Source: Modicisalibacter tunisiensis
GTDB taxonomy: Bacteria; Pseudomonadota; Gammaproteobacteria; Pseudomonadales; Halomonadaceae
Assembly (NCBI RefSeq): GCF_020148005.1
Contig: NZ_JAGXFD010000001.1
Coordinates: forward strand, 1,012,729 to 1,076,728
DNA length: 64,000 nucleotides
Direction of reading: 5' to 3'
Shown here piece by piece: positions 1 to 64,000 of this stretch; the stretch's first letter is position 1, and each line of letters opens with the position of its first letter. The translations under genes were made by a program, and so were the position numbers. Under the pieces are notes generated by a model. The model saw nothing but the letters and a program-made list of their open reading frames with translations, was not told where the DNA came from and did no database searches.

Positions 1-348
1 CGGCGAGTCGATATCCATTATGCCTTTACGCTGCTGGGCTGCTCTCTGGTCTGTCTGAACAAGCTTCAAGGCAGGTTTTGAAAGGCACTCTAAAGCCCAA
101 TACAATTAATGGCTTCGACTATCGCAGCCTGCCATGGGATTCCACCGGTATAGCGAGCACCCCGTCCTCGCCAGGATCTGGGCTACCACAGCGAGCTTGA
201 TACACCCGCGTCCATTGATAGTGTCTTTATCGCTGGCCAATTCGATAGATAAAATCTGCTAGATAGTGATGGCATCCGTGTAAGGAAACTGGTCACACAG
301 CAACAAAGGTATGAGAATCCAGAAACATCTCATCAGGAGGGCGTCGCC
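1..348. other. AT-rich left edge, no complete gene
   Basis: No complete gene is supported here. Frame +1 is open from the window edge to a TGA at 79-81 (about 26 residues) and could be the C-terminal tail of a gene lying outside the window, possibly a transposase, but it is too short to name. Frame +3 is also open to about position 200 without a convincing start. Base composition is clearly more AT-rich than the rest of the window, which suggests acquired or decayed DNA. The last 20 bases carry the ribosome binding site of the following small gene. Confidence 0.4.
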
Positions 349-642
349 ATGAAACCTTCAATAGTAAAGTCCTTCGCTGTCGTCGCTATATCACTGGCCT
401 CAGTCCCGGCATTTGCCATGGATAGCCTAGTCATCGAGCGATTCTACATACAGAATAAAGAGCCCTTGAATGCGAGCCATAAGGTCGCGGATTATCCAGG
501 ATTATTAAGAGTTAGCGAAGGCGATAAAGACAGTGAGGGTATCCGGAATAACATGCGTGTAAACGAAAATGCGTATCATGGAAATATACCCTATCTACAG
601 AGGGCGAGGGCAGTAGGTAATCTCAGGGGGGATGCCGAATAA
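349..642 (+). CDS. Small exported protein of unknown function
   Basis: A 97-residue protein that I do not recognise. Residues 1-23 form a classic Sec signal peptide: Lys at positions 3 and 7, a hydrophobic core, and an AFA cleavage site before Met-Asp. The mature part of about 74 residues is polar, without cysteines or membrane segments, so a soluble periplasmic or secreted product is inferred. The start is supported by AGGAGG eight bases upstream of the ATG. A strong terminator follows, so this is a single-gene unit. Codon use and GC are lower than in neighbours, consistent with horizontal origin. Confidence 0.7.
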   Translation: MKPSIVKSFAVVAISLASVPAFAMDSLVIERFYIQNKEPLNASHKVADYPGLLRVSEGDKDSEGIRNNMRVNENAYHGNIPYLQRARAVGNLRGDAE

Positions 643-672
643 GACAGTATCTATTGATCTGTCATTACATCA

Positions 673-705
673 GAGAGTGGAAACGTTTCCACTCTCTTTA
701 TTTAT
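673..705 (+). terminator. Rho-independent terminator after the small exported gene
   Basis: A perfect 24-base palindrome (arms GAGAGTGGAAAC and GTTTCCACTCTC) at 673-696 is followed by a T-rich tract. It lies 30 bases after the stop of the exported protein gene. Confidence 0.85.
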
Positions 706-988
706 GTCGATTGGTTATGAAATGCTTCAGGGGGGGATGGTGACCTGACCCCGAGTGCGGAAAGCGCCGGGTGACCGATGACGGGCTCGTGTAAGGATTC
801 GTGCCGGTAGCCGACAAAGTAGGGCGCAGGCAAGGAGTACGGTGGGAAAGCATCGCGGGTTCGTACCCGAGCATCTGTATAGATGCGCCGGCAAGTTGGC
901 TCGATACTCTCTACGGCAGGCGTTCCAGGGCCATGGCCGACAGGTCGTGCAGCGCAGGTAAATTTTAGAGGTGGGAGGATGGCCTGGC
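706..988. other. Intergenic stretch without a supported gene
   Basis: Open frames exist on both strands, but none has a ribosome binding site, a recognisable product or consistent codon use. The region shifts from AT-rich to GC-rich. The last 20 bases contain GGGAGG, which serves the next gene. Confidence 0.4.
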
Positions 989-1657
989 ATGAAGATGCGC
1001 ATGATAGGGATAGCGGTGGGCGCCTGGGGGCTGGTTATCGGCGCGCAGAACACTTTGGCCGCTGAAATCGACTTTTCCGCCCGTGATATGGCGTCCTGGT
1101 CAATGCGCTCCTTCGAGGGCGAGACACATTACTCGGTTGTACAAGAGCACGGCGTCGAGGTACTCGAGGCGAATGCTCGGGGCCAGGCCTCCGCGAAGTA
1201 CCTGAAACGCGAGATCGATCTGCGCAAGACGCCTTACCTGCACTGGTGCTGGAAGGCGAGCGCTCGCTATTCGGGGCTCGATGAGCGCAGCAAGGCCGGC
1301 GACGACTATCCCGCCCGGCTCTACGTGGCGCGCAAGACGGGTTTCCTGCCGTGGCAGGTGCACTCGGTGAACTATGTATGGTCGTCCAATCAACCCGCGG
1401 GGGCACGCTGGCCGAATGCCTTCACCGACCGGGCGATGCTGCTGGCTCTTCAGGGGCAACGGTCACCACTCGACGAGTGGCGCGCGGAAGTCCGCAACGT
1501 GAGCGCTGATTTCAAGGCGCTGTTCGGAGACGCCGCGAGCGAGATCGATGGCGTGGCGCTGATGAGCGATGGCGACAATGCAGGCGGCAACGCCACTGCG
1601 CGGTATTACGGCGTGGGATTCTCCGATTCGCCGGAGCCCCCGGCCTGCCCGGGATGA
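989..1657 (+). CDS. DUF3047 family exported protein
   Basis: A 222-residue protein. Residues 1-24 look like a signal peptide ending ALAA-like (NTLAA) before Glu-Ile-Asp-Phe. The body has the features of DUF3047 proteins: a central TPYLHWCWKA segment, a DDYPARLYV segment, and a C-terminal region with SDGDNAGG followed by AYY/RYYG and GFSD. The family has no established biochemical function and is usually predicted periplasmic. A GTG start 18 bases upstream is possible, but the ATG is preferred because GGGAGG lies about 10 bases before it and the signal peptide then has normal length. It may be cotranscribed with the glutaredoxin that follows 19 bases later. Confidence 0.75.
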   Translation: MKMRMIGIAVGAWGLVIGAQNTLAAEIDFSARDMASWSMRSFEGETHYSVVQEHGVEVLEANARGQASAKYLKREIDLRKTPYLHWCWKASARYSGLDERSKAGDDYPARLYVARKTGFLPWQVHSVNYVWSSNQPAGARWPNAFTDRAMLLALQGQRSPLDEWRAEVRNVSADFKALFGDAASEIDGVALMSDGDNAGGNATARYYGVGFSDSPEPPACPG

Positions 1658-1676
1658 ATCAAGCGAGGTTTTCTTC

Positions 1677-2015
1677 ATGTTGAACATGATTCGACGATTG
1701 ATGAGGGGGGCCGAGCCCGTCGAGCGGACGCCGCAGACCCAGGCGGAAGCCGATGAGCAAGCACAAGGCCTGGCGCTTTATCATTACGAAGGCTGCCCCT
1801 TTTGCGGGAAGGTCCGGCGTGCCATTGCCAGGCTGAACATCGAGATCGTGCTGCATGACATCAACCGGGACCCCGGTGCCAGACAGCGTTTGATCGCCGG
1901 TGGCGGCAGGAGGACCGTGCCTTGCCTGCGGATCGATGATGGCGACACGACGACCTGGCTCTATGAGTCCAGCGATATCGTCGCCTATCTGGAAAAGCGA
2001 TTTGCGGCATCGTGA
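1677..2015 (+). CDS. Glutaredoxin-like protein
   Basis: A 112-residue thioredoxin-fold protein. After a charged 30-residue N-terminal extension, a glutaredoxin domain begins with LYHYEGCPFC. The active-site CPFC is at residues 40-43. The TVPCL segment supplies the cis-proline motif and YESSDIVAYLE the glutathione-binding C-terminal part. This layout matches glutaredoxin / GST-N domain proteins that exchange thiols with glutathione in the cytoplasm. The start was chosen at the ATG preceded by a GAGG-type ribosome binding site rather than the longer upstream open frame, which overlaps the previous gene by 89 bases. Confidence 0.85.
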   Translation: MLNMIRRLMRGAEPVERTPQTQAEADEQAQGLALYHYEGCPFCGKVRRAIARLNIEIVLHDINRDPGARQRLIAGGGRRTVPCLRIDDGDTTTWLYESSDIVAYLEKRFAAS

Positions 2016-2060
2016 TGAACCGCATGACATGGCGTCTCTACCCGCTTCGATGGAAACCGC

Positions 2061-2777
2061 ATGCATGATCTAACGCCACGGCGCATGCCGACCCAGCCAC
2101 GATTGAGTGTCATCGTGCCGGTATTGAACGAGGCCTCGACGATCCAGGCCTGCCTGACCGCCTTGCTGCCATTATGGGTCTGTGGTGTCGAGGTCATCGT
2201 CGTCGATGGGGGCAGCGTCGACGATACCGTCGCCCTGGCACGTCCCCTGGCGGATCGGGTGCTGGTCAGCGAGCGCGCCCGAGCCCGGCAGATGAATCAT
2301 GGCGCCCGGGAAAGTCGAGGAGAGCATCTTGTCTTTCTGCATGCCGACACGCGCCTGCCGCGCCGCGCCGACCTGTTGATCGACTGGGCATTGAAGGGAC
2401 CCGGTTGCTGGGGGCGTTTCGACGTGACCATAGAGCGGAGTTTTGTGCTGGCCGGGCTGGTCGGCTGGAGCATGAATCTGCGGTCCCGGCTGACCGGCAT
2501 CGCCACGGGTGACCAGGCGCTCTTCATGACACGCGAGGTTTTCGCCCTCGTCGGCGGTTTTCCCGACCAGCCATTGATGGAAGACATCGCCATGAGCCGG
2601 CTGCTGCGCCGCCTGTCCAAGCCGGTTTGCCTCGCCCCGCGAGTGGCCACGTCGGCGCGACGCTGGCAGCAGCACGGCCCGTTACGCATCATCGTCACGA
2701 TGTGGTGGCTGCGCCTGCGCTACTGGTGTGGTGCGTCGCCCTGGACCCTGGCGGGGGAGTACACCGATGTTCGCTGA
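2061..2777 (+). CDS. TIGR04283-type family 2 glycosyltransferase
   Basis: A 238-residue GT-A fold protein. The N-terminus reads LSVIVPVLNEA, the nucleotide-sugar binding strand of family 2 transferases. VVDGGSVDDT and the DTRLP metal-binding motif follow, and a PLMEDIAMSRLLRR acceptor-side motif lies near the C-terminus. It resembles the rSAM/selenodomain-associated transferase 2 group, which is commonly paired with a DUF2064 transferase. That partner is the next gene, overlapping by 11 bases, so translational coupling is likely. The substrate is unknown. An ATG at 2085 is an alternative start. Confidence 0.85.
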   Translation: MHDLTPRRMPTQPRLSVIVPVLNEASTIQACLTALLPLWVCGVEVIVVDGGSVDDTVALARPLADRVLVSERARARQMNHGARESRGEHLVFLHADTRLPRRADLLIDWALKGPGCWGRFDVTIERSFVLAGLVGWSMNLRSRLTGIATGDQALFMTREVFALVGGFPDQPLMEDIAMSRLLRRLSKPVCLAPRVATSARRWQQHGPLRIIVTMWWLRLRYWCGASPWTLAGEYTDVR

Positions 2778-3399
2778 CGCAATGGCCCCGGATGCCCAAG
2801 TGGTGGTGCTGGTGTTCGCCAAGGCGCCGATCCCCGGCAAGGTCAAGACTCGGCTGATGCCGTCGCTCGATGCCAAGCAAGCGTGCGACGTGCATGTCGC
2901 GCTGCTCGAACGCACGCTCGCTGTAGCCTGCCGGGCCTTTTCCCCCGCGCGGGTCCAGCTTTGGGCCGGTCTGGAGCCGACTCATCCGACTCTCGAGGCC
3001 TTGGCGGCGTGTCACGGTATTGCGCGGCATGCCCAGTCGTCGGGCGACCTGGGCAGACGGATGCACGCCGCCCTGTGTGCCCAGCAGGGCCCGGCACTGT
3101 TGATCGGCAGCGACTGCCCGGTGCTGACGCCGATTCTGCTGGCCCGCTGTGCGCGGGCGCTGGTGGATCACGACCTGGTGCTGCTGCCCGCCGAGGATGG
3201 TGGTTATGCGCTAATCGGGGGAGTGCGGCCCCATTGCGGCGTATTCGAGGCCATCGAATGGGGCGGTCGGGACGTGACCGCACAGACTCTGGAGCGGGCC
3301 CGGGCTCTGGGCCTTCATGTGGCCTGCCCGGAGACGGTCTGGGATATCGACACGCCGCGCGATCTCGAGCGTTGGCGAAACCTGGACGATTCGACATGA
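2767..3399 (+). CDS. DUF2064 / TIGR04282 glycosyltransferase-like protein
   Basis: A 210-residue nucleotide-diphospho-sugar transferase-fold protein. FAKAPIPGKVKTRL near the N-terminus is the phosphate-binding loop shared with NTP-transferases. GSDCPVL and PAEDGGYALIG are the hallmarks of the rSAM/selenodomain-associated transferase 1 family, and a WDIDTPRDL motif closes the domain. The ATG lies inside the end of the preceding family 2 transferase gene, so the pair forms an overlapping operon. The biochemical substrate is not established for this family. Confidence 0.85.
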   Translation: MFADAMAPDAQVVVLVFAKAPIPGKVKTRLMPSLDAKQACDVHVALLERTLAVACRAFSPARVQLWAGLEPTHPTLEALAACHGIARHAQSSGDLGRRMHAALCAQQGPALLIGSDCPVLTPILLARCARALVDHDLVLLPAEDGGYALIGGVRPHCGVFEAIEWGGRDVTAQTLERARALGLHVACPETVWDIDTPRDLERWRNLDDST

Positions 3400-3476
3400 A
3401 AACGGGCCGGATAAAGTGGTCAGCGGATGCGTTTCATTGCCATGATGAATCAAGACCATCGATCAGGAGACGTGTC

Positions 3477-4100
3477 ATGGCATCGTTGCCGGATTCATCG
3501 CGGGGAGCGCGCGCCGGGCGACCCGTGGAGCCATCCAGTGATCGACAGCGCCGTCTGGCGGCGGTCCGCCCGCGCCTGCTGGCCTTTGCCCGCTTGCAAC
3601 TGCGCGATGCCTCCGAAGCGGAGGATGTGGTTCAGGAAGCCTTGATCGCGGCGGTCGAGAAGGATGATTGCTTCGAGGGGAAATCCGGTTACGAGACATG
3701 GGTCTTCGGGATCCTGAAAAACAAGATCCTGGATGCGCTGCGGGCCCAGAAGCGACGGGGAAAATGGCAGTCCTGGGACGATGACGGCGTCGAGGAGGCC
3801 ATCGAACGACAATTCCAGGAAACGGGCAGATGGACGAAAATGGCACGCCCCAGGAGTTGGGGCGACCCGGAGAGCACGCTGGCCAGCGAACGTTTCTGGC
3901 AGGTGTTCGACAGTTGCATGATCGCGCTTCCCGATAACATTGCCAGGGTCTTCACGCTGCGTGAACTCATGGGGCTCTCCACACAGCAGATCTGTGAGGA
4001 GGTCGGCATCAAGGAAAACAATTGCTGGGTCATACTTCATCGGGGAAGGTTGCTGTTGAGGGGCTGTCTGGAAAAAGGGTGGTTGTCGGAGGCCGAGTGA
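3477..4100 (+). CDS. ECF-type sigma-70 family RNA polymerase sigma factor
   Basis: A 207-residue ECF sigma factor. Region 2 includes DASEAEDVVQEALIAA and WVFGILKNKILDALR (about residues 40-90). Region 4 (about 140-200) carries a helix-turn-helix, LMGLSTQQICEEVGIKENNCWVILHRGR. Length and layout fit the TIGR02943-like ECF group. The start is the ATG with AGGAGA six bases upstream. A longer in-frame reading extends back to 3396 but has no better binding site. The stop overlaps the ATG of a zinc-finger anti-sigma gene (TGATG), and an AraC regulator overlaps that, so the three form one tightly coupled operon. The inducing signal is unknown. Confidence 0.9.
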   Translation: MASLPDSSRGARAGRPVEPSSDRQRRLAAVRPRLLAFARLQLRDASEAEDVVQEALIAAVEKDDCFEGKSGYETWVFGILKNKILDALRAQKRRGKWQSWDDDGVEEAIERQFQETGRWTKMARPRSWGDPESTLASERFWQVFDSCMIALPDNIARVFTLRELMGLSTQQICEEVGIKENNCWVILHRGRLLLRGCLEKGWLSEAE

Positions 4101-4318
4101 TGAGAATTTTGATGTGTCGAGAAGCGACGCGATTGATGTCCAAGCGACTGGATACTTCGCTGAGTTTCCAGGAAAGAATGTCGCTTAAGTTTCACCTGGC
4201 CATGTGCGGCGCTTGCCGGAACTGCAACCAGCAGTTCCAGTTGCTTCATGGCCTGGGAGGCGTGCTGGAAGAAAAGGTGAGACCAGCATCCCGTGATACG
4301 GGAAATAATGCAGAATGA
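4100..4318 (+). CDS. Zinc-finger (ZAS-type) mini anti-sigma factor
   Basis: A 72-residue protein with the HLAMCGAC signature (H-x3-C-x2-C) of zinc-binding anti-sigma domains. There is no transmembrane segment, so it would act in the cytoplasm, probably holding the sigma factor encoded immediately upstream and releasing it on thiol oxidation or loss of zinc. The ATG overlaps the sigma stop by one base, and its own stop overlaps the AraC start (ATGA). It is very short for the family, being little more than the ZAS module. Confidence 0.8.
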   Translation: MRILMCREATRLMSKRLDTSLSFQERMSLKFHLAMCGACRNCNQQFQLLHGLGGVLEEKVRPASRDTGNNAE

Positions 4319-5217
4319 CGCTTCTCGATAAAGCCGTTAACCATGCCAGAGATCCCCTGACGATATTACTGCAGCCTCTTTTTCTGGGAAGCGACTTTTA
4401 CCACGCTGCCAAGCAGTGCGGTGACTGGTTACTGTCGCACGATCATCCAGTGGCGCCGAGCTTTCATCTGGTTACCGAAGGCCAATGCTGTCTGGCGTGG
4501 TTAGATGGTGGCCAGGAGCTGCTGAACCCGGGGGACCTGGTCTTCTTTCCCGGAGATGCCCCGCACCGCCTGACACCTGGGGCGGGTCCAGCGCGTGAGC
4601 CGCAGCGGGTGGTTTCGCTGAGCAGTGAAGTCGCCGGCGTGGGCTTGATTTGCGGTCATTTCCGGTTTCTTCATCAGGTGCCACCGGCCTGGTTCAGCGC
4701 GTTGCCGCGTATCGTGCGAATTCCTCACAAGGCGCGTGGGCGCGCCTTCCAGAATGTGGTCGAGACGATCGTCGATGAAATGTTGGACGCCGAAGCTCCC
4801 GGCCATGAGCTGACGACCAACGCCCTGGCCAATGTCTTGTTGATCCTGATTCTGCGCTACTGTCTGGAACGGGGGCTGTTGGAGGCGCGTAGCCTGATGG
4901 AATTTCAGGACCCGCCAGTACGACGGGCACTCGGGCTGCTGCATGAAGACCCCTGTCGCGACTGGACGCTACGGGAGCTGGCGTGCGAGGTAGGCCTGTC
5001 CCGCTCGAGTTTCAGCGAGCGTTTTCACCGTGTCGTCGGCACGACCGTAGCCCGTTACCAGGCGCGACTGCGCATGCTTCTGGCGGACCAGGCGCTAGCC
5101 AATGGCGAGAGCATTGTGGGCGCCATGCTGGCCAGTGGCTATCGCTCGGAATCCACCTTCCGAAAGGCCTACAAGCGGATCAAGGGCGTTCCGCCAAAAC
5201 GCATCAAGATGCTGTAG
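4315..5217 (+). CDS. AraC family regulator with N-terminal cupin
   Basis: A 300-residue protein. Residues 30-110 form a cupin_6-type sensor with a HLVTEGQCCLAW strand and NPGDLVFFPGDAPHRL. Residues 195-300 form a double helix-turn-helix AraC domain: WTLRELACEVGLSRSSFSERF, then MLASGYRSESTFRKAYKR. It is translationally coupled to the anti-sigma gene through an ATGA overlap. Its 3' end overlaps the convergent EthD-like gene by 14 bases. The EthD family is often under AraC regulators, so that gene is the first candidate target, though this is only inferred from position. Confidence 0.9.
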   Translation: MTLLDKAVNHARDPLTILLQPLFLGSDFYHAAKQCGDWLLSHDHPVAPSFHLVTEGQCCLAWLDGGQELLNPGDLVFFPGDAPHRLTPGAGPAREPQRVVSLSSEVAGVGLICGHFRFLHQVPPAWFSALPRIVRIPHKARGRAFQNVVETIVDEMLDAEAPGHELTTNALANVLLILILRYCLERGLLEARSLMEFQDPPVRRALGLLHEDPCRDWTLRELACEVGLSRSSFSERFHRVVGTTVARYQARLRMLLADQALANGESIVGAMLASGYRSESTFRKAYKRIKGVPPKRIKML

Positions 5218-5518
5218 ACAGCGTGATCACTTCACTGACCTGCAAGACCGGTTCTGCATTGGTGAAGTGGGGAATATCGTCCATGATCTGTTGTCCGACG
5301 GCGTCGAAGGCCGACTCGAAGGCCGCCGGTGAGTCGAACCCCAGGTGGGCGATAAGATAATAGGGTGATGAAGCATCGGTCCCGCGATGCACTCTCGCAT
5401 AACGCAGGCCATGCTCTCCCAGCTTTTTCTCGACCAGGGGAACATGCTTTTCCAGGTAATACCGATCATCAAAGGCAAGATTATCCTGGCTGGGGTAGGC
5501 TACCATGATATCGATCAT
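5204..5518 (-). CDS. EthD family protein
   Basis: A 104-residue dimeric alpha+beta barrel-type protein. It contains the EthD hallmarks: a short N-terminal strand MIDIMVAYP, DDRYYLEKHVPLVEK (the YY..HVPL motif), and a C-terminal MDDIPHFTNAEPVLQVSEV. EthD was first described in the ETBE degradation cluster, and most homologues have no assigned reaction. A GGAG ribosome binding site lies just upstream of the ATG (minus strand). It converges on the AraC regulator with a 14-base overlap. Confidence 0.85.
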   Translation of the reverse strand: MIDIMVAYPSQDNLAFDDRYYLEKHVPLVEKKLGEHGLRYARVHRGTDASSPYYLIAHLGFDSPAAFESAFDAVGQQIMDDIPHFTNAEPVLQVSEVITLSTAS

Positions 5519-5598
5519 TTCCGTCTCCTAATGGATAAATCCAGAGATATTTCAAGTAAAAATCCGTATTGGGTACGTCTCGTATGCAAGGCTCGGGG

Positions 5599-6051
5599 TT
5601 ATTCCCGGCGTGAAGTCTTGGCCAGGCGCGGGTAAACACTGCCGAGTATGGCACCCCAAATCCAGTGCAGAACCAGGGTCATGACCGGTGCCATGGGTCC
5701 GATGCTCAAGCCGAACGGACCGGCGCCCGCCATGGGCATGGCAATCACCATCATCACCAGCCAGGCACCCGTGCTGAACACGAGGCCCTTGGCAAGAGGT
5801 GTCTTGCCCGGCAGAGCGTCGACGAGCAAGGCAAACAGCAGCCCCCAGAGCACGGTGCCGATGGCGAAGTGCATCAGCCAACCCAGCAAGGGAGACGGAG
5901 GCAGCCCCATTCGGGCATGCAGCATCTGCGCCAGCATCTGGATGACATTCAACTGAGGCATGATCCCCATGCCGGCCTTGAACAGCATGATCAGCGACAG
6001 AACGATGGTGGCGGCCAGGCCAGCGACCATGCCACTTGCATAACGGTTCAT
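5599..6051 (-). CDS. DUF6789-like four-helix membrane protein
   Basis: A 150-residue integral membrane protein with about four hydrophobic segments: VAGLAATIVLSLIMLF, WLMHFAIGTVLWGLLFALL, VFSTGAWLVMMVIAM and MAPVMTLVLHWIWGAILG. The conserved HF and HW histidines within the helices are typical of the DUF6789 group. The start is placed at the internal ATG with AGGAG upstream instead of 75 bases earlier. Function is unknown. No clear operon partner exists: the dehalogenase upstream is 110 bases away on the same strand. Confidence 0.7.
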   Translation of the reverse strand: MNRYASGMVAGLAATIVLSLIMLFKAGMGIMPQLNVIQMLAQMLHARMGLPPSPLLGWLMHFAIGTVLWGLLFALLVDALPGKTPLAKGLVFSTGAWLVMMVIAMPMAGAGPFGLSIGPMAPVMTLVLHWIWGAILGSVYPRLAKTSRRE

Positions 6052-6160
6052 GGAAAGCTCCTTTCCCGGGTTACCGAAGGTTCTCAACGAATCGGAGCAG
6101 CAAACGATGAATTGCAGCTCATTCATGTTGTTGCTCGTCTCGATTAGTCGTCACCCGGCT

Positions 6161-6856
6161 CTAACCCTTACAAATCGCCTCCCCGCTATTGGGTGAAATT
6201 TCTTCCATGAGTTGCCGGCTCAGTGCGATGAGCGAATCAGCCTGCCAGTCAGGCTCGAAGAGCTGTGGGTCGATGACCTTTCCGGGGCGGGCGATGAAGC
6301 CGGTTCGGCATCCCGCGCTTGCGGCGCCGATCAAATCCCAGCCATGCGCCGCGATCATGACCAATTCTCGGGTCGAGACTTGCCAGTGATCGGCGACGTA
6401 TTGATACGCTGGCTGGCTCGGCTTGTAGGTCTCTACGGAATCGACGCTGAGAATAACGTCGAATGAGGTATCCAGCCCTGCATGCGCTAGTTGGTGCTGT
6501 ACAGTCTCGAGCGTGCCATTGGTCAGCGCGGTCAGTTGAAACCCTCTGGCGCGCAGCTCGGCGAGGGCGGGCGCCGCATCGGGGTGCGCCGGCAGGGCGG
6601 CCAGCATGTCGGTAAGCTCGCGTTGATGATCGTCGTCGATGTGGATGCCATGGCGCAGACCGGTTTGCCGCAAGGCACTCTTCGCCAGAAGCCCGAAGGG
6701 GAGATAACGACCGGCAAGCGTTGCCGTCATCCATGTTTCCTCCAGGGTAAGGAACCACTCTCCGCGCACTGCCGCCTTGCCAAATAGCTTCTCGAAAAGT
6801 GGCGACAGTACTGCGGTGTCGAGCAACGTCTCGTTGATATCGAATACCAGGATCAT
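6161..6856 (-). CDS. Haloacid dehalogenase, type II
   Basis: A 231-residue HAD-superfamily hydrolase. Motif I is MILVFDINETLLD with the nucleophile Asp at residue 5. Motif II is TALTNGT, and the Lys/Asp part includes SVETYKPSQPAYQ and AAHGWDLIGAASAG. Those last two are typical of L-2-haloacid dehalogenases, which act on short 2-haloalkanoates. The DINET instead of DAYGT sequence is common in this subgroup, so the natural substrate may differ. The start is the ATG just before the motif I strand; the longer reading would add 12 unrelated residues. Confidence 0.85.
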   Translation of the reverse strand: MILVFDINETLLDTAVLSPLFEKLFGKAAVRGEWFLTLEETWMTATLAGRYLPFGLLAKSALRQTGLRHGIHIDDDHQRELTDMLAALPAHPDAAPALAELRARGFQLTALTNGTLETVQHQLAHAGLDTSFDVILSVDSVETYKPSQPAYQYVADHWQVSTRELVMIAAHGWDLIGAASAGCRTGFIARPGKVIDPQLFEPDWQADSLIALSRQLMEEISPNSGEAICKG

Positions 6857-7033
6857 GGGAGCTTTCCGTTGTCGGATGGACGGTGCCCTCACTCAAGCAT
6901 GCATGGCAGCGTTTCGCAGCGGTTTTGGCGGGATGATGTACGTTGTGACATGAAATAGAGACGTGGGGTGACATTCCTTCAGCCCGATGGAGCTACCCTT
7001 GTGCGTGACATACGTCATCACGAGGAGGGTTAC

Positions 7034-7591
7034 ATGACGGACTTTACGCTACACACGGTCGACAGCGCGCCCCAGGAAGCCAGGGAGCGGCTCGAGAGTA
7101 CGCAAAAACAGATGGGCTTCCTGCCCAACCTGTTCGCCAAGATGGCGGAAGCGCCGGTGCTGCTGGAGGCCTATCAGACACTCGACGAGATCTACTCGCG
7201 GACCAGCCTGACGCCGGCACAGCAGCAGGTCGCGCTACTCGCCATCAGTGCCACCAATGGCTGCAGTTTCTGCGTGGCGGCGCACTCCGGGGGCGCGAAG
7301 GCCGCCAAGGTGCCGGAGGGTGATATCGAGAAGCTGCGCGAGCTGAAAAATCCCGATGATCCAAAGCTGAATGCTGTGGCACGTTTTGCCAAGCATCTCG
7401 TCGAGGCACGAGGCTGGGCCGAGGAGGCCGAGATGCAGGCGTTTCTGGGCGCCGGTTTCGAAAAACAGCAGCTTCTCGAACTGGTCATCGCCGTGAGCCT
7501 CAAGACGCTGTCCAACTACACCAATCACATTGCCGGCACGCCACTCAACGACGAGCTCAAGGCTTTCGAGTGGCAGAATCCGCGTGGCTGA
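7034..7591 (+). CDS. Carboxymuconolactone decarboxylase / AhpD-like protein
   Basis: A 185-residue all-helical CMD-family protein. The core is LTPAQQQVALLAISATNGCSFCVAAHS, with a CxxC redox pair followed by His three residues later, as in AhpD-like peroxidase-related proteins. NLFAKMAEAPVLLEAY near the N-terminus and the C-terminal TNHIAGTPL are also typical. It probably functions in peroxide detoxification through a thiol pair, but the substrate is not known. A GAGGAGG ribosome binding site precedes the ATG. It ends before a perfect terminator and stands alone. Confidence 0.85.
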   Translation: MTDFTLHTVDSAPQEARERLESTQKQMGFLPNLFAKMAEAPVLLEAYQTLDEIYSRTSLTPAQQQVALLAISATNGCSFCVAAHSGGAKAAKVPEGDIEKLRELKNPDDPKLNAVARFAKHLVEARGWAEEAEMQAFLGAGFEKQQLLELVIAVSLKTLSNYTNHIAGTPLNDELKAFEWQNPRG

Positions 7592-7630
7592 TTGAGAACG
7601 GTGCATCAGAGGCGCCATCACGGGCGCTGT

Positions 7631-7665
7631 GGGCGATATGCCAGCCTTGGCATATCGCCCTTTTT
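7631..7665 (+). terminator. Rho-independent terminator
   Basis: Perfect 13-base arms, GGGCGATATGCCA and TGGCATATCGCCC, with a GCCT loop and five T residues, 40 bases after the CMD-family gene. Confidence 0.9.
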
Positions 7666-7825
7666 ATGGTGATAGCCGTGGTTCGATGTAAGGATCCTGG
7701 TGTGGGCACGACTCAATGCGGGAGCCTCGGCGATTCGGGCATCCTGCCCGGGGCATGGGGCAGGCTGGGGTCGCGTCATGCCGCGTCAACGCCCATGACC
7801 AGTCGGTCAACATAAGGGGAAGCGA

Positions 7826-9973
7826 TTGAAACAGTATCGTGTGGTGATTCTTGGCGTGGTTTTGGTGGCGATCGTGGCCTTCTTTGCGTGGGGGTTCGAC
7901 GATTACCTCACGCTCGAGTCCATCAAGTCGCTGCAAGGGCGGTTCGATCAGTGGTTCTCGGACTCTCCCTGGCTGGTCGCCGGTGGTTTCTTCCTCGTCT
8001 ATGTCCTGATCGCCGCGCTCTCGCTACCGGGTGCCACGCTGCTCACTCTGCTGGGTGGGGCACTGTTCGGCCTGGGCTGGGGGTTCCTGATCATCTCCTT
8101 CGCGAGCACGATTGGTGCCACACTGGCCTTTCTGGTCTCCCGGACCCTGTTCCGGGAGTTGATCGAGCGTCGCTTCGCGCGGCAGATCGAGACGATCAAC
8201 CGGGGCATCGAGCGCGACGGGGCGTTGTATCTGTTCAGCCTGCGCCTGGTGCCGATCTTCCCGTTCTTCGTCGTCAATCTGGTGATGGGCCTGACCCGGC
8301 TGCGCACCTCGGTGTTCTATGTCGCCAGCCAGATCGGCATGATCCCCGGCACTCTGGTCTACGTGAATGCCGGCCAGCAACTCGGCGAACTGCAATCGCT
8401 GGGAGGTGTCGTGTCGCCGTCGCTGCTGCTCTCCTTCGCCCTGCTGGGCGTCTTCCCGCTGATCGCGCGTTGGATCGTCGACGCCCTGCAACGCCGCAAG
8501 CGCTACCGGGGGTATTCCAAGCCTCGGCACTTCGATTACGACATTTTAGTGATCGGCGGTGGCTCGGCAGGGCTCGTGACCAGCTACATCGCCAGCGCGG
8601 TGCGGGCGAAGGTCGCGCTGGTCGAGCGCGACGCCATGGGGGGCGACTGCCTCAATACCGGCTGCGTGCCTTCCAAGGCGCTGATTCGCGCCGCGCGAGC
8701 CGCCCAGGACATTCGCGATGCCGAGCGACTGGGCGTCCATGCGGGGGCGCCGCGAATCGACTTCGGCGAGGTCATGGGCCATGTGCGGCGCGTCATCGAG
8801 GAGGTGGCGCCCCATGACAGCGAGGAACGCTATACCGGACTGGGGGTCGAGGTTAAACGCGGTAAGGCGCGGCTGTATTCCCCATGGACGGTCGATGTCG
8901 ACGGCCAGCCACTGACGGCCCGGCATATCGTCATCGCCACCGGGGCCACGCCCAGGGTGCCACCAATCCCGGGCATCGAGCAGATCGAGGTGCTGACCTC
9001 CGAGAACCTGTGGACGTTGACCGAGCAGCCGCGCCGCCTGGTGGTGCTGGGCGGCGGCGCCATCGGCTGCGAACTCGGCCAGAGCTTCGCCCGCCTGGGC
9101 AGCCAGGTCACGCTGGTCGAGGGGGCCGAGCGGCTGCTGGGGCGCGAGGATGACGAGGTCGGGGAACTCGTCGCCGGCCTGCTTGCCGAGGAAGGCCTCG
9201 AGATCATGACCGGTACCCGGGCGCTTGCGGTGACGGTCGAGAACGGCGGGAACCAGCTTCTGGTCGAGGCGGCCGACGGAAAGCAGACCCGCATTCCCTT
9301 CGACCGTCTGCTGGTCAGTGTCGGTCGCCAGGCCAACGTCGAGGGGCTCGGGCTGGAAGCGCTGGGGATCGCCACTCGCGACAACGGCACCCTGGAGGTC
9401 AACGAGCAGCTACAGACCAGGCTGCCCAACATCTGGGCCTGCGGCGATGTCGCCGGCCCTTATCAGTTGACCCACGCCGCCGCGCACCAGGCCTGGCATG
9501 TTGCCGTCAACGCCCTGTTCGGCGAGTTCAAGCGCTTCAAGGTCGACTACCGCATCATGCCCGCGGTGACGTACCTGCAACCCGAAGTGGCCCGCGTGGG
9601 GCTCAACGAGCGCGAGGCCAAAGCCCAGGGCATAGCCTACGAGGTCACCCGTTACGAGATGGCCGAGAGCGACCGGGCGATCGCCGAGCGCGCCACCACC
9701 GGCTTCGTCAAGATCCTCACCGTGCCCGGCAAGGACCGCATCCTCGGTGCCACCCTGGTCGGCGAAAACGCCGGTGAATGGCTGGCGGAGGTGACGCTGG
9801 CCATGAAGCACAACATCGGACTCAACAAACTGCTCGGCACGATTCATCCCTACCCGACCCTCTCGGAAGCCGTCAAGGGCACCGCCGGCGTGTGGAAGAA
9901 CGCCCACAAGCCCGAGCGGGTGCTTGGTTGGCTAGCATGTTATTTCCGGTGGCGACGTGGAGGGCGTGATTGA
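7826..9973 (+). CDS. DedA/TVP38-FAD-dependent oxidoreductase fusion
   Basis: A 715-residue two-part protein. Residues 1-225 are a TVP38/TMEM64 (SNARE-associated, DedA-like) membrane domain with several hydrophobic segments and the F.G...G motif region LTLLGGALFGLGWG. Residues 235-705 are a class I pyridine nucleotide-disulfide oxidoreductase. It has the FAD-binding DILVIGGGSAGLV, the redox-active GGDCLNTGCVPSKAL, the NAD-binding RLVVLGGGAIGCELGQ, the second FAD motif ACGDVAGPYQLTHAA, and a dimerisation domain ending HPYPTLSEA. It resembles mercuric reductase/dihydrolipoamide dehydrogenase, but the substrate is unknown. The start is TTG, chosen because AAGGGGA lies five bases upstream and hydrophobic sequence begins at once. 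Confidence 0.85.
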   Translation: MKQYRVVILGVVLVAIVAFFAWGFDDYLTLESIKSLQGRFDQWFSDSPWLVAGGFFLVYVLIAALSLPGATLLTLLGGALFGLGWGFLIISFASTIGATLAFLVSRTLFRELIERRFARQIETINRGIERDGALYLFSLRLVPIFPFFVVNLVMGLTRLRTSVFYVASQIGMIPGTLVYVNAGQQLGELQSLGGVVSPSLLLSFALLGVFPLIARWIVDALQRRKRYRGYSKPRHFDYDILVIGGGSAGLVTSYIASAVRAKVALVERDAMGGDCLNTGCVPSKALIRAARAAQDIRDAERLGVHAGAPRIDFGEVMGHVRRVIEEVAPHDSEERYTGLGVEVKRGKARLYSPWTVDVDGQPLTARHIVIATGATPRVPPIPGIEQIEVLTSENLWTLTEQPRRLVVLGGGAIGCELGQSFARLGSQVTLVEGAERLLGREDDEVGELVAGLLAEEGLEIMTGTRALAVTVENGGNQLLVEAADGKQTRIPFDRLLVSVGRQANVEGLGLEALGIATRDNGTLEVNEQLQTRLPNIWACGDVAGPYQLTHAAAHQAWHVAVNALFGEFKRFKVDYRIMPAVTYLQPEVARVGLNEREAKAQGIAYEVTRYEMAESDRAIAERATTGFVKILTVPGKDRILGATLVGENAGEWLAEVTLAMKHNIGLNKLLGTIHPYPTLSEAVKGTAGVWKNAHKPERVLGWLACYFRWRRGGRD

Positions 9974-10032
9974 CGTTGTCATCGCACTCATTCATTGAGG
10001 CCGCCATGTGATTCCTTGGATACTGGTGGACA

Positions 10033-10896
10033 TCACTCGATGTTTTGGATCTGCTCGCGCATCTGCTCGATCAGCACCTTCAACTCCACCGCGCAGCGGG
10101 TGCTCTCGGCGACCACCGCCTTGGAGGAGAGGGTGTTGGCCTCGCGGTTGAGTTCCTGCATCAGGAAATCCAGGCGCCGGCCGACCGGCCCCTTCTGCTT
10201 GAGCTGGCGTTCGACCTCGGTAACGTGGGTCTCGAGGCGGTCGAGTTCCTCGTCGACGTCGGCCTTCTGGGCGAGCAGGGCGATCTCGGCCTCGAGCCGC
10301 TGGGGGTCGAGCTCGGCCTTGAGGGCGTCCAGGCGTTCGGTGAGCTGGGTGCGCTGGCGCTCGAGGATGGTCGGCATCAGGCCGCGCACCTCGGCGACCT
10401 GCACGCGCACGGCGTCGAGGCGTTGCTGGATGAGCTCGGCCAGCCGCTCGCCCTCGCGGGCGCGACCGTCGATCAGGTCGTCGAGGGCGGCGTCGAACAG
10501 CGCCCGGGCGGCCTGCTTGACGGTGTCCAGGTCGATGCCGCGGGCGTCCACCACGCCGGGATGATCGAGCAGGGCCAGGGCATCGGGCAGCGGCGCGTCG
10601 GGCAGTTCGGCGCGTACCTCGTGCAGGGCGCGGGCGAGTTCCGCGAGGCGTTGACGGTTGACGCTCAGCGTCTCGCCGCCGGTGGCCGGGTCGAAGCGCA
10701 GGCTGCACTCCACCTTGCCGCGGGCCAGCCGCCGGCGCATCGCCTCGCGGAAGGCCGGCTCCAGGTCGCGCAGGGTGTCCGGCAGGCGAAAGTGCGGCTC
10801 CAGGTAGCGCTGGTTCACCGAACGCAGTTCCAGTTGCAGGCTGCCCCAGTCGGCGTCCCGGGTCTGCCGGGAAAAGGCGGTCATGCTGTACGCCAT
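10033..10896 (-). CDS. yicC: YicC family endoribonuclease
   Basis: A 287-residue protein opening with MAYSMTAFSRQ, the family signature, followed by LELRSVNQRYLE and FRLPDTLRDLEPAFRE. The C-terminal DUF1732 part reads LDFLMQELNREANTLSSKA. YicC proteins are reported as RNases acting on small RNA such as RyhB. It is divergent from rph, the usual gammaproteobacterial arrangement. The start is the ATG with GGAG seven bases upstream. The longer frame covers the promoter region of rph and was rejected. Confidence 0.93.
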   Translation of the reverse strand: MAYSMTAFSRQTRDADWGSLQLELRSVNQRYLEPHFRLPDTLRDLEPAFREAMRRRLARGKVECSLRFDPATGGETLSVNRQRLAELARALHEVRAELPDAPLPDALALLDHPGVVDARGIDLDTVKQAARALFDAALDDLIDGRAREGERLAELIQQRLDAVRVQVAEVRGLMPTILERQRTQLTERLDALKAELDPQRLEAEIALLAQKADVDEELDRLETHVTEVERQLKQKGPVGRRLDFLMQELNREANTLSSKAVVAESTRCAVELKVLIEQMREQIQNIE

Positions 10897-11040
10897 GCAA
10901 GCTCCTTGGCTGTTCGTCGCGAGAAAGGCCTGCGGCCAGTGTAACGAATCCGCGCCGGGGTGACGCGAACGTGTAGAATGTCGCCCCACCCGGGGCCACC
11001 CGGCAAGACTTCGATTCCAGCGATCCTGACGAGAGGTGAT

Positions 11041-11778
11041 ATGCACTCAGGTCCTATCCGTCCCAGTGGGCGCCAGCCCGAACAGACCCGCGAGATTCAG
11101 CTGATCCGTGACTATACCCGGCATGCCGAAGGGTCGGTGCTGGTGGCCTTCGGCGACACCCAGGTGCTGTGCAACGCCAGCGTCGAGGCCGGTGTGCCGC
11201 GCTGGCTGCGTGGCAAGGGCCAGGGCTGGGTGACGGCCGAATACGGCATGCTGCCGCGGGCCACCCATACGCGTGGCGCGCGCGAGGCGGCGCGCGGCAA
11301 GCAGGGCGGGCGCACCCTGGAGATCCAGCGGCTGATCGGCCGGGCGCTGCGTGCCTCGGTCAATCTCAGGAAGCTCGGCGAGTTCACCATCACCGTCGAC
11401 TGCGACGTCATCCAGGCCGACGGCGGCACTCGCACCGCCTCGATCACCGGCGGCTGCGTGGCGCTGGTGGATGCCATCCGCCACCTGCAGCGCGAGAAGC
11501 TGATCAAGGGCGACCCGTTCAAGCAGCTGGTCAGCTCGGTGTCGGTAGGGGTCTACAAGGGCACGCCGGTGGTCGATCTCGACTATCCGGAAGACAGCGC
11601 CGCGGACACCGACATGAACGTGGTGATGACCGAAGGCGGCGGGCTGATCGAGGTGCAGGGCACCGCCGAGGCGGCCGCGTTCTCGCGGGCCGAGCTCGAT
11701 ACCATGCTCGACCTGGCCGAGGGCGCCGGTGCCGAGCTGTTCGCCCGTCAGCGCGAGGCGCTGGGCATCCGTGCCTGA
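11041..11778 (+). CDS. rph: Ribonuclease PH
   Basis: A 245-residue phosphorolytic 3' exoribonuclease that trims tRNA 3' ends. The whole family pattern is present: RPSGR near the N-terminus, [15 protein letters not shown], the [27 protein letters not shown] loop (phosphate and RNA contacts), [19 protein letters not shown], and [19 protein letters not shown] with catalytic Asp residues. The length is standard. It is divergent from yicC and is followed by the crc-like gene on the opposite strand. Confidence 0.97.
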
Positions 11779-11797
11779 GGCCGGAGCCTGAAGCAGC

Positions 11798-11821
11798 GAC
11801 GCCGGCCCGAGGGCCGGCGTC
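11798..11821. terminator. Hairpin between convergent rph and crc-like gene
   Basis: Arms GACGCCGGCCC and GGGCCGGCGTC pair perfectly around a two-base centre. There is no T-tract on either side, so this is a stem that could protect 3' ends or act as a weak bidirectional terminator. Confidence 0.5.
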
Positions 11822-11847
11822 AGTCAGGCGCGACGAAGGGCAGGGGC

Positions 11848-12615
11848 TTACAGCTTGAGGTCGTACTCCACGATCAGCGGGGCGTACTCCGAGAAGGTGG
11901 CGTCGCGGTCGATCCAGGCGTCGACCACATGGCGGCGAAACTCGGGGCCGACCACCTGATAGTCGATGCGCCAGCCTTCCTGACGGGTGCGCGGCACGTC
12001 CTGGTCGAGCCTGGGCCACCAGGTGTACTCGCCGGCGTTGCGGTTGACCTCGCGGAAGGTGTCGATGAAGCCGGTGGGCCCGAACACCTGGTCCATCCAG
12101 GCGCGCTCTTCCGGCTTGAAACCGGGCGTGGTCTGGTTGTCCGCCCAGTTGGCGAGGTCGACGGTCTTGTGGGCGATGTGCCAGGTGCCGCAGATGATGT
12201 ACTCGCGGCGCTTGCGGGCCATCTTGGCCAGATATTCCTGGTACTGGGCCATGAACGACTGCTTGGCGGCGTAGTCGCTGCCGTCGGGCATCAGGAAGCT
12301 GGCGATGCTGAAGCGGTCGTAGTCGGCCTGCAGGAAGCGCGCCTCGTTGTCGCACTCCGGAAAGCCCAGGCCGTACATGATCGCCTTGGGGATCTTGCGG
12401 CAGTACAGCCCGACGCCCGAGAAGCCGTCCTGCTCGGCATCGAGGAAGTACCCTTCATACCCTTCCGGGTAGAGGATGCGGTCGTCGAGTTCGAAGCTCT
12501 TGGTCTTCAGATTCTGCACGCAGACGACGTCGGCATCCTGGTTCTCCAGCCAGTCGAGGAAGCCTCGCTCGACGGCGGCCTGAATTCCGTTGACGTTGAT
12601 GCTGGCGATTTTCAT
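11848..12615 (-). CDS. crc: Crc-like (catabolite repression control) ExoIII homologue
   Basis: A 255-residue exonuclease III-fold protein. Generic annotation would call it exodeoxyribonuclease III, but nuclease residues are missing. The catalytic Glu motif is VQNLK (Asn35) instead of QE-K, and the GDMN motif is CGTWH (residues 142-146). The sequence matches Pseudomonas Crc features: VNGIQAAVERG, KRREYIICG, ERAWMDQVFG, WRIDYQV and the C-terminal APLIVEYDL. Neighbours rph and pyrE are also those of Pseudomonas crc. Crc works with Hfq to repress translation of catabolic mRNAs, and a similar post-transcriptional role is inferred here. A GGGACC-rich region, not a strong ribosome binding site, precedes the ATG. 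Confidence 0.8.
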   Translation of the reverse strand: MKIASINVNGIQAAVERGFLDWLENQDADVVCVQNLKTKSFELDDRILYPEGYEGYFLDAEQDGFSGVGLYCRKIPKAIMYGLGFPECDNEARFLQADYDRFSIASFLMPDGSDYAAKQSFMAQYQEYLAKMARKRREYIICGTWHIAHKTVDLANWADNQTTPGFKPEERAWMDQVFGPTGFIDTFREVNRNAGEYTWWPRLDQDVPRTRQEGWRIDYQVVGPEFRRHVVDAWIDRDATFSEYAPLIVEYDLKL

Positions 12616-12713
12616 ACATGGTCCCTTTTTCGTCGCGCGTGTATGATACCTGAGCTTTCGACGTTTGGGTAAATGACTCGAGCCAATCATTCGGATAAGG
12701 GGAGCATCACGCC

Positions 12714-13382
12714 GTGGCCGCCCAGTTGCAGGATTATCAGCGCGACTTCATCGCCTTCGCCATCGAGCAGGGCGTGCTCAAGTTCGGTGAGTTCACCCTC
12801 AAGTCCGGCCGTGTCAGCCCCTACTTCTTCAATGCCGGCCTGTTCAGAAGCGGGGCCGCGCTGGCGCGCCTGGGACGCTGCTACGCCCAGGCCATCGCCG
12901 ACAGCGGCATCACCGCCGATGTGCTCTTCGGCCCCGCCTACAAGGGCATCCCGCTGGGCGCCACCACCGCCGTGGCGCTGGCCGACCATCACGACCGTGA
13001 CCTGCCCTTCGCCTTCAACCGCAAGGAGGCCAAGGACCACGGCGAGGGTGGCCTGATCGTCGGTGCCGAGCTCGTCGGGCGCATCCTGATCATCGACGAC
13101 GTGATCACCGCCGGCACCGCGATCGGCGAGGTGATGCAGCTGATCGATGCCGCCGGCGCCGAGCCCGCCGGCGTGGTGATCGCGCTGGACCGCCAGGAGC
13201 GGGGGCAAGGCGAGAAGAGCGCCATCCAGGAGGTCGAGGCCCGCTACGGCATGCCGGTGGTCAGCATCGTCACCCTCGACGACGTGCTGGCCTATCTCGA
13301 GAGCCACGCCGGTGACGCGCTCAAGCCCCATGCCGAGGCGATCCGCGCCTACCGGGAACGCTACGGGGTCGTCGCGGACTGA
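12714..13382 (+). CDS. pyrE: Orotate phosphoribosyltransferase
   Basis: A 222-residue type I phosphoribosyltransferase of pyrimidine synthesis, forming OMP from orotate and PRPP. It has [19 protein letters not shown] (orotate side), [24 protein letters not shown] (the flexible loop) and the PRPP motif [13 protein letters not shown]. The GTG start lies about ten bases after GGGGAGC. It is divergent from the crc-like gene, with 98 bases between starts. Confidence 0.96.
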
Positions 13383-13463
13383 GCCAACGGAAACGCCGTT
13401 TGATAATCGCTAATGTTATGCCATAGTGAAGGCGTTGTCAGGCCGTTACGCGAGGCTTTGCCC

Positions 13464-14015
13464 ATGAAACCGTTGTTCGTTGCCAGCCTGGCCACCGCCG
13501 GCCTGGCCCTCAGTCAGTCGGCGCTGGCGCTCAGCATTTCCGCCAATGCCGGTCCCGACGCCGCCGGTGTCGAGGCCAGCCAGACGATCTTCCCCACCCT
13601 GCGGGCCGGCGTCGGCTATCTCAGGTCGGACGACAGCGGTGCCGATGCCGACATCTATTCCGGCTCGCTGATGTTCACGCCCTTCGTGCCGGGGATCGAC
13701 GTTTCCGTGGGCGCCCGCTACCAGTACCAGAACACGGCCTTCGGCGATGGCGGCGGCCTGGGGCTGGGCGGTTCGCTGTTCGTGCCCACGCCGATCCCGT
13801 TGACCTCGGTCGGCGGCTACGGCTTCTACACGCCGGACGGCCTCACCCACGGCGACATCGACCGCAGCTACGAGTACGGGGCCCAGGCGCGGGTCGAGCT
13901 CGTCTCGCACACCTACGCCTATGGCGGGTACCGCTACTACCGCACCGATTTCGACGACGGCGGCGACCATACTCTGGACAGCGGGCCGGTGATCGGCGTC
14001 AGTGTAGGGTTCTAG
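13464..14015 (+). CDS. yfaZ: YfaZ family outer-membrane protein
   Basis: A 183-residue protein with a signal peptide (residues 1-22, ending SALA before LSIS). The mature part is rich in alternating beta strands ending in aromatic residues ([27 protein letters not shown]) and ends in SVGF, consistent with an outer-membrane beta barrel. It has the YfaZ-like core [28 protein letters not shown]. Function is unknown. The start has CGAGG upstream and the internal ATG gives the correct signal peptide. Confidence 0.75.
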
Positions 14016-14112
14016 CCGCCCCGTCCTTTCCGTTCGACGAATCGGCGTCTCTTTCGGGGCGCCGATTGCGTATCATGGCGCGGTCGCCGTCACCCAGGTT
14101 TCTGTTCCGCGC

Positions 14113-14661
14113 ATGCTCGATATTGTCTTCTACGAACCCGAGATTCCGCCCAATACCGGCAACCTGATCCGGCTGTGCGCCAATACCGGTTTTCGCCTGC
14201 ACCTGATCGAGCCGCTGGGCTTCACCCTCGACGACAAGCGCCTGCGCCGGGCCGGGCTGGACTATCACGAGTGGGCCCGGGTGCAGGTTCACGTCGACTG
14301 GTCAGCCTTCCTGCGCGCGGTAGCTCCCGTGCGGGTATTCGCCGTTTCCACCCGCGGGCGTACCGGCTACCATGAGCCCGCCTATCGCGAGGGCGATGCC
14401 CTGGTGTTCGGCCCCGAGACCCGCGGCCTGCCGCAGGCGCTGCTCGATGCCCTGCCGCCGTCGCAGCGGCTGCGCATCCCCATGCTGCCCGACAGCCGCA
14501 GCCTCAACCTGTCCAACGCCGCGGCGGTACTGGTCTTTGAGGCCTGGCGCCAGCTCGATTTCGTCGGGGCCGGCCTTCCGGGGGCCGGCGAATCCGTGAC
14601 GTCCGCCGAGGCTTCCCGTTCTCCCAACGCGCCCACGGCCGGCGATGCCGGCGACGAGTGA
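14113..14661 (+). CDS. trmL: tRNA (cytidine/uridine-2'-O-)-methyltransferase TrmL
   Basis: A 182-residue SPOUT methyltransferase that 2'-O-methylates the wobble base (34) of tRNA-Leu. It opens with [26 protein letters not shown]. The SAM-binding trefoil knot is formed by [11 protein letters not shown] and [27 protein letters not shown]. The C-terminal 30 residues are an extra low-complexity tail beyond the usual length of about 154. It ends three bases before rep. Confidence 0.95.
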
Positions 14662-14664
14662 TTC

Positions 14665-16695
14665 ATGTCGATTCAACAGCGACTCGCCAAGCTCAATCCC
14701 CGCCAGCAGGAGGCGGTGCGCTACATCGATGGCCCCTGCCTGGTGCTGGCCGGCGCCGGTTCCGGCAAGACCAGCGTGATCACCACCAAGATCGCCTACC
14801 TGGTCCAGGAGTGCGGCATGAGCGCGCGCAAGATCGCCGCGGTGACCTTCACCAACAAGGCCGCCCGCGAGATGAAGGAGCGCGTCGGCCAGCTGCTCAA
14901 GGGCCGCGAGGGCCATGGCCTGACGGTGTCGACCTTCCACACCCTGGGGCTCAACATCATCCGCGGCGAGCTCAGGACGCTGGGCTACAAGCCGGGCTTC
15001 TCGCTGTTCGACCCCGAGGATGCCAAGGCGCTGCTGCGCGACCTGATGCAGAAGGATGCCCAGATCGACGCCGAGCAGATCAACCGCGTGCAGCACCAGA
15101 TCTCGACCTGGAAGAACGACCTGGTGCTGCCCGGGCAGGCCATGTCCCACGCCGCCGATGACGACGAGCAGTTTGCCGCGCGGGTCTACGAGGCCTACAA
15201 CCGCCACCTCAAGGCCTACAATGCGGTCGACTTCGACGACCTGATCCTGCTGCCGGTGGTGCTGCTCTCCAGCGATGCCGAGGCGCTGGCCCGCTGGCGG
15301 CGCAAGATCCACTACATGCTGGTCGACGAGTATCAGGACACCAACATCAGCCAGTACCAGCTCGTGCAGCTGCTGATGGCCGAGCGCGCCACCTTCACCG
15401 TGGTCGGCGACGACGACCAGTCGATCTACGCCTGGCGCGGGGCGCGCCCCGAGAACCTGGTGACGCTCGGCGAGGACTTCCCGCGGCTGAAGGTGATCAA
15501 GCTCGAGCAGAACTACCGCTCCACCGGGATCATCCTGCGTGCCGCCAACACGCTGATCAGTAACAACCCGCACGTCTACGAGAAGGCCCTGTGGTCGGAC
15601 AAGGGGATCGGCGCGCCGATCCGCATCGTCGTCAACCGCCACGAGGAGGCCGAGGCCGAGCGGGTGGCCAGCGAGATCCTCACCCGGCGCATCAAGGAGT
15701 CGGCCACCTGGCGCGACTTCGCGGTGCTCTATCGCGGCAACTTCCAGGCCCGGCTGCTCGAGCTCAAGCTGCAGCACTACCAGGTGCCCTACAAGCTCTC
15801 CGGGGGCACCTCCTTCTTCTCGCGCAACGAGATCAAGGACGCCATGGCCTACCTGCGTCTGCTGATCAACCCGGGCGACGACAACGCCTTTCTGCGCATC
15901 GTCAACGTGCCGCGCCGCGAGATCGGCCCCGGCACCCTGGAGAAACTCGCCAACTATGCCACCGAGCGAGGCGAGTCGCTGTTCGCCGCCTGCCACGAGC
16001 TGGGCCTTTCCCAGGTGCTGCCCGAGCGGGCCGTGGAGCGCCTGGGCCGCTTCACCCGCTTCATCGACGGCGTGCGCCGGCGCATGGATCAGGGCCATGC
16101 CCTGGGCGCGCTGCGCGAGATGTTCCGCGACATGGACTACGAGGCCTGGCTGCACCAGAACGCCAGCGCGCCGACCGTTGCCGAGCGGCGCATGGCCAAC
16201 GTCTGGACGCTGCTCGACCAGCTCGAGAAGTCCATGGAGCGCGAGGAGGGCGAGGAAACCGATGACGTCGAGTCGGCGATCTCGCGGCTGGTGCTGCGCG
16301 ACATCCTCGAGCAGCAGGCCGAGGAGGACGACTCCGACCGGGTCCAGCTGCTCACCCTGCACGCCGCCAAGGGCCTGGAGTTTCCCCACGTCTACGTGAT
16401 GGGCCTCGAGGAGGAGCTGCTGCCCCACCGTAACGCCATCGAGGCCGGCACCATCGAGGAGGAGCGCCGCCTGGCCTACGTCGGCATCACCCGCGCCCGC
16501 CAGACCCTGACCCTGACGCTGGCGCGCCAGCGCAAGGCCTACGGCGAACTGATGGACTGCACGCCGAGCCGCTTCCTCGACGAGCTGCCCGAGGCCGACC
16601 TCGACTGGGAGGGCCGCGCCGACAAGGAAGACCCCGAGAAGAAGCAGGCCCGCGGCAAGGATGCCATCGCCGGGCTGCGTTCGCTGCTGGGGTGA
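14665..16695 (+). CDS. rep: ATP-dependent DNA helicase Rep (UvrD/Rep family)
   Basis: A 676-residue superfamily 1A 3'-5' helicase that helps replication forks pass protein blocks. It opens with LNPRQQEAVRYIDGPCLVLAGAGSGKT (Q motif and Walker A). YMLVDEYQDTN is Walker B, GDDDQSIYAWRGA motif III, and LEQNYRS motif IV. LLTLHAAKGLEFPHVYVMGLEEELLPH is motif V and RRLAYVGITRAR motif VI. The length is that of E. coli Rep. The ATG is three bases after the trmL stop, so the two are likely cotranscribed. Confidence 0.96.
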   Translation: MSIQQRLAKLNPRQQEAVRYIDGPCLVLAGAGSGKTSVITTKIAYLVQECGMSARKIAAVTFTNKAAREMKERVGQLLKGREGHGLTVSTFHTLGLNIIRGELRTLGYKPGFSLFDPEDAKALLRDLMQKDAQIDAEQINRVQHQISTWKNDLVLPGQAMSHAADDDEQFAARVYEAYNRHLKAYNAVDFDDLILLPVVLLSSDAEALARWRRKIHYMLVDEYQDTNISQYQLVQLLMAERATFTVVGDDDQSIYAWRGARPENLVTLGEDFPRLKVIKLEQNYRSTGIILRAANTLISNNPHVYEKALWSDKGIGAPIRIVVNRHEEAEAERVASEILTRRIKESATWRDFAVLYRGNFQARLLELKLQHYQVPYKLSGGTSFFSRNEIKDAMAYLRLLINPGDDNAFLRIVNVPRREIGPGTLEKLANYATERGESLFAACHELGLSQVLPERAVERLGRFTRFIDGVRRRMDQGHALGALREMFRDMDYEAWLHQNASAPTVAERRMANVWTLLDQLEKSMEREEGEETDDVESAISRLVLRDILEQQAEEDDSDRVQLLTLHAAKGLEFPHVYVMGLEEELLPHRNAIEAGTIEEERRLAYVGITRARQTLTLTLARQRKAYGELMDCTPSRFLDELPEADLDWEGRADKEDPEKKQARGKDAIAGLRSLLG

Positions 16696-16723
16696 GCGTC
16701 AGGCCGGGGCGCGAGGGGGCTTG

Positions 16724-17128
16724 TCAGGCAGCCAGCTGCGCCTCGGCGAAGTCGACCAGATTCTGGTAATCGCGCCGGCGAATGATGGTCTCGACGATCT
16801 CGGCATCCAGGTTCAGATAGTCGTGGACCAGAGCATTGCGCAGGCCGATGACCTTGTTCCAGGGGATGCCGCTGTCGTCATGGCCCAGGCTCTTCAGCTT
16901 GGAGAAGGTCTGGCGGGCGTCGCTGGGTACCACGACGCCCAGCGACTTCAAGCGTTGCTTGGCAATGCCGATGCAGGCTTCGGTCAGCAGCTGCAGGTTG
17001 CGCTCCGCCGCACGATAGAGCAGGGCGTTCAGGCCATCGGGAGCCGTGGCGGCCTGATGCAGCAGCGCCAGTTCCTCTGCCAGGGTCGCCAGGTGTTCCT
17101 GCATGGCATCGATGTATTCGGTTTCCAC
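16724..17128 (-). CDS. hepT: HepT-like HEPN toxin (DUF86)
   Basis: A 134-residue helical HEPN-domain protein. The RNase motif R-x4-H-x-Y is intact: Arg97, His102, Tyr104 in LRNALVHDYL. HepT toxins cleave RNA and are silenced by the cognate MntA enzyme, which adds AMP residues to the Tyr of this motif. The mntA gene is immediately upstream on the same strand (31 bases), the standard order for type VII toxin-antitoxin pairs. The ATG at the start of the open frame is used. Confidence 0.85.
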   Translation of the reverse strand: METEYIDAMQEHLATLAEELALLHQAATAPDGLNALLYRAAERNLQLLTEACIGIAKQRLKSLGVVVPSDARQTFSKLKSLGHDDSGIPWNKVIGLRNALVHDYLNLDAEIVETIIRRRDYQNLVDFAEAQLAA

Positions 17129-17159
17129 GTGATGGGTGCTCGTTGCTTCAGGCGTCGTT

Positions 17160-17561
17160 TCAGGCGTAGTGCTGCTGATGATACTGGTGATCGATTTCCC
17201 ACATCGAGGTGATGCGTTGTTCTTCCCGAATCAGCCTCAGCTTGTCTCTGGCGAGCAGTACCCGGCCGGTGCGGATTACCGCATGCGCCAGCGGAAGCGG
17301 TGCCAGGTTGATATCCACGATGGAGAGCTGGTCTTCCGCAAGGCCCAGTTCGTCCTGCCAGGTCTGGGCCAGCAGCTGGGGGCGGAGACGGCGCTCCAGA
17401 GCGTCTTTCTCGAAGTGGCAAAAGGCCACGGCGAGGTCGTAGTCGCTGTCGGCGCCGGCGGTCCCCTTGGCGCGTGAGCCATAGAGCCACAGTACGGCGA
17501 TGTCGTCGTCCCGGGCCGCCAGTTCGGCGAGGCTCTTCAGGATATCTGTCGGATCGGCCAT
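17160..17561 (-). CDS. mntA: MntA-like nucleotidyltransferase antitoxin
   Basis: A 133-residue minimal nucleotidyltransferase. The signature GS-x10-D-x-D is complete (Gly28-Ser29, Asp40, Asp42 in LYGSRAKGTAGADSDYD). In HepT/MntA systems this enzyme AMPylates the HEPN toxin and so neutralises it. The C-terminal half has no other recognisable motif. It precedes hepT in a two-gene operon. The intact active sites on both sides suggest the pair is functional. Confidence 0.88.
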   Translation of the reverse strand: MADPTDILKSLAELAARDDDIAVLWLYGSRAKGTAGADSDYDLAVAFCHFEKDALERRLRPQLLAQTWQDELGLAEDQLSIVDINLAPLPLAHAVIRTGRVLLARDKLRLIREEQRITSMWEIDHQYHQQHYA

Positions 17562-17701
17562 CGTTGCTCCTCTGGCGCCTCGGCGCCTGTCTCCGGCGAC
17601 AGTCTAGCAAGCCAGTCCCTTCTCGATCCTCTTTTCGCTTTCTCCCTCCGGGCAGGTGGCGCCATCGTCTGTCGCGATCTGCCCGTTGCGCGAGGACTGC
17701 C

Positions 17702-18445
17702 TCACTCGTAACGAGTGTCGGAAAGGTCCGCGAAGCGGCCGGTGAAGGGCTTGGGTCGCGGGAAGGCCAGGTCGCCGTGCTTGCTGGTCTGCAGCCCCAG
17801 GCCGACCAGTGCCTCGGCCAGCTTGACCGCGGCGGTGACGCCCTCGATCACCGGCAGGCCCACGGCGTCGCTGATGCGGGCGGTGAGATCGGCCATGCCG
17901 CCACAGCCCAGCACGATGGCGCCGATGTTGTCGGCGTCGCGGGCGCGGCAGCATTCGGCGACGATCCGCTCGAAGGCGGCGTCGCCGTTCTCCTCCAGGT
18001 CGAGTACCGGGATCTCCGCGGCACGCACCCGCCGGCAGTGGCCGGTAAAGCCATAGCTGGCCAGCAGGTGCTCGGCGATGATCCCGGTGCGGCCCAGGGT
18101 AGTGACGATCGAGAAGCGCGTGCTGACCAGGCTCGCCACGTGGAAGGCGGCCTCGGCGATGCCGATCACCGGTGCCCGGGTCAGCTCGCGGGCGGCCAGC
18201 AGCCCGGGGTCGCCGAAGCAGGCGATGATGTAGGCGTCGGCGCCCTCGGCCTCGCCGCGGCGCACCTCCTCGGTGACGCCCACGGCGCTGATCGCCTCGT
18301 CGAAATGGCTTTCGATGGAGACCGGGCCACTGTCGGGGTTGACCGCAGTAATGCGGGTGCCGGGTGCGGCGATGCGCTCGGCGGCCGCGCCGATGGTGGC
18401 CGTCATGCCGGCGGTGGTGTTGGGGTTGATGACGCGCAGATCCAT
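17702..18445 (-). CDS. hpxA: Allantoin/hydantoin racemase (Asp/Glu racemase superfamily)
   Basis: A 247-residue racemase. It has the family opening MDLRVINPNTT, the first catalytic Cys in YIIACFGDPGL and the second in AIVLGCGGMADL. These two cysteines abstract and donate the C-alpha proton of hydantoin-type rings. Located divergent from a PuuE-type allantoinase at the head of an allantoin gene cluster, it most probably interconverts R- and S-allantoin (HpxA role) so both forms can be used. Hydantoin racemase is the alternative. Confidence 0.8.
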   Translation of the reverse strand: MDLRVINPNTTAGMTATIGAAAERIAAPGTRITAVNPDSGPVSIESHFDEAISAVGVTEEVRRGEAEGADAYIIACFGDPGLLAARELTRAPVIGIAEAAFHVASLVSTRFSIVTTLGRTGIIAEHLLASYGFTGHCRRVRAAEIPVLDLEENGDAAFERIVAECCRARDADNIGAIVLGCGGMADLTARISDAVGLPVIEGVTAAVKLAEALVGLGLQTSKHGDLAFPRPKPFTGRFADLSDTRYE

Positions 18446-18524
18446 CAGCTCGCCTCGCAGTGGTGTCTGTCTTCCCGGGTCAAGATAAACAACTCGCCGG
18501 GAAACATGAACAATATGCCTTGAT

Positions 18525-18540
18525 TTTTTGTATACAAAAA
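18525..18540. promoter_or_regulatory. Palindromic operator with TGTATACA core (site 1)
   Basis: TTTTTGTATACAAAAA is a perfect 16-base palindrome, 80 bases upstream of the hpxA start. The TGTATACA core recurs at 18657-18664 upstream of puuE. Such sites are typical of GntR (FCD) repressors of catabolic genes. The regulator identity is inferred only from the shape of the site. Confidence 0.6.
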
Positions 18541-18653
18541 TTGATGATCCGGTGTCATGTCGATATTATCGACGTGTCGCGATGGTGCATTGCCAGGGTG
18601 GCGCCTGCGACATTCGAGGGGGTTGCGCGATCAGTGCGGACAACCTAGCTTTT

Positions 18654-18667
18654 AATTGTATACATTG
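18654..18667. promoter_or_regulatory. Operator with TGTATACA core (site 2)
   Basis: TGTATACA flanked by AT-rich bases, about 80 bases upstream of the allantoinase ATG. It shares its eight-base core with the perfect palindrome near hpxA, so one regulator may bind both ends of the divergent promoter. Confidence 0.5.
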
Positions 18668-18741
18668 GTGAGCCGTGTCAGGCTGGCGAGGCTGTGCTCT
18701 CCGGCCGTGCGGCCATCGCGAACAACAAAAGGACCCCGGGA

Positions 18742-19680
18742 ATGATGACACCACGCGACTCCGACTACCCTCGTGACCTGATCGGCTACGGCCGCACGCC
18801 GCCGCAGGCCGACTGGCCCGGCCGGGCGCGCATCGCCGTGCAGTTCGTGCTCAATTACGAGGAGGGCGGCGAGAACTGCGTGCTGCACGGGGACGAGGGG
18901 TCCGAGCAGTTTCTCTCCGAGATCATCGGCGCCGAGTCCTACCCGGATCGCCACCTGAGCATGGAGTCGATCTACGAGTACGGCGCCCGGGCCGGTGTCT
19001 GGCGCATCCTGCGCGAGTTCGAGCGCCGCGGCCTGCCGCTCACGGTGTTCGGCGTGGCGATGGCGCTCGAGCGCAATCCCGAGGTGGCGCACGCCTTCAA
19101 GGAGCTGGGCCACGAGATCGCCTGCCACGGCTGGCGCTGGATCCACTACCAGAACGTGCCGGAGCGCATCGAGCGCGAGCACATGAAGCGCGCCATCGAG
19201 ATCTTCCAGTCGCTGTACGGCGAGAAGCCGCTGGGCTGGTACACCGGCCGCGACAGCCCCGCCACCCGGCGGCTGGTGCTCGACGAGGGCTCGTTCCTCT
19301 ACGACAGCGACTACTACGGCGACGACCTGCCGTTCTGGACCCGCGAGGCCGACAGCCAGGGCCGGCTCCACGACCATCTGGTGGTGCCCTACACCCTCGA
19401 CACCAACGACATGCGCTTCGCCGCGCCGCAGGGCTTCAACACCGCGGAGCACTTCTTCACCTACCTGCGCGACGCCTTCGACGTGCTGTATGCCGAGGGC
19501 GAGGACACGCCGAAGATGCTCTCGGTGGGCATGCACTGCCGGCTGCTCGGTCGCCCCGGCCGCTTCCGCGCCCTGCAGCGCTTCCTCGACCACATCGAGG
19601 CCCATGACCGCGTCTGGGTGACCCGTCGCGTGGATATCGCCCGCCACTGGGCCGAGCATCATCCGGCACCGGCGCGCTAA
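18742..19680 (+). CDS. puuE: Allantoinase PuuE (polysaccharide deacetylase-like)
   Basis: A 312-residue metal-independent allantoinase that opens the allantoin ring to allantoate. The family pattern is clear: PRDLIGYGRTPPQADWPG at the N-terminus, QFVLNYEEGGENCVLHGD, SEQFLSEI, GVWRILREFERR, and the deacetylase-like EIACHGWRWI and GWYTGRDSPATRRLV segments. It is preceded by AAAAGGA and starts ATGATG; the second Met is an equal alternative. It begins the plus-strand allantoin cluster. Confidence 0.93.
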   Translation: MMTPRDSDYPRDLIGYGRTPPQADWPGRARIAVQFVLNYEEGGENCVLHGDEGSEQFLSEIIGAESYPDRHLSMESIYEYGARAGVWRILREFERRGLPLTVFGVAMALERNPEVAHAFKELGHEIACHGWRWIHYQNVPERIEREHMKRAIEIFQSLYGEKPLGWYTGRDSPATRRLVLDEGSFLYDSDYYGDDLPFWTREADSQGRLHDHLVVPYTLDTNDMRFAAPQGFNTAEHFFTYLRDAFDVLYAEGEDTPKMLSVGMHCRLLGRPGRFRALQRFLDHIEAHDRVWVTRRVDIARHWAEHHPAPAR

Positions 19681-19713
19681 ACCCGGGGCTTATTGCAGGA
19701 TGCCGTATCGCGC

Positions 19714-19832
19714 GAGGCTGACCCGTCGGCAGGCTTTCGAGGGGGCGCTGTAAACCCTTCCCTGGGCGCTACCGATGCCATCCCTGGCATCGGACCCCCT
19801 CTACAGCCTGTCTCCGGCGCCTCTCGCTTGAG
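19714..19832 (+). repeat. Structured intergenic repeat, copy 1
   Basis: About 115 bases between puuE and allE. The core has an inner hairpin (CGATGCCA / TGGCATCG, 19773-19792), a conserved CCTTCCCTGGGCGCTAC lead-in, and an outer stem pairing GAGGGGG with CCCCCTC and CAGGCT with AGCCTG. Three more copies occur in the cluster, with arm bases changed in compensating fashion. Confidence 0.75.
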
Positions 19833-19859
19833 ATGATCCCAACTCTTTCAGGACACACC

Positions 19860-20693
19860 ATGCATCAACGTTCCTACTACTCGCCCAAGGGCGGGCTGCC
19901 GCCCCAGACCCAGCTGCTCTCGGACCGCGCGGTGTTCACCGAAGCCTATGCGGTGATCCCCAAGGGCGTGCTGCGCGACATCGTCGCCAGCTACCTGCCG
20001 TTCTGGGACAACACCCGGCTGTGGGTGCTGTCGCGGCCGCTGTCCGGCTTCGCCGAGACCTTCTCCCAGTACATCATGGAGGTCGGCCCCGGCGGCGGCA
20101 GCGACCGGCCGGAGCTCGACCCGGGCGCCGAAGGGGTGCTGTTCGTGGTCGAGGGCGAGCTGACCCTGACCCTGGCCGGCGAACGCCACGTCCTGACGCC
20201 GGGCGGCTACGCCTTCATCCCGCCGGGCTGCGACTGGCAGGTGCGCAACGCCGCCGATAGCGAGGTGCGCTTCCACTGGATCCGCAAGGCCTACGAGTTC
20301 GTCGAGGGGCTCGGCGTGCCCGATCCGTTCGTGGTCAACGAGGTCGACGTCGAGCCGACGCCGATGCCCGACACCGACGGCAAGTGGACGACCACGCGCT
20401 TCGTCGACCCGACCGACCTGCGCCACGACATGCACGTCAACATCGTCAACTTCCAGCCCGGCGGGGTGATCCCCTTCGACGAGACCCACGTCATGGAGCA
20501 CGGCCTGTACGTGCTCGAGGGCAAGGCCGTCTACCATCTCAACCAGGACTGGGTCGAGGTCGAGGCCGGCGACTACATGTGGCTGCGCGCCTTCTGCCCC
20601 CAGTCCTGCTACGCCGGTGGCCCGGGGCCGTTCCGCTATCTGCTCTACAAGGATGTCAACCGCCACCCGAAGCTGCGTCTGGACAGCCGCTGA
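19860..20693 (+). CDS. allE: (S)-ureidoglycine aminohydrolase
   Basis: A 277-residue bicupin protein of the AllE/YlbA family, which releases ammonia from S-ureidoglycine to give S-ureidoglycolate. It shows two cupin repeats: EGVLFVVEGELTLTLAGE...GGYAFIPPG (residues 90-125) and the metal-binding C-terminal GGVIPFDETHVMEHGLYVLEGKAVY (about 200-230). The opening YYSPKGGLPPQTQLL is typical. AGGA lies eight bases before the ATG. It is flanked by copies of the structured intergenic repeat. Confidence 0.93.
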   Translation: MHQRSYYSPKGGLPPQTQLLSDRAVFTEAYAVIPKGVLRDIVASYLPFWDNTRLWVLSRPLSGFAETFSQYIMEVGPGGGSDRPELDPGAEGVLFVVEGELTLTLAGERHVLTPGGYAFIPPGCDWQVRNAADSEVRFHWIRKAYEFVEGLGVPDPFVVNEVDVEPTPMPDTDGKWTTTRFVDPTDLRHDMHVNIVNFQPGGVIPFDETHVMEHGLYVLEGKAVYHLNQDWVEVEAGDYMWLRAFCPQSCYAGGPGPFRYLLYKDVNRHPKLRLDSR

Positions 20694-20703
20694 TAGAGCG
20701 CCA

Positions 20704-20838
20704 GCCTGAGGGGCGCCGGGGGCAGGCGGGAAAGGAGGTCCGATGCCAGGGATGGCATCGGTAGCGTCCAGGGAAGGTTTCACAGCGCCTCCTTGATGGT
20801 CCGACACTTCGGAGCCTGCCATCGGGTCAGCCCCGGTG
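20704..20838 (-). repeat. Structured intergenic repeat, copy 2 (inverted)
   Basis: The same element as copy 1 in opposite orientation, between allE and allA. The inner hairpin CGATGCCA / TGGCATCG is at 20741-20760 and the outer arms are GGAGG / CCTCC. A shared tail resembling CATCGGGTCAGCCCCGG follows at about 20821-20838. Confidence 0.75.
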
Positions 20839-20875
20839 TGCAGGCCGGCTGGAGAATGAATTCGAGGAAGCCAAC

Positions 20876-21364
20876 ATGCTGGAACTCAAGGCCGAGCCGC
20901 TGACGCCGGAGGCGTTCGCCCCGTTCGGCGACGTCATCGACACCCGCGTCAGCGACTCCTTTGCGATCAACGCCGGGCGCACCCGGCGCTACCACGACCT
21001 GGCGCGGGTCGAGACCCTCGGCGAGGGGGCGCGGACGCTGGTCAGCATCTTCGTCAGCCAGCCGGTCGAGGTGCCGCTTACGATCGACTTCCTGGAGCGC
21101 CACCCGCTGGGCAGCCAGGCCTTCATGCCGCTGCACGAGGAACGCTTCCTGATCGTCGTCGCGCCGCCGGGCGAGACGATCGACCCCGGCGAGGTGCGCG
21201 CCTTCGTCACCGACGGCCGTCAGGGCGTCAACTATCGGGCCGGGACCTGGCATGCCATCCAGGCGGTACTCGACCGCGAGGGCGAGTTCCTGGTCGTCGA
21301 CCGCGGTGGCCAGGGCCACAACTGCGACGAGCATCCGCTGGCGGCACGCATCCAGCTCGCCTGA
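20876..21364 (+). CDS. allA: Ureidoglycolate lyase
   Basis: A 162-residue AllA-family enzyme that splits S-ureidoglycolate into urea and glyoxylate. It shows LTPEAFAPFGDVID, NAGRTRRYHDLA, FLERHPLGSQAFMPL and the strongly conserved NYRAGTWHAI active-site strand. It is followed by a strong terminator, so the first half of the cluster ends here and glyoxylate is handed to the gcl operon. Confidence 0.95.
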   Translation: MLELKAEPLTPEAFAPFGDVIDTRVSDSFAINAGRTRRYHDLARVETLGEGARTLVSIFVSQPVEVPLTIDFLERHPLGSQAFMPLHEERFLIVVAPPGETIDPGEVRAFVTDGRQGVNYRAGTWHAIQAVLDREGEFLVVDRGGQGHNCDEHPLAARIQLA

Positions 21365-21370
21365 AAAATA

Positions 21371-21387
21371 ACGGAAATTGATTCCGT
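21371..21387. promoter_or_regulatory. Palindrome resembling an IclR-type site
   Basis: ACGGAA-ATTGA-TTCCGT lies six bases after allA. It is a looser version of the GGAAA...TTTCC palindrome found 180 bases downstream before gcl. It may be an auxiliary operator, but no promoter was seen beside it. Confidence 0.35.
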
Positions 21388-21443
21388 AAAATATCGGAGG
21401 CCCGGGTCGTCGTTCCCCCCGCTTCCTGTCACACCTTTCCTGC

Positions 21444-21470
21444 ACGCCGGCCAATGCCGGCGTTTTTTTT
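21444..21470 (+). terminator. Rho-independent terminator after allA
   Basis: Arms ACGCCGGC and GCCGGCGT with a CAAT loop and eight T residues. Confidence 0.92.
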
Positions 21471-21550
21471 GTTGCAGTGCACCCGTGAGTCCTGGGGCGA
21501 GGCCGTGCCGGTGGCGCCGCGGGCGAGGTTTTCGTTGTCGGAGTTTTTAA

Positions 21551-21565
21551 TGGAAAGTATTTCCA
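21551..21565. promoter_or_regulatory. IclR/AllR-like operator upstream of gcl
   Basis: TGGAAAGTATTTCCA agrees with the E. coli IclR consensus TGGAAATNATTTCCA at all but one defined position. It sits six bases upstream of the gcl -35 box. AllR, the glyoxylate-responsive IclR-family repressor of gcl in enterobacteria, recognises a related site. The regulator gene is not in this window. Confidence 0.65.
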
Positions 21566-21571
21566 AAAATA

Positions 21572-21600
21572 TTGACAGCCTGTGTCGGGCGGCCTAACTT
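21572..21600 (+). promoter_or_regulatory. Sigma-70 promoter of the gcl operon
   Basis: TTGACA (21572-21577) and TAACTT (21595-21600) are separated by 17 bases. It lies 44 bases before the GTG start of gcl and directly after the IclR-like site. Confidence 0.7.
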
Positions 21601-21643
21601 GGCAGCAACAACAACGATTCGAACCGCTCAGGAGGATCCGCCC

Positions 21644-23422
<1,779 letters not shown>

Positions 23423-23440
23423 TAGAGACCTGACTCGAGG

Positions 23441-23553
23441 AGGGGCGCCGGGGACAGGCCTGAAGAGGGTCCGATTCCAGGGAGGGAATCGGTAGCGCCC
23501 AGGGAGGGGTTCACAGCGCCCTCGTCCAGGCCTGTCACCGGATCAGCCCCGAG
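23441..23553 (-). repeat. Structured intergenic repeat, copy 3 (inverted)
   Basis: Between gcl and hyi. The inner stem is CGATTCC / GGAATCG, differing from copies 1 and 2 on both arms in step. The outer arms are GAGGG / CCCTC and CAGGCCTG / CAGGCCTG. The tail near 23540 matches the tail of copy 2. Confidence 0.75.
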
Positions 23554-23582
23554 ACACAATGTACGATCCAAAGGAATCCGAT

Positions 23583-24362
23583 ATGCCCAGATTCGCCGCC
23601 AACCTCAGCATGCTGTTCACCGAAGAGGATTTCCTCGACCGCTTCAAGGCCGCCGCGGACGCCGGCTTCAAGGGCGTCGAGTACCTCTTCCCCTACGACT
23701 ACCCGGCCGCCGACATCAGGCAGCGGCTCGACGACTTTGGGCTGACCCAGGTGCTGTTCAACCTGCCGGCCGGCGACTGGGCCGCCGGCGAGCGCGGCAT
23801 CGCCTGCCACCCGGATCGGGTCGAGGAGTTCCGCGCCGGTGTCGACCGGGCGATCGACTACGCTAAGGTGCTGGGCAACACTCAGGTCAACTGCCTGGCG
23901 GGTATCCAGCCCGAGGGCGTCAGCGATGCCGAGGCCCGCCGCACCCTGGTGGAGAACCTGCGCTTCGCCGCCGACAGGCTCGCCGACGCCGGTATCCTGC
24001 TGATCGCCGAACCGATCAACACCCGCGACATCCCGGGCTTCTTCCTCAACCGCACCGAGCAGGCCCTGGCGCTGTTCGACGAGGTGGGAAGCGACAACCT
24101 CAAGCTGCAGTACGACATCTATCATATGCAGATCATGGAGGGGGACCTGGCGCCGACCATCGAGAAGCACCTCGATCGCATCGCCCACGTGCAGCTGGCC
24201 GACAACCCGGGCCGCCACGAGCCGGGCACCGGCGAGATCAACTACCCGTTCCTGTTCGCCCACCTCGACCGGTTGGGCTACGACGGCTGGATCGGTTGCG
24301 AGTACAAGCCCAAGGCAGGTACTCAGGAGGGACTAGGCTGGCTCGATACGGTGCGAGGCTAA
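23583..24362 (+). CDS. hyi: Hydroxypyruvate isomerase
   Basis: A 259-residue TIM-barrel isomerase converting hydroxypyruvate and tartronate semialdehyde. It shows MPRFAANLSMLFTE, GVEYLFPYD, FNLPAGDWAAGERGIA, LLIAEPINTRDIPGFFL (with the catalytic Glu), LQYDIYHMQIMEGD and GWIGCEYKP. AAAGGA lies seven bases upstream of the ATG. It sits between gcl and glxR, the standard glycerate-pathway order. Confidence 0.95.
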   Translation: MPRFAANLSMLFTEEDFLDRFKAAADAGFKGVEYLFPYDYPAADIRQRLDDFGLTQVLFNLPAGDWAAGERGIACHPDRVEEFRAGVDRAIDYAKVLGNTQVNCLAGIQPEGVSDAEARRTLVENLRFAADRLADAGILLIAEPINTRDIPGFFLNRTEQALALFDEVGSDNLKLQYDIYHMQIMEGDLAPTIEKHLDRIAHVQLADNPGRHEPGTGEINYPFLFAHLDRLGYDGWIGCEYKPKAGTQEGLGWLDTVRG

Positions 24363-24387
24363 GAAGTTTATGGCTGTCGGATGAGCT

Positions 24388-24497
24388 GTTCCGGCGTCAA
24401 GACGACGCGAGGGCGCTATGAACCCCTCCCTGGGCGCTACCTGCGCCATCCATGGCGCAGGACCCTCGCTCTGTCTTGCCCCCGGCGCTCATCCTTT
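24388..24497 (+). repeat. Structured intergenic repeat, copy 4
   Basis: Between hyi and glxR. The inner stem CTGCGCCA / TGGCGCAG (24440-24459) and outer arms GCGAGGG / CCCTCGC and CAAGAC / GTCTTG all pair, though the bases differ from the other copies. The lead-in CCTCCCTGGGCGCTAC is unchanged. Confidence 0.75.
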
Positions 24498-24577
24498 GTG
24501 GGTCCTGAGCGACGTGCCCTGTAAGTGACAAACACTCATATCTCAACGTCAGCAAATCACAAGACAGGAGAACAATC

Positions 24578-25462
24578 ATGAGCAAGATTGGTTTTATCGG
24601 CCTGGGCATCATGGGCCGTCCCATGGCGGGCCATCTGATCGACGCCGGCCACCAGCTGGTCACCGTCAAGCGCAACAAGCCGCTGGCCGGCGAACTGGCC
24701 GACAAGGGTATGCAGGAGCTGGCCGACCCCAAGGCGGTCGCCGAGGCCTCCGAGGTGATCATCACCATGGTGCCGGACACCCCCGACGTCGAGCAGGTGC
24801 TGTTCGGCGAGGGCGGGGTGATCGAGGGGCTCAAGCCCGGCACCCTGGTCATCGACATGAGCTCGATCGCCCCGCTGGCGACCCAGGACTTCGCCCGGCG
24901 TATACATGAGGCCGGCGGCGAGTACGTCGACGCCCCGGTCTCCGGCGGCGAGGGCGGCGCGATCAACGCTGCGCTGACGATCATGGTCGGCGCCACCCAG
25001 GAAGGCTTCACCCGCGCCGAGCCGCTGCTCGAGATCATGGGCAAGACCATCACCCATATCGGCGGCCACGGCGCCGGCCAGACCTGCAAGGTCGCCAACC
25101 AGATCGTCGTCGCGCTGACCATCGAGGCGGTCTCCGAGGGCCTGCTGTTCGCCTCGAAGGCCGGTGCCGACGTCGCCAAGGTGCGCGAGTCGCTGCTCGG
25201 CGGCCTGGCCCAGTCGAAGATCCTCGACGTCCACGGCGAGCGCATGATCCAGCGCACCTTCGACCCGGGCTTCAAGATCAAGCTGCACCAGAAGGATCTC
25301 AACCTGGCACTGGAAGGCGCACGCAGCCTCAACCTGGCGCTGCCCGGCACCGCCAACGCCCAGCAGCTGTTCCAGGCCTGCGTCGCCCACGACGGCGCCG
25401 ACTGGGATCACGCCGGCATGGTCCGGGCCCTCGAGGCGCTGGCCAACCACGAGATCGAGTGA
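24578..25462 (+). CDS. glxR: Tartronate semialdehyde reductase
   Basis: A 294-residue beta-hydroxyacid dehydrogenase reducing 2-hydroxy-3-oxopropionate to D-glycerate with NAD(P)H. It has the Rossmann motif IGFIGLGIMGRPMA, the substrate motif YVDAPVSGGEGGA, the catalytic Lys region GHGAGQTCKVANQIVVAL, and KLHQKDLNLALEGAR near the C-terminus. GGAGA lies seven bases before the ATG. It ends with a strong terminator, closing the gcl-hyi-glxR unit. Confidence 0.96.
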   Translation: MSKIGFIGLGIMGRPMAGHLIDAGHQLVTVKRNKPLAGELADKGMQELADPKAVAEASEVIITMVPDTPDVEQVLFGEGGVIEGLKPGTLVIDMSSIAPLATQDFARRIHEAGGEYVDAPVSGGEGGAINAALTIMVGATQEGFTRAEPLLEIMGKTITHIGGHGAGQTCKVANQIVVALTIEAVSEGLLFASKAGADVAKVRESLLGGLAQSKILDVHGERMIQRTFDPGFKIKLHQKDLNLALEGARSLNLALPGTANAQQLFQACVAHDGADWDHAGMVRALEALANHEIE

Positions 25463-25504
25463 CCCTCGCGCGGACCCATCGCCCGCGCTCCCTTCCCCTG
25501 GCGA

Positions 25505-25554
25505 CCCCGCCACCGGCCTCTCGACACGCCGGCCGGCATGGCGGGGCTTTTTTT
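25505..25554 (+). terminator. Rho-independent terminator after glxR
   Basis: Outer arms CCCCGCCA and TGGCGGGG, with an inner CCGGC/GCCGG stem, followed by seven T residues. Confidence 0.88.
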
Positions 25555-25652
25555 ACCCCATGCGCACCCGCCGGGCCCTGGCGCCCGGCGGCCCCGGTCG
25601 ACGCTTGCCGCGGCGGCCGGTAGCGACGCAATGCCCCCCGAGGAGGTCCGGC

Positions 25653-27005
25653 ATGACGGCGTTCACTCCCTTCGCCGACGAGGCGGCGACCCGCACCTGG
25701 CTGACCCGACTGGCCGAGACGGCGATCGCCGCCGTTCATCCCGCCAGCCTGTTGCCCGAGCGGCTGCCCGAGCCGCCGCGCGGGCGTACCGTGGTGGTCG
25801 GCGCCGGCAAGGCCGCGGCGGCGATGGCCCGGGCCCTCGAGCGTGCCTGGCAGGCCCGCTCCCGGGATGCCGGCCGCGATGATCCACTGGACGGGCTGGT
25901 GGTCACCCGACACGGCCACGGCGAGGCGTGCCGGCGCATCGAGGTGCTGGAGGCCTCGCACCCCATGCCCGACGCCCTCGGCGAGCAGGCCGCCGAGCGC
26001 ATGCTGGCCGCGGTGGAGCCCCTGGGCGAGGACGACCTGGTGATCGCGCTGGTCTCCGGCGGCGGCTCGGCGCTGATGACCCGGCCGGCGCCCGGGCTGA
26101 CCCTGCGCCAGAAGCAGGCGCTCAACCGCGAGCTGCTGAGAAGCGGCGCGCCGATCCGCGAGATCAATACCGTGCGTCGTCACCTGTCGGCGATCAAGGG
26201 CGGGCGGCTCGCCGCGGCGGCGCATCCGGCGCGGGTGGTCAGCTACCTGATCTCCGATGTGCCCGGCGATGAACCCTCGCTGGTCGCTTCCGGCCCCACG
26301 CTGCCCGACGACTCCATGCCTGCCGACGCCCTGGCGATCCTCGAGCGGCGCGGCATCGCCGTGCCCGACAGCGTGCGCCGGCATCTGGTCAGCGACCAGA
26401 GCGCCCCGCGCCGCGACGACCCCGCCTTCGCCCGCGACGAAGTCGTGGTGCTGGCACGGGCCGCCGACGCCCTGGCCGCCGCCCGCGAACGCGCCGCGCG
26501 CAGCGGCCTGGACGTGCGCGTGCTGGGCGACGACCTCGAGGGCGAGGCCCGCGACCTGGGACGCGCCCAGGCGATGCTGGCGATCAAGGCTCAGGGCGAG
26601 TGCCGCCGCCCGATGCTGATCCTCTCCGGCGGCGAGACCAGCGTCACCGTGCGTGGCGAGGGGCGCGGCGGGCGCAACGTCGAGTACCTGCTGGGGGTGT
26701 TCGACACCCTCAAGGGCGCCGCGGGCATCCACGCCCTGGCCGTCGACACCGACGGCATCGACGGTTCCGAGGACAATGCCGGGGCGGTGATCGGCCCCGA
26801 CCACTGGCAGCGCGCCCGCGAGGCACGGCTGTCGGCCGCCGACCATCTGGCGCGCAACGACGCCTACAGTTTCTTCGCCGCACTCGACGCGCTGCTCGTC
26901 ACCGGGCCGACGCGTACCAACGTCAACGACTTCCGCGCCATCCTGGTGATGCCGCGCCGTGACGAGGAAGGTGTGAGGGAGGATGTGATGGAGGGTGCCT
27001 TGTGA
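25653..27005 (+). CDS. Glycerate 2-kinase (MOFRL family)
   Basis: A 450-residue glycerate kinase that phosphorylates D-glycerate, giving 2-phosphoglycerate. The N-terminal DUF4147 domain includes VVVGAGKAAAAMARALE, VTRHGHGEACRRIEVLEASHPMPD and ALVSGGGSALMTRPAPGL. The C-terminal MOFRL domain includes LILSGGETSVTVRGEGRGGRNVEYLL and DTDGIDGSEDNAGAVI. It matches TtuD/GckA-type kinases. The start is the ATG with GAGGAGG eight bases upstream; the longer open frame would begin inside the terminator. The stop overlaps the pyruvate kinase start (TGATG). Confidence 0.93.
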   Translation: MTAFTPFADEAATRTWLTRLAETAIAAVHPASLLPERLPEPPRGRTVVVGAGKAAAAMARALERAWQARSRDAGRDDPLDGLVVTRHGHGEACRRIEVLEASHPMPDALGEQAAERMLAAVEPLGEDDLVIALVSGGGSALMTRPAPGLTLRQKQALNRELLRSGAPIREINTVRRHLSAIKGGRLAAAAHPARVVSYLISDVPGDEPSLVASGPTLPDDSMPADALAILERRGIAVPDSVRRHLVSDQSAPRRDDPAFARDEVVVLARAADALAAARERAARSGLDVRVLGDDLEGEARDLGRAQAMLAIKAQGECRRPMLILSGGETSVTVRGEGRGGRNVEYLLGVFDTLKGAAGIHALAVDTDGIDGSEDNAGAVIGPDHWQRAREARLSAADHLARNDAYSFFAALDALLVTGPTRTNVNDFRAILVMPRRDEEGVREDVMEGAL

Positions 27006-28474
27006 TGAGTGTCAGCGAAAGCCGCCGCCACGCGCCCCTGCGTCGCACCAAGATCGTCGCCACCCTGGGCCCCGCCAGCGACCGCGCGTGCGTGCTCGAC
27101 GCGATGATCACCGCGGGTGTCGACGTGGTACGCCTCAACTTCTCCCACGGCAGCCCCGAGGACCACCGCCGCCGCCTGGCCGCGGTGCGCGAGGCCGCCG
27201 AGCGTCACGGCCGCACCGTCGCCGCGCTCGGCGACCTGCAGGGGCCCAAGATCCGCATCGCGCGCTTCGCCGAGGGCGCGGTGACCCTCGAGAACGGCCA
27301 GCCGTTCGTCCTCGACGTCTCGCTCGACCGCGATGCCGGCGACGCCAGCCGCGTCGGCTGCGACTACCGGCAGCTCGCCGAGGATGTCGCCCCGGGCGAC
27401 GTGCTGCTGCTCGACGACGGTCGCCTCGAGCTCGAGGTGGAGCGCGTCGAGCCGCCGCGGGTGCACACCCGCGTGCGGGTCGGCGGCAAGCTCTCCAACA
27501 ACAAGGGTATCAACAAGCAGGGCGGCGGGCTCTCCGCCGCGGCGCTCACCGACAAGGACCGCGAGGACCTGAAGACCGCCATCGACATCGGCGTCGACTA
27601 TCTGGCGGTGTCCTTCCCGCGCTCGGCGGCCGACATGGCGCTCGCCCGCGAACTGCTCGGCGAGGCCGGCGCCGAGATCGGCCTGGTGGCCAAGATCGAG
27701 CGCGCCGAGGCGGTCGCCGACGCCGAGACGCTGGACGGCATCATCCGCGCCAGCGAGGCGGTGATGGTGGCCCGCGGCGATCTCGGCGTGGAGATCGGCG
27801 ACGCCCAGCTGATCGGCGTGCAGAAGCGCCTGATCCAGCGCGCCCGCACGCTCAACCGCGCGGTGATCACCGCCACCCAGATGATGGAGTCGATGATCGA
27901 GTCGCCGCTGCCCACCCGCGCCGAGGTGTTCGACGTCGCCAACGCCGTGCTCGACGGCACCGACGCGGTGATGCTCTCCGCCGAGACCGCCGCCGGCGAC
28001 TACCCGGTGGAGACCATCGAGGCGATGGACCGGCTGTGCCTGGGCGCCGAGCGCGAGCGCAGCGCCCAGGAGTCCAGGCACCGCATCCACGAGGGCTTCT
28101 CGCGGATCGACGAGACGGTGGCGCTGTCCGCCATGTACGCCGCCAACCACCTTTCGGGCGTGGCGGCGATCGCCTGCATGACCGCCACCGGCTACACGCC
28201 GCTGATCGCCTCGCGGATCCGCTCGGGGCTGCCGATCGTGGGGCTCGCCCACAGTCCCATCGCCCAGCGGCGCATGGCGCTTTACCGCGGGGTGGTCTCG
28301 CTGCCCTTCGACACCACCGACATCCCCGCCGAGGACCTCGACGCCCGGGCGCTCAGGCTGCTGCGCGAGCGCGGCATCGCCACGAGCGGCGATCACGTGA
28401 TCCTCACCCGCGGCGATCACATGAACGCCCATGGCGGGACCAACACGGTCAAGGTGCGGGTCATGATGCCGTGA
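27005..28474 (+). CDS. pyk: Pyruvate kinase
   Basis: A 489-residue pyruvate kinase that takes phosphoenolpyruvate to pyruvate, completing the route from glycerate. It has RRTKIVATLGPAS, VVRLNFSHGSPEDH, GDLQGPKIR, the K/Mg site LVAKIERAEAV, VMVARGDLGVEIG, NRAVITATQMMESMI and DAVMLSAETAAGDYPVE. The C-terminal allosteric domain ends ILTRGDH...GGTNTVKV. It is coupled to the kinase upstream by a one-base stop/start overlap; a GTG one codon earlier is an alternative start. Placement in a glycerate cluster is common for the PykA/TtuE type. Confidence 0.94.
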   Translation: MSVSESRRHAPLRRTKIVATLGPASDRACVLDAMITAGVDVVRLNFSHGSPEDHRRRLAAVREAAERHGRTVAALGDLQGPKIRIARFAEGAVTLENGQPFVLDVSLDRDAGDASRVGCDYRQLAEDVAPGDVLLLDDGRLELEVERVEPPRVHTRVRVGGKLSNNKGINKQGGGLSAAALTDKDREDLKTAIDIGVDYLAVSFPRSAADMALARELLGEAGAEIGLVAKIERAEAVADAETLDGIIRASEAVMVARGDLGVEIGDAQLIGVQKRLIQRARTLNRAVITATQMMESMIESPLPTRAEVFDVANAVLDGTDAVMLSAETAAGDYPVETIEAMDRLCLGAERERSAQESRHRIHEGFSRIDETVALSAMYAANHLSGVAAIACMTATGYTPLIASRIRSGLPIVGLAHSPIAQRRMALYRGVVSLPFDTTDIPAEDLDARALRLLRERGIATSGDHVILTRGDHMNAHGGTNTVKVRVMMP

Positions 28475-28533
28475 GGGCGGCGGTCCGGCGGCCGGCGCCC
28501 CGGGTGTTGCGAAGCGGGCGGGTGTCCGCCTAG

Positions 28534-28553
28534 AATGTACCGATCAGTACATT
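28534..28553. promoter_or_regulatory. TetR-type operator
   Basis: AATGTACCGATCAGTACATT has perfect 7-base arms around CGATCA. It lies 34 bases upstream of the Old Yellow Enzyme ATG, whose gene overlaps a TetR regulator, so autoregulation of the pair is inferred. Confidence 0.65.
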
Positions 28554-28587
28554 TTCAGGCAGCGACTGCCAGGGAGTCAGAGAACCC

Positions 28588-29745
28588 ATGACCACCTCGA
28601 CCTATTCGCAACTGTTCAGCCCGGTGCGCCTCAAGGGGCGTGAGCTGGCCAACCGCGCCGTCCTGGCGCCCATGACGCGGGTCAGCGGTACCGCCGAAGG
28701 GCACGCCACGGCGGCGATGCGTGACTACTACCGCGATTTCGCCGCCGGCGGCTTCGCCACGCTGATCACCGAGGGCATCTACACCGACGAGGCGTACAGC
28801 CAGGGGTATCGGAACCAGCCCGGCCTGGCCAACGACGCCCAGCGCGACAGCTGGCGGCCGGTAGTGGAAGCGGTGCACGAGCAGGGCGGGATGTTCATCG
28901 CCCAGCTGATGCATGGCGGCGCCCAGACCCAGGGCAACCGTTTCCGTGACGATACCGCCGGGCCCTCCGCGGTGGCGCCGAAGGGCGAGCAGCTCGGCTT
29001 CTATGGCGGCCAGGGGCCGTACCGCGTGCCGCGGGAGATGAGCGAAGCGGACATCGAGGCGGTCATCGCCGGCTTCGTCGATGCGGCCCGGCGCGCTCGC
29101 GAGGCCGGCTTCGACGGGGTCGAGCTGCACGCCGCCAATGGCTATCTGCTCGACCAGTTCCTCTCCACTGGCTTCAACCGGCGCCGCGATCGCTGGGGTG
29201 GCAGCGTCGAAGGACGCCTGGCCCTGCCCCGTGCTGTCATCCGGGCGGTGCGCGACGCGGTTGGCGAGGATTTCCTGGTCGGCATCCGTCTTTCCCAGGT
29301 GAAGGTGACCGATCCGGACTATCGCTGGGCCGGTCTGGACGAGGCCGATGCCCTGCTGCGGGGCGTGGCCGAGGAGGCTCTGGACTACGTGCACCTGTCC
29401 GACATCGACGCACGGGCACCCGCCTTCGAGGGCACCGAGCAGAGCCTGGCGGCCCTGGCGCGGGAGCGTGTCGGCGTGCCGGTCATCGCCAACGGCAATC
29501 TGGGCGATCCGGCGCTGGCGGAAGCGGTACTGACCGCCGGCGAGGCGGACCTGGTGGCGGTCGGCAAGCTGGCGCTGGCCAACCGGGACTGGCCACGGCG
29601 CGTGCGCGAGGGTTTGCCGCTGACGGCGATGGATTTTGCTATGCTGGCCCCGCACGCCAATCTGGCCACCGAAGCGCAATGGCGAGAACGCAATGGAGTC
29701 TCCGCAAACCACACCGACACCCGGGAAACCGCCGCTCCGGCGTAA
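28588..29745 (+). CDS. NADH:flavin oxidoreductase, Old Yellow Enzyme family
   Basis: A 385-residue FMN-dependent ene-reductase-like TIM barrel. FMN and substrate motifs are LFSPVRLKGRELANRAVLAPMTR, FIAQLMHGGAQ, VELHAANGYLLDQFLSTGFNRRRDRWGGS and VPVIANGNL, with the phosphate site DLVAVGKLALANRDWP. Such enzymes reduce activated double bonds of enones or nitro compounds. The substrate is unknown. The gene overlaps the TetR gene by 53 bases, so the pair is one operon, probably induced by electrophiles through the upstream palindrome. Confidence 0.92.
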   Translation: MTTSTYSQLFSPVRLKGRELANRAVLAPMTRVSGTAEGHATAAMRDYYRDFAAGGFATLITEGIYTDEAYSQGYRNQPGLANDAQRDSWRPVVEAVHEQGGMFIAQLMHGGAQTQGNRFRDDTAGPSAVAPKGEQLGFYGGQGPYRVPREMSEADIEAVIAGFVDAARRAREAGFDGVELHAANGYLLDQFLSTGFNRRRDRWGGSVEGRLALPRAVIRAVRDAVGEDFLVGIRLSQVKVTDPDYRWAGLDEADALLRGVAEEALDYVHLSDIDARAPAFEGTEQSLAALARERVGVPVIANGNLGDPALAEAVLTAGEADLVAVGKLALANRDWPRRVREGLPLTAMDFAMLAPHANLATEAQWRERNGVSANHTDTRETAAPA

Positions 29746-30328
29746 GGGCGAACAGACCCGGCGCCGCATCGTCGACGCCGCCGCCGAGCTGTTCCACGCG
29801 CGCGGCGTCGACGGCACCGGCCTGGACGCCATCCTGCGTCGGGCCGGCGCCGGCAAGAGCCAGTTCTATCAGCACTTTCGCAACAAGGATGCGCTGGTCG
29901 AGGCGGTGCTGGGCGACTTCGAGGCACGCCTCGAGGCGTCCATGACGCCGCTGCGCGAGGAGGTTGCCACCCTGGCGGCCTTGGAGCGCTGGCTGCTCGG
30001 CTTCATCGAGGAGCTGGAGGCGTTGCACTGCCGGCGCGGCTGCCCCGCGGGGACCATCGTGGCCGGCCTTCACGAGAGCGAGGATGGCTATCGCGAGGCC
30101 GTGAAGACCTGTTTCGGCGGGGTCGAGGCGGCGCTGACGCCGGTCATCGCCGACCTGCAGGCGCGAGGCGAGATCGCCGCCACGGCGCCGCCCGCGTCGC
30201 TGGCGGCCTTCGTCATGGCCCTGCAGCAGGGCGCGGCGACCCTGACCAAGGCGCAGGGCGATACCGCGCCCGCGCGCGAGGCAATTCGTCAGGCCGTGGC
30301 GCTGTTGCGGGGTGGCGCCTCGGCCTGA
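29693..30328 (+). CDS. TetR family transcriptional regulator
   Basis: A 211-residue repressor. The N-terminal helix-turn-helix (residues 20-65) reads GEQTRRRIVDAAAELFHARGVDGTG... and AGAGKSQFYQHFRNKDALVEAVL. The C-terminal part has the cysteine-containing HCRRGCPAG segment seen in regulators of oxidoreductase genes; Cys residues could sense electrophiles, which is an inference. The ATG lies inside the 3' end of the Old Yellow Enzyme gene. An earlier in-frame start at 29636 would add 19 residues of atypical sequence. Confidence 0.88.
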   Translation: MESPQTTPTPGKPPLRRKGEQTRRRIVDAAAELFHARGVDGTGLDAILRRAGAGKSQFYQHFRNKDALVEAVLGDFEARLEASMTPLREEVATLAALERWLLGFIEELEALHCRRGCPAGTIVAGLHESEDGYREAVKTCFGGVEAALTPVIADLQARGEIAATAPPASLAAFVMALQQGAATLTKAQGDTAPAREAIRQAVALLRGGASA

Positions 30329-30339
30329 GTCTGCGTTCA

Positions 30340-30360
30340 GGAGCCGGCGGCGCCGGCTCC
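30340..30360. terminator. Hairpin between convergent tetR and efe operon
   Basis: GGAGCCGGCG and CGCCGGCTCC form a near-perfect stem in the 63-base gap between convergent genes. No T-tract follows, so termination is uncertain. Confidence 0.4.
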
Positions 30361-30391
30361 CTCCTGACCTTCTCCGGCCTTTCCGGCCGCC

Positions 30392-31228
30392 CTACAGCCC
30401 CAGCTTGCCGCGCAGGGTCGAGAGGTCCTCGGCGAGCACGGTCACCGGGCCGACCAGGGCGCGGCGATCCGCGTCGCTGACCTTCTCGTAGCTGACGAAA
30501 CCCGCCTCGGGGTCGTCCGCCGCCAGCCGGTAGTGGGCGAGCGTCGCCTCGACGGCGGCGAAGTTGTCCTCGACGCGTTCGACGAACGCCGGGTCCTCCT
30601 CGGCGATCAGCGGCTTGAACAGCGCGAAGATCTTCTGCGAGCCGTCCACATTACCCTGGAAGTCCCACAGGTCGGTGTGGCTGTAGCGATCCTCCTCGCC
30701 GCTGACCTTGGTCGCGGCCACTTCCTCCATCAGCGCCGCGGCGCCGCCGACCACCCTGGCCGGCGGGAAGGTCAGGCCCTGCACGCGGGATTCCAGGTCG
30801 TCGACGTCGCTCATCAGGCGCCTGGCATAGGGGGCCAGCCCGTCGGTGGTCCGCTGCTTGAACAGGCCGTACTCGAGGCGGTGGAAGCCAGTGAAGTCGG
30901 GGTCGTCGACGCCCTTCTCGTAGTCGTCCTCGCGGGCGTCGATGCTGGCGTCGAGGTCGGCGAACAGCTCGGCGACCGGCTCGATGCGCTCGTAGTAGAC
31001 GCGGGTCGGTGCGTACAGCGACTGGGCGCGCTCGAGGTCGCCGGCCTTGATGGCCCGGGTGAAGTCACGGGTGTGGCTGACGAAGGCGTCGAGGTTGTCG
31101 AGCACGTAGAGCTTGTAGTCGGCGACCGGCTCGACCAGCGCCTCGGGGTCGACATCGGCCCGGGCGGGGGCCTGCAGGGCCATGAGGCCGAAGGCGGCAG
31201 CGGCAATCAGCAGCGAACGGGGTGACAT
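30392..31228 (-). CDS. efeO: Periplasmic iron-uptake protein EfeO/M75 (imelysin-like)
   Basis: A 278-residue exported protein. The signal peptide (1-24) ends APARA before DVDPEA. The rest is a single M75/imelysin-like helical domain with the metal-binding HxxE motif intact (GFHRLEYGLF, His116 and Glu119). It is the M75-only form without a cupredoxin domain. It probably binds ferrous/ferric iron in the periplasm and delivers it to the EfeU permease. AGGAGT precedes the ATG. It is the last gene of the efeU-efeO-efeB-efeO operon. Confidence 0.88.
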   Translation of the reverse strand: MSPRSLLIAAAAFGLMALQAPARADVDPEALVEPVADYKLYVLDNLDAFVSHTRDFTRAIKAGDLERAQSLYAPTRVYYERIEPVAELFADLDASIDAREDDYEKGVDDPDFTGFHRLEYGLFKQRTTDGLAPYARRLMSDVDDLESRVQGLTFPPARVVGGAAALMEEVAATKVSGEEDRYSHTDLWDFQGNVDGSQKIFALFKPLIAEEDPAFVERVEDNFAAVEATLAHYRLAADDPEAGFVSYEKVSDADRRALVGPVTVLAEDLSTLRGKLGL

Positions 31229-31268
31229 GCAATGACTCCTTGATCGGGGGTGGAGTGGTGGGTCGGCA

Positions 31269-32570
31269 TCAGATCGCGGTCGCCTCGAGCAGCGCGCGAC
31301 CCAGGTAGTCGCTTGCGTCGACGGCGCCCGGCAGGGTGAAGAAGTAGCCGCCGCCGACCGGCTGGATGTACTCCTCCAGCGGCTCGCCGTTGAGGCGGTT
31401 CTGCGCGGTGATGAAGCCCGCCTCCAGGTCCGCCTGGTAGACGATGAACAACAGGCCCATGTCGAGCTGGCCGTTGGCCTCGACGCCGTTGGAGTAGTTG
31501 AACGGCCGGCGCAGGATGCGGTGTGTCTCGAAGCCCGGCGTGCGGGGATTGGCCAGGCGGATGTGGGCGTCGAGCGGGGTGATCCTGCCCCCGGGGTCGG
31601 CGGCGTAGTCGGGGGTGTCGTGCTCCCGCTCGCCGTCCAGCGGCGCGCCGCTGGCCTTGCGGCGGCCGAACACGGCTTCCTGCTCGGCCAGCGGGGTGCG
31701 ATCCCAGCGCTCCACGTAGTTGCGGATGAGGCGCACCACCTGATAGCTGCCGCCACGGGTCCAGGCCGGCTCCTCGGGGTCGCTGCCGGTCCAGATCAGC
31801 GTGTCCATCAGCGTGGCGTCGTCGGTGTCCGGGTTGGCCGTGCCGTCGCGAAAGCCCAGGTAGTTGCGCGCGCTGGGCGTCGGACCGTGGTCGCGGGGCG
31901 GCACCACCGGGACCGTGCCCTCCTGTTTCCAGCGCACCATCAGCAGCCCCGGGGTGTGCTTGATGAGATCGCGCAGGGCGTGAAGGGTGGTGTCGTGGGT
32001 GTTAGCGCAGATCTGCAGCGACAGGTCGCCGTGGCAGCGTTCCGGCTCCAGGGCGTCGTTGGGAAAGCCGGTCATGCGCTGCAGGTGGCGCGGCCGGGCG
32101 TCGGCCAGGCCGAAGCGCGCATCGAACAGCGAGGCGCCGAGCGAGACGGTGACGGTCAGCCCGTCCGGGGCGATGGTCGGCCCGAGGATGCCGGAGTCCG
32201 CCGGCGGGTAGGCGGGGTCGCGCTCGGGGTAGGTACCGCCCTCGGTCAGGAAGGCGATGCGCTCGGTGAGCGTGCGCAGCAGGCGTTCGAGCCCGGCGCG
32301 GTCGCGGGCCAGCACGTCGCAGGCGACCACCATGCCGGCCGCCGGCCGCGGGGTGAGAATGCCCTGCTGATGGCGGCCGTGGAAGGGGTAGGCCTGCGCC
32401 GTGGTGGTGCTGACCGGGGCACCGGTGACGGCATGGCCATCGGCGGCGCGAGCCGGCAGCCCCAGGCCGCCGGCGGCGACACCGGCGCCGGCCGCGCCGA
32501 GCCCCTGCAGGAAGCGGCGGCGATTCAGCGTGAACGGGCAGCGTGAGGTGTTGTCGGGTTGGTCACTCAT
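31269..32570 (-). CDS. efeB: Deferrochelatase / DyP-type peroxidase EfeB
   Basis: A 433-residue haem peroxidase. The N-terminus carries a Tat signal (NRRRFLQG, hydrophobic core, LPARA), so it is exported folded. The DyP signature GFRDGTANP is present, together with the distal region GTVPVVPPRDHG and the C-terminal LLFIVYQADLEAGFITAQNRLNGEPLEEYIQPVGGGYFF. EfeB oxidises Fe(II) or removes iron from haem in the EfeUOB system. It lies between the two EfeO-like genes and ends 41 bases before the second. Confidence 0.94.
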   Translation of the reverse strand: MSDQPDNTSRCPFTLNRRRFLQGLGAAGAGVAAGGLGLPARAADGHAVTGAPVSTTTAQAYPFHGRHQQGILTPRPAAGMVVACDVLARDRAGLERLLRTLTERIAFLTEGGTYPERDPAYPPADSGILGPTIAPDGLTVTVSLGASLFDARFGLADARPRHLQRMTGFPNDALEPERCHGDLSLQICANTHDTTLHALRDLIKHTPGLLMVRWKQEGTVPVVPPRDHGPTPSARNYLGFRDGTANPDTDDATLMDTLIWTGSDPEEPAWTRGGSYQVVRLIRNYVERWDRTPLAEQEAVFGRRKASGAPLDGEREHDTPDYAADPGGRITPLDAHIRLANPRTPGFETHRILRRPFNYSNGVEANGQLDMGLLFIVYQADLEAGFITAQNRLNGEPLEEYIQPVGGGYFFTLPGAVDASDYLGRALLEATAI

Positions 32571-32604
32571 GGCGGAAAACCGTGATATCGCAAACGTTGA
32601 AGGG

Positions 32605-33750
32605 TCAGCCGTTCAGGGCCAGCGCGGGATTGAGTTCCTGCAGGGCATCGACCAGCGCCCGGGTGTCCGCCACCAGGGCGTCGCGGTCGGCGCCGTCCGC
32701 CGTGGTGCTATCGGTCAGGGCCTTCTGGAGCGTGTCGAGCGCATCGTGCAGCCGCTGGCGCAGCGTCGGGGCGCGGCGTTCGAGCAGCGGGTCGAGCAGC
32801 GAGACGATCTTGTCGGCACCCTGGGTCAGGCCGTGCAGGTCGCGCCGCTCGCGGGCATCCAGTGCCGATTGATCGGCGGTCGGGTCGCCGCTGTGGTCGA
32901 GCCAGACCTGCAGTGCCCGGGCGCTGCCCTCGGCCAGCTGGGCCGGGGGAATCGACGCCCGGCGCAGGCGCGTCGTCAGCGTCCGGACGTCCTCGACCAG
33001 CTGCGCGGCGACCGGTGCCAGGCCCTCGGTGCTGCCGGCCGTGAACAGGCCGTGGGCCAGGCGGTGAAAGCCGACGAACCGCGGGTCGTTCTCGCGGCGG
33101 GCGAAGTCGTCGGCGTGGGCGTTGAGGCGCTGATCCAGGTCGCTGAACAGCCCGGTGGCCATCGCCAGGCGCTGGTCGATCAGCCGCGCCCGGCGGTAGG
33201 CGGCTCGGGCTGTCTCGAGATCACCGGCGACGATGGCCTCTCGCAGGGTGTCGGCGGCGTCGGTCAGCCGCCGGCCTTGCAGGGTGAGGTAGACCTTGTA
33301 CTCGGCCAGGGCAGCGACGAAGTCCTGGCGCGCCAGGCGGGCCACCGGCGCCGCCTCGTCGTTGGCGGTGACGTGCAGCGTGCCGCGCGGATTGCTCAGC
33401 AGGCCGCAGGTCATGGTGTAGTCGCCGGGGGCAAGTCGGGCGGTCAGCGGCTGGTGCAGGCCGGGGGCGATGTTCTCGCGCTCCTCGAGCACCATCACCC
33501 CGTCGAGAATCTCCCACTCGATGGCACGCTCGGAGTCGTTGACGAGGGTGAAGGTGGTGTCGCCGGCGGGCACGCTGAGCGTCTCGGGCCGGCAGCCCTC
33601 GGCGGTGACGACCAGCCGGGTGCCGGCGTCGGGGCTGCCACGGCCGTCCAGCGACAGGGCGAACAGCCCCAGCGCAGCCAGCATCGCCGCGGCGGCGGCC
33701 GGCACGCCCAGCCTGAGCAGACGCGATGACGGGGGGGTAGATTGACTCAT
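32605..33750 (-). CDS. EfeO-like protein with cupredoxin plus M75 domains, altered HxxE
   Basis: A 381-residue protein with an N-terminal membrane anchor or signal (residues 12-34). A cupredoxin-like domain (45-128; Glu-rich VLEERENIAPG and CGLLSNPRG) precedes an M75 domain (140-381). This is the layout of full-length EfeO. The metal motif that reads HRLEYG in the shorter paralogue reads HRLAHG here (His229, Ala232 in place of Glu), so the canonical site is broken. It may have an altered site, rely on the cupredoxin domain, or play a structural role. GGAGA precedes the ATG. Confidence 0.85.
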   Translation of the reverse strand: MSQSTPPSSRLLRLGVPAAAAAMLAALGLFALSLDGRGSPDAGTRLVVTAEGCRPETLSVPAGDTTFTLVNDSERAIEWEILDGVMVLEERENIAPGLHQPLTARLAPGDYTMTCGLLSNPRGTLHVTANDEAAPVARLARQDFVAALAEYKVYLTLQGRRLTDAADTLREAIVAGDLETARAAYRRARLIDQRLAMATGLFSDLDQRLNAHADDFARRENDPRFVGFHRLAHGLFTAGSTEGLAPVAAQLVEDVRTLTTRLRRASIPPAQLAEGSARALQVWLDHSGDPTADQSALDARERRDLHGLTQGADKIVSLLDPLLERRAPTLRQRLHDALDTLQKALTDSTTADGADRDALVADTRALVDALQELNPALALNG

Positions 33751-33763
33751 GGTGGCTCTCCGG

Positions 33764-34600
33764 TCAGCGGGCATCGGCCTGCGGGGTGGCGGCCCGCGCC
33801 GGGGCGGGGCGGAAGAAGGCCAGCAGGGTGATCAGCAGGTAGCCCACATAGACCACGGCCTCGCCGAGCGTGGGGGCGGGCTGGTAGCCGAACACGCCCG
33901 AGAACACCGCGCCCAGCGGCGAGTCCAGCGGCAGGCGCCCGCCCAGATCGAAGAGCACCTGCTGGGCGTGGTTCCACAGCCCGGCCTCATGCAGGGCGCG
34001 CACGGCGCCGGCAAGCAGGCCGGCGGCCACCAGCAGGATGAACAGCCCGGTCAGGCGGAAGAAGTGCGCCAGGTTGAGCCGCAGGCTGCCGCGGTAGATG
34101 GCCAGGCCCACCGCCACCGAGGCGAGGATGCCCAGCAGGGCGCCCAGCGGTGCGGCGCTGCCGGCACTCTGCTGGAACACCGCGAGCAGGAAGAACACCG
34201 ATTCCAGGCCCTCGCGGGCGACGGCGAGAAACACCATGCCGATCAGCGCCAGGCTGTGGCCCCGGCCGCTGGCGAAGGCATCGTCGAGGGCGCCGGTCAG
34301 CGCCTGGCGCATGCCCCGGGCGGCGCGACGCATCCAGAAGACCATCCAGGTCAGCACACCCACGGCGACCAGGCCGACGAAGGCCTCGAACAGCTCCTGC
34401 TCGCGCTGGGGAAACTCGGCACTGGCGAACTGCAGGCCGGCGCCGACAAGCAGCGCCAGCGTGGTGGCCAGAAGGATGCCGATCCACACGGCGGGCATCC
34501 AGGCGCCGCGGCCGGTCTGCTTGAGGTAGCTGGCGATGATGCCGACGATCAGGGCGGCTTCGAGCCCTTCGCGCAGCATGATGAGAAAGGGAACGAGCAT
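33764..34600 (-). CDS. efeU: Iron permease EfeU (FTR1/OFeT family)
   Basis: A 278-residue polytopic inner-membrane permease with about seven helices. The two REGLE ferric-binding motifs of the FTR1 family are present: MLREGLEAALIVG at the N-terminus and VAREGLESVFFL in the middle. It imports iron handed over by EfeO/EfeB. It is the first gene of the minus-strand operon, preceded by a long Fur-like palindrome. The ATG was chosen directly before VPFLIMLREGLE; the longer open frame includes the operator. Confidence 0.95.
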   Translation of the reverse strand: MLVPFLIMLREGLEAALIVGIIASYLKQTGRGAWMPAVWIGILLATTLALLVGAGLQFASAEFPQREQELFEAFVGLVAVGVLTWMVFWMRRAARGMRQALTGALDDAFASGRGHSLALIGMVFLAVAREGLESVFFLLAVFQQSAGSAAPLGALLGILASVAVGLAIYRGSLRLNLAHFFRLTGLFILLVAAGLLAGAVRALHEAGLWNHAQQVLFDLGGRLPLDSPLGAVFSGVFGYQPAPTLGEAVVYVGYLLITLLAFFRPAPARAATPQADAR

Positions 34601-34633
34601 GTCGGGAGTCCTGATGAGACGGGGTGAAAGGAC

Positions 34634-34670
34634 GCATTCTCGATAACGAATGAGATTCGTTATCGAATGC
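34634..34670. promoter_or_regulatory. Fur-box-like palindrome upstream of efeU
   Basis: Arms CGATAACGAAT and ATTCGTTATCG pair perfectly around GAG (34641-34665). GCATTC and GAATGC extend the symmetry outwards. The GATAA...TTATC ends match the Fur consensus style, which fits iron repression of the efe operon. Confidence 0.75.
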
Positions 34671-34761
34671 AAAGGTTACTCCTTCCTCAAGGCGGCGGCA
34701 AGTCGGCCGGGATGGCAGAATGTCGCGAGGCGTCACCAACAGGCGATCGAGGGAGACAGCG

Positions 34762-36039
34762 ATGACGACAACAGCAAGTGAGAGCGCGATGGGCGGGCGG
34801 CTGTCCGGCGAAGCGTCGCCCGACGGGGCGCCGTCCGGCGACAAGGGCCTGCCCGAGACCGGAACCGACCTGCTGGCGGACGTGAGCCTGCCGGCGGCGG
34901 TGATCCACGAACCGGCGCTGGCCCACAACCTGGCGTGGATGCAGCGCTTTGCCGAGGCCCACGGCGCGTATCTCGCGCCCCACGGCAAGACCACCATGGC
35001 GCCGGCGCTGTTCCAGCGTCAGCTCGACGCCGGCGCCTGGGGCATCACCCTGGCCACCGCGCCGCAGTGCCGGGCCGCCTTCGCCGCCGGGGTGACGCGC
35101 CTGCTGATGGCCAACCAGCTCGTCGGCCGCGCCAACATGACGATCGTCGCCGAGTTGCTGGCCGCCGGCGCCGAGTTCTGCTGCGTGGTGGACGGCGCGG
35201 ACAACATCCGCGAACTGGGGGCCTTCTTCGCCGAACGAGGGCAGACCCTCGACGTGCTGATCGAGCTGGGCGTGCCCGGCGGGCGCACCGGCTGTCGCGC
35301 GCTGGAACAGGTCGAGGCGCTGGCGCAACGGATCGCGGCCGAGCCGGCGCTGCGCCTGATCGGGCTGGAGGGCTACGAGGGGGTGGTGCAGGCGGCCGAT
35401 CCGGTCTCGGCGGTGCGCGACTATGCCGCGCGGCTGGTCGAGGCGGCGCGTCGCCTCGATCGGGCGGGGCATTTCCCGGTCGAGACGCCGATCATCACCG
35501 CGGCGGGCTCGGCCTGGTACGACCTGGTGGCCGAGGTCTTCGAGGCGTCCGGGATCACGGCCCGCTTCACGCCGGTCCTGCGCCCCGGCTGCTACGTGGT
35601 CCACGATCACGGCATCTACCGCGAGGCCCAGCAGGGCGTGCTGGCGCGCCGCCCGGCGCTGCACGAGGGCCTGCGCCCGGCGCTGGAGGTCTTCGCCCAG
35701 ATCCAGTCGCTGCCCGAGCCGGGGCTGGCGATCGCCGCGCTCGGCAAGCGCGATATCGGCGCCGACAGCCTGCCGGTGCCGCTGCGCCGCTTCCGTGAGG
35801 GCGGGCGGGCCGATCAGCCGCTGGACGTGACGGGCTGGCGGGTGACCCGGCTGATGGACCAGCACGCCTTCCTGGCGCTGCCGGCGGGAGGGGGCGACGT
35901 GTGCGTCGGCGACATGCGCGTCGGCGACATCGTGGCGTTCGGCGCCTCGCACCCCTGCCTGACCTTCGACAAGTGGCGCCGGGTGCTGCGTGTCGATGGC
36001 CACCTCGCGGTGCAGGAGGTCATGGAAACCCGCTTCTGA
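34762..36039 (+). CDS. PLP-dependent amino acid deaminase / D-threonine aldolase-like protein
   Basis: A 425-residue fold-type III PLP enzyme. The alanine racemase-like N-terminal barrel carries APHGKTTMAP with the PLP-binding lysine. VVDGADNIRELG, DVLIELGVPGGRTGC and GLEGYEGVVQ follow. The C-terminal domain resembles D-serine dehydratase / D-threonine aldolase and ends FGASHPCLTFDKWRRV. Substrate (D-serine, D-threonine or beta-hydroxy amino acids) cannot be decided. GGGAGA precedes the ATG. The first 40 residues are low complexity. Confidence 0.85.
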   Translation: MTTTASESAMGGRLSGEASPDGAPSGDKGLPETGTDLLADVSLPAAVIHEPALAHNLAWMQRFAEAHGAYLAPHGKTTMAPALFQRQLDAGAWGITLATAPQCRAAFAAGVTRLLMANQLVGRANMTIVAELLAAGAEFCCVVDGADNIRELGAFFAERGQTLDVLIELGVPGGRTGCRALEQVEALAQRIAAEPALRLIGLEGYEGVVQAADPVSAVRDYAARLVEAARRLDRAGHFPVETPIITAAGSAWYDLVAEVFEASGITARFTPVLRPGCYVVHDHGIYREAQQGVLARRPALHEGLRPALEVFAQIQSLPEPGLAIAALGKRDIGADSLPVPLRRFREGGRADQPLDVTGWRVTRLMDQHAFLALPAGGGDVCVGDMRVGDIVAFGASHPCLTFDKWRRVLRVDGHLAVQEVMETRF

Positions 36040-36052
36040 ATCCGCGGCATGC

Positions 36053-36862
36053 TCAGCGGTCGCCCTGCCAGAGGAACATCCCCGCCCGCTTGCGCAGGAT
36101 CGTGGCGACGATGGGCGGCTCGCTGGGTCGGCCCGCCAGGCCGTAGCACACGTGCAGCGGCAGCAGGTGCTCCTCCCGGGGATGGCAGAAGCGGGCATGG
36201 GGGGCGCGCTCCCAGTGGACCAGCCGCTCGGCACGCTGGGCTTCGGTGAGCCCCGTGTCGCCGCAGGTCGTCTCGAGCCACGCCTCGAAGGCCCGATTGC
36301 GGGCCTCGATCTCGGGGCTGGAGGGCCCGAAGAATGCCTTCATGTTGTGGAAGGAGAACCCGGAGCCGATCACCAGCAGGTCCGGGACGTCCAGCGCCTG
36401 CAGGGCCCGGCCGATGGCCAGGTGGGTCTCGGCATCCAGGCTGTCGACCAGCGACAGCTGCACGCAGGGGATGTCCGCCTGCGGGTACATCAGCTTGAGG
36501 GGCACGAACAGCCCGTGGTCGAAGCCCCGCCGGTCATCCAGCCGGGCGGCCATTCCGGCCTGCTCCAGCGCCTGCTGGACCTGCCGCGCCAGTGCCGGGT
36601 CGCCGGGGCAGGGATAGGTGATCGCGTAGGACTCGGGCGGGAAGCCGTAGTAGTCGTAGATCAGCCCCGGGCTGGCCCCCGAGGTGATCGTCGGCACTGT
36701 CTCCTCCCAGTGGGCACTGATGACCAGGATGGCGGAGGGCCGGCGCAGCCGGCCGGCGAGCTCGGTGAGCCGCTCCACCATCTCGCGGTGATCCGGGTCG
36801 CCCAGCAGCGGCATCGGGCCGCCGCCGTGGGACAGGAAAAGCACATCGGTCGTGGAGGTCAT
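36053..36862 (-). CDS. DODA-type (LigB) extradiol dioxygenase
   Basis: A 269-residue class III extradiol dioxygenase-like protein of the 4,5-DOPA dioxygenase/YgiD group. Metal ligands are suggested by FLSHGGGPMPLL, ISAHWEE, FDHGLFVPLKLMYP and the C-terminal HPREEHLLPLHV, all with the conserved His residues. These enzymes open catechol rings using Fe(II) or Zn(II); the substrate is unknown. GGAG precedes the ATG. It is probably cotranscribed with the DoxX-family gene 37 bases upstream. Confidence 0.9.
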   Translation of the reverse strand: MTSTTDVLFLSHGGGPMPLLGDPDHREMVERLTELAGRLRRPSAILVISAHWEETVPTITSGASPGLIYDYYGFPPESYAITYPCPGDPALARQVQQALEQAGMAARLDDRRGFDHGLFVPLKLMYPQADIPCVQLSLVDSLDAETHLAIGRALQALDVPDLLVIGSGFSFHNMKAFFGPSSPEIEARNRAFEAWLETTCGDTGLTEAQRAERLVHWERAPHARFCHPREEHLLPLHVCYGLAGRPSEPPIVATILRKRAGMFLWQGDR

Positions 36863-36899
36863 GACGTTGGCTCCTTCAGGGGGACGAGTTCGGCACGCG

Positions 36900-37382
36900 T
36901 CACTGGCCGGTTGCCGCGTGCCGGCCGACGCCGCCATCCGCGAGGCGCGAGGCCAGCAGGCCGTCCAGCGAGAAGCGTCCCGCGCCCTGGATGGCCAGGG
37001 CCAGCATGACCACGAACAGGCTCAGGGCGTACTCGAAGCCGTTGTTGGCGATGAACAGGCCATTGCCGATATGCACCGAGACGATGGCCACCAGCATGGT
37101 GAAGGCCACCACCAGCGCCGCCGGACGGGCCAGCAGGCCCAGCACCAGCGCCAGCCCGCCGAAGAACTCGGCACTGCCGGCCAGCAGCGCCATCAGGTGG
37201 CCCGGCGCCAGGCCGATGCTGGCCAGCCACTGGCCGGTGCCTTCCAGCCCGTAGCCACCGAACCAGCCGAACAGTTTCTGTGACCCGTGGGCGGCCAGGA
37301 TCAGCCCCACCGGAACCCGCAGGACCAGCGCGGCCAGGCCGGCGCGGGTGTGCACCAGGTTGTGTGCGAATCGAGAGTTCAT
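36900..37382 (-). CDS. DoxX family membrane protein
   Basis: A 160-residue protein with four hydrophobic helices: LRVPVGLILAAHGSQKLFGWFGG, LMALLAGSAEFFGGLALVLGLL, AALVVAFTMLVAIV and ALSLFVVMLALAIQG. The AHGSQKLFGWFGG signature is DoxX/YphA-like. Such proteins often accompany catechol dioxygenases and respond to LysR regulators. Here they are flanked by exactly these genes. The ATG was chosen over a GTG three codons earlier because AAGGTG is then correctly spaced. Confidence 0.88.
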   Translation of the reverse strand: MNSRFAHNLVHTRAGLAALVLRVPVGLILAAHGSQKLFGWFGGYGLEGTGQWLASIGLAPGHLMALLAGSAEFFGGLALVLGLLARPAALVVAFTMLVAIVSVHIGNGLFIANNGFEYALSLFVVMLALAIQGAGRFSLDGLLASRLADGGVGRHAATGQ

Positions 37383-37549
37383 GGTCGTCACCTTGATTCT
37401 TTCTCTACGAATGTAGCCCGAGGGCCCTTCCCTCGGGGGAGGATGGCGCCACTTTACTGTTGCCGGGAAAAGAGAATAAGAGGGCAGTCATTGGCTGTTT
37501 AGCAATGTTGCGTTGATAATATGGGTGCCCCCGCCCTCTGGAGCGATCG

Positions 37550-38449
37550 ATGGACCGTCTCGATGCCATGCGTACCTTCGTCACGGTGGTGAGCGAAGGC
37601 AGCTTCACCAAGGCCGCCGAGCGACTGGCGATGTCCCCGCAGCTGGTCAGCAAGTACGTCTCCCGGCTCGAGCAGCACCTGGGGGTGCGCCTGCTCAACC
37701 GCACCACGCGCAGGATCCACCTCACCGAAGCCGGCGCCACCTATCACCAGCGCGCCCAGCAGGTGCTCAGCGACATCGACGACATGGAGCACCAGCTCGG
37801 CGACCTGCAGACCCGGGCCCGGGGCCGGTTGCGGATCAGCGCGCCGGTGTCCTTCGGTATTCGCCACCTGGCTCCTTTGGTGAGTGACTTCCAGCGCGCG
37901 CATCCCGCCGTCGGCATCGACCTGCAGCTAAATGACCGCAAGGTCGACATCGTCGAGGAGGGCTTCGATATCGCCCTGCGGATCGGCCGCCTGAAGAGCT
38001 CCTCGCTGATCGCCAAGCGGATCGCGCCCATCCGCCTGGTGCTGTGCGCCTCGCCCGAGTACCTGGCGCGGCACGGCACGCCGCGATGCCCGGAAGACCT
38101 CAAGGCGCATCGCCACCTGCGTTACAGCTACATGGAGCCGGAGGCCGGCGAGTCGGTGTTCCGATGGTTGCCGGGTCGCGGCCGGCCCGCCGAGGGGGAC
38201 CTGGTCAGCAACAACGGCGATGTGCTGGTCGAGGCGGCCATCGCCGGTGCCGGGATCGCCCTGCAGCCCACCTTCATCGCCGGTGCCGCGATCCGCGCCG
38301 GGAGCCTGCAGGTGCTCATGCCGGACCACGCGCCCGAGCCGATGTCGCTCTATGCGGTCTACGTCCACCGCCAGCTGCTGGCGAGCAAGGTGCGCTGCTT
38401 CGTCGATTTCCTGGAGGGGGCCTTCGGCGATCCGCCCTACTGGGACTGA
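37550..38449 (+). CDS. LysR family transcriptional regulator
   Basis: A 299-residue LTTR. The winged helix-turn-helix is MDRLDAMRTFVTVVSEGSFTKAAERLAMSPQLVSKYVSRLEQHLGVRLLNRTTR-like. The effector domain starts at LRISAPVSFG. It is divergent from the DoxX-dioxygenase pair, with 167 bases between starts, the classic arrangement for an LTTR and its target. Its last 13 bases overlap the convergent slipin gene. Confidence 0.92.
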   Translation: MDRLDAMRTFVTVVSEGSFTKAAERLAMSPQLVSKYVSRLEQHLGVRLLNRTTRRIHLTEAGATYHQRAQQVLSDIDDMEHQLGDLQTRARGRLRISAPVSFGIRHLAPLVSDFQRAHPAVGIDLQLNDRKVDIVEEGFDIALRIGRLKSSSLIAKRIAPIRLVLCASPEYLARHGTPRCPEDLKAHRHLRYSYMEPEAGESVFRWLPGRGRPAEGDLVSNNGDVLVEAAIAGAGIALQPTFIAGAAIRAGSLQVLMPDHAPEPMSLYAVYVHRQLLASKVRCFVDFLEGAFGDPPYWD

Positions 38450-39504
38450 TCATGGCCGGCGGCCGCCCCACCAACGACACCGGCCCGCATGGCGGCATTC
38501 CCGCCCGGCTCGGCGAGGTGGCGAGAGACGGCATCCTCGGGCGTGCCCGTCAGCCCGCGGAACATGCCCATCGAGCCGATCAGGGCCGACGACTCGTAGG
38601 GCACAAACACCCGCTCCCCCCGGGCCGCCATGTCGGGAAGGGTCTTGATGTAGGACTGGCCGAGCAGGTAGCTGACCACCGTGCGCTTGTGTTCTTCTCC
38701 CTCGCCGAGAGACTCCAGCACCAGCTTGATGGATTCGCGTTCCCCCTCGGCACGCAGGATGGCCGACTCCTTGTCACCTTCCGCGTTCAGGATCGCCGAC
38801 TGGCGCTCCCCTTCCGCCCGGGCAATCGCCGCCTGCTTGTTGCCCTCGGCCTCGGTGACGGTCGCGCGACGCTTGCGCTCGGCCGCCATCTGGAGCCGCA
38901 TGGCTTCCTCGACTTCTTCGGGCATGCTGATGTCCTGAACCTCGACGCGAGTGATCTTTACCCCCCACTTTGAAGCCGGTTCCTCCATCGCCGACTGGAT
39001 CTGGTCATTCACTTCCGACCGGCTCTCGAACAGCTTGTCGAGCTCCATCTTGCCGACGACGCTACGCAGCGTTGTCTTGGCCAGGACCTCTACCGCCTGC
39101 ACGACGTTCTCGACCTCATACACCGCGTTCTTCGGGTCGATAATCTGGTAGTAGAGGGCACCATTGATCCTGACCGTGACATTATCCGTCGTCACGACTG
39201 GCTGGCCCGGGAAGTCCATGACGGTCTCCCGGCGATCGATGCGCGTTTCTTGGCGGCTGATGGCGGTGTATTCGTCGCCCCGCTTTTCATAGCGAATCAT
39301 CGTGATGGCGCGCGGCTGCTCGATGAACGGGATAATGACGTTGATTCCGCTCTCGATGACACGGTGGAACGAGCCCAGCCGCTCGATGACCATCACTTCC
39401 GACTGGCGCACAATGACCAGCCCCTTGACGATGACGAGAATGCCGATCAGGACAATGATCAGCGCCAGCACGGTGGCCGGAGAAAACAGCAGCGCATCAG
39501 CCAT
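38437..39504 (-). CDS. SPFH/slipin (QmcA-like) membrane protein
   Basis: A 355-residue stomatin-family protein. One N-terminal transmembrane segment (residues 8-30, ATVLALIIVLIGILVIVKGL) precedes the SPFH domain: VVRQSEVMVIERLGSFHRV, MDFPGQPVVTTDNVTVRINGALYYQI and TTLRSVVGKMELDKLFESR. A long coiled coil (MAAERKRRATVTEAEGNKQAAI...) and a short C-terminal tail follow. It organises membrane microdomains. It overlaps the 3' end of the NfeD-family gene by eight bases, its usual partner. Confidence 0.93.
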   Translation of the reverse strand: MADALLFSPATVLALIIVLIGILVIVKGLVIVRQSEVMVIERLGSFHRVIESGINVIIPFIEQPRAITMIRYEKRGDEYTAISRQETRIDRRETVMDFPGQPVVTTDNVTVRINGALYYQIIDPKNAVYEVENVVQAVEVLAKTTLRSVVGKMELDKLFESRSEVNDQIQSAMEEPASKWGVKITRVEVQDISMPEEVEEAMRLQMAAERKRRATVTEAEGNKQAAIARAEGERQSAILNAEGDKESAILRAEGERESIKLVLESLGEGEEHKRTVVSYLLGQSYIKTLPDMAARGERVFVPYESSALIGSMGMFRGLTGTPEDAVSRHLAEPGGNAAMRAGVVGGAAAGHDQSQ

Positions 39505-39973
39505 GGGAGGCTCCTTCTTCTGGGTGGTTTTCCAGGTGCACGATGGCGGTGGCTCCCTCGAAATGATCGAGGATGACGGGCGTGCCGTCCGGCAGGGCCA
39601 TTTCCCCGCTGCCGGCCACCCGCAGTCGATAGAGATCGCCCTTGATCTTGATGACGGTGGCCTGGTCGAAATCGCGTGTCAGGGTCTTGAACCGCTGACC
39701 GGATTCCTGGCCACTGCCGGTGTTGCCGTACTTCATCCCCCTGGGGGAAAAGTGCGGCTGGAGCTTCCAGACGGCGAGTGGCGCCAGCACGCCCGAGAAA
39801 ATGCCCATCGCCAGCAACTGCATGCTGTACGAGGCATCCAGGGCCGCCACGCCGGCCGTGAGCAGGGCCGCGGCCCCCAGCGCCAGCATGACGACACCGC
39901 CTGTCAGCAGTTCGGATAGCCCCAGCAGCAGGGCGATCAGGACCCATACCACCGGGGGACTCCAGCTCATCAT
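39497..39973 (-). CDS. NfeD family protein
   Basis: A 158-residue NfeD1b-type protein. Three hydrophobic helices cover residues 8-70, and a C-terminal OB-fold (from about 95; KIKGDLYRLRVAGSGEMALPDGTPVIL) follows. These proteins partner slipins, encoded immediately downstream. GGAGG precedes the start, which has two consecutive ATG codons. It overlaps the end of the phosphoesterase gene by four bases. Confidence 0.9.
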   Translation of the reverse strand: MMSWSPPVVWVLIALLLGLSELLTGGVVMLALGAAALLTAGVAALDASYSMQLLAMGIFSGVLAPLAVWKLQPHFSPRGMKYGNTGSGQESGQRFKTLTRDFDQATVIKIKGDLYRLRVAGSGEMALPDGTPVILDHFEGATAIVHLENHPEEGASHG

Positions 39974-40959
39974 TGTCGTCTTGCCTCCTTGTCACTGCCG
40001 GGGGCCGGTTGCCCGGCCCGGGGTGTCGATCGGACTCGAGCGGCCAGATCCGCGAGGTTCACCAGGGTCAGCTTGCCGTCGCGGAGGAAGGCCCCGGTAT
40101 CGGCGTAGAAGACGTTGCCCAGCCAGAGGGGCTCGGGGACGGGGGTGTGCCCCACCACGACGGCATCAATGCCGCCGACAGGCGTGATGTCGCCCTCCCT
40201 GATGCGGGACCGACTCCAGATGGTCGGCTCCAGGAGCGATTCGGGGGTGTCCTGCAACCAGCCCCAGTTCAGGGGCGGTTCGGCATGACAGATGCCAATG
40301 CGCTTGCCATCGACCCCCACCTCCCGGCCAAGCGGCAGGTAACGGGCGGCCTCCTCCAGCCGGATTTTCACCTCGCGGGCATTCTCGCCGTGAATCCAGC
40401 CGCCCCCGTTCGTCTGCCAGAGATCCCAGTCGTGCCGAGTCCCCTGGACGCCGAGCGCCTTCAGCGCCAGCCATTCGTGGTTGCCGAGCACGCAATGGCA
40501 GAACGGCTCGAATACCAGTGACAGGCAATCGAACGAGCGAGCGCCTCGGTCGATCAGGTCGCCGACACAGAACAGCCGGTCCCGCCGACGATCGAAGTCC
40601 ACGGCTCGCAGCGCGTCCTGCAGGGCGTCGTATTGGCCGTGGATGTCACCCACCGCGAAGTCGCGTCCCTCGGTGTTTTCCGCATGGACGACAAGCGCGG
40701 GATCGGCCCTCAGTCCGGGCGTATACAGCTCGGCGAGTTGACGGAGCCGGTCCGCAACAGCCGCCCGGACCGGGGAATCCTCCTCGTTGCCCTTGTCGAT
40801 CACATCGGCAAGGGTGTCCAGCGAGTAATGGCCCTCCGGCAGCCGGTGGCCGAGTTCGTCGGCGATGGCCGACAGGAAGCTCAGGGTCTCGCGATCCACG
40901 CTGCGCCAGGGGTCGACCACCACCCTGGCCTGGCCGTCACGCACTTCAATGGTGAGCAT
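39970..40959 (-). CDS. Metallophosphoesterase (PrpE/ApaH-like)
   Basis: A 329-residue protein. Residues 1-115 are a separate N-terminal domain of unknown role. The calcineurin-like phosphoesterase domain follows, with FAVGDIHGQYDAL, FCVGDLIDRGARS and CVLGNHEWLAL, the GDxHG, GDxxDRG and GNHE motifs, and later VVGHTPVPEP. It resembles serine/threonine phosphatases and diadenosine tetraphosphatases; the substrate is unknown. GGAGGG precedes the ATG, and the longer frame would run into the divergent promoter region. Confidence 0.88.
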   Translation of the reverse strand: MLTIEVRDGQARVVVDPWRSVDRETLSFLSAIADELGHRLPEGHYSLDTLADVIDKGNEEDSPVRAAVADRLRQLAELYTPGLRADPALVVHAENTEGRDFAVGDIHGQYDALQDALRAVDFDRRRDRLFCVGDLIDRGARSFDCLSLVFEPFCHCVLGNHEWLALKALGVQGTRHDWDLWQTNGGGWIHGENAREVKIRLEEAARYLPLGREVGVDGKRIGICHAEPPLNWGWLQDTPESLLEPTIWSRSRIREGDITPVGGIDAVVVGHTPVPEPLWLGNVFYADTGAFLRDGKLTLVNLADLAARVRSTPRAGQPAPGSDKEARRQ

Positions 40960-41019
40960 GCCTGCGCCCTCCGTTGCGAAGCCTGACGGGGATTGCACCC
41001 CAATCATGCCGATTGTCAC

Positions 41020-41149
41020 GATACCCGCGCGAGACTCGTCCGGTCGCTTTCCGGCTCGCGTCGAGCGTGCGGGCCTTGTCCAGCGTGCTGCCGGCCTTCT
41101 TGCCGATAATGAGCCAATCGGTGCCGCCGCCGATAGCGTTTTGCACCAC
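41020..41149 (-). pseudogene. BRCT-domain fragment
   Basis: The minus strand encodes GGGTDWLIIGKKAGSTLDKARTL, the centre of a BRCT domain like that at the C-terminus of NAD-dependent DNA ligase. There is no upstream half in frame (the preceding part appears shifted) and the sequence after it is unrelated. It looks like a relic of a gene. The rest of the 292-base gap up to the TonB receptor has no other supported feature. Confidence 0.5.
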
Positions 41150-41251
41150 CCCCGTGGCGCCCGACTGGAGGCGGCGGGGCCGGCGCGCTAGGCTGGGGCG
41201 CGACCGCGCCGGGACAGCGCCGGCCTCGCTCGCCGATCACAGGGAATTGTC

Positions 41252-43360
41252 ATGCCTCATCGCCTCCTCGTCCGCACGTTCATCCTGAGCGCCTGCGGCC
41301 TGGGCCTCGCGCCATGCGTCGCGGTGGCCGTGGAAAGCCGCTCTGCCACCCAGCCTGACACGGACGTCATCACCGTCACTGCCCCGCGCCTGGCGCGCGA
41401 GCTGTACGCCACTCCCGCCGCGGTGTCGGTGATCGACCGCGAGACGATCGCCCGGGGCCAGCAGCGCGTGCGGCTCGACGAGTCGCTGGCCGGCGTGCCG
41501 GGGCTGTACCTGCAGAACCGCTACAACTTCGCCCAGGGCGAGCGCGTGTCGATCCGCGGCTTCGGCGCGCGCACGCCCTGGGGCGTGCGCGGCATCACCG
41601 TGATGGTCGACGGCATTCCCTACACCCTGCCGGACGGTCAGGCCCAGCTCGATGCCATCGACCTCGACAGCGCCGAGACGGTCGAGGTGATCCGCGGCCC
41701 GGCGGCGGTCCAGTACGGCAATGCCGCCGGCGGGGTGATTGACGTCACCACTGCCAGCGGCGAGAGCGACCCGGGCAGCGCGATCCGCGTCGAGACGGGC
41801 AGCGACGGCTATCGCAAGCTGTCGGTGCAGAATGGCGGCGTCGAGGGGCCCTGGTCGCATCACGTCAGCGCCTCGGCGATGGACTACGACGGCTATCGCG
41901 AGCACAGCGCCGCCCGCAAATATCTGCTCAACGCCAAGCTGAGCCGCGAGCTGGGCGATGACCGCCGGGTCACCGCCATCCTCAACCTGCTCGACAGCCC
42001 CTTCGCCGAGGATCCCGGCGGCAAGACGCTCGAATCCGTGGCCGACGATCGCTTCGCCGCCATGGATACGCGGGGGTACTACGACTATTCGCCGGTCGAC
42101 ATCGACTCGGGGCAGGAGGTCGACCAGCAGGTCATCGGCCTGCAATACGAGGATCTGTCCGCCGGGCCCGGGGCGCTCACGCTCAAGGGCTTCTACCTGC
42201 ATCGCGACTATCAGCAGCAACTGGCCTTCGCCGGGGGCGACCGTGACGTCACGGACGTGCAGAACTACATCGCCTACGATCGCGACTACTACGGCGGCAG
42301 CGCCGAGTATCGCCAGTCGCTGACGCTCGCCGGGCGGCCGTTTCGTTACATGGCCGGCGTCGACGTGGCGCGACAGGTGGACGACCGTCACAGCGACGAC
42401 GTGCTGATCGACGGTGAGCACGTGCGCCGTTCCCAGGACGAGACGCAGACGGCGACCTCGCTGGGCGTCTTCGCCCAGGGCGACCTGGACCTGACCGAGC
42501 GCTGGACGCTCTCGCTGGGCACGCGCTACGACCGGGCACGCTTCGACATCGACGATCACCACCTCGGCGACGGCGACGACAGCGGTGACCGGACCTTCGG
42601 TCAGTGGAGCGGCAGCGCGGGGCTGAGTTTCCAGTATCGGCCCGACCACCAGTTTTACCTGGCGACCGGCACCGCCTACGAGACACCGACCTTCTCGGAG
42701 TTCGCCAATCCTGACGGCGGCGGCTTCAACCCGGCTATCGAGCCGCAGACGGCATGGAATCGCGAAGTCGGGCTGCGCGGTACCTTCGACAACGGGCTGG
42801 ACTACGATGTCGCGGTGTTCTCGACCCGGGTCAGAGATTCCCTGGTGGCCTACGAGAACGCCGCCGGCAAGAGCTACTACCGCAACGCCGGCAAGAGCAC
42901 CCGCGAGGGGATCGAGGCTCAACTGGGCTGGCAGTTCACCCCGAACTGGCGAGTCGACAGCGCCCTGACCCTGGCGCGCTACGAATTCGACGACTACCGC
43001 GTCGACGGGCAGGATTTTGATGGCAACCGCATCCCCGGCGTGCCGGAGCGGACCTGGGTCAATCGGCTGTCATGGCAGGGATTCGACCGGCGCTTCGCCA
43101 CCCTGGAGACCCGGTACATCGGCTCGATGGTCGCCGACGACGCCAACGAGGTGGCGATCGACGACGTCTGGCTGGTCGACCTGCGCGCCGGCGACGGCTG
43201 GGCTCTGGGTGGCGATACCGTGCTCGAGGCCTACGCCGGGGTGCGCAACCTGTTCGATCGCGAGCACTACGCCAACGTGATCATCAACGCCAGCCACGAG
43301 CGCTACTACGACCCGGCGCCGGGGCGCACGGTGTATGCCGGGGTGGGGATCGAGTTTTGA
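41252..43360 (+). CDS. TonB-dependent outer-membrane receptor
   Basis: A 702-residue receptor with a signal peptide (1-26). The TonB box region DVITVTAPRL precedes the plug domain: AVSVIDRETIARG, LAGVPGLYLQNRYN, SIRGFGARTPWGVRGITVMVDGIP and VIRGPAAVQYGNAAGGVIDV. A 22-strand barrel ends in VYAGVGIEF, with C-terminal Phe. It resembles FecA/PupB-like receptors for ferric chelates, and the ligand is unknown. No transporter partner is adjacent. It lies just upstream of the leader-distal end of the CRISPR array, in opposite orientation to array transcription. Confidence 0.9.
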   Translation: MPHRLLVRTFILSACGLGLAPCVAVAVESRSATQPDTDVITVTAPRLARELYATPAAVSVIDRETIARGQQRVRLDESLAGVPGLYLQNRYNFAQGERVSIRGFGARTPWGVRGITVMVDGIPYTLPDGQAQLDAIDLDSAETVEVIRGPAAVQYGNAAGGVIDVTTASGESDPGSAIRVETGSDGYRKLSVQNGGVEGPWSHHVSASAMDYDGYREHSAARKYLLNAKLSRELGDDRRVTAILNLLDSPFAEDPGGKTLESVADDRFAAMDTRGYYDYSPVDIDSGQEVDQQVIGLQYEDLSAGPGALTLKGFYLHRDYQQQLAFAGGDRDVTDVQNYIAYDRDYYGGSAEYRQSLTLAGRPFRYMAGVDVARQVDDRHSDDVLIDGEHVRRSQDETQTATSLGVFAQGDLDLTERWTLSLGTRYDRARFDIDDHHLGDGDDSGDRTFGQWSGSAGLSFQYRPDHQFYLATGTAYETPTFSEFANPDGGGFNPAIEPQTAWNREVGLRGTFDNGLDYDVAVFSTRVRDSLVAYENAAGKSYYRNAGKSTREGIEAQLGWQFTPNWRVDSALTLARYEFDDYRVDGQDFDGNRIPGVPERTWVNRLSWQGFDRRFATLETRYIGSMVADDANEVAIDDVWLVDLRAGDGWALGGDTVLEAYAGVRNLFDREHYANVIINASHERYYDPAPGRTVYAGVGIEF

Positions 43361-43393
43361 GGGGCAATGAATCGCGAAAAAGTCTTATCAGTT

Positions 43394-46300
43394 TTTACAA
43401 GCCGCCTGCTCGGCGGTGAACGTGGCGGTGTAGCCGACCTTCGAGTCGACGTATTTCTAAGCCGCCTGCTCGGCGGTGAACTCAAGGAAGGCGGCGAGGT
43501 TGCCGGCATCATCTTTCTAAGCCGCCTGCTCGGCGGTGAACCGGGCCGTGTGGCCGCACCGCTTCCCGACGCTTTTCTAAGCCGCCTGCTCGGCGGTGAA
43601 CGTGGTGGTGACGCTGGCTCTGATCATGGGGGTTTTCTAAGCCGCCTGCTCGGCGGTGAACGACCCGCTCAAGGAAGTCACCGCCGATCTGATTTTCTAA
43701 GCCGCCTGCTCGGCGGTGAACGACCCGGCTTCGCGCACGGCTTCGTGACTCCATTTCTAAGCCGCCTGCTCGGCGGTGAACACGGTACTGGCCCACCTGC
43801 CCGACGAGAGCCATTTTCTAAGCCGCCTGCTCGGCGGTGAACCCCTTGCCGACCGGGCCTGTCACAATCGCCTTTTTCTAAGCCGCCTGCTCGGCGGTGA
43901 ACAACGCCGTCCGCAACAACGCCTACGCCGCCAATTTCTAAGCCGCCTGCTCGGCGGTGAACCTGGTGGTGGGCCGGCTGGAACGACTGCGAGCTTTCTA
44001 AGCCGCCTGCTCGGCGGTGAACAAGGGGCTGCTGACCAACGGCCAGATCGCGGGATTTCTAAGCCGCCTGCTCGGCGGTGAACGCCGATGGCATCCGGCT
44101 GCCGGGGCAGGGCAATTTCTAAGCCGCCTGCTCGGCGGTGAACAACTGGATGTACGGCAGGCCCTGACTATCGGTTTTCTAAGCCGCCTGCTCGGCGGTG
44201 AACTCAATGTCGAGAAGACCATGGAAGCCTCGCGCTTTCTAAGCCGCCTGCTCGGCGGTGAACGCGACGCCGCTGACGTTGCGGTTCGTCGCGTATTTCT
44301 AAGCCGCCTGCTCGGCGGTGAACGATGCGTTGCAGATGAGCGTCCAGCGTCTGCATTTCTAAGCCGCCTGCTCGGCGGTGAACTCGATCTCAGCGACACC
44401 AGCGGCATCGAGGTCTTTCTAAGCCGCCTGCTCGGCGGTGAACTTCGACGACGCCGACCTGGAGACTGTTGTCATTTTCTAAGCCGCCTGCTCGGCGGTG
44501 AACGATCGCGCTGATCTACCGCTACACCGCGGCATTTTCTAAGCCGCCTGCTCGGCGGTGAACCTCGCCTTCAACATCGCCGACGCCCCCTTCGATTTCT
44601 AAGCCGCCTGCTCGGCGGTGAACCCTGGCCGACGTCAACCGCCAGCTCGCCGACTTTTCTAAGCCGCCTGCTCGGCGGTGAACAGCGCCTTCGACGAGGC
44701 ATTGGCGGCCGTCAATTTCTAAGCCGCCTGCTCGGCGGTGAACGAGAGACGATCGAGATCTACGACTGGGGCACTTTTCTAAGCCGCCTGCTCGGCGGTG
44801 AACTCGGCCGACCCGATGGTGCGCGATGCCGACGCTTTCTAAGCCGCCTGCTCGGCGGTGAACGAGCCCAGTGAGGTATTGCGCCACGATTTCGATTTCT
44901 AAGCCGCCTGCTCGGCGGTGAACGTGTCGGCCTCGCCGAACTACTCCACCGAGCCTTTCTAAGCCGCCTGCTCGGCGGTGAACACATTGCTGCTGACCGA
45001 CCCGAAGCCGCTCGATTTCTAAGCCGCCTGCTCGGCGGTGAACGTCGGTCAGCATGTGCCCCAGGCGCTGGGCGATTTCTAAGCCGCCTGCTCGGCGGTG
45101 AACGACAAGGACACCCTCGAAGGGCGCGTTCAGTGTTTCTAAGCCGCCTGCTCGGCGGTGAACAACTTCACGCCCGAGCAATTCGCCGCGCTCCATTTCT
45201 AAGCCGCCTGCTCGGCGGTGAACCCGGACAGACCGTGAAGGGCGCCACCGGCCGCTTTCTAAGCCGCCTGCTCGGCGGTGAACGCCTGGACCTGGGCCGA
45301 AGAGTCAGCGATCTGTTTCTAAGCCGCCTGCTCGGCGGTGAACAGCAGGTCTATAACGGCGTTACCGATGGCTTTTTTCTAAGCCGCCTGCTCGGCGGTG
45401 AACGTCGGGGCGAGCACCGGTCAGCGCCTCGTACTTTTCTAAGCCGCCTGCTCGGCGGTGAACCTTAGTGTTGCGGTTGGTTTTCTGCTGCTCACTTTCT
45501 AAGCCGCCTGCTCGGCGGTGAACCGCCGGTGCTGAACCCGCCGGCACCGGCGAAGTTTCTAAGCCGCCTGCTCGGCGGTGAACAAAGTGGCGGCGGATTC
45601 CTGGGCGTCGATGTTTTTCTAAGCCGCCTGCTCGGCGGTGAACATCATCCACGCCTACACCACACGGCAGATTACTTTCTAAGCCGCCTGCTCGGCGGTG
45701 AACCAGCCGCAAGTCAGCCAAAGCATTCGCCGGCATTTCTAAGCCGCCTGCTCGGCGGTGAACGTAACGATCAGCGGGGGTGGCAATGCCGAAATTTTCT
45801 AAGCCGCCTGCTCGGCGGTGAACTGAATCCAAGCGTAGCTGCTGGAGAACTCAGTTTTCTAAGCCGCCTGCTCGGCGGTGAACGGTCAGCGCGGTCGAGC
45901 TGATATGCAGTTCAATTTCTAAGCCGCCTGCTCGGCGGTGAACGCTGCTGGCGATCGACTGGATCGCGCCGAAGTTTTCTAAGCCGCCTGCTCGGCGGTG
46001 AACGCCCGAGCACTGCGACGTCTGGCCCGAACACTTTTCTAAGCCGCCTGCTCGGCGGTGAACACCTGGTACTTGGGCAGCTTCGTTTTGATCTCTTTCT
46101 AAGCCGCCTGCTCGGCGGTGAACGAAATCATCCCGACTCCAATCCGGCCCGCCCATTTCTAAGCCGCCTGCTCGGCGGTGAACGCCGTGCCCCACTCCGT
46201 GGCGACGTTGCCCTGTTTCTAAGCCGCCTGCTCGGCGGTGAACTCCGAGAGCGGCGCCGCAATGATCCGGTGTATTTTCTAAGCCGCCTGCTCGGCGGTG

Positions 46301-47023
46301 AACGTCGACATACGGCTGGGCCATCACGGTCAGCTTTTCTAAGCCGCCTGCTCGGCGGTGAACAGCCGGCCGTCGATCGAGCCCATCGCGTCCCATTTCT
46401 AAGCCGCCTGCTCGGCGGTGAACCGGCATCCGCATCTACCACGAAGCCCAGGCATTTTCTAAGCCGCCTGCTCGGCGGTGAACGAGATGGACAGCGATGG
46501 CCACAAGATCAGCCATTTCTAAGCCGCCTGCTCGGCGGTGAACTGCCGCTCACTCGAGCGGCTTTTTTCGGCATATTTCTAAGCCGCCTGCTCGGCGGTG
46601 AACGATCTCATCTGGCGCCGCTAGGGTTTCGGGTCTTTCTAAGCCGCCTGCTCGGCGGTGAACGCGGACTCCTTGCAGGCCCCTGCGAACTATCATTTCT
46701 AAGCCGCCTGCTCGGCGGTGAACACGCAGCAGGCGCGCAGGATGTTCAGGGCGAATTTCTAAGCCGCCTGCTCGGCGGTGAACCGCCGCAAGCCGGAAGG
46801 CGAGCATCTCGACCATTTCTAAGCCGCCTGCTCGGCGGTGAACGTCGGCGACGAGGGGGTGATCCAGATCGTCGATTTCTAAGCCGCCTGCTCGGCGGTG
46901 AACTTGGCCTGCGTGTAACACGTCTTGCTGATCTCTTTCTAAGCCGCCTGCTCGGCGGTGAACTGTGCTGCGTGACCCGCGACATCGATGCCGATTTTCT
47001 AAGCCGCCTGCTCGGCGGTGAAC
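43394..47023 (-). CRISPR. Type I-F CRISPR array, 61 repeats and 60 spacers
   Basis: The 28-base repeat reads on the plus strand TTTCTAAGCC, then GCCTGCT, then CGGCGGTGAAC. The reverse strand starts GTTCACCGCC and ends CTTAGAAA, the canonical I-F form with a CCGCC/GGCGG hairpin and an 8-base handle. The repeats I could align read identical, except the leftmost (43394-43421), which has two changes (TTTACAAG). Spacers are 32 bases, with two of 33 (before 43815 and 44056). The degenerate end at 43394 and the adjoining cas6f show that the leader is at the right end and transcription runs on the minus strand, after the cas operon. Confidence 0.98.
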
Positions 47024-47164
47024 TAGTGAGGCGAGCGAACTATGTTCAATATAATCAAGTGATTGCGCTATTAAAGAGCCAAAGACCCTTTTTTCGAGCC
47101 GCCTTGCAAGTTTCTGATTTTACAGGGGGTGAAAGAGACGCTCGAAAAAAGGGTATGCTTGATC
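47024..47164 (-). promoter_or_regulatory. CRISPR leader
   Basis: A 141-base AT-rich leader between the cas6f stop and the first repeat. On the minus strand, TATATT at 47053-47048 could be the -10 of the array promoter, placing transcription start about 18 bases before the first repeat. It contains a perfect 15-base inverted repeat (listed separately), and between its arms sequences that resemble the two halves of the CRISPR repeat (TTTCACC and AAGGCGGCTCGAAA). Confidence 0.7.
47085..47154. repeat. 15-base inverted repeat in the leader
   Basis: ACCCTTTTTTCGAGC (47085-47099) and GCTCGAAAAAAGGGT (47140-47154) are perfect inverse copies 40 bases apart. Inverted sites in leaders can serve integration or IHF-assisted bending; a terminator is unlikely because the stem is AT-rich in its middle and the loop is long. 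Confidence 0.75.
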
Positions 47165-47722
47165 TTACGTGATGTCAGGCAAGGGCACCGGATTTGTCGT
47201 GGTGGAGAGCCCCCAGGAGTCGGGGGTCGATTCCCGTACCTTCGGCTCGCTGCCCGTGTAGGGCTGTACTGACCAGTAAAGCCGGAACCGTCCCCCGTTA
47301 CTGTCGCTTTTCATCTGGAAGAAGGGGAGCTCCCGGGCATTGGCCTCCTGGACTCGCTTGAGGCGCACCGAGCGTCCCGGGATACGCTCCGCACGCCGCG
47401 AGGGAATGCGAAACCTCTGGTAGATGCTCCATGAGCCGGCGTAGTCCTCTGGTACCGAGCGGGGGTAGTGGATGACTGCCTGCTCGAGCAAGGAAGGAGC
47501 CTCTCGAATATTGGCAATCAGCGCATCGAGTTCATCGCGCCCCGAAGCAAACACCCGCAGTACCGAATGTGCCAGCCGTGCATGACTGGGCATGGCCAGT
47601 GCATGACGCCCCGGTGCCTGGCGAAAGGCACCGTGCAGCACGCGCACGATGGCTGAAGCGGCCATCGGGCGAGGAAGTGGCTGGGGGCGGACTTCGATAT
47701 CACAGAACCATCTGGGCTGCAT
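47165..47722 (-). CDS. cas6f: CRISPR-associated endoribonuclease Cas6f (Csy4)
   Basis: A 185-residue repeat-processing RNase that should cleave below the CCGCC/GGCGG hairpin and stay bound to the crRNA 3' end. The N-terminus FCDIEVRPQPLP matches the Csy4 opening, and FFQMKSDSNGGRFRLYW matches the conserved arginine strand. The C-terminal WGLST is the family end motif. The catalytic His, at residue 29 of Pseudomonas Csy4, is probably His30 in RVLHGAF, a form I recall from Tn7-linked I-F3 Cas6 proteins. The start is the ATG four bases after the cas7f stop; an upstream start would overlap cas7f. Confidence 0.9.
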   Translation of the reverse strand: MQPRWFCDIEVRPQPLPRPMAASAIVRVLHGAFRQAPGRHALAMPSHARLAHSVLRVFASGRDELDALIANIREAPSLLEQAVIHYPRSVPEDYAGSWSIYQRFRIPSRRAERIPGRSVRLKRVQEANARELPFFQMKSDSNGGRFRLYWSVQPYTGSEPKVRESTPDSWGLSTTTNPVPLPDIT

Positions 47723-47726
47723 CGGC

Positions 47727-48758
47727 TTACTCCTTGGAGCCAGAGTAGACGCCACCCCGCATCAGCGCCGAGATCATGAACATGCCATCGGCACTGTCCG
47801 GGTCCAGTTCGTCCAGACGCAGGGCAATCTTGAACGCCGAAGCCGCGCCGTCGCGGAAGAAGCGTTGTGCGCCCAGGTTGGCGCCGTTCGGCTCCACGGC
47901 GATGGGCTGGCCGTGTTCCTCGTAAGCGGGATACCAGGTGTCGATGGTGCGAAGGGCATTGCTGATCTTCTGGTCACGCAGTGCCGCTTGCCCCATTACC
48001 TTAATACCCACTTCACCGGCTCCACTCGAGCGCCTGCGGACTTCGCCGCCGCGAACGTAATAGAGCGGTCGGGCAAATCCCTTCGGCTTGCGCTCGACGT
48101 AGTTCTGGGAGGGAAATACCTCCAGAGCCCCGGTGACGCCGAAGTCGATCCGGGCCTCGACGGTCAGTCGAGAAGTGGATTGTCCCGCCATGCTGGCGGC
48201 GATCAGGGCGCCCAGCGCTTTCTCGTCATCGCTGTATGCCTCGAAGTGATTCAGCGGAACCGCGAGTGCCGGGAAGGTGGCGAGAGTCTCGCCATCACGC
48301 GCCACGGCTACCTCGATGGACTCGGCCAGCTGGCGGTTGCGCCATAGCCAGCGACCATTGGCAATGTTGCGTGCAAAGCGCCGCCCGACCTCCTGCAAAC
48401 CCTCGGAGCTCTTGGCCTGGGCGATGAAGTTCAGCAGGGTCTGGCGATAGCCGGCGACATCGTCCTTGCCGCCCTTGCTGCTGGCACAGGCGAATATCAC
48501 ATCCTTCAGATCGAGGAAGTTGAGGCCGAAGCTGACGCTCATGCCCCTGGCCTCGGGGTCGAGCTTGGCCGTTTCGGTCTGCTGGATGTTCGATACATCA
48601 TCGAACTTGTCGGGGATGTTCTGGGTACCACGAATGCCATGGCGGATCACCTCGACGGGCGAGCGCTTGCTGTCCGCCAGCAGGTTTTCAAACACCGCGT
48701 CGGTAATCATCAGGCCCCGGGTCAATGAAAGGACGCCGGGCAGTTTGTTGAAAGCCAT
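47727..48758 (-). CDS. cas7f: CRISPR-associated backbone protein Cas7f (Csy3)
   Basis: A 343-residue RAMP protein forming the six-subunit backbone along the crRNA spacer. It has RGTQN in the web/thumb region, RRFARNIANGRWLWRNR, ALEVFPSQ, and ALRTIDTWYP...PIAVEP, which parallel Pseudomonas Csy3. Length is normal. AGGAG lies six bases upstream of the chosen ATG. Longer readings start inside cas5f. It sits between cas5f and cas6f in the usual order. Confidence 0.93.
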   Translation of the reverse strand: MAFNKLPGVLSLTRGLMITDAVFENLLADSKRSPVEVIRHGIRGTQNIPDKFDDVSNIQQTETAKLDPEARGMSVSFGLNFLDLKDVIFACASSKGGKDDVAGYRQTLLNFIAQAKSSEGLQEVGRRFARNIANGRWLWRNRQLAESIEVAVARDGETLATFPALAVPLNHFEAYSDDEKALGALIAASMAGQSTSRLTVEARIDFGVTGALEVFPSQNYVERKPKGFARPLYYVRGGEVRRRSSGAGEVGIKVMGQAALRDQKISNALRTIDTWYPAYEEHGQPIAVEPNGANLGAQRFFRDGAASAFKIALRLDELDPDSADGMFMISALMRGGVYSGSKE

Positions 48759-48796
48759 GGTGGATCTCCTGTGAGTGGCAGGGCGGAAAGAGCGGG

Positions 48797-49684
48797 TCAG
48801 CCGATGGATTCCGGATGGCATTGCACGACAAAGGTGTGCGAGTCGAGCCAGTGCTGGCGCCAGTACGGAACCTGTTTATTCAATTGCCGAGCCGGGACGT
48901 ACTGAACCATGCCTAGCAGGGGTTCGGCGTAGGCGTGCAGGGTGTGCTGGAGCGTGCTGTCGTTCGGTTGCATCTGCAGGCGGACACCTTCGCGCTCGGC
49001 AAAGTCGGTGATGGCCAGGTAGCCCAGCACGGTCGGCACGACCCAGGCATGGGAAACCTCGTGGAGTGGCCGGTTGTGGAGTTCGGGGGTCTTGGATTGC
49101 AAGCTCTCGGCTCGCTGGGCAGGGAGCGCGTTGCGTTCGATGGCAGCGAATGTCGAGCCCAGCGGATCGGTTTCGTCGATCAGGTCGGGACGTTCGATCA
49201 GCCAGAAGCCGTTGTCGCCCAGGCTGCGGATGGCCGTATTGACGTCATCGACGTTTATCGGTGTCCGATAATCGAGGAGTTGCCCGCCGGCGAGGCGAGC
49301 CTTGCGCAGGAAGGGGAGCAGCATCGATTCATCGAGCAGTCCCTCGTACTCGATCAGTAACGACAGTTCGAGATTGCAGCTGGCGGTGGGTTGAGCAGAC
49401 AGCGTAGGGCCCTTGGTGCCCTTGCCGACATAGTCCTGTTCATTGACCAGCAGGGCGCTGCGCCGTTGATGGGGGAGAACGTCATAGGCGACATCCTCGA
49501 GGGCCTGGTGTTCGGCATGATGGTGCCGAACCGCGACCCCAAGGACGTCACACTCGAGATGCCGGACCATCAGGTTATGGACGAACTGGGTGATCGCCAT
49601 CACAGGGCTGGCATTGACGATGAAGCCGCAGGCCAGGGCGTTGGCGGATTGCACCTTGAGGTGAGGCAACACCAGAAAGCTCAT
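48797..49684 (-). CDS. cas5f: CRISPR-associated protein Cas5f (Csy2)
   Basis: A 295-residue RAMP protein that pairs with Cas8f at the crRNA 5' handle. It has the Csy2-like opening FLVLPHLKVQSANALACGFIVNASPVMAITQFVHNL, then CNLELSLLIEYEG and the C-terminal HAWVVPTVLGYLAITDF. The ATG overlaps the cas8f stop (ATGA), so the two are translationally coupled and remain separate, unlike the fused Cas8/5 of Tn7-linked I-F3. Confidence 0.9.
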   Translation of the reverse strand: MSFLVLPHLKVQSANALACGFIVNASPVMAITQFVHNLMVRHLECDVLGVAVRHHHAEHQALEDVAYDVLPHQRRSALLVNEQDYVGKGTKGPTLSAQPTASCNLELSLLIEYEGLLDESMLLPFLRKARLAGGQLLDYRTPINVDDVNTAIRSLGDNGFWLIERPDLIDETDPLGSTFAAIERNALPAQRAESLQSKTPELHNRPLHEVSHAWVVPTVLGYLAITDFAEREGVRLQMQPNDSTLQHTLHAYAEPLLGMVQYVPARQLNKQVPYWRQHWLDSHTFVVQCHPESIG

Positions 49685-50850
49685 GGGAGGGCCTCCTCGA
49701 TGCGATTCTCGATACGTACCAGCCATGCCCTGTCGAAGCCGGGGCGACCTTGCCGGGTCTCGTCCGGATAGCGGTAATCCTTGATGGATTGTGCCAACAG
49801 GCTGGAAAGTGCCTGGCGCCAGGCGCGATCTCGAAGGCCAGGCTCCAGCAGCCCTTGCTGCACCCGGGGCAGGTGGCGCCACAGGTCGATGGGCTCATCT
49901 TCGGCCGGCTGATCCGTTGTCGCGTCGTCCGGCTTGGCAGCTGTCGTTTCCTGAACCAGGATTTTCTGAGCCTCGTGTCGTGCGTGATCAGCGCGGTGCA
50001 GCAGACTGCTCATCAGTCGGTCGATGAACCGGTCGACCAACTCGCGGGTCCGCAGGTTGGACGGTAATTCACCGCCTTCGCGCACCAACAGGGGCACCAG
50101 GGTATCGCGCAGTTCCGTCATGATCGTGCGGTTGAGCAGTGGCCATACCCCGCGGTAGGCGGCCAGATACTGCTCTCGCACACTCCGGTTGTCGCGAGGG
50201 GCCGAGAAAAACAGGGGATATTGCACCAAGCCCCGGTTAGGCAGACGGCCGATGTTCTGGGCGTTATCGCCCCCGAAGCCGAGATAGGCCGTGCGTAGCC
50301 GTCGAATGACGGGGTGATCCGGGTCACCCTCATCGTTGTCCTTGGCTTCACGCCAGCGTTCGAGGTTGGCCTGGGTGCGCTCGCGCACGGTGGCCGTCAG
50401 GCCGCTGCTGGTGATCGGGGTAATCGCCACGTAGCCGCCGTCGTCACGGGGAAGGAACAGCTGGCGCACGCGTGGCGATACCTTCCCCATGCCGGTTACC
50501 CACGGCTCGCGGCTGGCTTGCCGGTAGAGCGCCCGGATGAGCGCCACATCGTCGGGATCGGCGTCGTCTGGGAGCTGCCCGGTCAATACCTGATCGACCT
50601 GCTTGGCGATGGTGGCTGCAGGCCCTGAGTTGGTGAGGTAATCCAGTGGCAGGGGGCAGCCGGAAGCGAGTACCGAGGAGGCGCAGAGATAGCGAAGCGG
50701 GCGTGTATCAGTCGTGCTCAGGCGGATGCCGACCGCCTTGGCGTTGGAGTTGATGGTCTTCGTGGAAAAGTGCACGAGGCGAAAGATGGCCTCACGATAC
50801 TGGTCCGTTGTGAACGGTTTCCACTCCGGCGGGGATGATGACTTGGCCAT
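49681..50850 (-). CDS. cas8f: CRISPR-associated large subunit Cas8f (Csy1)
   Basis: A 389-residue PAM-recognising subunit, somewhat shorter than Pseudomonas Csy1 (434). The diagnostic GG..AQNIG.L motif is present (YLGFGGDNAQNIGRLPNRG), followed by LVQYPLFFSAP. The C-terminal helical part ends RQGRPGFDRAWLVRIENRIEEAL. It is the first gene of the minus-strand effector operon. Its promoter lies in the 300-base gap to cas3 and overlaps the protospacer of the mini-CRISPR RNA described below. Confidence 0.9.
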   Translation of the reverse strand: MAKSSSPPEWKPFTTDQYREAIFRLVHFSTKTINSNAKAVGIRLSTTDTRPLRYLCASSVLASGCPLPLDYLTNSGPAATIAKQVDQVLTGQLPDDADPDDVALIRALYRQASREPWVTGMGKVSPRVRQLFLPRDDGGYVAITPITSSGLTATVRERTQANLERWREAKDNDEGDPDHPVIRRLRTAYLGFGGDNAQNIGRLPNRGLVQYPLFFSAPRDNRSVREQYLAAYRGVWPLLNRTIMTELRDTLVPLLVREGGELPSNLRTRELVDRFIDRLMSSLLHRADHARHEAQKILVQETTAAKPDDATTDQPAEDEPIDLWRHLPRVQQGLLEPGLRDRAWRQALSSLLAQSIKDYRYPDETRQGRPGFDRAWLVRIENRIEEALP

Positions 50851-50881
50851 GGGGGTTCCCGTTGATTATGTACTAATCTTA

Positions 50882-50910
50882 ATTTAGCCAAGTTACTTTT
50901 TACTATTCAA
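50882..50910 (-). promoter_or_regulatory. Putative cas8f operon promoter
   Basis: On the minus strand TTGAAT (50910-50905) and CTAAAT (50887-50882) are separated by 17 bases, about 32 bases upstream of the cas8f ATG. The -35 box and spacer lie inside the protospacer. On the plus strand TACTAT at 50901-50906 could be the -10 for cas3, so both promoters may share this site. Boxes are assigned by eye. Confidence 0.45.
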
Positions 50911-50919
50911 ATAAAAAGG
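50891..50919 (-). other. Self protospacer with CC PAM for the mini-CRISPR guide
   Basis: On the minus strand CC (50919-50918) is followed by TTTTTATTTGAATAGTAAAA and seven more bases. It matches the mini-CRISPR spacer at positions 1-5, 7, 8, 10, 11, 13-17, 19, 20 and 22. The match ends at 22; positions 23-27 do not pair. CC is the known I-F PAM. Confidence 0.8.
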
Positions 50920-50944
50920 AAAAAAATTTGACATGCGCCATGTC
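50920..50944 (-). terminator. Terminator of the mini-CRISPR RNA
   Basis: On the minus strand GACATG-GCG-CATGTC (50944-50930) is followed by AAA and seven T residues ending at 50920. It separates the mini-CRISPR transcript from the cas8f promoter. Confidence 0.6.
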
Positions 50945-51080
50945 GAACTTCCCTATCTCCTTGTTGGAAGCGGGAAAACGTGTCGAGGAATCCGCCTGCG
51001 CGGCGGTGAAGGACGCCGTTGTACTACTCGAACAAAAATTTCTAAGCCAGCGGGAAATCAGGCTGCTGGTTCAGGGCGTC
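50920..51080 (-). ncRNA. One-spacer mini-CRISPR (CreR-like cas autorepressor RNA)
   Basis: Reading on the minus strand: a degenerate first repeat (51069-51039) keeps a CCAGC/GCTGG stem and the exact handle CTTAGAAA. A 27-base spacer follows (51038-51012). The second repeat (51011-50984) agrees with the array repeat at 20 of its first 23 bases and retains the CCGCC/GGCGG hairpin. A Cas6f-processed product would be 8-base handle, 27-base guide and 3' hairpin, as in a normal crRNA. An extended -10 promoter lies upstream and a hairpin plus T7 downstream. The guide matches the cas8f promoter. CreR RNAs of other subtypes have this design. Function is inferred. Confidence 0.8.
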
Positions 51081-51155
51081 AGGGAGACTATAGCAAAACT
51101 CCACCACACGAGATCTCGAGACATACATGAGGACGGGGGAGAGAAACGACAATGA
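50928..51155 (+). CDS. Possible small helical protein coupled to cas3
   Basis: An open frame of 75 residues from a TTG start (71 from the ATG at 50940). AAGGA lies seven bases before the TTG. The stop overlaps the cas3 ATG (ATGA), as in coupled genes, and the product would be amphipathic (LLEAGKRVEESACAAVKD, then VVLLEQKFLSQREIRLLVQG). It resembles no Cas2 sequence. Much of it is antisense to the mini-CRISPR, whose repeat dictates residues SACAAVK, so the frame may be accidental. Confidence 0.3.
   Translation: MTCAMSNFPISLLEAGKRVEESACAAVKDAVVLLEQKFLSQREIRLLVQGVRETIAKLHHTRSRDIHEDGGEKRQ
51087..51095 (-). promoter_or_regulatory. Extended -10 promoter of the mini-CRISPR RNA
   Basis: The minus strand reads TGCTATAGT, a complete extended -10 element (TG-N-TATAGT). 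There is no good -35. The start point would be near 51080, some 10 bases before the first degenerate repeat. Confidence 0.6.
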
Positions 51156-53968
51156 CTGCGAGTTGCCAAGCCGATGCCGAACCTGCCGGAATCGGGACGA
51201 CTCTGGAGCTGGCCAGCCTGATAGCCGGCGTCGCTGGACGATCTCACGATCTGGGCAAGGCCGGGAGCTATTTCGTCGAAAAGCTGCAACATGCCGCCGC
51301 CGGCCATGACACCGAGCCGGATCCGGTTCGCCATGAGTGGGTGTCGATGAAGGCCCTGGAGAGGATGCTCCAGGGAATACCGCTTCACGAGGCGCTGGGG
51401 AAGCTGCCCCTGATCAGCCTGGCGGAAGGGCCCTCGCTCGGCGATGGCGTGCGTAGTGCCGGCGAGGGATTGCGCTATATCTGTGCGACCCACCATCGCC
51501 TGTTCGGACCGCCATGTACCTCCCGGACACAGGCCTTGACCAGGCTGGATGCCTCGAATCACGTCCGCGAGCCAGTGCCCCCGTTTACCTATCCCGTCAG
51601 CGCTGACAAGCGGCTCACCCCCTCATTTACCCGTAGGCTCGAGCAGGATTTGCGGAGGCTGCTGGCGGTTGCTGGCGAGTCGCCGGATGACGAGCCTTTC
51701 TGGTATGGACTGGTCTGGCTGTCCCGGGTGGCATTGATCCTCGCCGATCAGGGTGTCTCGGCCGATATCGTCGGTGCGGAAGATGGCGCCGGTGGACGCG
51801 AGGCCATTCCACCGAATGCGCCTGGCCTCTATGCCAATACCTGGCCGAGGCATGCCGAGATGACCGGTCGCGGCTACAACCAGCCACTGGAATGGCACTT
51901 GAGCACTGTCGCGGAGAAGGCGTCTGAGGTGGCTGGCGCCATGTGGCGGATGTCATTGCCGGCGCTTGAGCCCGGCCAGGTCGATGATCTCCTTGCGCCC
52001 GCACAGGGCCACCATGTCCGGTACTTTGGCTGGCAGGACGAGGCCGTGGAGGCCATCCGCCAGCATCGGGAAGCGTCCGCGGCCCCTCTTCTGGTGTTCA
52101 ATGTTGCCAGCACTGGCGCCGGCAAGACGGTCATGAACGTCAAGGCGGCCTGCGCCGCGGCATCGGGCCCGCTACGACTATCGTATGCACTCAACCTGCG
52201 CACATTGACCCTGCAGACGGGGGACGCCCTGGAGAGGGACCTGGGGCTGGGTCGGGAGAGCGTCGCCACGGTAATCGGTGACAAGGTTGCCGTTCGCCTG
52301 CACGAGACGGAACAGACGGCGGCTGATCCACAGGATGCCGCGCTCGATGCAGCCGGTGTCTTCGAGGACGTGCAGTTCGAGGTGGCCGGGGGCATCAGCC
52401 GGCTGCCCGACTGGCTGGCACCGGTCACCGAGAGGCGGACCGAGTGGCGGAGCATCCTGGCGAGTCCGGTCCTGGTGTCGACGGTGGACTTTCTCGTGCA
52501 GGCAGGAGAGCCGGGGCGTCAGGGTCACCATGCCGCCGCTTATCTGCGTGTGATGCACAGCGACCTGATTCTGGATGAAGTCGACAGCTACGATACGGAG
52601 AGCCTGGTCGCCATCCTGCGCCTCATCCAGGTAGCTGCTTCCCTGGGCCGCAACGTGGTCTGCTCGTCGGCGACACTGCCTCAACCCATCGCCCACGCCA
52701 TTGCCGAGGCTTATCACTCAGGGCATCGCGTCTGGTCTGCGCTGTGTGGTCAGGCGCAAGAGCATGGTGTCCTGGCCATAACGGATACCTTGCCGCCCAG
52801 CTGGATTCAGCCTGGCGCCTCTTTTCAAGAGGACTACCAGACGTTTCTCGGTGCGCTTGGTGGTCGGCGGGGCCCGGCTACTAAGCGGGCCTGCCTGCAA
52901 TCGGTGGATGACAACAGAGGAGTTGCGGGCCTGTTTGCCGCCATCGAGGCCGGCGTGGAACGGCTGCATGCGTCAAATTGCTGGTCGCATGGCGATACCG
53001 GCAAGTCGGTCTCGTTTGGTCTGGTCCGGGTCGCCAATATCCAGACGGCCAATGCGGTGGCGGAGTATCTGCAGCGCCTGCCCGACACCTTCGTGTGTCT
53101 GTACCACGCTCGGGATTTCGCGATTCAGCGGCACTCCAAGGAGCGTGCGCTGGATCGTCTACTCAATCGCAAGCGGGGCAACGAGGCCATCGAACAGGAT
53201 CCGGACGTCGGTGCCCTCTGTGCTGCCACAGAGGGCTCTTGCGTGCGCTTCGTGGTCGTCGCCACGCCGGTCGAGGAGATCGGCCGCGACCATGATTTCG
53301 ACTGGGCGGTAATCGAGCCATCGGGATCTCACTCGATCGTCCAGACCGCGGGGCGTGTCAATCGCCATCGCCGGATAGCGGTGACCGAGCCGAATGTGGC
53401 GGTTCTGCAATACAACGCCCGGGCCCTGCGCAAGGAGAGCGTGGCATTTACCCGTCCCGGTCCGGAAAGCGGCAGGGGCTTTCGCAAGTATCTCGATGCA
53501 GGGGATGCGTATCCTGATCTTGGGTATCTGCTCGACTGGGATAGGCTCGATCGGCTGACCGCCGCCATGGCCTTCGATACGGCCCACCCGCTGGTGAAGG
53601 GGGAGCAGCATCACCAGCAAGCGTTGCTGAAGGAGCCCCTGAAAGTCCTCAGGCGTGATCGCCGGTATGAAAGCATCTGGATGGGCAGTCGGTTCTACGG
53701 AAAATATCCGCTGCGCAGCAAGGAGGATGACGGTCTGGAAGAGTGGCGGGTCTTGCCAAGAGAGGGCGGCGGCAGGCGCTGGGAACGATGGGAACGGCAC
53801 GGCTTCACCTTGGCGTATACCGAACAGGGCAAGCCGCGGCTCGATATGCACGAAACCAACTGGCTGTCATGGAGCATCGAGGCGCTGTGGGAGGCATGTG
53901 ACAAGGCGGGAATCACGCCCGAGCAGGGAATGACCTTCAAGATAAGACGGTCGTCCGGCCAAGTGTAG
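51152..53968 (+). CDS. cas3: CRISPR-associated nuclease-helicase Cas3, lacking a Cas2 domain
   Basis: A 938-residue HD nuclease-helicase that degrades targets marked by the Cas8f complex. HD motifs are RSHDLGK (His32-Asp33), RHEW (His61) and THHRL (His114-His115). The helicase has STGAGKT (Lys325), LILDEVDSYD (Asp475-Asp478), CSSATLPQP and QTAGRVNRHR (from 731). I-F Cas3 is normally about 1,100 residues with an N-terminal Cas2 domain, which is absent here, and no cas1 gene flanks it. GGGGGAG precedes the ATG. It is divergent from cas8f. Confidence 0.93.
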   Translation: MTASCQADAEPAGIGTTLELASLIAGVAGRSHDLGKAGSYFVEKLQHAAAGHDTEPDPVRHEWVSMKALERMLQGIPLHEALGKLPLISLAEGPSLGDGVRSAGEGLRYICATHHRLFGPPCTSRTQALTRLDASNHVREPVPPFTYPVSADKRLTPSFTRRLEQDLRRLLAVAGESPDDEPFWYGLVWLSRVALILADQGVSADIVGAEDGAGGREAIPPNAPGLYANTWPRHAEMTGRGYNQPLEWHLSTVAEKASEVAGAMWRMSLPALEPGQVDDLLAPAQGHHVRYFGWQDEAVEAIRQHREASAAPLLVFNVASTGAGKTVMNVKAACAAASGPLRLSYALNLRTLTLQTGDALERDLGLGRESVATVIGDKVAVRLHETEQTAADPQDAALDAAGVFEDVQFEVAGGISRLPDWLAPVTERRTEWRSILASPVLVSTVDFLVQAGEPGRQGHHAAAYLRVMHSDLILDEVDSYDTESLVAILRLIQVAASLGRNVVCSSATLPQPIAHAIAEAYHSGHRVWSALCGQAQEHGVLAITDTLPPSWIQPGASFQEDYQTFLGALGGRRGPATKRACLQSVDDNRGVAGLFAAIEAGVERLHASNCWSHGDTGKSVSFGLVRVANIQTANAVAEYLQRLPDTFVCLYHARDFAIQRHSKERALDRLLNRKRGNEAIEQDPDVGALCAATEGSCVRFVVVATPVEEIGRDHDFDWAVIEPSGSHSIVQTAGRVNRHRRIAVTEPNVAVLQYNARALRKESVAFTRPGPESGRGFRKYLDAGDAYPDLGYLLDWDRLDRLTAAMAFDTAHPLVKGEQHHQQALLKEPLKVLRRDRRYESIWMGSRFYGKYPLRSKEDDGLEEWRVLPREGGGRRWERWERHGFTLAYTEQGKPRLDMHETNWLSWSIEALWEACDKAGITPEQGMTFKIRRSSGQV

Positions 53969-54093
53969 AAGCCCTTCCTGGTGTCGTTTGGCGGGGAGAA
54001 TTGCCGCACAGGACGATACCCGGTTTCGCGATAGCGTCCCAGCCTGACAGGCCAGGTCCAACCGATGGTGGCTGCAATACACATACCCGACGC

Positions 54094-54122
54094 AAAACGC
54101 CCCCGGCAGGGCCGGGGGCGTT
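54094..54122 (-). terminator. Rho-independent terminator of serA
   Basis: AACGCCCCCGGC and GCCGGGGGCGTT form a perfect stem around three bases, with TTTT following on the minus strand. It lies between the convergent cas3 and serA genes. Confidence 0.88.
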
Positions 54123-54146
54123 CAAGGACTCGCGCTGGGCGCGGGC

Positions 54147-55397
54147 TCAATCCTGGTAGTTGGTCTCGGAGTAGAGCACGCGGGTGCGCAGGGTGTGGTC
54201 GACCTGCTTGAGCGCCTCGAGGGCCTTGACGCCGTAGGCCTTGTCGACGTCGATCACCACGTAGCCGACCTTCTCGTTGGTCTGCAGGAACTGGCCGGAG
54301 ATGTTGATATCGTTCTCCGAGAGCACGCGGTTGATCTCGGACATCACGCCCGGCACGTTCTCGTGGATGTGCAGCAGGCGGTGCTTGTCCGGGTGGGCCG
54401 GCAGCGCCACCTCGGGGAAGTTGACCGAGGTGATGGTGGTGCCGTTGTCGGAGTAGGTAATCAGCTTCTCGGAGACCTCGACGCCGATGTTCTCCTGCGC
54501 CTCGAGGGTGGAGCCGCCGATGTGCGGGGTGAGGATCACGTTGGCCAGGCCGCGCAGCGGCGAGACGAACTCCTCGTCGTTGCTCTTCGGCTCGCTGGGG
54601 AAGACGTCGACCGCCGCGCCCAGCAGCTTGCCGGCCTTGATCGCCTCGGCCAGGTCCTCGATGACCACGGTGGAGCCGCGCGAGGCGTTGATGAAGATGC
54701 TGCCCGGCTTCATCAGCGCGAACTGTTCCTTGGTGATCATCCAGCGGGTCGAGGGCACGTCCGGCACGTGCAGGGTGACCACGTCGGCACGGGCCAGCAG
54801 CTCTTCCAGGCTGCCCACCTGTCGGGCGTTGCCCATCGCCAGCTTGGTGACGACGTCGTAGTAGATGACGTCCAGGCCCACCGACTCGGCGAGCACCGAG
54901 AGCTGGGCGCCGATGCTGCCGTAGCCGATGATGCCCAGGGTCTTGCCGCGGGCCTCGTGGGAATTCTTCGCCGACTTCAGCCAGCCGCCCTCGTGAGCGC
55001 GCGTGCTCTTCTCGGGAATGCCGCGCAGCAGCATGATGGTCTCGGCCAGCACCAGCTCGGCCACCGAGCGGGTGTTGGAGTAGGGCGCGTTGAACACCGG
55101 GATGCCGCGGGCCAGTGCGGCGTTCAGGTCGACCTGGTTGGTGCCGATGCAGAAGCAGCCCACCGCGGTGAGCTTCTCGGCGGCGGCGAAGACCCGCTCG
55201 TTGAGCTGAGTCCGCGAGCGAATGCCGATGAAGTGCACGTCGCGGATCTTCTCGATCAGCGTCTCTTCATCCAGCGAGGTGGAGAGGTGCTCGATGTTGG
55301 TGTAACCGGCGTTCAGGAAGTTATCCACCGCGGACTGGTGAATGCCCTCGAGCAGCAGGATCTTGATCTTGCTCTTGTCCAGGGACGTCTTGGCCAT
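54147..55397 (-). CDS. serA: D-3-phosphoglycerate dehydrogenase
   Basis: A 416-residue enzyme of serine synthesis oxidising 3-phosphoglycerate. It has the substrate-binding GIRSRTQL and GCFCIGTNQVDL, Rossmann motif LGIIGYGSIGAQL, NASRGSTV and the catalytic TPHIGGSTLEAQ. The C-terminal ACT domain (HENVPGVMSEINRVLSENDINI to the end) binds serine for feedback inhibition. It is the E. coli-type length. The ATG is preceded by AAAGGG; a much longer open frame upstream is antisense to xseB and was rejected. Confidence 0.96.
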   Translation of the reverse strand: MAKTSLDKSKIKILLLEGIHQSAVDNFLNAGYTNIEHLSTSLDEETLIEKIRDVHFIGIRSRTQLNERVFAAAEKLTAVGCFCIGTNQVDLNAALARGIPVFNAPYSNTRSVAELVLAETIMLLRGIPEKSTRAHEGGWLKSAKNSHEARGKTLGIIGYGSIGAQLSVLAESVGLDVIYYDVVTKLAMGNARQVGSLEELLARADVVTLHVPDVPSTRWMITKEQFALMKPGSIFINASRGSTVVIEDLAEAIKAGKLLGAAVDVFPSEPKSNDEEFVSPLRGLANVILTPHIGGSTLEAQENIGVEVSEKLITYSDNGTTITSVNFPEVALPAHPDKHRLLHIHENVPGVMSEINRVLSENDINISGQFLQTNEKVGYVVIDVDKAYGVKALEALKQVDHTLRTRVLYSETNYQD

Positions 55398-55728
55398 TGT
55401 CGATTCAACCCTTTCGTCGACTGACGACGCGAATTGGCGTCGGGAATGTGGAGTCTGTTGGCGGCGTTTCGAGCGGCAACGGCCCGTGGCGGGTACGAAA
55501 AGGTGAGGGCCGAGCCAGGCATGGGACAGCGCAACAGGGGGCACATGGTACCACACCGGCCTGTCGCCGGAATGAAAACGCTGCGTGTCCGGCATGAGCG
55601 AAATCGAAGTGGTGCCGGCGTGGCCGGGGCAGACGCACCCCGGGGATGAGCGTGTATACTGTGCGCCCAGACCCTGATACTGCGGCGCCGCCTGGCCGGG
55701 CGGCCCGTGTCGATGAGCGAGACGCGTC

Positions 55729-56019
55729 ATGGCAGACCAGGAAAGCGCAGCGCCCGGCGCTGACGAGGCAACCCCCGACGACTTTGCCGGCACCCTCGAC
55801 CGGCTCGAGCAGCTGGTGGCCCGGCTGGAAGCGGGCGAGCTGTCGCTGGAGGCGTCGCTGGCCGCCTTCGAGCAGGGCGTGCGCCTGACGCGCGAGGCCC
55901 AGCAGCGTCTCGACGCCGCCGAGCTGCAGGTGCGTGCCCTGGTGGAACAGCCCGACGGCACCCTCGAGGACGCGCCCTTCGGCCCCGACGCCTCGCCGGA
56001 GGATGACCATGCTCGCTGA
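55729..56019 (+). CDS. xseB: Exodeoxyribonuclease VII small subunit
   Basis: A 96-residue protein with the XseB core FAGTLDRLEQLVARLEAGELSLEASLAAFEQGVRLTREAQQRL-like helical hairpin and a terminal EDHA tail. It pairs with XseA to degrade single-stranded DNA. It overlaps ispA by 11 bases; the xseB-ispA-dxs order is the widespread gammaproteobacterial one. Confidence 0.95.
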   Translation: MADQESAAPGADEATPDDFAGTLDRLEQLVARLEAGELSLEASLAAFEQGVRLTREAQQRLDAAELQVRALVEQPDGTLEDAPFGPDASPEDDHAR

Positions 56020-56899
56020 CGCACCGGAGGGGACGCGGCGCCTGGATGCCGATCGCGAGCGCATCAATGCGCGCCTGGAGGCACTGTTCGCGGACCGCGT
56101 CGCCCCGGCCGAGCGGCTCGACGCGGCGATGCGCCATGGCGTGATCGGCAACGGCAAGCGGCTGCGCGCGATCCTGGTGTATGCCACCGGGCGCGTGCTG
56201 GGCGCCGACCCGGACGCCCTCGACCCGGCGGCGCTGGCCATCGAGCTGGTCCACGCCTATTCGCTGGTCCACGACGACCTGCCGGCGATGGACGACGACG
56301 ACCTGCGGCGCGGCCAGCCCACCGTGCACAAGGCGTTCGACGAGGCCAGCGCGATCCTCGCCGGCGACGCCCTGCAGACGCTGGCCTTCGAGGTGCTGGC
56401 CGAGGCCGCGCATCCCCGCACGGCGGCACTGGTGGGCACCCTGGCCCGGGCCGCCGGCCGCGCCGGCATGGCCGGCGGGCAGGCGCTGGATCTCTATGCC
56501 GTCGGTCACCGGCTGGATGCCGAGGCGCTGGCGACCATGCACCGCTACAAGACCGGCGCGCTGATTCGCGCGGCGGTGCGCATGGGCGGGCTCGTGGCGG
56601 TGCCCGAGGCCGATCCGCGGCTGGCGGCGCTGGATCGCTACGCGGCGGCGGTCGGCCTGGCCTTCCAGATCCAGGACGACATCCTCGATGTGGTCGGTGA
56701 CACCGGCACCCTGGGCAAGGCCGCGGGCGCCGATGCGGCCCGCGACAAGCCGACCTACCCGGCGCTGCTGGGCCTCGACGGCGCCCGCGCCCGCGCCGAT
56801 GCCCTGCGCGACGAGGCGCTGGCGGCGCTGGCGGTGCTCGGCGAGGCCGGCGAGCCGCTGGCGGATCTGGCCCGCTACATGATCGAGCGCGACTACTGA
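56009..56899 (+). CDS. ispA: Farnesyl diphosphate synthase
   Basis: A 296-residue trans-prenyltransferase joining DMAPP/GPP with IPP. It has [15 protein letters not shown], the first Asp-rich motif [23 protein letters not shown], and the second [13 protein letters not shown], plus [10 protein letters not shown]. The ATG at 56009 has GGAGG six bases upstream; the ATG two codons earlier is too close to it. Transcribed with xseB and dxs. Confidence 0.96.
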
Positions 56900-57033
56900 G
56901 CCAGCATGGTATCGATGACGACTCCACCGAACCGCCGAGACCCGCGCCGTTCAGCCTCCCTCAAGGTGTCCGGGCGACCCGGGGTTGTGGGTCTGCCCAT
57001 CGAGCCGTGCCTCAACCGACAGAAGACAAGCCC

Positions 57034-58974
57034 ATGAAGCTGTTCGACGAGATTCCGGTCGAGCGCCCGGCCACGCCGCTGCTCGACACCATCGACACGC
57101 CCGCCGACCTGCGCGAGCTGCGCCATTCGCAGCTTTCGCAGCTGGCCGACGAGCTGCGGGCCTTCCTGCTCTACAGCGTGGGCTGCACCGGCGGCCACTT
57201 CGGTGCCGGTCTGGGCGTGGTCGAGCTGACCATCGCCCTCCACCACTGCCTGGAAACGCCCCACGACCGGCTGGTGTGGGACGTCGGCCATCAGGCCTAT
57301 CCGCACAAGATCCTCACCGGCCGCCGCGAGCGGATGGCGACCATCCGCCAGCTGCACGGCCTGGCGGCGTTCCCCAAGCGTGACGAGTCGGACTACGACA
57401 CCTTCGGCGTCGGCCACTCCAGCACCTCGATCAGCGCCGCCCTGGGCATGGCGCTGGCCGCCCGCACGAAAGGCGAGCAGCGCCGCGTGTGCGCGGTGAT
57501 CGGCGACGGCGCGCTGTCGGCGGGCATGGCCTTCGAGGCGCTGGCCCATGCCGGGCACGTCGATGCCAACCTGCTGGTGGTGCTCAACGACAACGAGATG
57601 TCGATCTCCGAGAACGTCGGCGGCATGGCCAGCTACCTGGCGCAGATCTTCGCCAGCAAGACCTACCTCAATGTCCGCGAGGGCGGCAAGAAGGTGCTCT
57701 CGCGGCTGCCCGGCGCGCTGGAGCTGGCGCGGCGCACCGAGGAGCACATGAAGGGCATGGTCAGCCCGGCGACGCTGTTCGAGGAGATGGGCTTCAACTA
57801 CATCGGCCCCATCGACGGCCACGACCTGACCACCCTGGTGAACACGCTGGGCAACCTGCGTGATCTCGACGGCCCGCAGTTCCTGCATATCAAGACCCGC
57901 AAGGGCAAGGGCTTCCGGCCGGCGGAGGCCGACCCGATCGGCTATCACGCCATCACCAAGCTGGAGAGGGAGCCCGCGCCGCCGCCCAGGGTCGAGACCC
58001 AGGCGCCCGAGAGCCAGGGCGCCGAGCTCCCGGCCGCCAAGCCGCGCAAGTACTGCAACGTGTTCGGCGACTGGCTGTGCGACATGGCCGCCGCCGACGA
58101 GCGGCTCATCGGCATCACCCCGGCGATGCGCGAGGGCTCCGATCTGGTGCGCTTCTCGCAGGAATACCCCGGGCGCTACTACGATGTGGCGATCGCCGAG
58201 CAGCACGCCGTGACCCTCGCCGCGGGCATGGCCTGCGAGGCCATGAAGCCGGTGGTGGCGATCTATTCCACCTTCCTGCAGCGTGGCTACGACCAGCTGA
58301 TCCACGATGTCGCGGTGCAGAAGCTCGACGTCACCTTCGCCATCGACCGCGCCGGCCTGGTCGGCGAGGACGGCCCCACCCACCACGGCGCGCTGGATCT
58401 CTCCTACCTGCGCTGCGTGCCGGAGCTGGTGGTCATGGCGCCGGCCGACGAGGCCGAGTGCCGGGCCATGCTCAGCGCCGCCTATCACCACCCCGGACCG
58501 GCGGCGGTGCGCTATCCGCGCGGCAAGGGGCCGGGCACGCCGATTCCCGAGCACCTCGAGCCGCTGCCGATCGGCCGTGCCGAGCTGCGCCGCGAGGGTG
58601 CCGGCGACATCGCCCTGCTGGCCTTCGGCAGCCTCAACGGCCCCGCCGGCGAGGTCGCCGAGCGGCTCGACGCCACGCACCTCAACATGCGCACGGTCAA
58701 GCCGCTCGACCGCGAGGCGGTGCTGGCCGCGGCGCGCGGGCACCGGCTGCTCGTCACCCTGGAGGAGAACGCGGTGGCCGGCGGCGCCGGCAGCGGCGTC
58801 AACGAACTGCTGGCCGAGGCGGACGAGCGCGTGGCGGTGCTCAACCTGGGGCTGCCCGACGCCTTCATCGAGCACGGCAAGCCGGCCGAACTGCTCGCCG
58901 ACTGCGGGCTCGACGCCGACGGCATCGAGGCGGCGATTCGCCGGCGTCTCGCGGCCCGACCTTCCGACGACTGA
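57034..58974 (+). CDS. dxs: 1-deoxy-D-xylulose-5-phosphate synthase
   Basis: A 646-residue ThDP enzyme that begins the MEP isoprenoid pathway from pyruvate and glyceraldehyde 3-phosphate. It has [39 protein letters not shown], the ThDP motif [34 protein letters not shown], and the transketolase pyrimidine domain [18 protein letters not shown] with [26 protein letters not shown] start 27 bases upstream is possible; the ATG is preferred. It feeds ispA, two positions upstream. Confidence 0.96.
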
Positions 58975-58986
58975 CACGAGGATCGC

Positions 58987-59766
58987 ATGCTGACCGTAAT
59001 ACTGATCGGTGCGTTGCTGGGCCTGTGGATCGGCGGCCCCCTGGGCCTGCTGATCGGCGGGGGGATCGGCTACTGGATCGCGCGGCGCTGGCGGCGCAGC
59101 GCGCTGGGCCGCCTGGCGAGTGCCCGGGCGCAGTTTCTCGAATCGACCTTCGCGGTGATGGGCTGCCTGTGCAAGGCCGACGGCCGTGTCTCGGAGGACG
59201 AGCTGGAAGCCTCGCGGCGCATCTGGGATCAGCTGCGGCTCGACGAGGGCCAGCGCGCCCGCGCGCGGGCCGACTTCAACCGCGGCAAGGCGGCGGACTT
59301 CGACCTGGACGCCGAGCTGGCGCGGCTGCGCCCGATCGTCGGCCAGCAGAGCGCCCTGCGCCAGGTGTTCCTGCAGATCCAGCTCGCCGCGATCGCCGCC
59401 GACGGGCGGCTCGATCCCGCCGAGCACGAGATGCTGGTGCGCGTGGCCCGCGGGCTGGGCTGCAGCGAGAGCGAGGTCGCCCAGATCGAGGCCATGCTGC
59501 GCGGCGCGACCGCCGGTGACGCGGGGCAGGGCGGGGCGCCCTCCGCGCAGGCGCTGGAGGACGCCTACCGGGTGCTGGGCGTCGAGCCCGGGGCCAGCGA
59601 CAGCGAGATCAAGCGTGCCTATCGCAAGCTGATGAGCGAGAACCATCCCGACAAGCTGGCCGCCAAGGGCCTGCCCGAAAGCATGCGCGAGATGGCCGAG
59701 AAGCGCACCCGCGAGATCACCCACGCCTATGACCTGATCAAGCAGGCCCGCGCCGAAGCGGCCTGA
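58987..59766 (+). CDS. djlA: DjlA-like membrane-anchored J-domain co-chaperone
   Basis: A 259-residue protein. Glycine-rich hydrophobic segments at residues 3-32 form a DjlA-type N-terminal anchor. Residues 50-165 form a TerB-like helical domain (FAVMGCLCKADGRVSEDELEAS, LAAIAADGRLDPAEHEML). Residues 185-259 form a J domain, AYRVLGVEPGASDSEIKRAYRKL with the HPD motif in ENHPDKL. It would stimulate DnaK at the inner membrane. It follows dxs by 12 bases. Confidence 0.9.
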   Translation: MLTVILIGALLGLWIGGPLGLLIGGGIGYWIARRWRRSALGRLASARAQFLESTFAVMGCLCKADGRVSEDELEASRRIWDQLRLDEGQRARARADFNRGKAADFDLDAELARLRPIVGQQSALRQVFLQIQLAAIAADGRLDPAEHEMLVRVARGLGCSESEVAQIEAMLRGATAGDAGQGGAPSAQALEDAYRVLGVEPGASDSEIKRAYRKLMSENHPDKLAAKGLPESMREMAEKRTREITHAYDLIKQARAEAA

Positions 59767-60357
59767 TCACGCCTTCCCGGACGCGCCCTCCCTGAGCGGG
59801 CCCGCCGCGAACGCGGACCCGGCGGAGAGAGCGCCGGGGCCGTCTTGCCGGGCATCGCGCAGGGCCCGGGCCCACCATTGCAAACGGGGGATCAGCCGCG
59901 CCAGCCGCCGATCCTCGCCCAGCGGCGCATAGAGCTTGCCGCGTGCCCCCAGCCGCTCCCAGGCATCGATGAAATCCACGTTCTCGCCCAGCGGAATCGC
60001 CTGACGGTCGACGAGCCACGGGCGCAGCCGCTCGATGGCCGCGCGGCCGCCGTTCCTGCCGCCGTAGGTGAGAAAGCCCACCGGCCGGGCATGCCAGGCC
60101 TCGGCGGGAGTGGCGAACAGCGCTGCCAGGTCGGCGGTGCCGGTCACCGGCTGATCCGGCAGGATGACCAGGAAGGCATCGGTCCGGTGCAGCCGGCGGT
60201 TGGCGTCGGCCTCCCACGGCGCCGGGAGGACGAACTCGGCGACCAGGTCGGCGTGCCCGGCCAGCCGACGCTGTGCCCAGTCGGCGACGCGACGCGAGAA
60301 GCGCCGGTGACAGGTGCTGCCCGGGAGCAGGGCCAGGGAGAGCGGCGGTGCGGTCAT
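59767..60357 (-). CDS. Probable NADPH-dependent FMN reductase-like flavoprotein
   Basis: A 196-residue protein with a flavodoxin-like fold suggested by LALLPGST at the N-terminus, DAFLVILPD and RPVGFLTYGGRNGGR, the usual flavin-binding loop of FMN reductases. The family match is moderate, because the first phosphate loop is atypical. GGAGC precedes the ATG. It is divergent from soxR, with a SoxR-type promoter of 19-base spacing directly upstream, so it is likely a SoxR-activated redox enzyme. Confidence 0.65.
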   Translation of the reverse strand: MTAPPLSLALLPGSTCHRRFSRRVADWAQRRLAGHADLVAEFVLPAPWEADANRRLHRTDAFLVILPDQPVTGTADLAALFATPAEAWHARPVGFLTYGGRNGGRAAIERLRPWLVDRQAIPLGENVDFIDAWERLGARGKLYAPLGEDRRLARLIPRLQWWARALRDARQDGPGALSAGSAFAAGPLREGASGKA

Positions 60358-60393
60358 GACGTGGCTCCTTTGACGGTAACGGGGTCATGACGC

Positions 60394-60424
60394 ACTCTAG
60401 AAGCTCAAGTTAACTTGAGGTCAA
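60394..60424 (-). promoter_or_regulatory. SoxR-dependent promoter with SoxR box
   Basis: On the minus strand TTGACC (60424-60419) and TAGAGT (60399-60394) are separated by 19 bases, the long spacing of MerR-family promoters. The spacer holds CTCAAGTTAACTTGAG (60404-60419), a perfect palindrome with the same core as the E. coli soxS SoxR site. Confidence 0.88.
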
Positions 60425-60428
60425 GGCC

Positions 60429-60884
60429 ATGGCACGACGGGTCGATCCGCACAAGCAGGCGCTGTCGGTCGGGGACGTGGCGGCGCGCAGCGGGGTGGCG
60501 GTGTCCACGCTGCATTTCTACGAGGAAAAGGGGCTGATTCACGCCTGGCGCAACGCCGCCAACCAGCGGCGCTATTCGCGCGATGTGCTGCGTCGGGTGG
60601 CGGTCATCAGGATCGCCCAGCGTACCGGGGTGCCGCTGGCCGAGATCGGTGCGGCCCTGAACACGCTGCCCACCGGGCGCACGCCCACCGCCGAGGACTG
60701 GCACCATCTGTCGGCCGGGTGGCGCGACGCGCTGCAGGCGCGCATCGACGCCCTGGTCAGGCTGCGCGACCAGCTGGATGGCTGCATCGGCTGCGGCTGC
60801 CTGTCGCTGGCGTGCTGCCCGCTGCGCAACCCCGAGGACGTGCTGGGCGAGACGGACTCGGGGGCGTGCCGCCTGGCGCCCTGA
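60429..60884 (+). CDS. soxR: Redox-sensitive transcriptional activator SoxR
   Basis: A 151-residue MerR-family activator. Helix-turn-helix [26 protein letters not shown] is followed by a coiled coil and the [2Fe-2S] ligands Cys119, Cys122, Cys124 and Cys130 in CIGCGC...CC, at the same numbering as E. coli SoxR. It senses redox-cycling compounds. It is divergent from the FMN-reductase-like gene, its likely target, and its own start overlaps the same operator region. Confidence 0.95.
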
Positions 60885-60891
60885 CCGATGC

Positions 60892-61551
60892 TCAGCCGGA
60901 GGGGCCGAGCACCGCGGTGTAGACCGCGAAGTAGTGGCAGGCGCTGCCGCCCAGCACGAACAGGTGCCAGATGGCGTGGTGGAAGGGGATGGCGCGCACC
61001 GCGTAGAACAGCACGCCCACCGTGTAGGTGATGCCGCCGGCCACCAGCAGGCCGAGGCTGGTGTCGGACAGCGAGGCACCCATCTCGCCGGAGGCCACCA
61101 CGATCAGCCAGCCCATCAGCAGGTAGACGGCGACCCGCCAGCCGCCGAAGCGCTGCGGCCAGAGCAGCTTCAGGGCGATGCCGCCCGCGGCCAGCGTCCA
61201 GATCACCGCCAGCAGCGTCCAGCCCAGCGGGCCGCGCAGGTTGACCAGCAAAAAGGGCGTGTAGGTGCCGGCGATCAGCGCGTAGATGGCACAGTGGTCG
61301 GCGATCTTGAAGGTGCGCTTGAGGCGCGGGTGGCGAAAGCCGTGGTAGAGCGTCGAGACGGTGTAGAGGCCGACCAGGGTCGTGCCGTACAGGCTCACGC
61401 CGACGATCTTCCAGGGGTCGACGTGCGCCGCCAGGCTGGCCAGCACGATCAGCACCACCATGCCGGCGAGGCTCAGTGCCGCACCGAGACCGTGGCTGAG
61501 ACTGTGCAGCCACTCCTCGAGGCGGGTGTAGGTGGTTTCCGGAGTGTTCAT
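60892..61551 (-). CDS. trhA: Hemolysin III / TrhA family membrane protein
   Basis: A 219-residue seven-helix protein of the PAQR/HlyIII superfamily. Conserved residues are LEEWLHSLSHGLGAALS, STLYHGFRHPRLKRTFKIADHCAIYALIAGTYTPF, and HHAIWHLFVLGGSACHYF, which carry the metal-binding Ser, Asp and His residues. In E. coli TrhA affects membrane energetics and fluidity. GGGAGG lies five bases before the ATG; a GTG two codons upstream is less well spaced. Its 3' end faces soxR. Confidence 0.9.
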   Translation of the reverse strand: MNTPETTYTRLEEWLHSLSHGLGAALSLAGMVVLIVLASLAAHVDPWKIVGVSLYGTTLVGLYTVSTLYHGFRHPRLKRTFKIADHCAIYALIAGTYTPFLLVNLRGPLGWTLLAVIWTLAAGGIALKLLWPQRFGGWRVAVYLLMGWLIVVASGEMGASLSDTSLGLLVAGGITYTVGVLFYAVRAIPFHHAIWHLFVLGGSACHYFAVYTAVLGPSG

Positions 61552-61591
61552 CAGCACCTCCCGCGGTTCGGCCGGGGGCGCGGGCGAGCCC

Positions 61592-62227
61592 CTACGGCTT
61601 GCGTTCGATGTCCACGTCGTCGGCCGGCGTGAAGTCGTCCAGGGCCATCAGGTGGCCGAGCTTGCCGGCCTTGGTCGACAGGTAGTGCTCGTTGTGCGGG
61701 TTGCGACCCGTGGTCAGCGCCAGGCGTTCGCTCACGGTCACGCCGTCCCGGGTCAGGGCGTCGACCTTGCGCGGATTGTTGGTCATCAGCTTGAGCGAGG
61801 ACACGCCCAGATGCTCGAGCATGGGCACGCACAGGTCGTAGCGGCGCAGGTCGGCGCCGAAGCCCAGGTGTTCGTTGGCCTCCACCGTATCATAGCCCTG
61901 ATCCTGCAAGTGGTAGGCGCGGATCTTGTTGAGCAGGCCGATGCCGCGTCCTTCCTGGCGCAGGTAGAGCAGCACGCCGCGGCCCTCGGCGGCGATGCGC
62001 TTGAGCGCTTCCTGAAGCTGATAGCCGCAGTCGCAGCGCATCGAGAACAGGGCGTCCCCGGTCAGGCATTCCGAGTGCACGCGGCCCAGCACGGGCTCGC
62101 CGGCCGCCACATCGCCGAGCGTCAGGGCGACGTGATCCTTGCCGGTAGCCTCGTCCTCGAAGCCGTGCATGGTAAAGGTGGCCCAGGGGGTGGGGAGCCT
62201 GGAGGCGGCGATGAAGCGAATCGTCAC
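61592..62227 (-). CDS. ribA: GTP cyclohydrolase II
   Basis: A 211-residue enzyme making the first committed step in riboflavin synthesis from GTP. It has [26 protein letters not shown], with the zinc-binding cysteines, the catalytic [17 protein letters not shown], and LMTNNPRKV. The start codon is GTG. The C-terminal part extends about 15 residues beyond the E. coli enzyme (196 residues). Confidence 0.95.
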
Positions 62228-62399
62228 GGTAACCCTCGACTGCGGACCGGCGGGGCACCAGCGCCCGGCCGATGAAGACGCTCATGATAGCAGGATCGCC
62301 GGGCGAGCTCATCCGGTGCGGTGGGGCACAGGGCCGCATGGCTCGCCCCGCGGCGCGCATCCGTTACAATGAGCCAAATCCGCCAGCAGCGAGAGCCCC

Positions 62400-63467
62400 A
62401 TGGAACTCAAGAACGATCGCCTATTGCGCGCCCTGGCCCGCCAGCCGGTGGACCGCACCCCGGTGTGGATGATGCGTCAGGCCGGGCGCTACCTGCCCGA
62501 ATATCGCCGGGTGCGCGGCGAGGCGGGCAGCTTCATGGACCTGTGCCGGGATACCGCGCGGGCCTGCGAGGTGACGCTGCAGCCGCTCGAGCGCTACCCG
62601 CTGGATGCCGCGATCCTGTTCTCCGACATCCTGACCATCCCCGACGCCATGGGGCTGGGTCTGTATTTCGAGACCGGCGAGGGGCCCAAGTTCAGAAAGC
62701 CGGTGCGCAGCCAGGCCGAGGTCGAGGCGCTGCGCCTGCCCGACGCCGAGCGCGACCTGGACTACGTCATGAACGCGGTGAGCACGATCCGCCGCGAGCT
62801 CAACGGCCGGGTACCGCTGATCGGCTTCTCGGGCAGCCCCTGGACGCTCGCCACCTACATGGTCGAGGGCGGCTCGAGCAAGGACTTCCGCCACGTCAAG
62901 GGCATGCTCTACGGCAACCCGGAAGCCATGCACCAGCTGCTCGACCTGCTGGCCCACGCCGTGACCGACTACCTCAACGCCCAGATCCGGGCCGGTGCCC
63001 AGGTGGTGCAGATCTTCGACACCTGGGGCGGCGCCCTGTCGACTCCGGCCTATCTGGAGTTCTCGCTGCGCTACATGGAGCAGATCGTCGCCGGGCTGAT
63101 TCGCGAGCACGACGGGCGGCGCGTGCCGGTGATCCTGTTCACCAAGAACGGCGGCCAGTGGCTCGAGCACATCGCCGCCACCGGCGCCGACGCTCTGGGG
63201 CTCGACTGGACCACCGAGCTGGCCGACGCCCGCGCCCGGGTCGGCCACCGGGTCGCCCTGCAGGGCAATCTCGACCCCAGCGTGCTGTTCGCCCGGCCGG
63301 CGGCGATCCGCGCCGAGGTGGCGCGCATCCTCGACAGCTACGGCCTCGGTGCCGGGCATGTCTTCAACCTGGGGCACGGCATCAGCCAGCACACCGACCC
63401 GCAGCGGGTCAGCGACTTCCTCGAGGCACTCCACGAGCTGAGCCCCGCCTATCATCCGCAGGACTGA
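62400..63467 (+). CDS. hemE: Uroporphyrinogen decarboxylase
   Basis: A 355-residue haem pathway enzyme. It has [64 protein letters not shown] and the C-terminal [14 protein letters not shown]. The length equals E. coli HemE. It is monocistronic or cotranscribed with the VanZ-like gene starting four bases after it. Confidence 0.97.
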
Positions 63468-63471
63468 CGGC

Positions 63472-63825
63472 GTGGCGAGGCGCACCGTCTGGGGGCTGGC
63501 CGCGCTGAGCGTCGCCGTGGCCATCGCCTGGGGCAGCCTGGTCCCGGCCGATGCGCTGCCCCCGGACCTGCCGTGGGACAAGCTCAACCACCTGGCGGCC
63601 TACGCCGGGCTGGCCGGGGCGCTGGGCCTGGCCGGCCGGCGATTGCCGGTCGCCGGCACTGCCGCCGTCCTCTATGGCGTGCTCATCGAACTGGCCCAGC
63701 TCGGCGTGCCCGGCCGGGCCGGCGGCGACCCGCTGGATATCCTCGCCAACACCCTGGGTGTGCTGCTCGCCTGTGGCGGCTTGCTGGCCTGGCGTCGGCG
63801 GCCCGTGTCCCGAGGCCGGTCCTGA
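63472..63825 (+). CDS. VanZ-like membrane protein
   Basis: A 117-residue protein with about four hydrophobic segments and the VanZ-like motifs DKLNHLAAYAGLAGAL and YGVLIELAQLGVPGRAGGDPLDILANTLGVLL. Small VanZ-like proteins have no settled function. The GTG start is four bases after hemE, suggesting translational coupling. Confidence 0.78.
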   Translation: MARRTVWGLAALSVAVAIAWGSLVPADALPPDLPWDKLNHLAAYAGLAGALGLAGRRLPVAGTAAVLYGVLIELAQLGVPGRAGGDPLDILANTLGVLLACGGLLAWRRRPVSRGRS

Positions 63826-63841
63826 GATCGTTCCTCACCCC

Positions 63842-64000
63842 TCACCCCTGCAGCAGATACAGGCACAGCGACAGCGTGAGCAGCGAACCGAGCGTCGTCA
63901 GCAGGATGGTGCGCGAGACCACCGCGGCCTCGCGCTGGTAGAACTCCGCCAGCATGAACGGCCCCGTGCCGGTGGGCAGGGCGCTCATCAGCAGCGCCGA
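63842..64000 (-). CDS. AEC family transporter, C-terminal end (partial)
   Basis: The last 52 codons of a minus-strand gene continuing beyond the window. The residues TGTGPFMLAEFYQREAAVV and the following hydrophobic helix TILLTTLGSLLTLSLCLYLL match the final helix pair of auxin-efflux-carrier type permeases. The substrate is unknown. Confidence 0.75.
   Translation of the reverse strand, partial: SALLMSALPTGTGPFMLAEFYQREAAVVSRTILLTTLGSLLTLSLCLYLLQG

Follow-up and report, generated by a model that had tools for sequence, protein, structure and literature searches.

In a type I-F CRISPR-Cas locus of Modicisalibacter tunisiensis, cas8f and cas3 are separated by a gap of 301 nt that contains a degenerate type I-F mini-array with a single spacer, lying on the minus strand, and the spacer partly matches the DNA just ahead of cas8f itself. 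This unit very probably gives rise to a CreR-type, cas-regulating guide RNA that would park the Csy complex on the cas8f promoter without cutting it. Feedback switches of this type are already known, and the reading of the unit as a new, type I-F example is well supported by the sequence and by a comparison of related loci.

The window, that is, the whole stretch of 64,000 nt that was analysed, belongs to a genome of 3.55 Mb in eight contigs, which shares its family with Halomonas sp. SpR8. Its cas operon is encoded on the minus strand in the order cas8f-cas5f-cas7f-cas6f, followed by an array of 61 repeats, while cas3 lies on the plus strand. The features of the locus are the following (window coordinates):
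43394 to 47023, minus: CRISPR array of 61 repeats and 60 spacers by repeat scan (Rfam lists 60 repeats)
47165 to 47755, minus: cas6f (csy4), NCBIfam match under the cut-off, named with PADLOC
47727 to 48821, minus: cas7f (csy3), NCBIfam match of 245 bits against a cut-off of 157.55
48797 to 49882, minus: cas5f (csy2) open reading frame, NCBIfam match under the cut-off, named with PADLOC; the true start is probably further inside
49681 to 50850, minus: cas8f (csy1), short variant of 389 aa, named by PADLOC and Pfam
50881 to 50910, minus: putative cas8f promoter, read by eye
50896 to 50919, minus: CC PAM (50919-50918) with the adjoining 22 nt of the target over which the spacer pairs, from sequence, shuffles and a genome scan
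50920 to 50944, minus: terminator-like hairpin (50944-50930; z -1.61) with a run of seven T
50984 to 51011, minus: second degenerate repeat, CCGCC/GGCGG stem intact
50992 to 51046, minus: predicted mature crRNA-like guide of 55 nt, deduced from I-F crRNA anatomy
51012 to 51038, minus: spacer of 27 nt
51039 to 51074, minus: first degenerate repeat, CCAGC/GCTGG stem and then handle (hairpin z -2.26)
51087 to 51095, minus: extended -10 element TGCTATAGT, read by eye, from which the mini-array is probably transcribed
51152 to 53968, plus: cas3f, 938 aa, without an N-terminal Cas2 domain, NCBIfam match under the cut-off

An effector of Cas8f, Cas5f, Cas7f and Cas6f together with repeats of 28 nt places the system in type I-F. 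The first-pass annotation of this DNA had made the same assignment, and it holds, with Cas7f above the NCBIfam cut-off and Cas8f named by PADLOC and Pfam; in NCBIfam, Cas8f has no match. Subtype I-F1 is defined by cas1f and by the fusion of Cas2 with Cas3, and the window system has neither. No Cas1f above the cut-off is found in the genome, the best match (44.5 bits against a cut-off of 150) being the Cas1 of another locus; SpR8, for comparison, has a true Cas1f of 513.9 bits. Cas3 lacks the Cas2 domain in the window and likewise in SpR8 and Pseudomonas silesiensis. Rare I-F variants are mentioned in a classification of 2025, and the short-Cas8f variant of the window could be matched to none of those named in its available part (PMC12669027). 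The array repeat (minus sense) is GTTCACCGCCGAGCAGGCGGCTTAGAAA and is identical in 60 of the 61 copies; such a near-uniform array looks like a memory that is intact in a system carrying no adaptation genes. The only Cas1 match of the genome belongs to a second CRISPR locus, roughly 70 kb away (G000:C1:1133272-1136562). This locus is read by eye as type I-E from Cas6e-, Cas1- and Cas2-like open reading frames and from its repeats, Cas1 alone being confirmed by a family search.

The anatomy of the mini-array is largely as it had been annotated before. Two degraded repeats indeed flank the 27-nt spacer, and the handle of the first repeat, at 51046-51039, is an exact copy of the 8-nt CTTAGAAA. Both hairpin stems, CCAGC/GCTGG and CCGCC/GGCGG, are kept as well, with the qualification that the perfect stem of the first repeat (51069-51047) encloses a loop of 13 nt instead of 5, which is unusual for a Cas6f substrate. 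In the second repeat, the 3' handle has decayed (ATTCCTCG). The span from 51046 to 50992, 55 nt in agreement with the annotation, is made up of an 8-nt handle, the 27-nt spacer and a 20-nt stem-loop; the predicted guide would start with CUUAGAAA at 51046. Scored against the array repeat, the second repeat reaches 18, a score that none of 200 gap shuffles attains, the highest among them being 13. The first repeat scores 10, with the handle alone aligning, and this is reached by 17 of 200 gap shuffles.

The signals that surround the unit are less distinct. The extended -10 element that had been assigned to it is readable by eye at 51095-51087, but a scan for -35/-10 consensus sequences detects no promoter in the mini-array/cas8f upstream region. 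The putative cas8f promoter consists of TTGAAT (50910-50905), 18 nt and TAAATT (50886-50881), with 8 of 12 consensus bases, a score under the threshold of the scan. The hairpin with seven T, which had been regarded as the unit's own terminator, is present, but one terminator-like site was found where 0.8 are expected in shuffles of the region. Neither the putative 156-nt mini-array transcript (z -0.22) nor the 55-nt guide (z 0.65) folds better than its shuffles.

The plus strand of the same gap contains an open reading frame of 75 codons (50928-51155), the stop of which overlaps the cas3 start in an ATGA. It could be imagined that this small-protein gene is the actual content of the gap and that the mini-array is secondary or coincidental. 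The overlap would suit such a gene, as would the GC minimum at second codon positions. An open reading frame of this length, however, occurs in 76 of 500 shuffles, and its codon score of -0.08 falls below the minimum of 0.07 for equal-sized stretches of cas3, a score for which it should be kept in mind that the real gene cas6f attains just 0.05. Searches of Pfam, PADLOC, plasmids and phages give nothing for the product, and its PHROGs match is at chance level (E 0.29). It is unlikely that the frame is a gene, and since the promoter match of the spacer goes far beyond chance, an explanation of the gap by a small protein is extremely improbable.

That promoter match is the central observation. 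The protospacer starts at 50917, directly beside the CC PAM, on the same strand as cas8f and 67 nt upstream of its start codon. Seventeen of the first 22 spacer positions pair, with mismatches at 6, 9, 12, 18 and 21, while positions 23-27 are unpaired; the target covers the putative -35 element (TTGAAT) of cas8f. The claim that the spacer matches the cas8f promoter beside a CC PAM is therefore borne out for the PAM and for 17 of 22 positions, though not for the last five, and the promoter elements are those read by eye. For the statistics, CC-flanked sites were scored over the first 17 positions with 6 and 12 left unscored, which gives 15 scored positions. The promoter site matches at 14 of these, and none of 20000 shuffled spacers does as well in the gap. 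It is the best of the 43 CC sites in the gap, where the runner-up has 6/15; over the same 17 positions, the runner-up among the 12184 CC sites of the whole window has 10/15. When only the first 11 positions are considered, the match is less striking: it is equalled by 39 of 20000 shuffles, and one of the 60 array spacers also reaches 9/10 in the gap. Over the first 17 positions, the best array spacer attains 12/15 in the gap, but the site that it matches there lies in the second repeat instead of the promoter. A scan of the whole genome with CC plus the first 17 bases, two positions being open and at most two mismatches allowed, finds two places, one being the promoter site and the other the spacer.

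A type I-F precedent exists for a guide in this position. In Acinetobacter, as described in the available text of PMC10097628, Csy represses transcription under the guidance of a degenerate mini-array, creA, that lies between cas3 and csy1. This has been tested experimentally, and the target of creA is not a cas gene but the toxin RNA gene creT. The CreA RNA is built of 8 + 20 + 20 nt with a 20-nt spacer and a CC PAM, and it needs Csy but not Cas1 or Cas3 (PMC10097628). The window unit resembles this CreTA system in its subtype, its place in the cas3-csy1 gap, its two palindromic degenerate repeats, its short spacer, the CC PAM and the mismatches at positions 6 and 18. It differs in being directed at the cas8f promoter instead of creT, in a spacer of 27 instead of 20 nt, and in a mismatch at position 9, which must pair in CreA. 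The precedent, found in the very same gap, raises the question whether the window unit is the CreA of a CreTA-like addiction module, its guide repressing a toxin or cargo gene in the gap and cas8f being affected by neighbourhood. The related locus on a plasmid of Acinetobacter sp. ANC 7974 would fit such an arrangement, as its spacer matches upstream of a 105-aa KilAC-domain open reading frame, 562 nt before cas8f. In the window, on the contrary, the target is only those 67 nt ahead of the cas8f start on the same strand, and the sole same-strand open reading frame of at least 20 aa that starts in between (50718-50891, 57 aa) is almost wholly inside cas8f. Judged by open reading frames of at least 20 aa, no toxin gene is seen at the target; a small toxic RNA without an open reading frame may lie downstream of it. 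Altogether, an addiction module seems very unlikely in the window.

The reading of the unit as an autorepressor is backed by a comparison of 13 loci of the short-Cas8f variant, and we regard it as well supported at the level of sequence comparison. The set comprises the window, Halomonas sp. SpR8 (L014, the same as L022), plasmids of Allochromatium tepidum (L023), A. baumannii (L024), Acinetobacter sp. ANC 7974 (L025) and P. silesiensis (L026), three loci (L027-L029) from the genomes G421, G472 and G481, and four IMG/VR contigs (L058, L059, L060 and L063). Cas8f measures about 355-390 aa in most of them; the frames are 420 aa in L059 and 474 aa in L028, and L029 carries part of cas8f only. In L059, cas3 and cas8f have the same direction.

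A unit of two repeats and one spacer lies in the cas3/cas8f gap of four of the 13 loci, namely the window, Allochromatium, ANC 7974 and L058. Their spacers (27, 20, 20 and 24 nt, respectively) are unrelated in sequence, and each finds its best CC-flanked match in its own gap at 14, 12, 13 and 12 of 15 positions, while no spacer exceeds 8/15 in the gap of another locus. Such a co-variation of spacer and gap was what the first-pass annotation had proposed to look for in related genomes. The own-gap matches are equalled by 0, 18, 5 and 9 per 20000 shuffles in the same order; the Allochromatium match is weaker with 20 positions scored (152/20000). The target starts about 67, 43 and 94 nt upstream of cas8f in the window, Allochromatium and L058, and about 562 nt upstream in ANC 7974, ahead of the KilAC-domain open reading frame in the gap. 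This region of the ANC 7974 plasmid (8281-8865), with its 20-nt-spacer mini-array and KilAC-domain frame, may be a CreTA- or CrePA-like cargo. The L058 unit was spotted by eye before scoring, and 11 of 200 shuffles equal the score of its first repeat taken alone; since there is no array on this contig piece, borrowed I-F repeats served for the scoring.

The handles of the four units differ in their conservation. The outer one, at the 3' end of the second repeat and absent from the predicted mature guide, deviates from the I-F handle in all four loci. The inner one is identical to that of the array in the window, one base off in Allochromatium and ANC 7974, and changed in L058 (TTGAGAGT), the locus that offers no array for comparison. 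A changed outer handle with a kept inner handle is the pattern that selection on a handle-spacer-hairpin RNA would leave.

Nine of the 13 loci have no such one-spacer unit. SpR8, the nearest relative (Cas8f 66% identical), is among them: its cas3-cas8f gap has a few tens of bases only, and no exact handle occurs outside its array within 19 kb. Its short-Cas8f locus has cas8f, cas3 and an array with the same repeat as the window. Relatives in which the handle and hairpin decay while the cas locus remains intact had been named beforehand as evidence against the autorepressor, and SpR8, without the unit in a short gap, goes part of the way. In L024 and L060, the gap contains an ordinary array, and a mini-array is absent from the 278 nt upstream of cas8f. 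In L028, the called frames overlap and nothing is found in the 121 nt scanned; nor is anything found in the 628 nt scanned in L029, where an assumed I-F repeat was used as there is no array on the stretch. WYL-domain open reading frames occupy the cas3/cas8f gap in L027 (6747-7640) and L063 (7887-8780), the latter just under the Pfam cut-off.

The gap of the P. silesiensis plasmid is of a different kind: some 16 I-F repeats, all strongly diverged, follow one another there at uneven distances of 44-114 nt (7720-8690). One of the 16 units matches upstream of cas8f with mismatches at 6, 12, 15, 16 and 17 of the first 17 positions. A match of this quality is obtained in 15 of 2000 trials with all units shuffled, and in 77 of 10000 for this spacer alone with all positions counted, a figure uncorrected for the 16 units. 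This is suggestive, and the unit may be a guide with a regulatory role within an array that is otherwise decaying; it was left out of the four units counted above.

The mismatches themselves are not evenly distributed. In the Csy guide, every sixth base is flipped, so that mismatches are expected to gather at multiples of six. Within the first 17 positions of the four loci, positions 6 and 12 are mismatched in 5/8 cases, compared with 9/60 elsewhere (Fisher p 0.007), and with the P. silesiensis unit added the numbers become 7/10 and 12/75 (p 0.0008). Over 20 positions and five loci, sixth positions are mismatched in 8/15 and the others in 17/85 (p 0.01). Since leaving the sixth positions unscored could bias this test, the sites were chosen again with every position counted, and the same four sites win. 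The I-F CreA of Acinetobacter has mismatches at 6, 11 and 18, and its function was lost as soon as one pair in the ranges 2-5, 7-9 and 13-17 was broken (PMC10097628). All four units have mismatches in these sensitive ranges: at 9 in the window, at 8, 16 and 17 in Allochromatium, at 17 in ANC 7974 and at 14 in L058. Either this variant is more tolerant, or the longer pairing in the window compensates, or some of the guides are weak or inactive.

For the window, the mismatch at position 9 slightly lowers the probability of a CreR-type guide and slightly raises that of a dead remnant. Such a remnant would be the decayed end of an array, or a spacer taken by accident from the genome's own DNA, with a promoter match left from its capture. 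The degenerate repeats, the absence of the unit from SpR8, the intolerance of Acinetobacter CreA at this position (PMC10097628) and the P. silesiensis gap, which illustrates that long arrays can decay there, all agree with a remnant. Nevertheless, the decay appears non-random, with the handle of repeat 1 and the stem of repeat 2 exact and the parts outside the guide altered. Furthermore, an own-gap match and an altered outer handle recur in four loci, and the mismatches prefer sixth positions. A remnant is for these reasons considered unlikely, and a CreR-type guide remains the preferred reading.

The autorepression may be envisaged as follows. The mini-array would be transcribed from its own promoter and the transcript cut by Cas6f into the 55-nt guide, which would then join a Csy complex whose backbone is shortened. 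Directed by the guide, this complex would settle on the -35 region of cas8f and block RNA polymerase there. As pairing ends after about 22 positions, the R-loop would be too short to trigger Cas3, and the target is predicted to be bound without being cut, which is a reasonable assumption. According to the available text on a type I-F1 system, R-loops of at most 26 bp form yet leave Cas2/3 untriggered, far-end mismatches likewise keep Cas2/3 off, and shortened complexes still form R-loops; the backbone size follows L = 6N - 4, with natural steps of 20 and 26 nt (PMC7296934). Two of the four spacers are exactly 20 nt, while those of 24 and 27 nt are off these steps. The proposed relief, by competing crRNAs or by loss of Csy, is adopted from the account of CreR in the available part of a review (PMC12737573): with plentiful ordinary crRNAs or a disabled Csy, the guide would lose its complex and expression of cas8f-cas5f-cas7f-cas6f would rise. 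The whole could thus behave as a feedback thermostat on the cas operon.

How far this arrangement is new should be judged against what is already published. Shmakov 2023 reportedly catalogued mini-arrays in which an isolated pair of repeats carries a spacer directed at a cas8 promoter, and reportedly tested one of type I-F1; these mini-arrays would be of the same kind as the window unit. The literature matches listed, which do not extend to that catalogue, include no I-F case directed at cas8f. SpyCas9 is said to repress itself by means of a natural single guide, the long form of its tracrRNA. In this case a natural guide directs a Cas effector against the effector's own promoter, as would happen in the window; the SpyCas9 system, however, is of class 2 and its guide is derived from a tracrRNA without a mini-array, whereas the window unit is a mini-array.

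The available text of PMC13131331 also states the self-repression of SpyCas9, and it reports CreR autorepression for types I-B, I-E and V-A. The window unit shares with CreR that two degenerate repeats surround one spacer inside a cas locus, that this spacer is partly complementary to a putative cas promoter beside the PAM of the subtype (CC), and that the proposed autorepression would depend on Cascade. As to a toxin gene under the targeted promoter, none is seen in the window among open reading frames of at least 20 aa, and a toxic RNA without a frame may exist there. It differs from the published CreR cases in belonging to type I-F, in the short-Cas8f variant (PMC13131331). The suggestion in the first-pass annotation that the arrangement may be undescribed was too strong, in view of the Acinetobacter I-F system (PMC10097628) and of CreR (PMC13131331). 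Racrs, the RNA anti-CRISPRs of phages, are isolated repeat-like units outside arrays (PMC10651486). They are virus-borne and consist of a solitary repeat, while the window unit has two repeats and a guide in a host cas locus. Degeneration of repeats has been put forward, in the available part of PMC9458426, as a source of specificity and stability.

If the CreR reading is true, a defence complex probably throttles its own production. The unit adds a type I-F case, with independent examples, to the RNA-guided self-control of CRISPR effectors, and the device is present in a system without its own adaptation genes. The clustering of mismatches at sixth positions constitutes a signature by which regulatory guides might be recognised in a sequence ahead of any experiment. 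As a speculative and rather doubtful extension, the cas3/cas8f gap of the short-Cas8f lineage could be a regulatory slot that is refilled repeatedly. CreR units that track the promoters of their own loci, regulators of the WYL type and array units drawn into regulation would be its occupants; after loss of cas1f and Cas2, the memory would be frozen and guide feedback would be the main control left.

The short-Cas8f variant itself seems to be sparsely distributed. The gap DNA has four records among plasmids, all short (E 0.3-0.9), and none among phages, so that no relative of the element was found in either. The Cas8f protein has no match in phages; in plasmids, it matches four records, an identical set for all four Cas8f queries. 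A contig scan with Cas8f yields Halomonas sp. SpR8 only. In a family sample, Cas8f is found in 4 of 250 genomes (the own genome, SpR8 and two weak matches), and at the level of genera in 1 of 14 (own genus, the own genome) and 1 of 82 (that of SpR8, SpR8 itself); the order of G481 has 1 of 4. The PADLOC family PDLC01425 matches 4 of 369 class genomes, the own genome included. A profile of seven Cas8f proteins detects 10 of 369 class genomes and 9 of 398 phylum genomes, of which four and one are strong, including the own genome. The weak profile matches (6 in the class and 8 in the phylum, best E 2e-9, frames of 412-577 aa) were left out as ordinary Cas8f by length, as were the loci L015 and L016. 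Finally, Halomonas sp. SpR8 harbours two I-F systems (L014 and G217:C27:165868-170138), one being the short-Cas8f variant and the other having a full Cas2-Cas3 and Cas1f.
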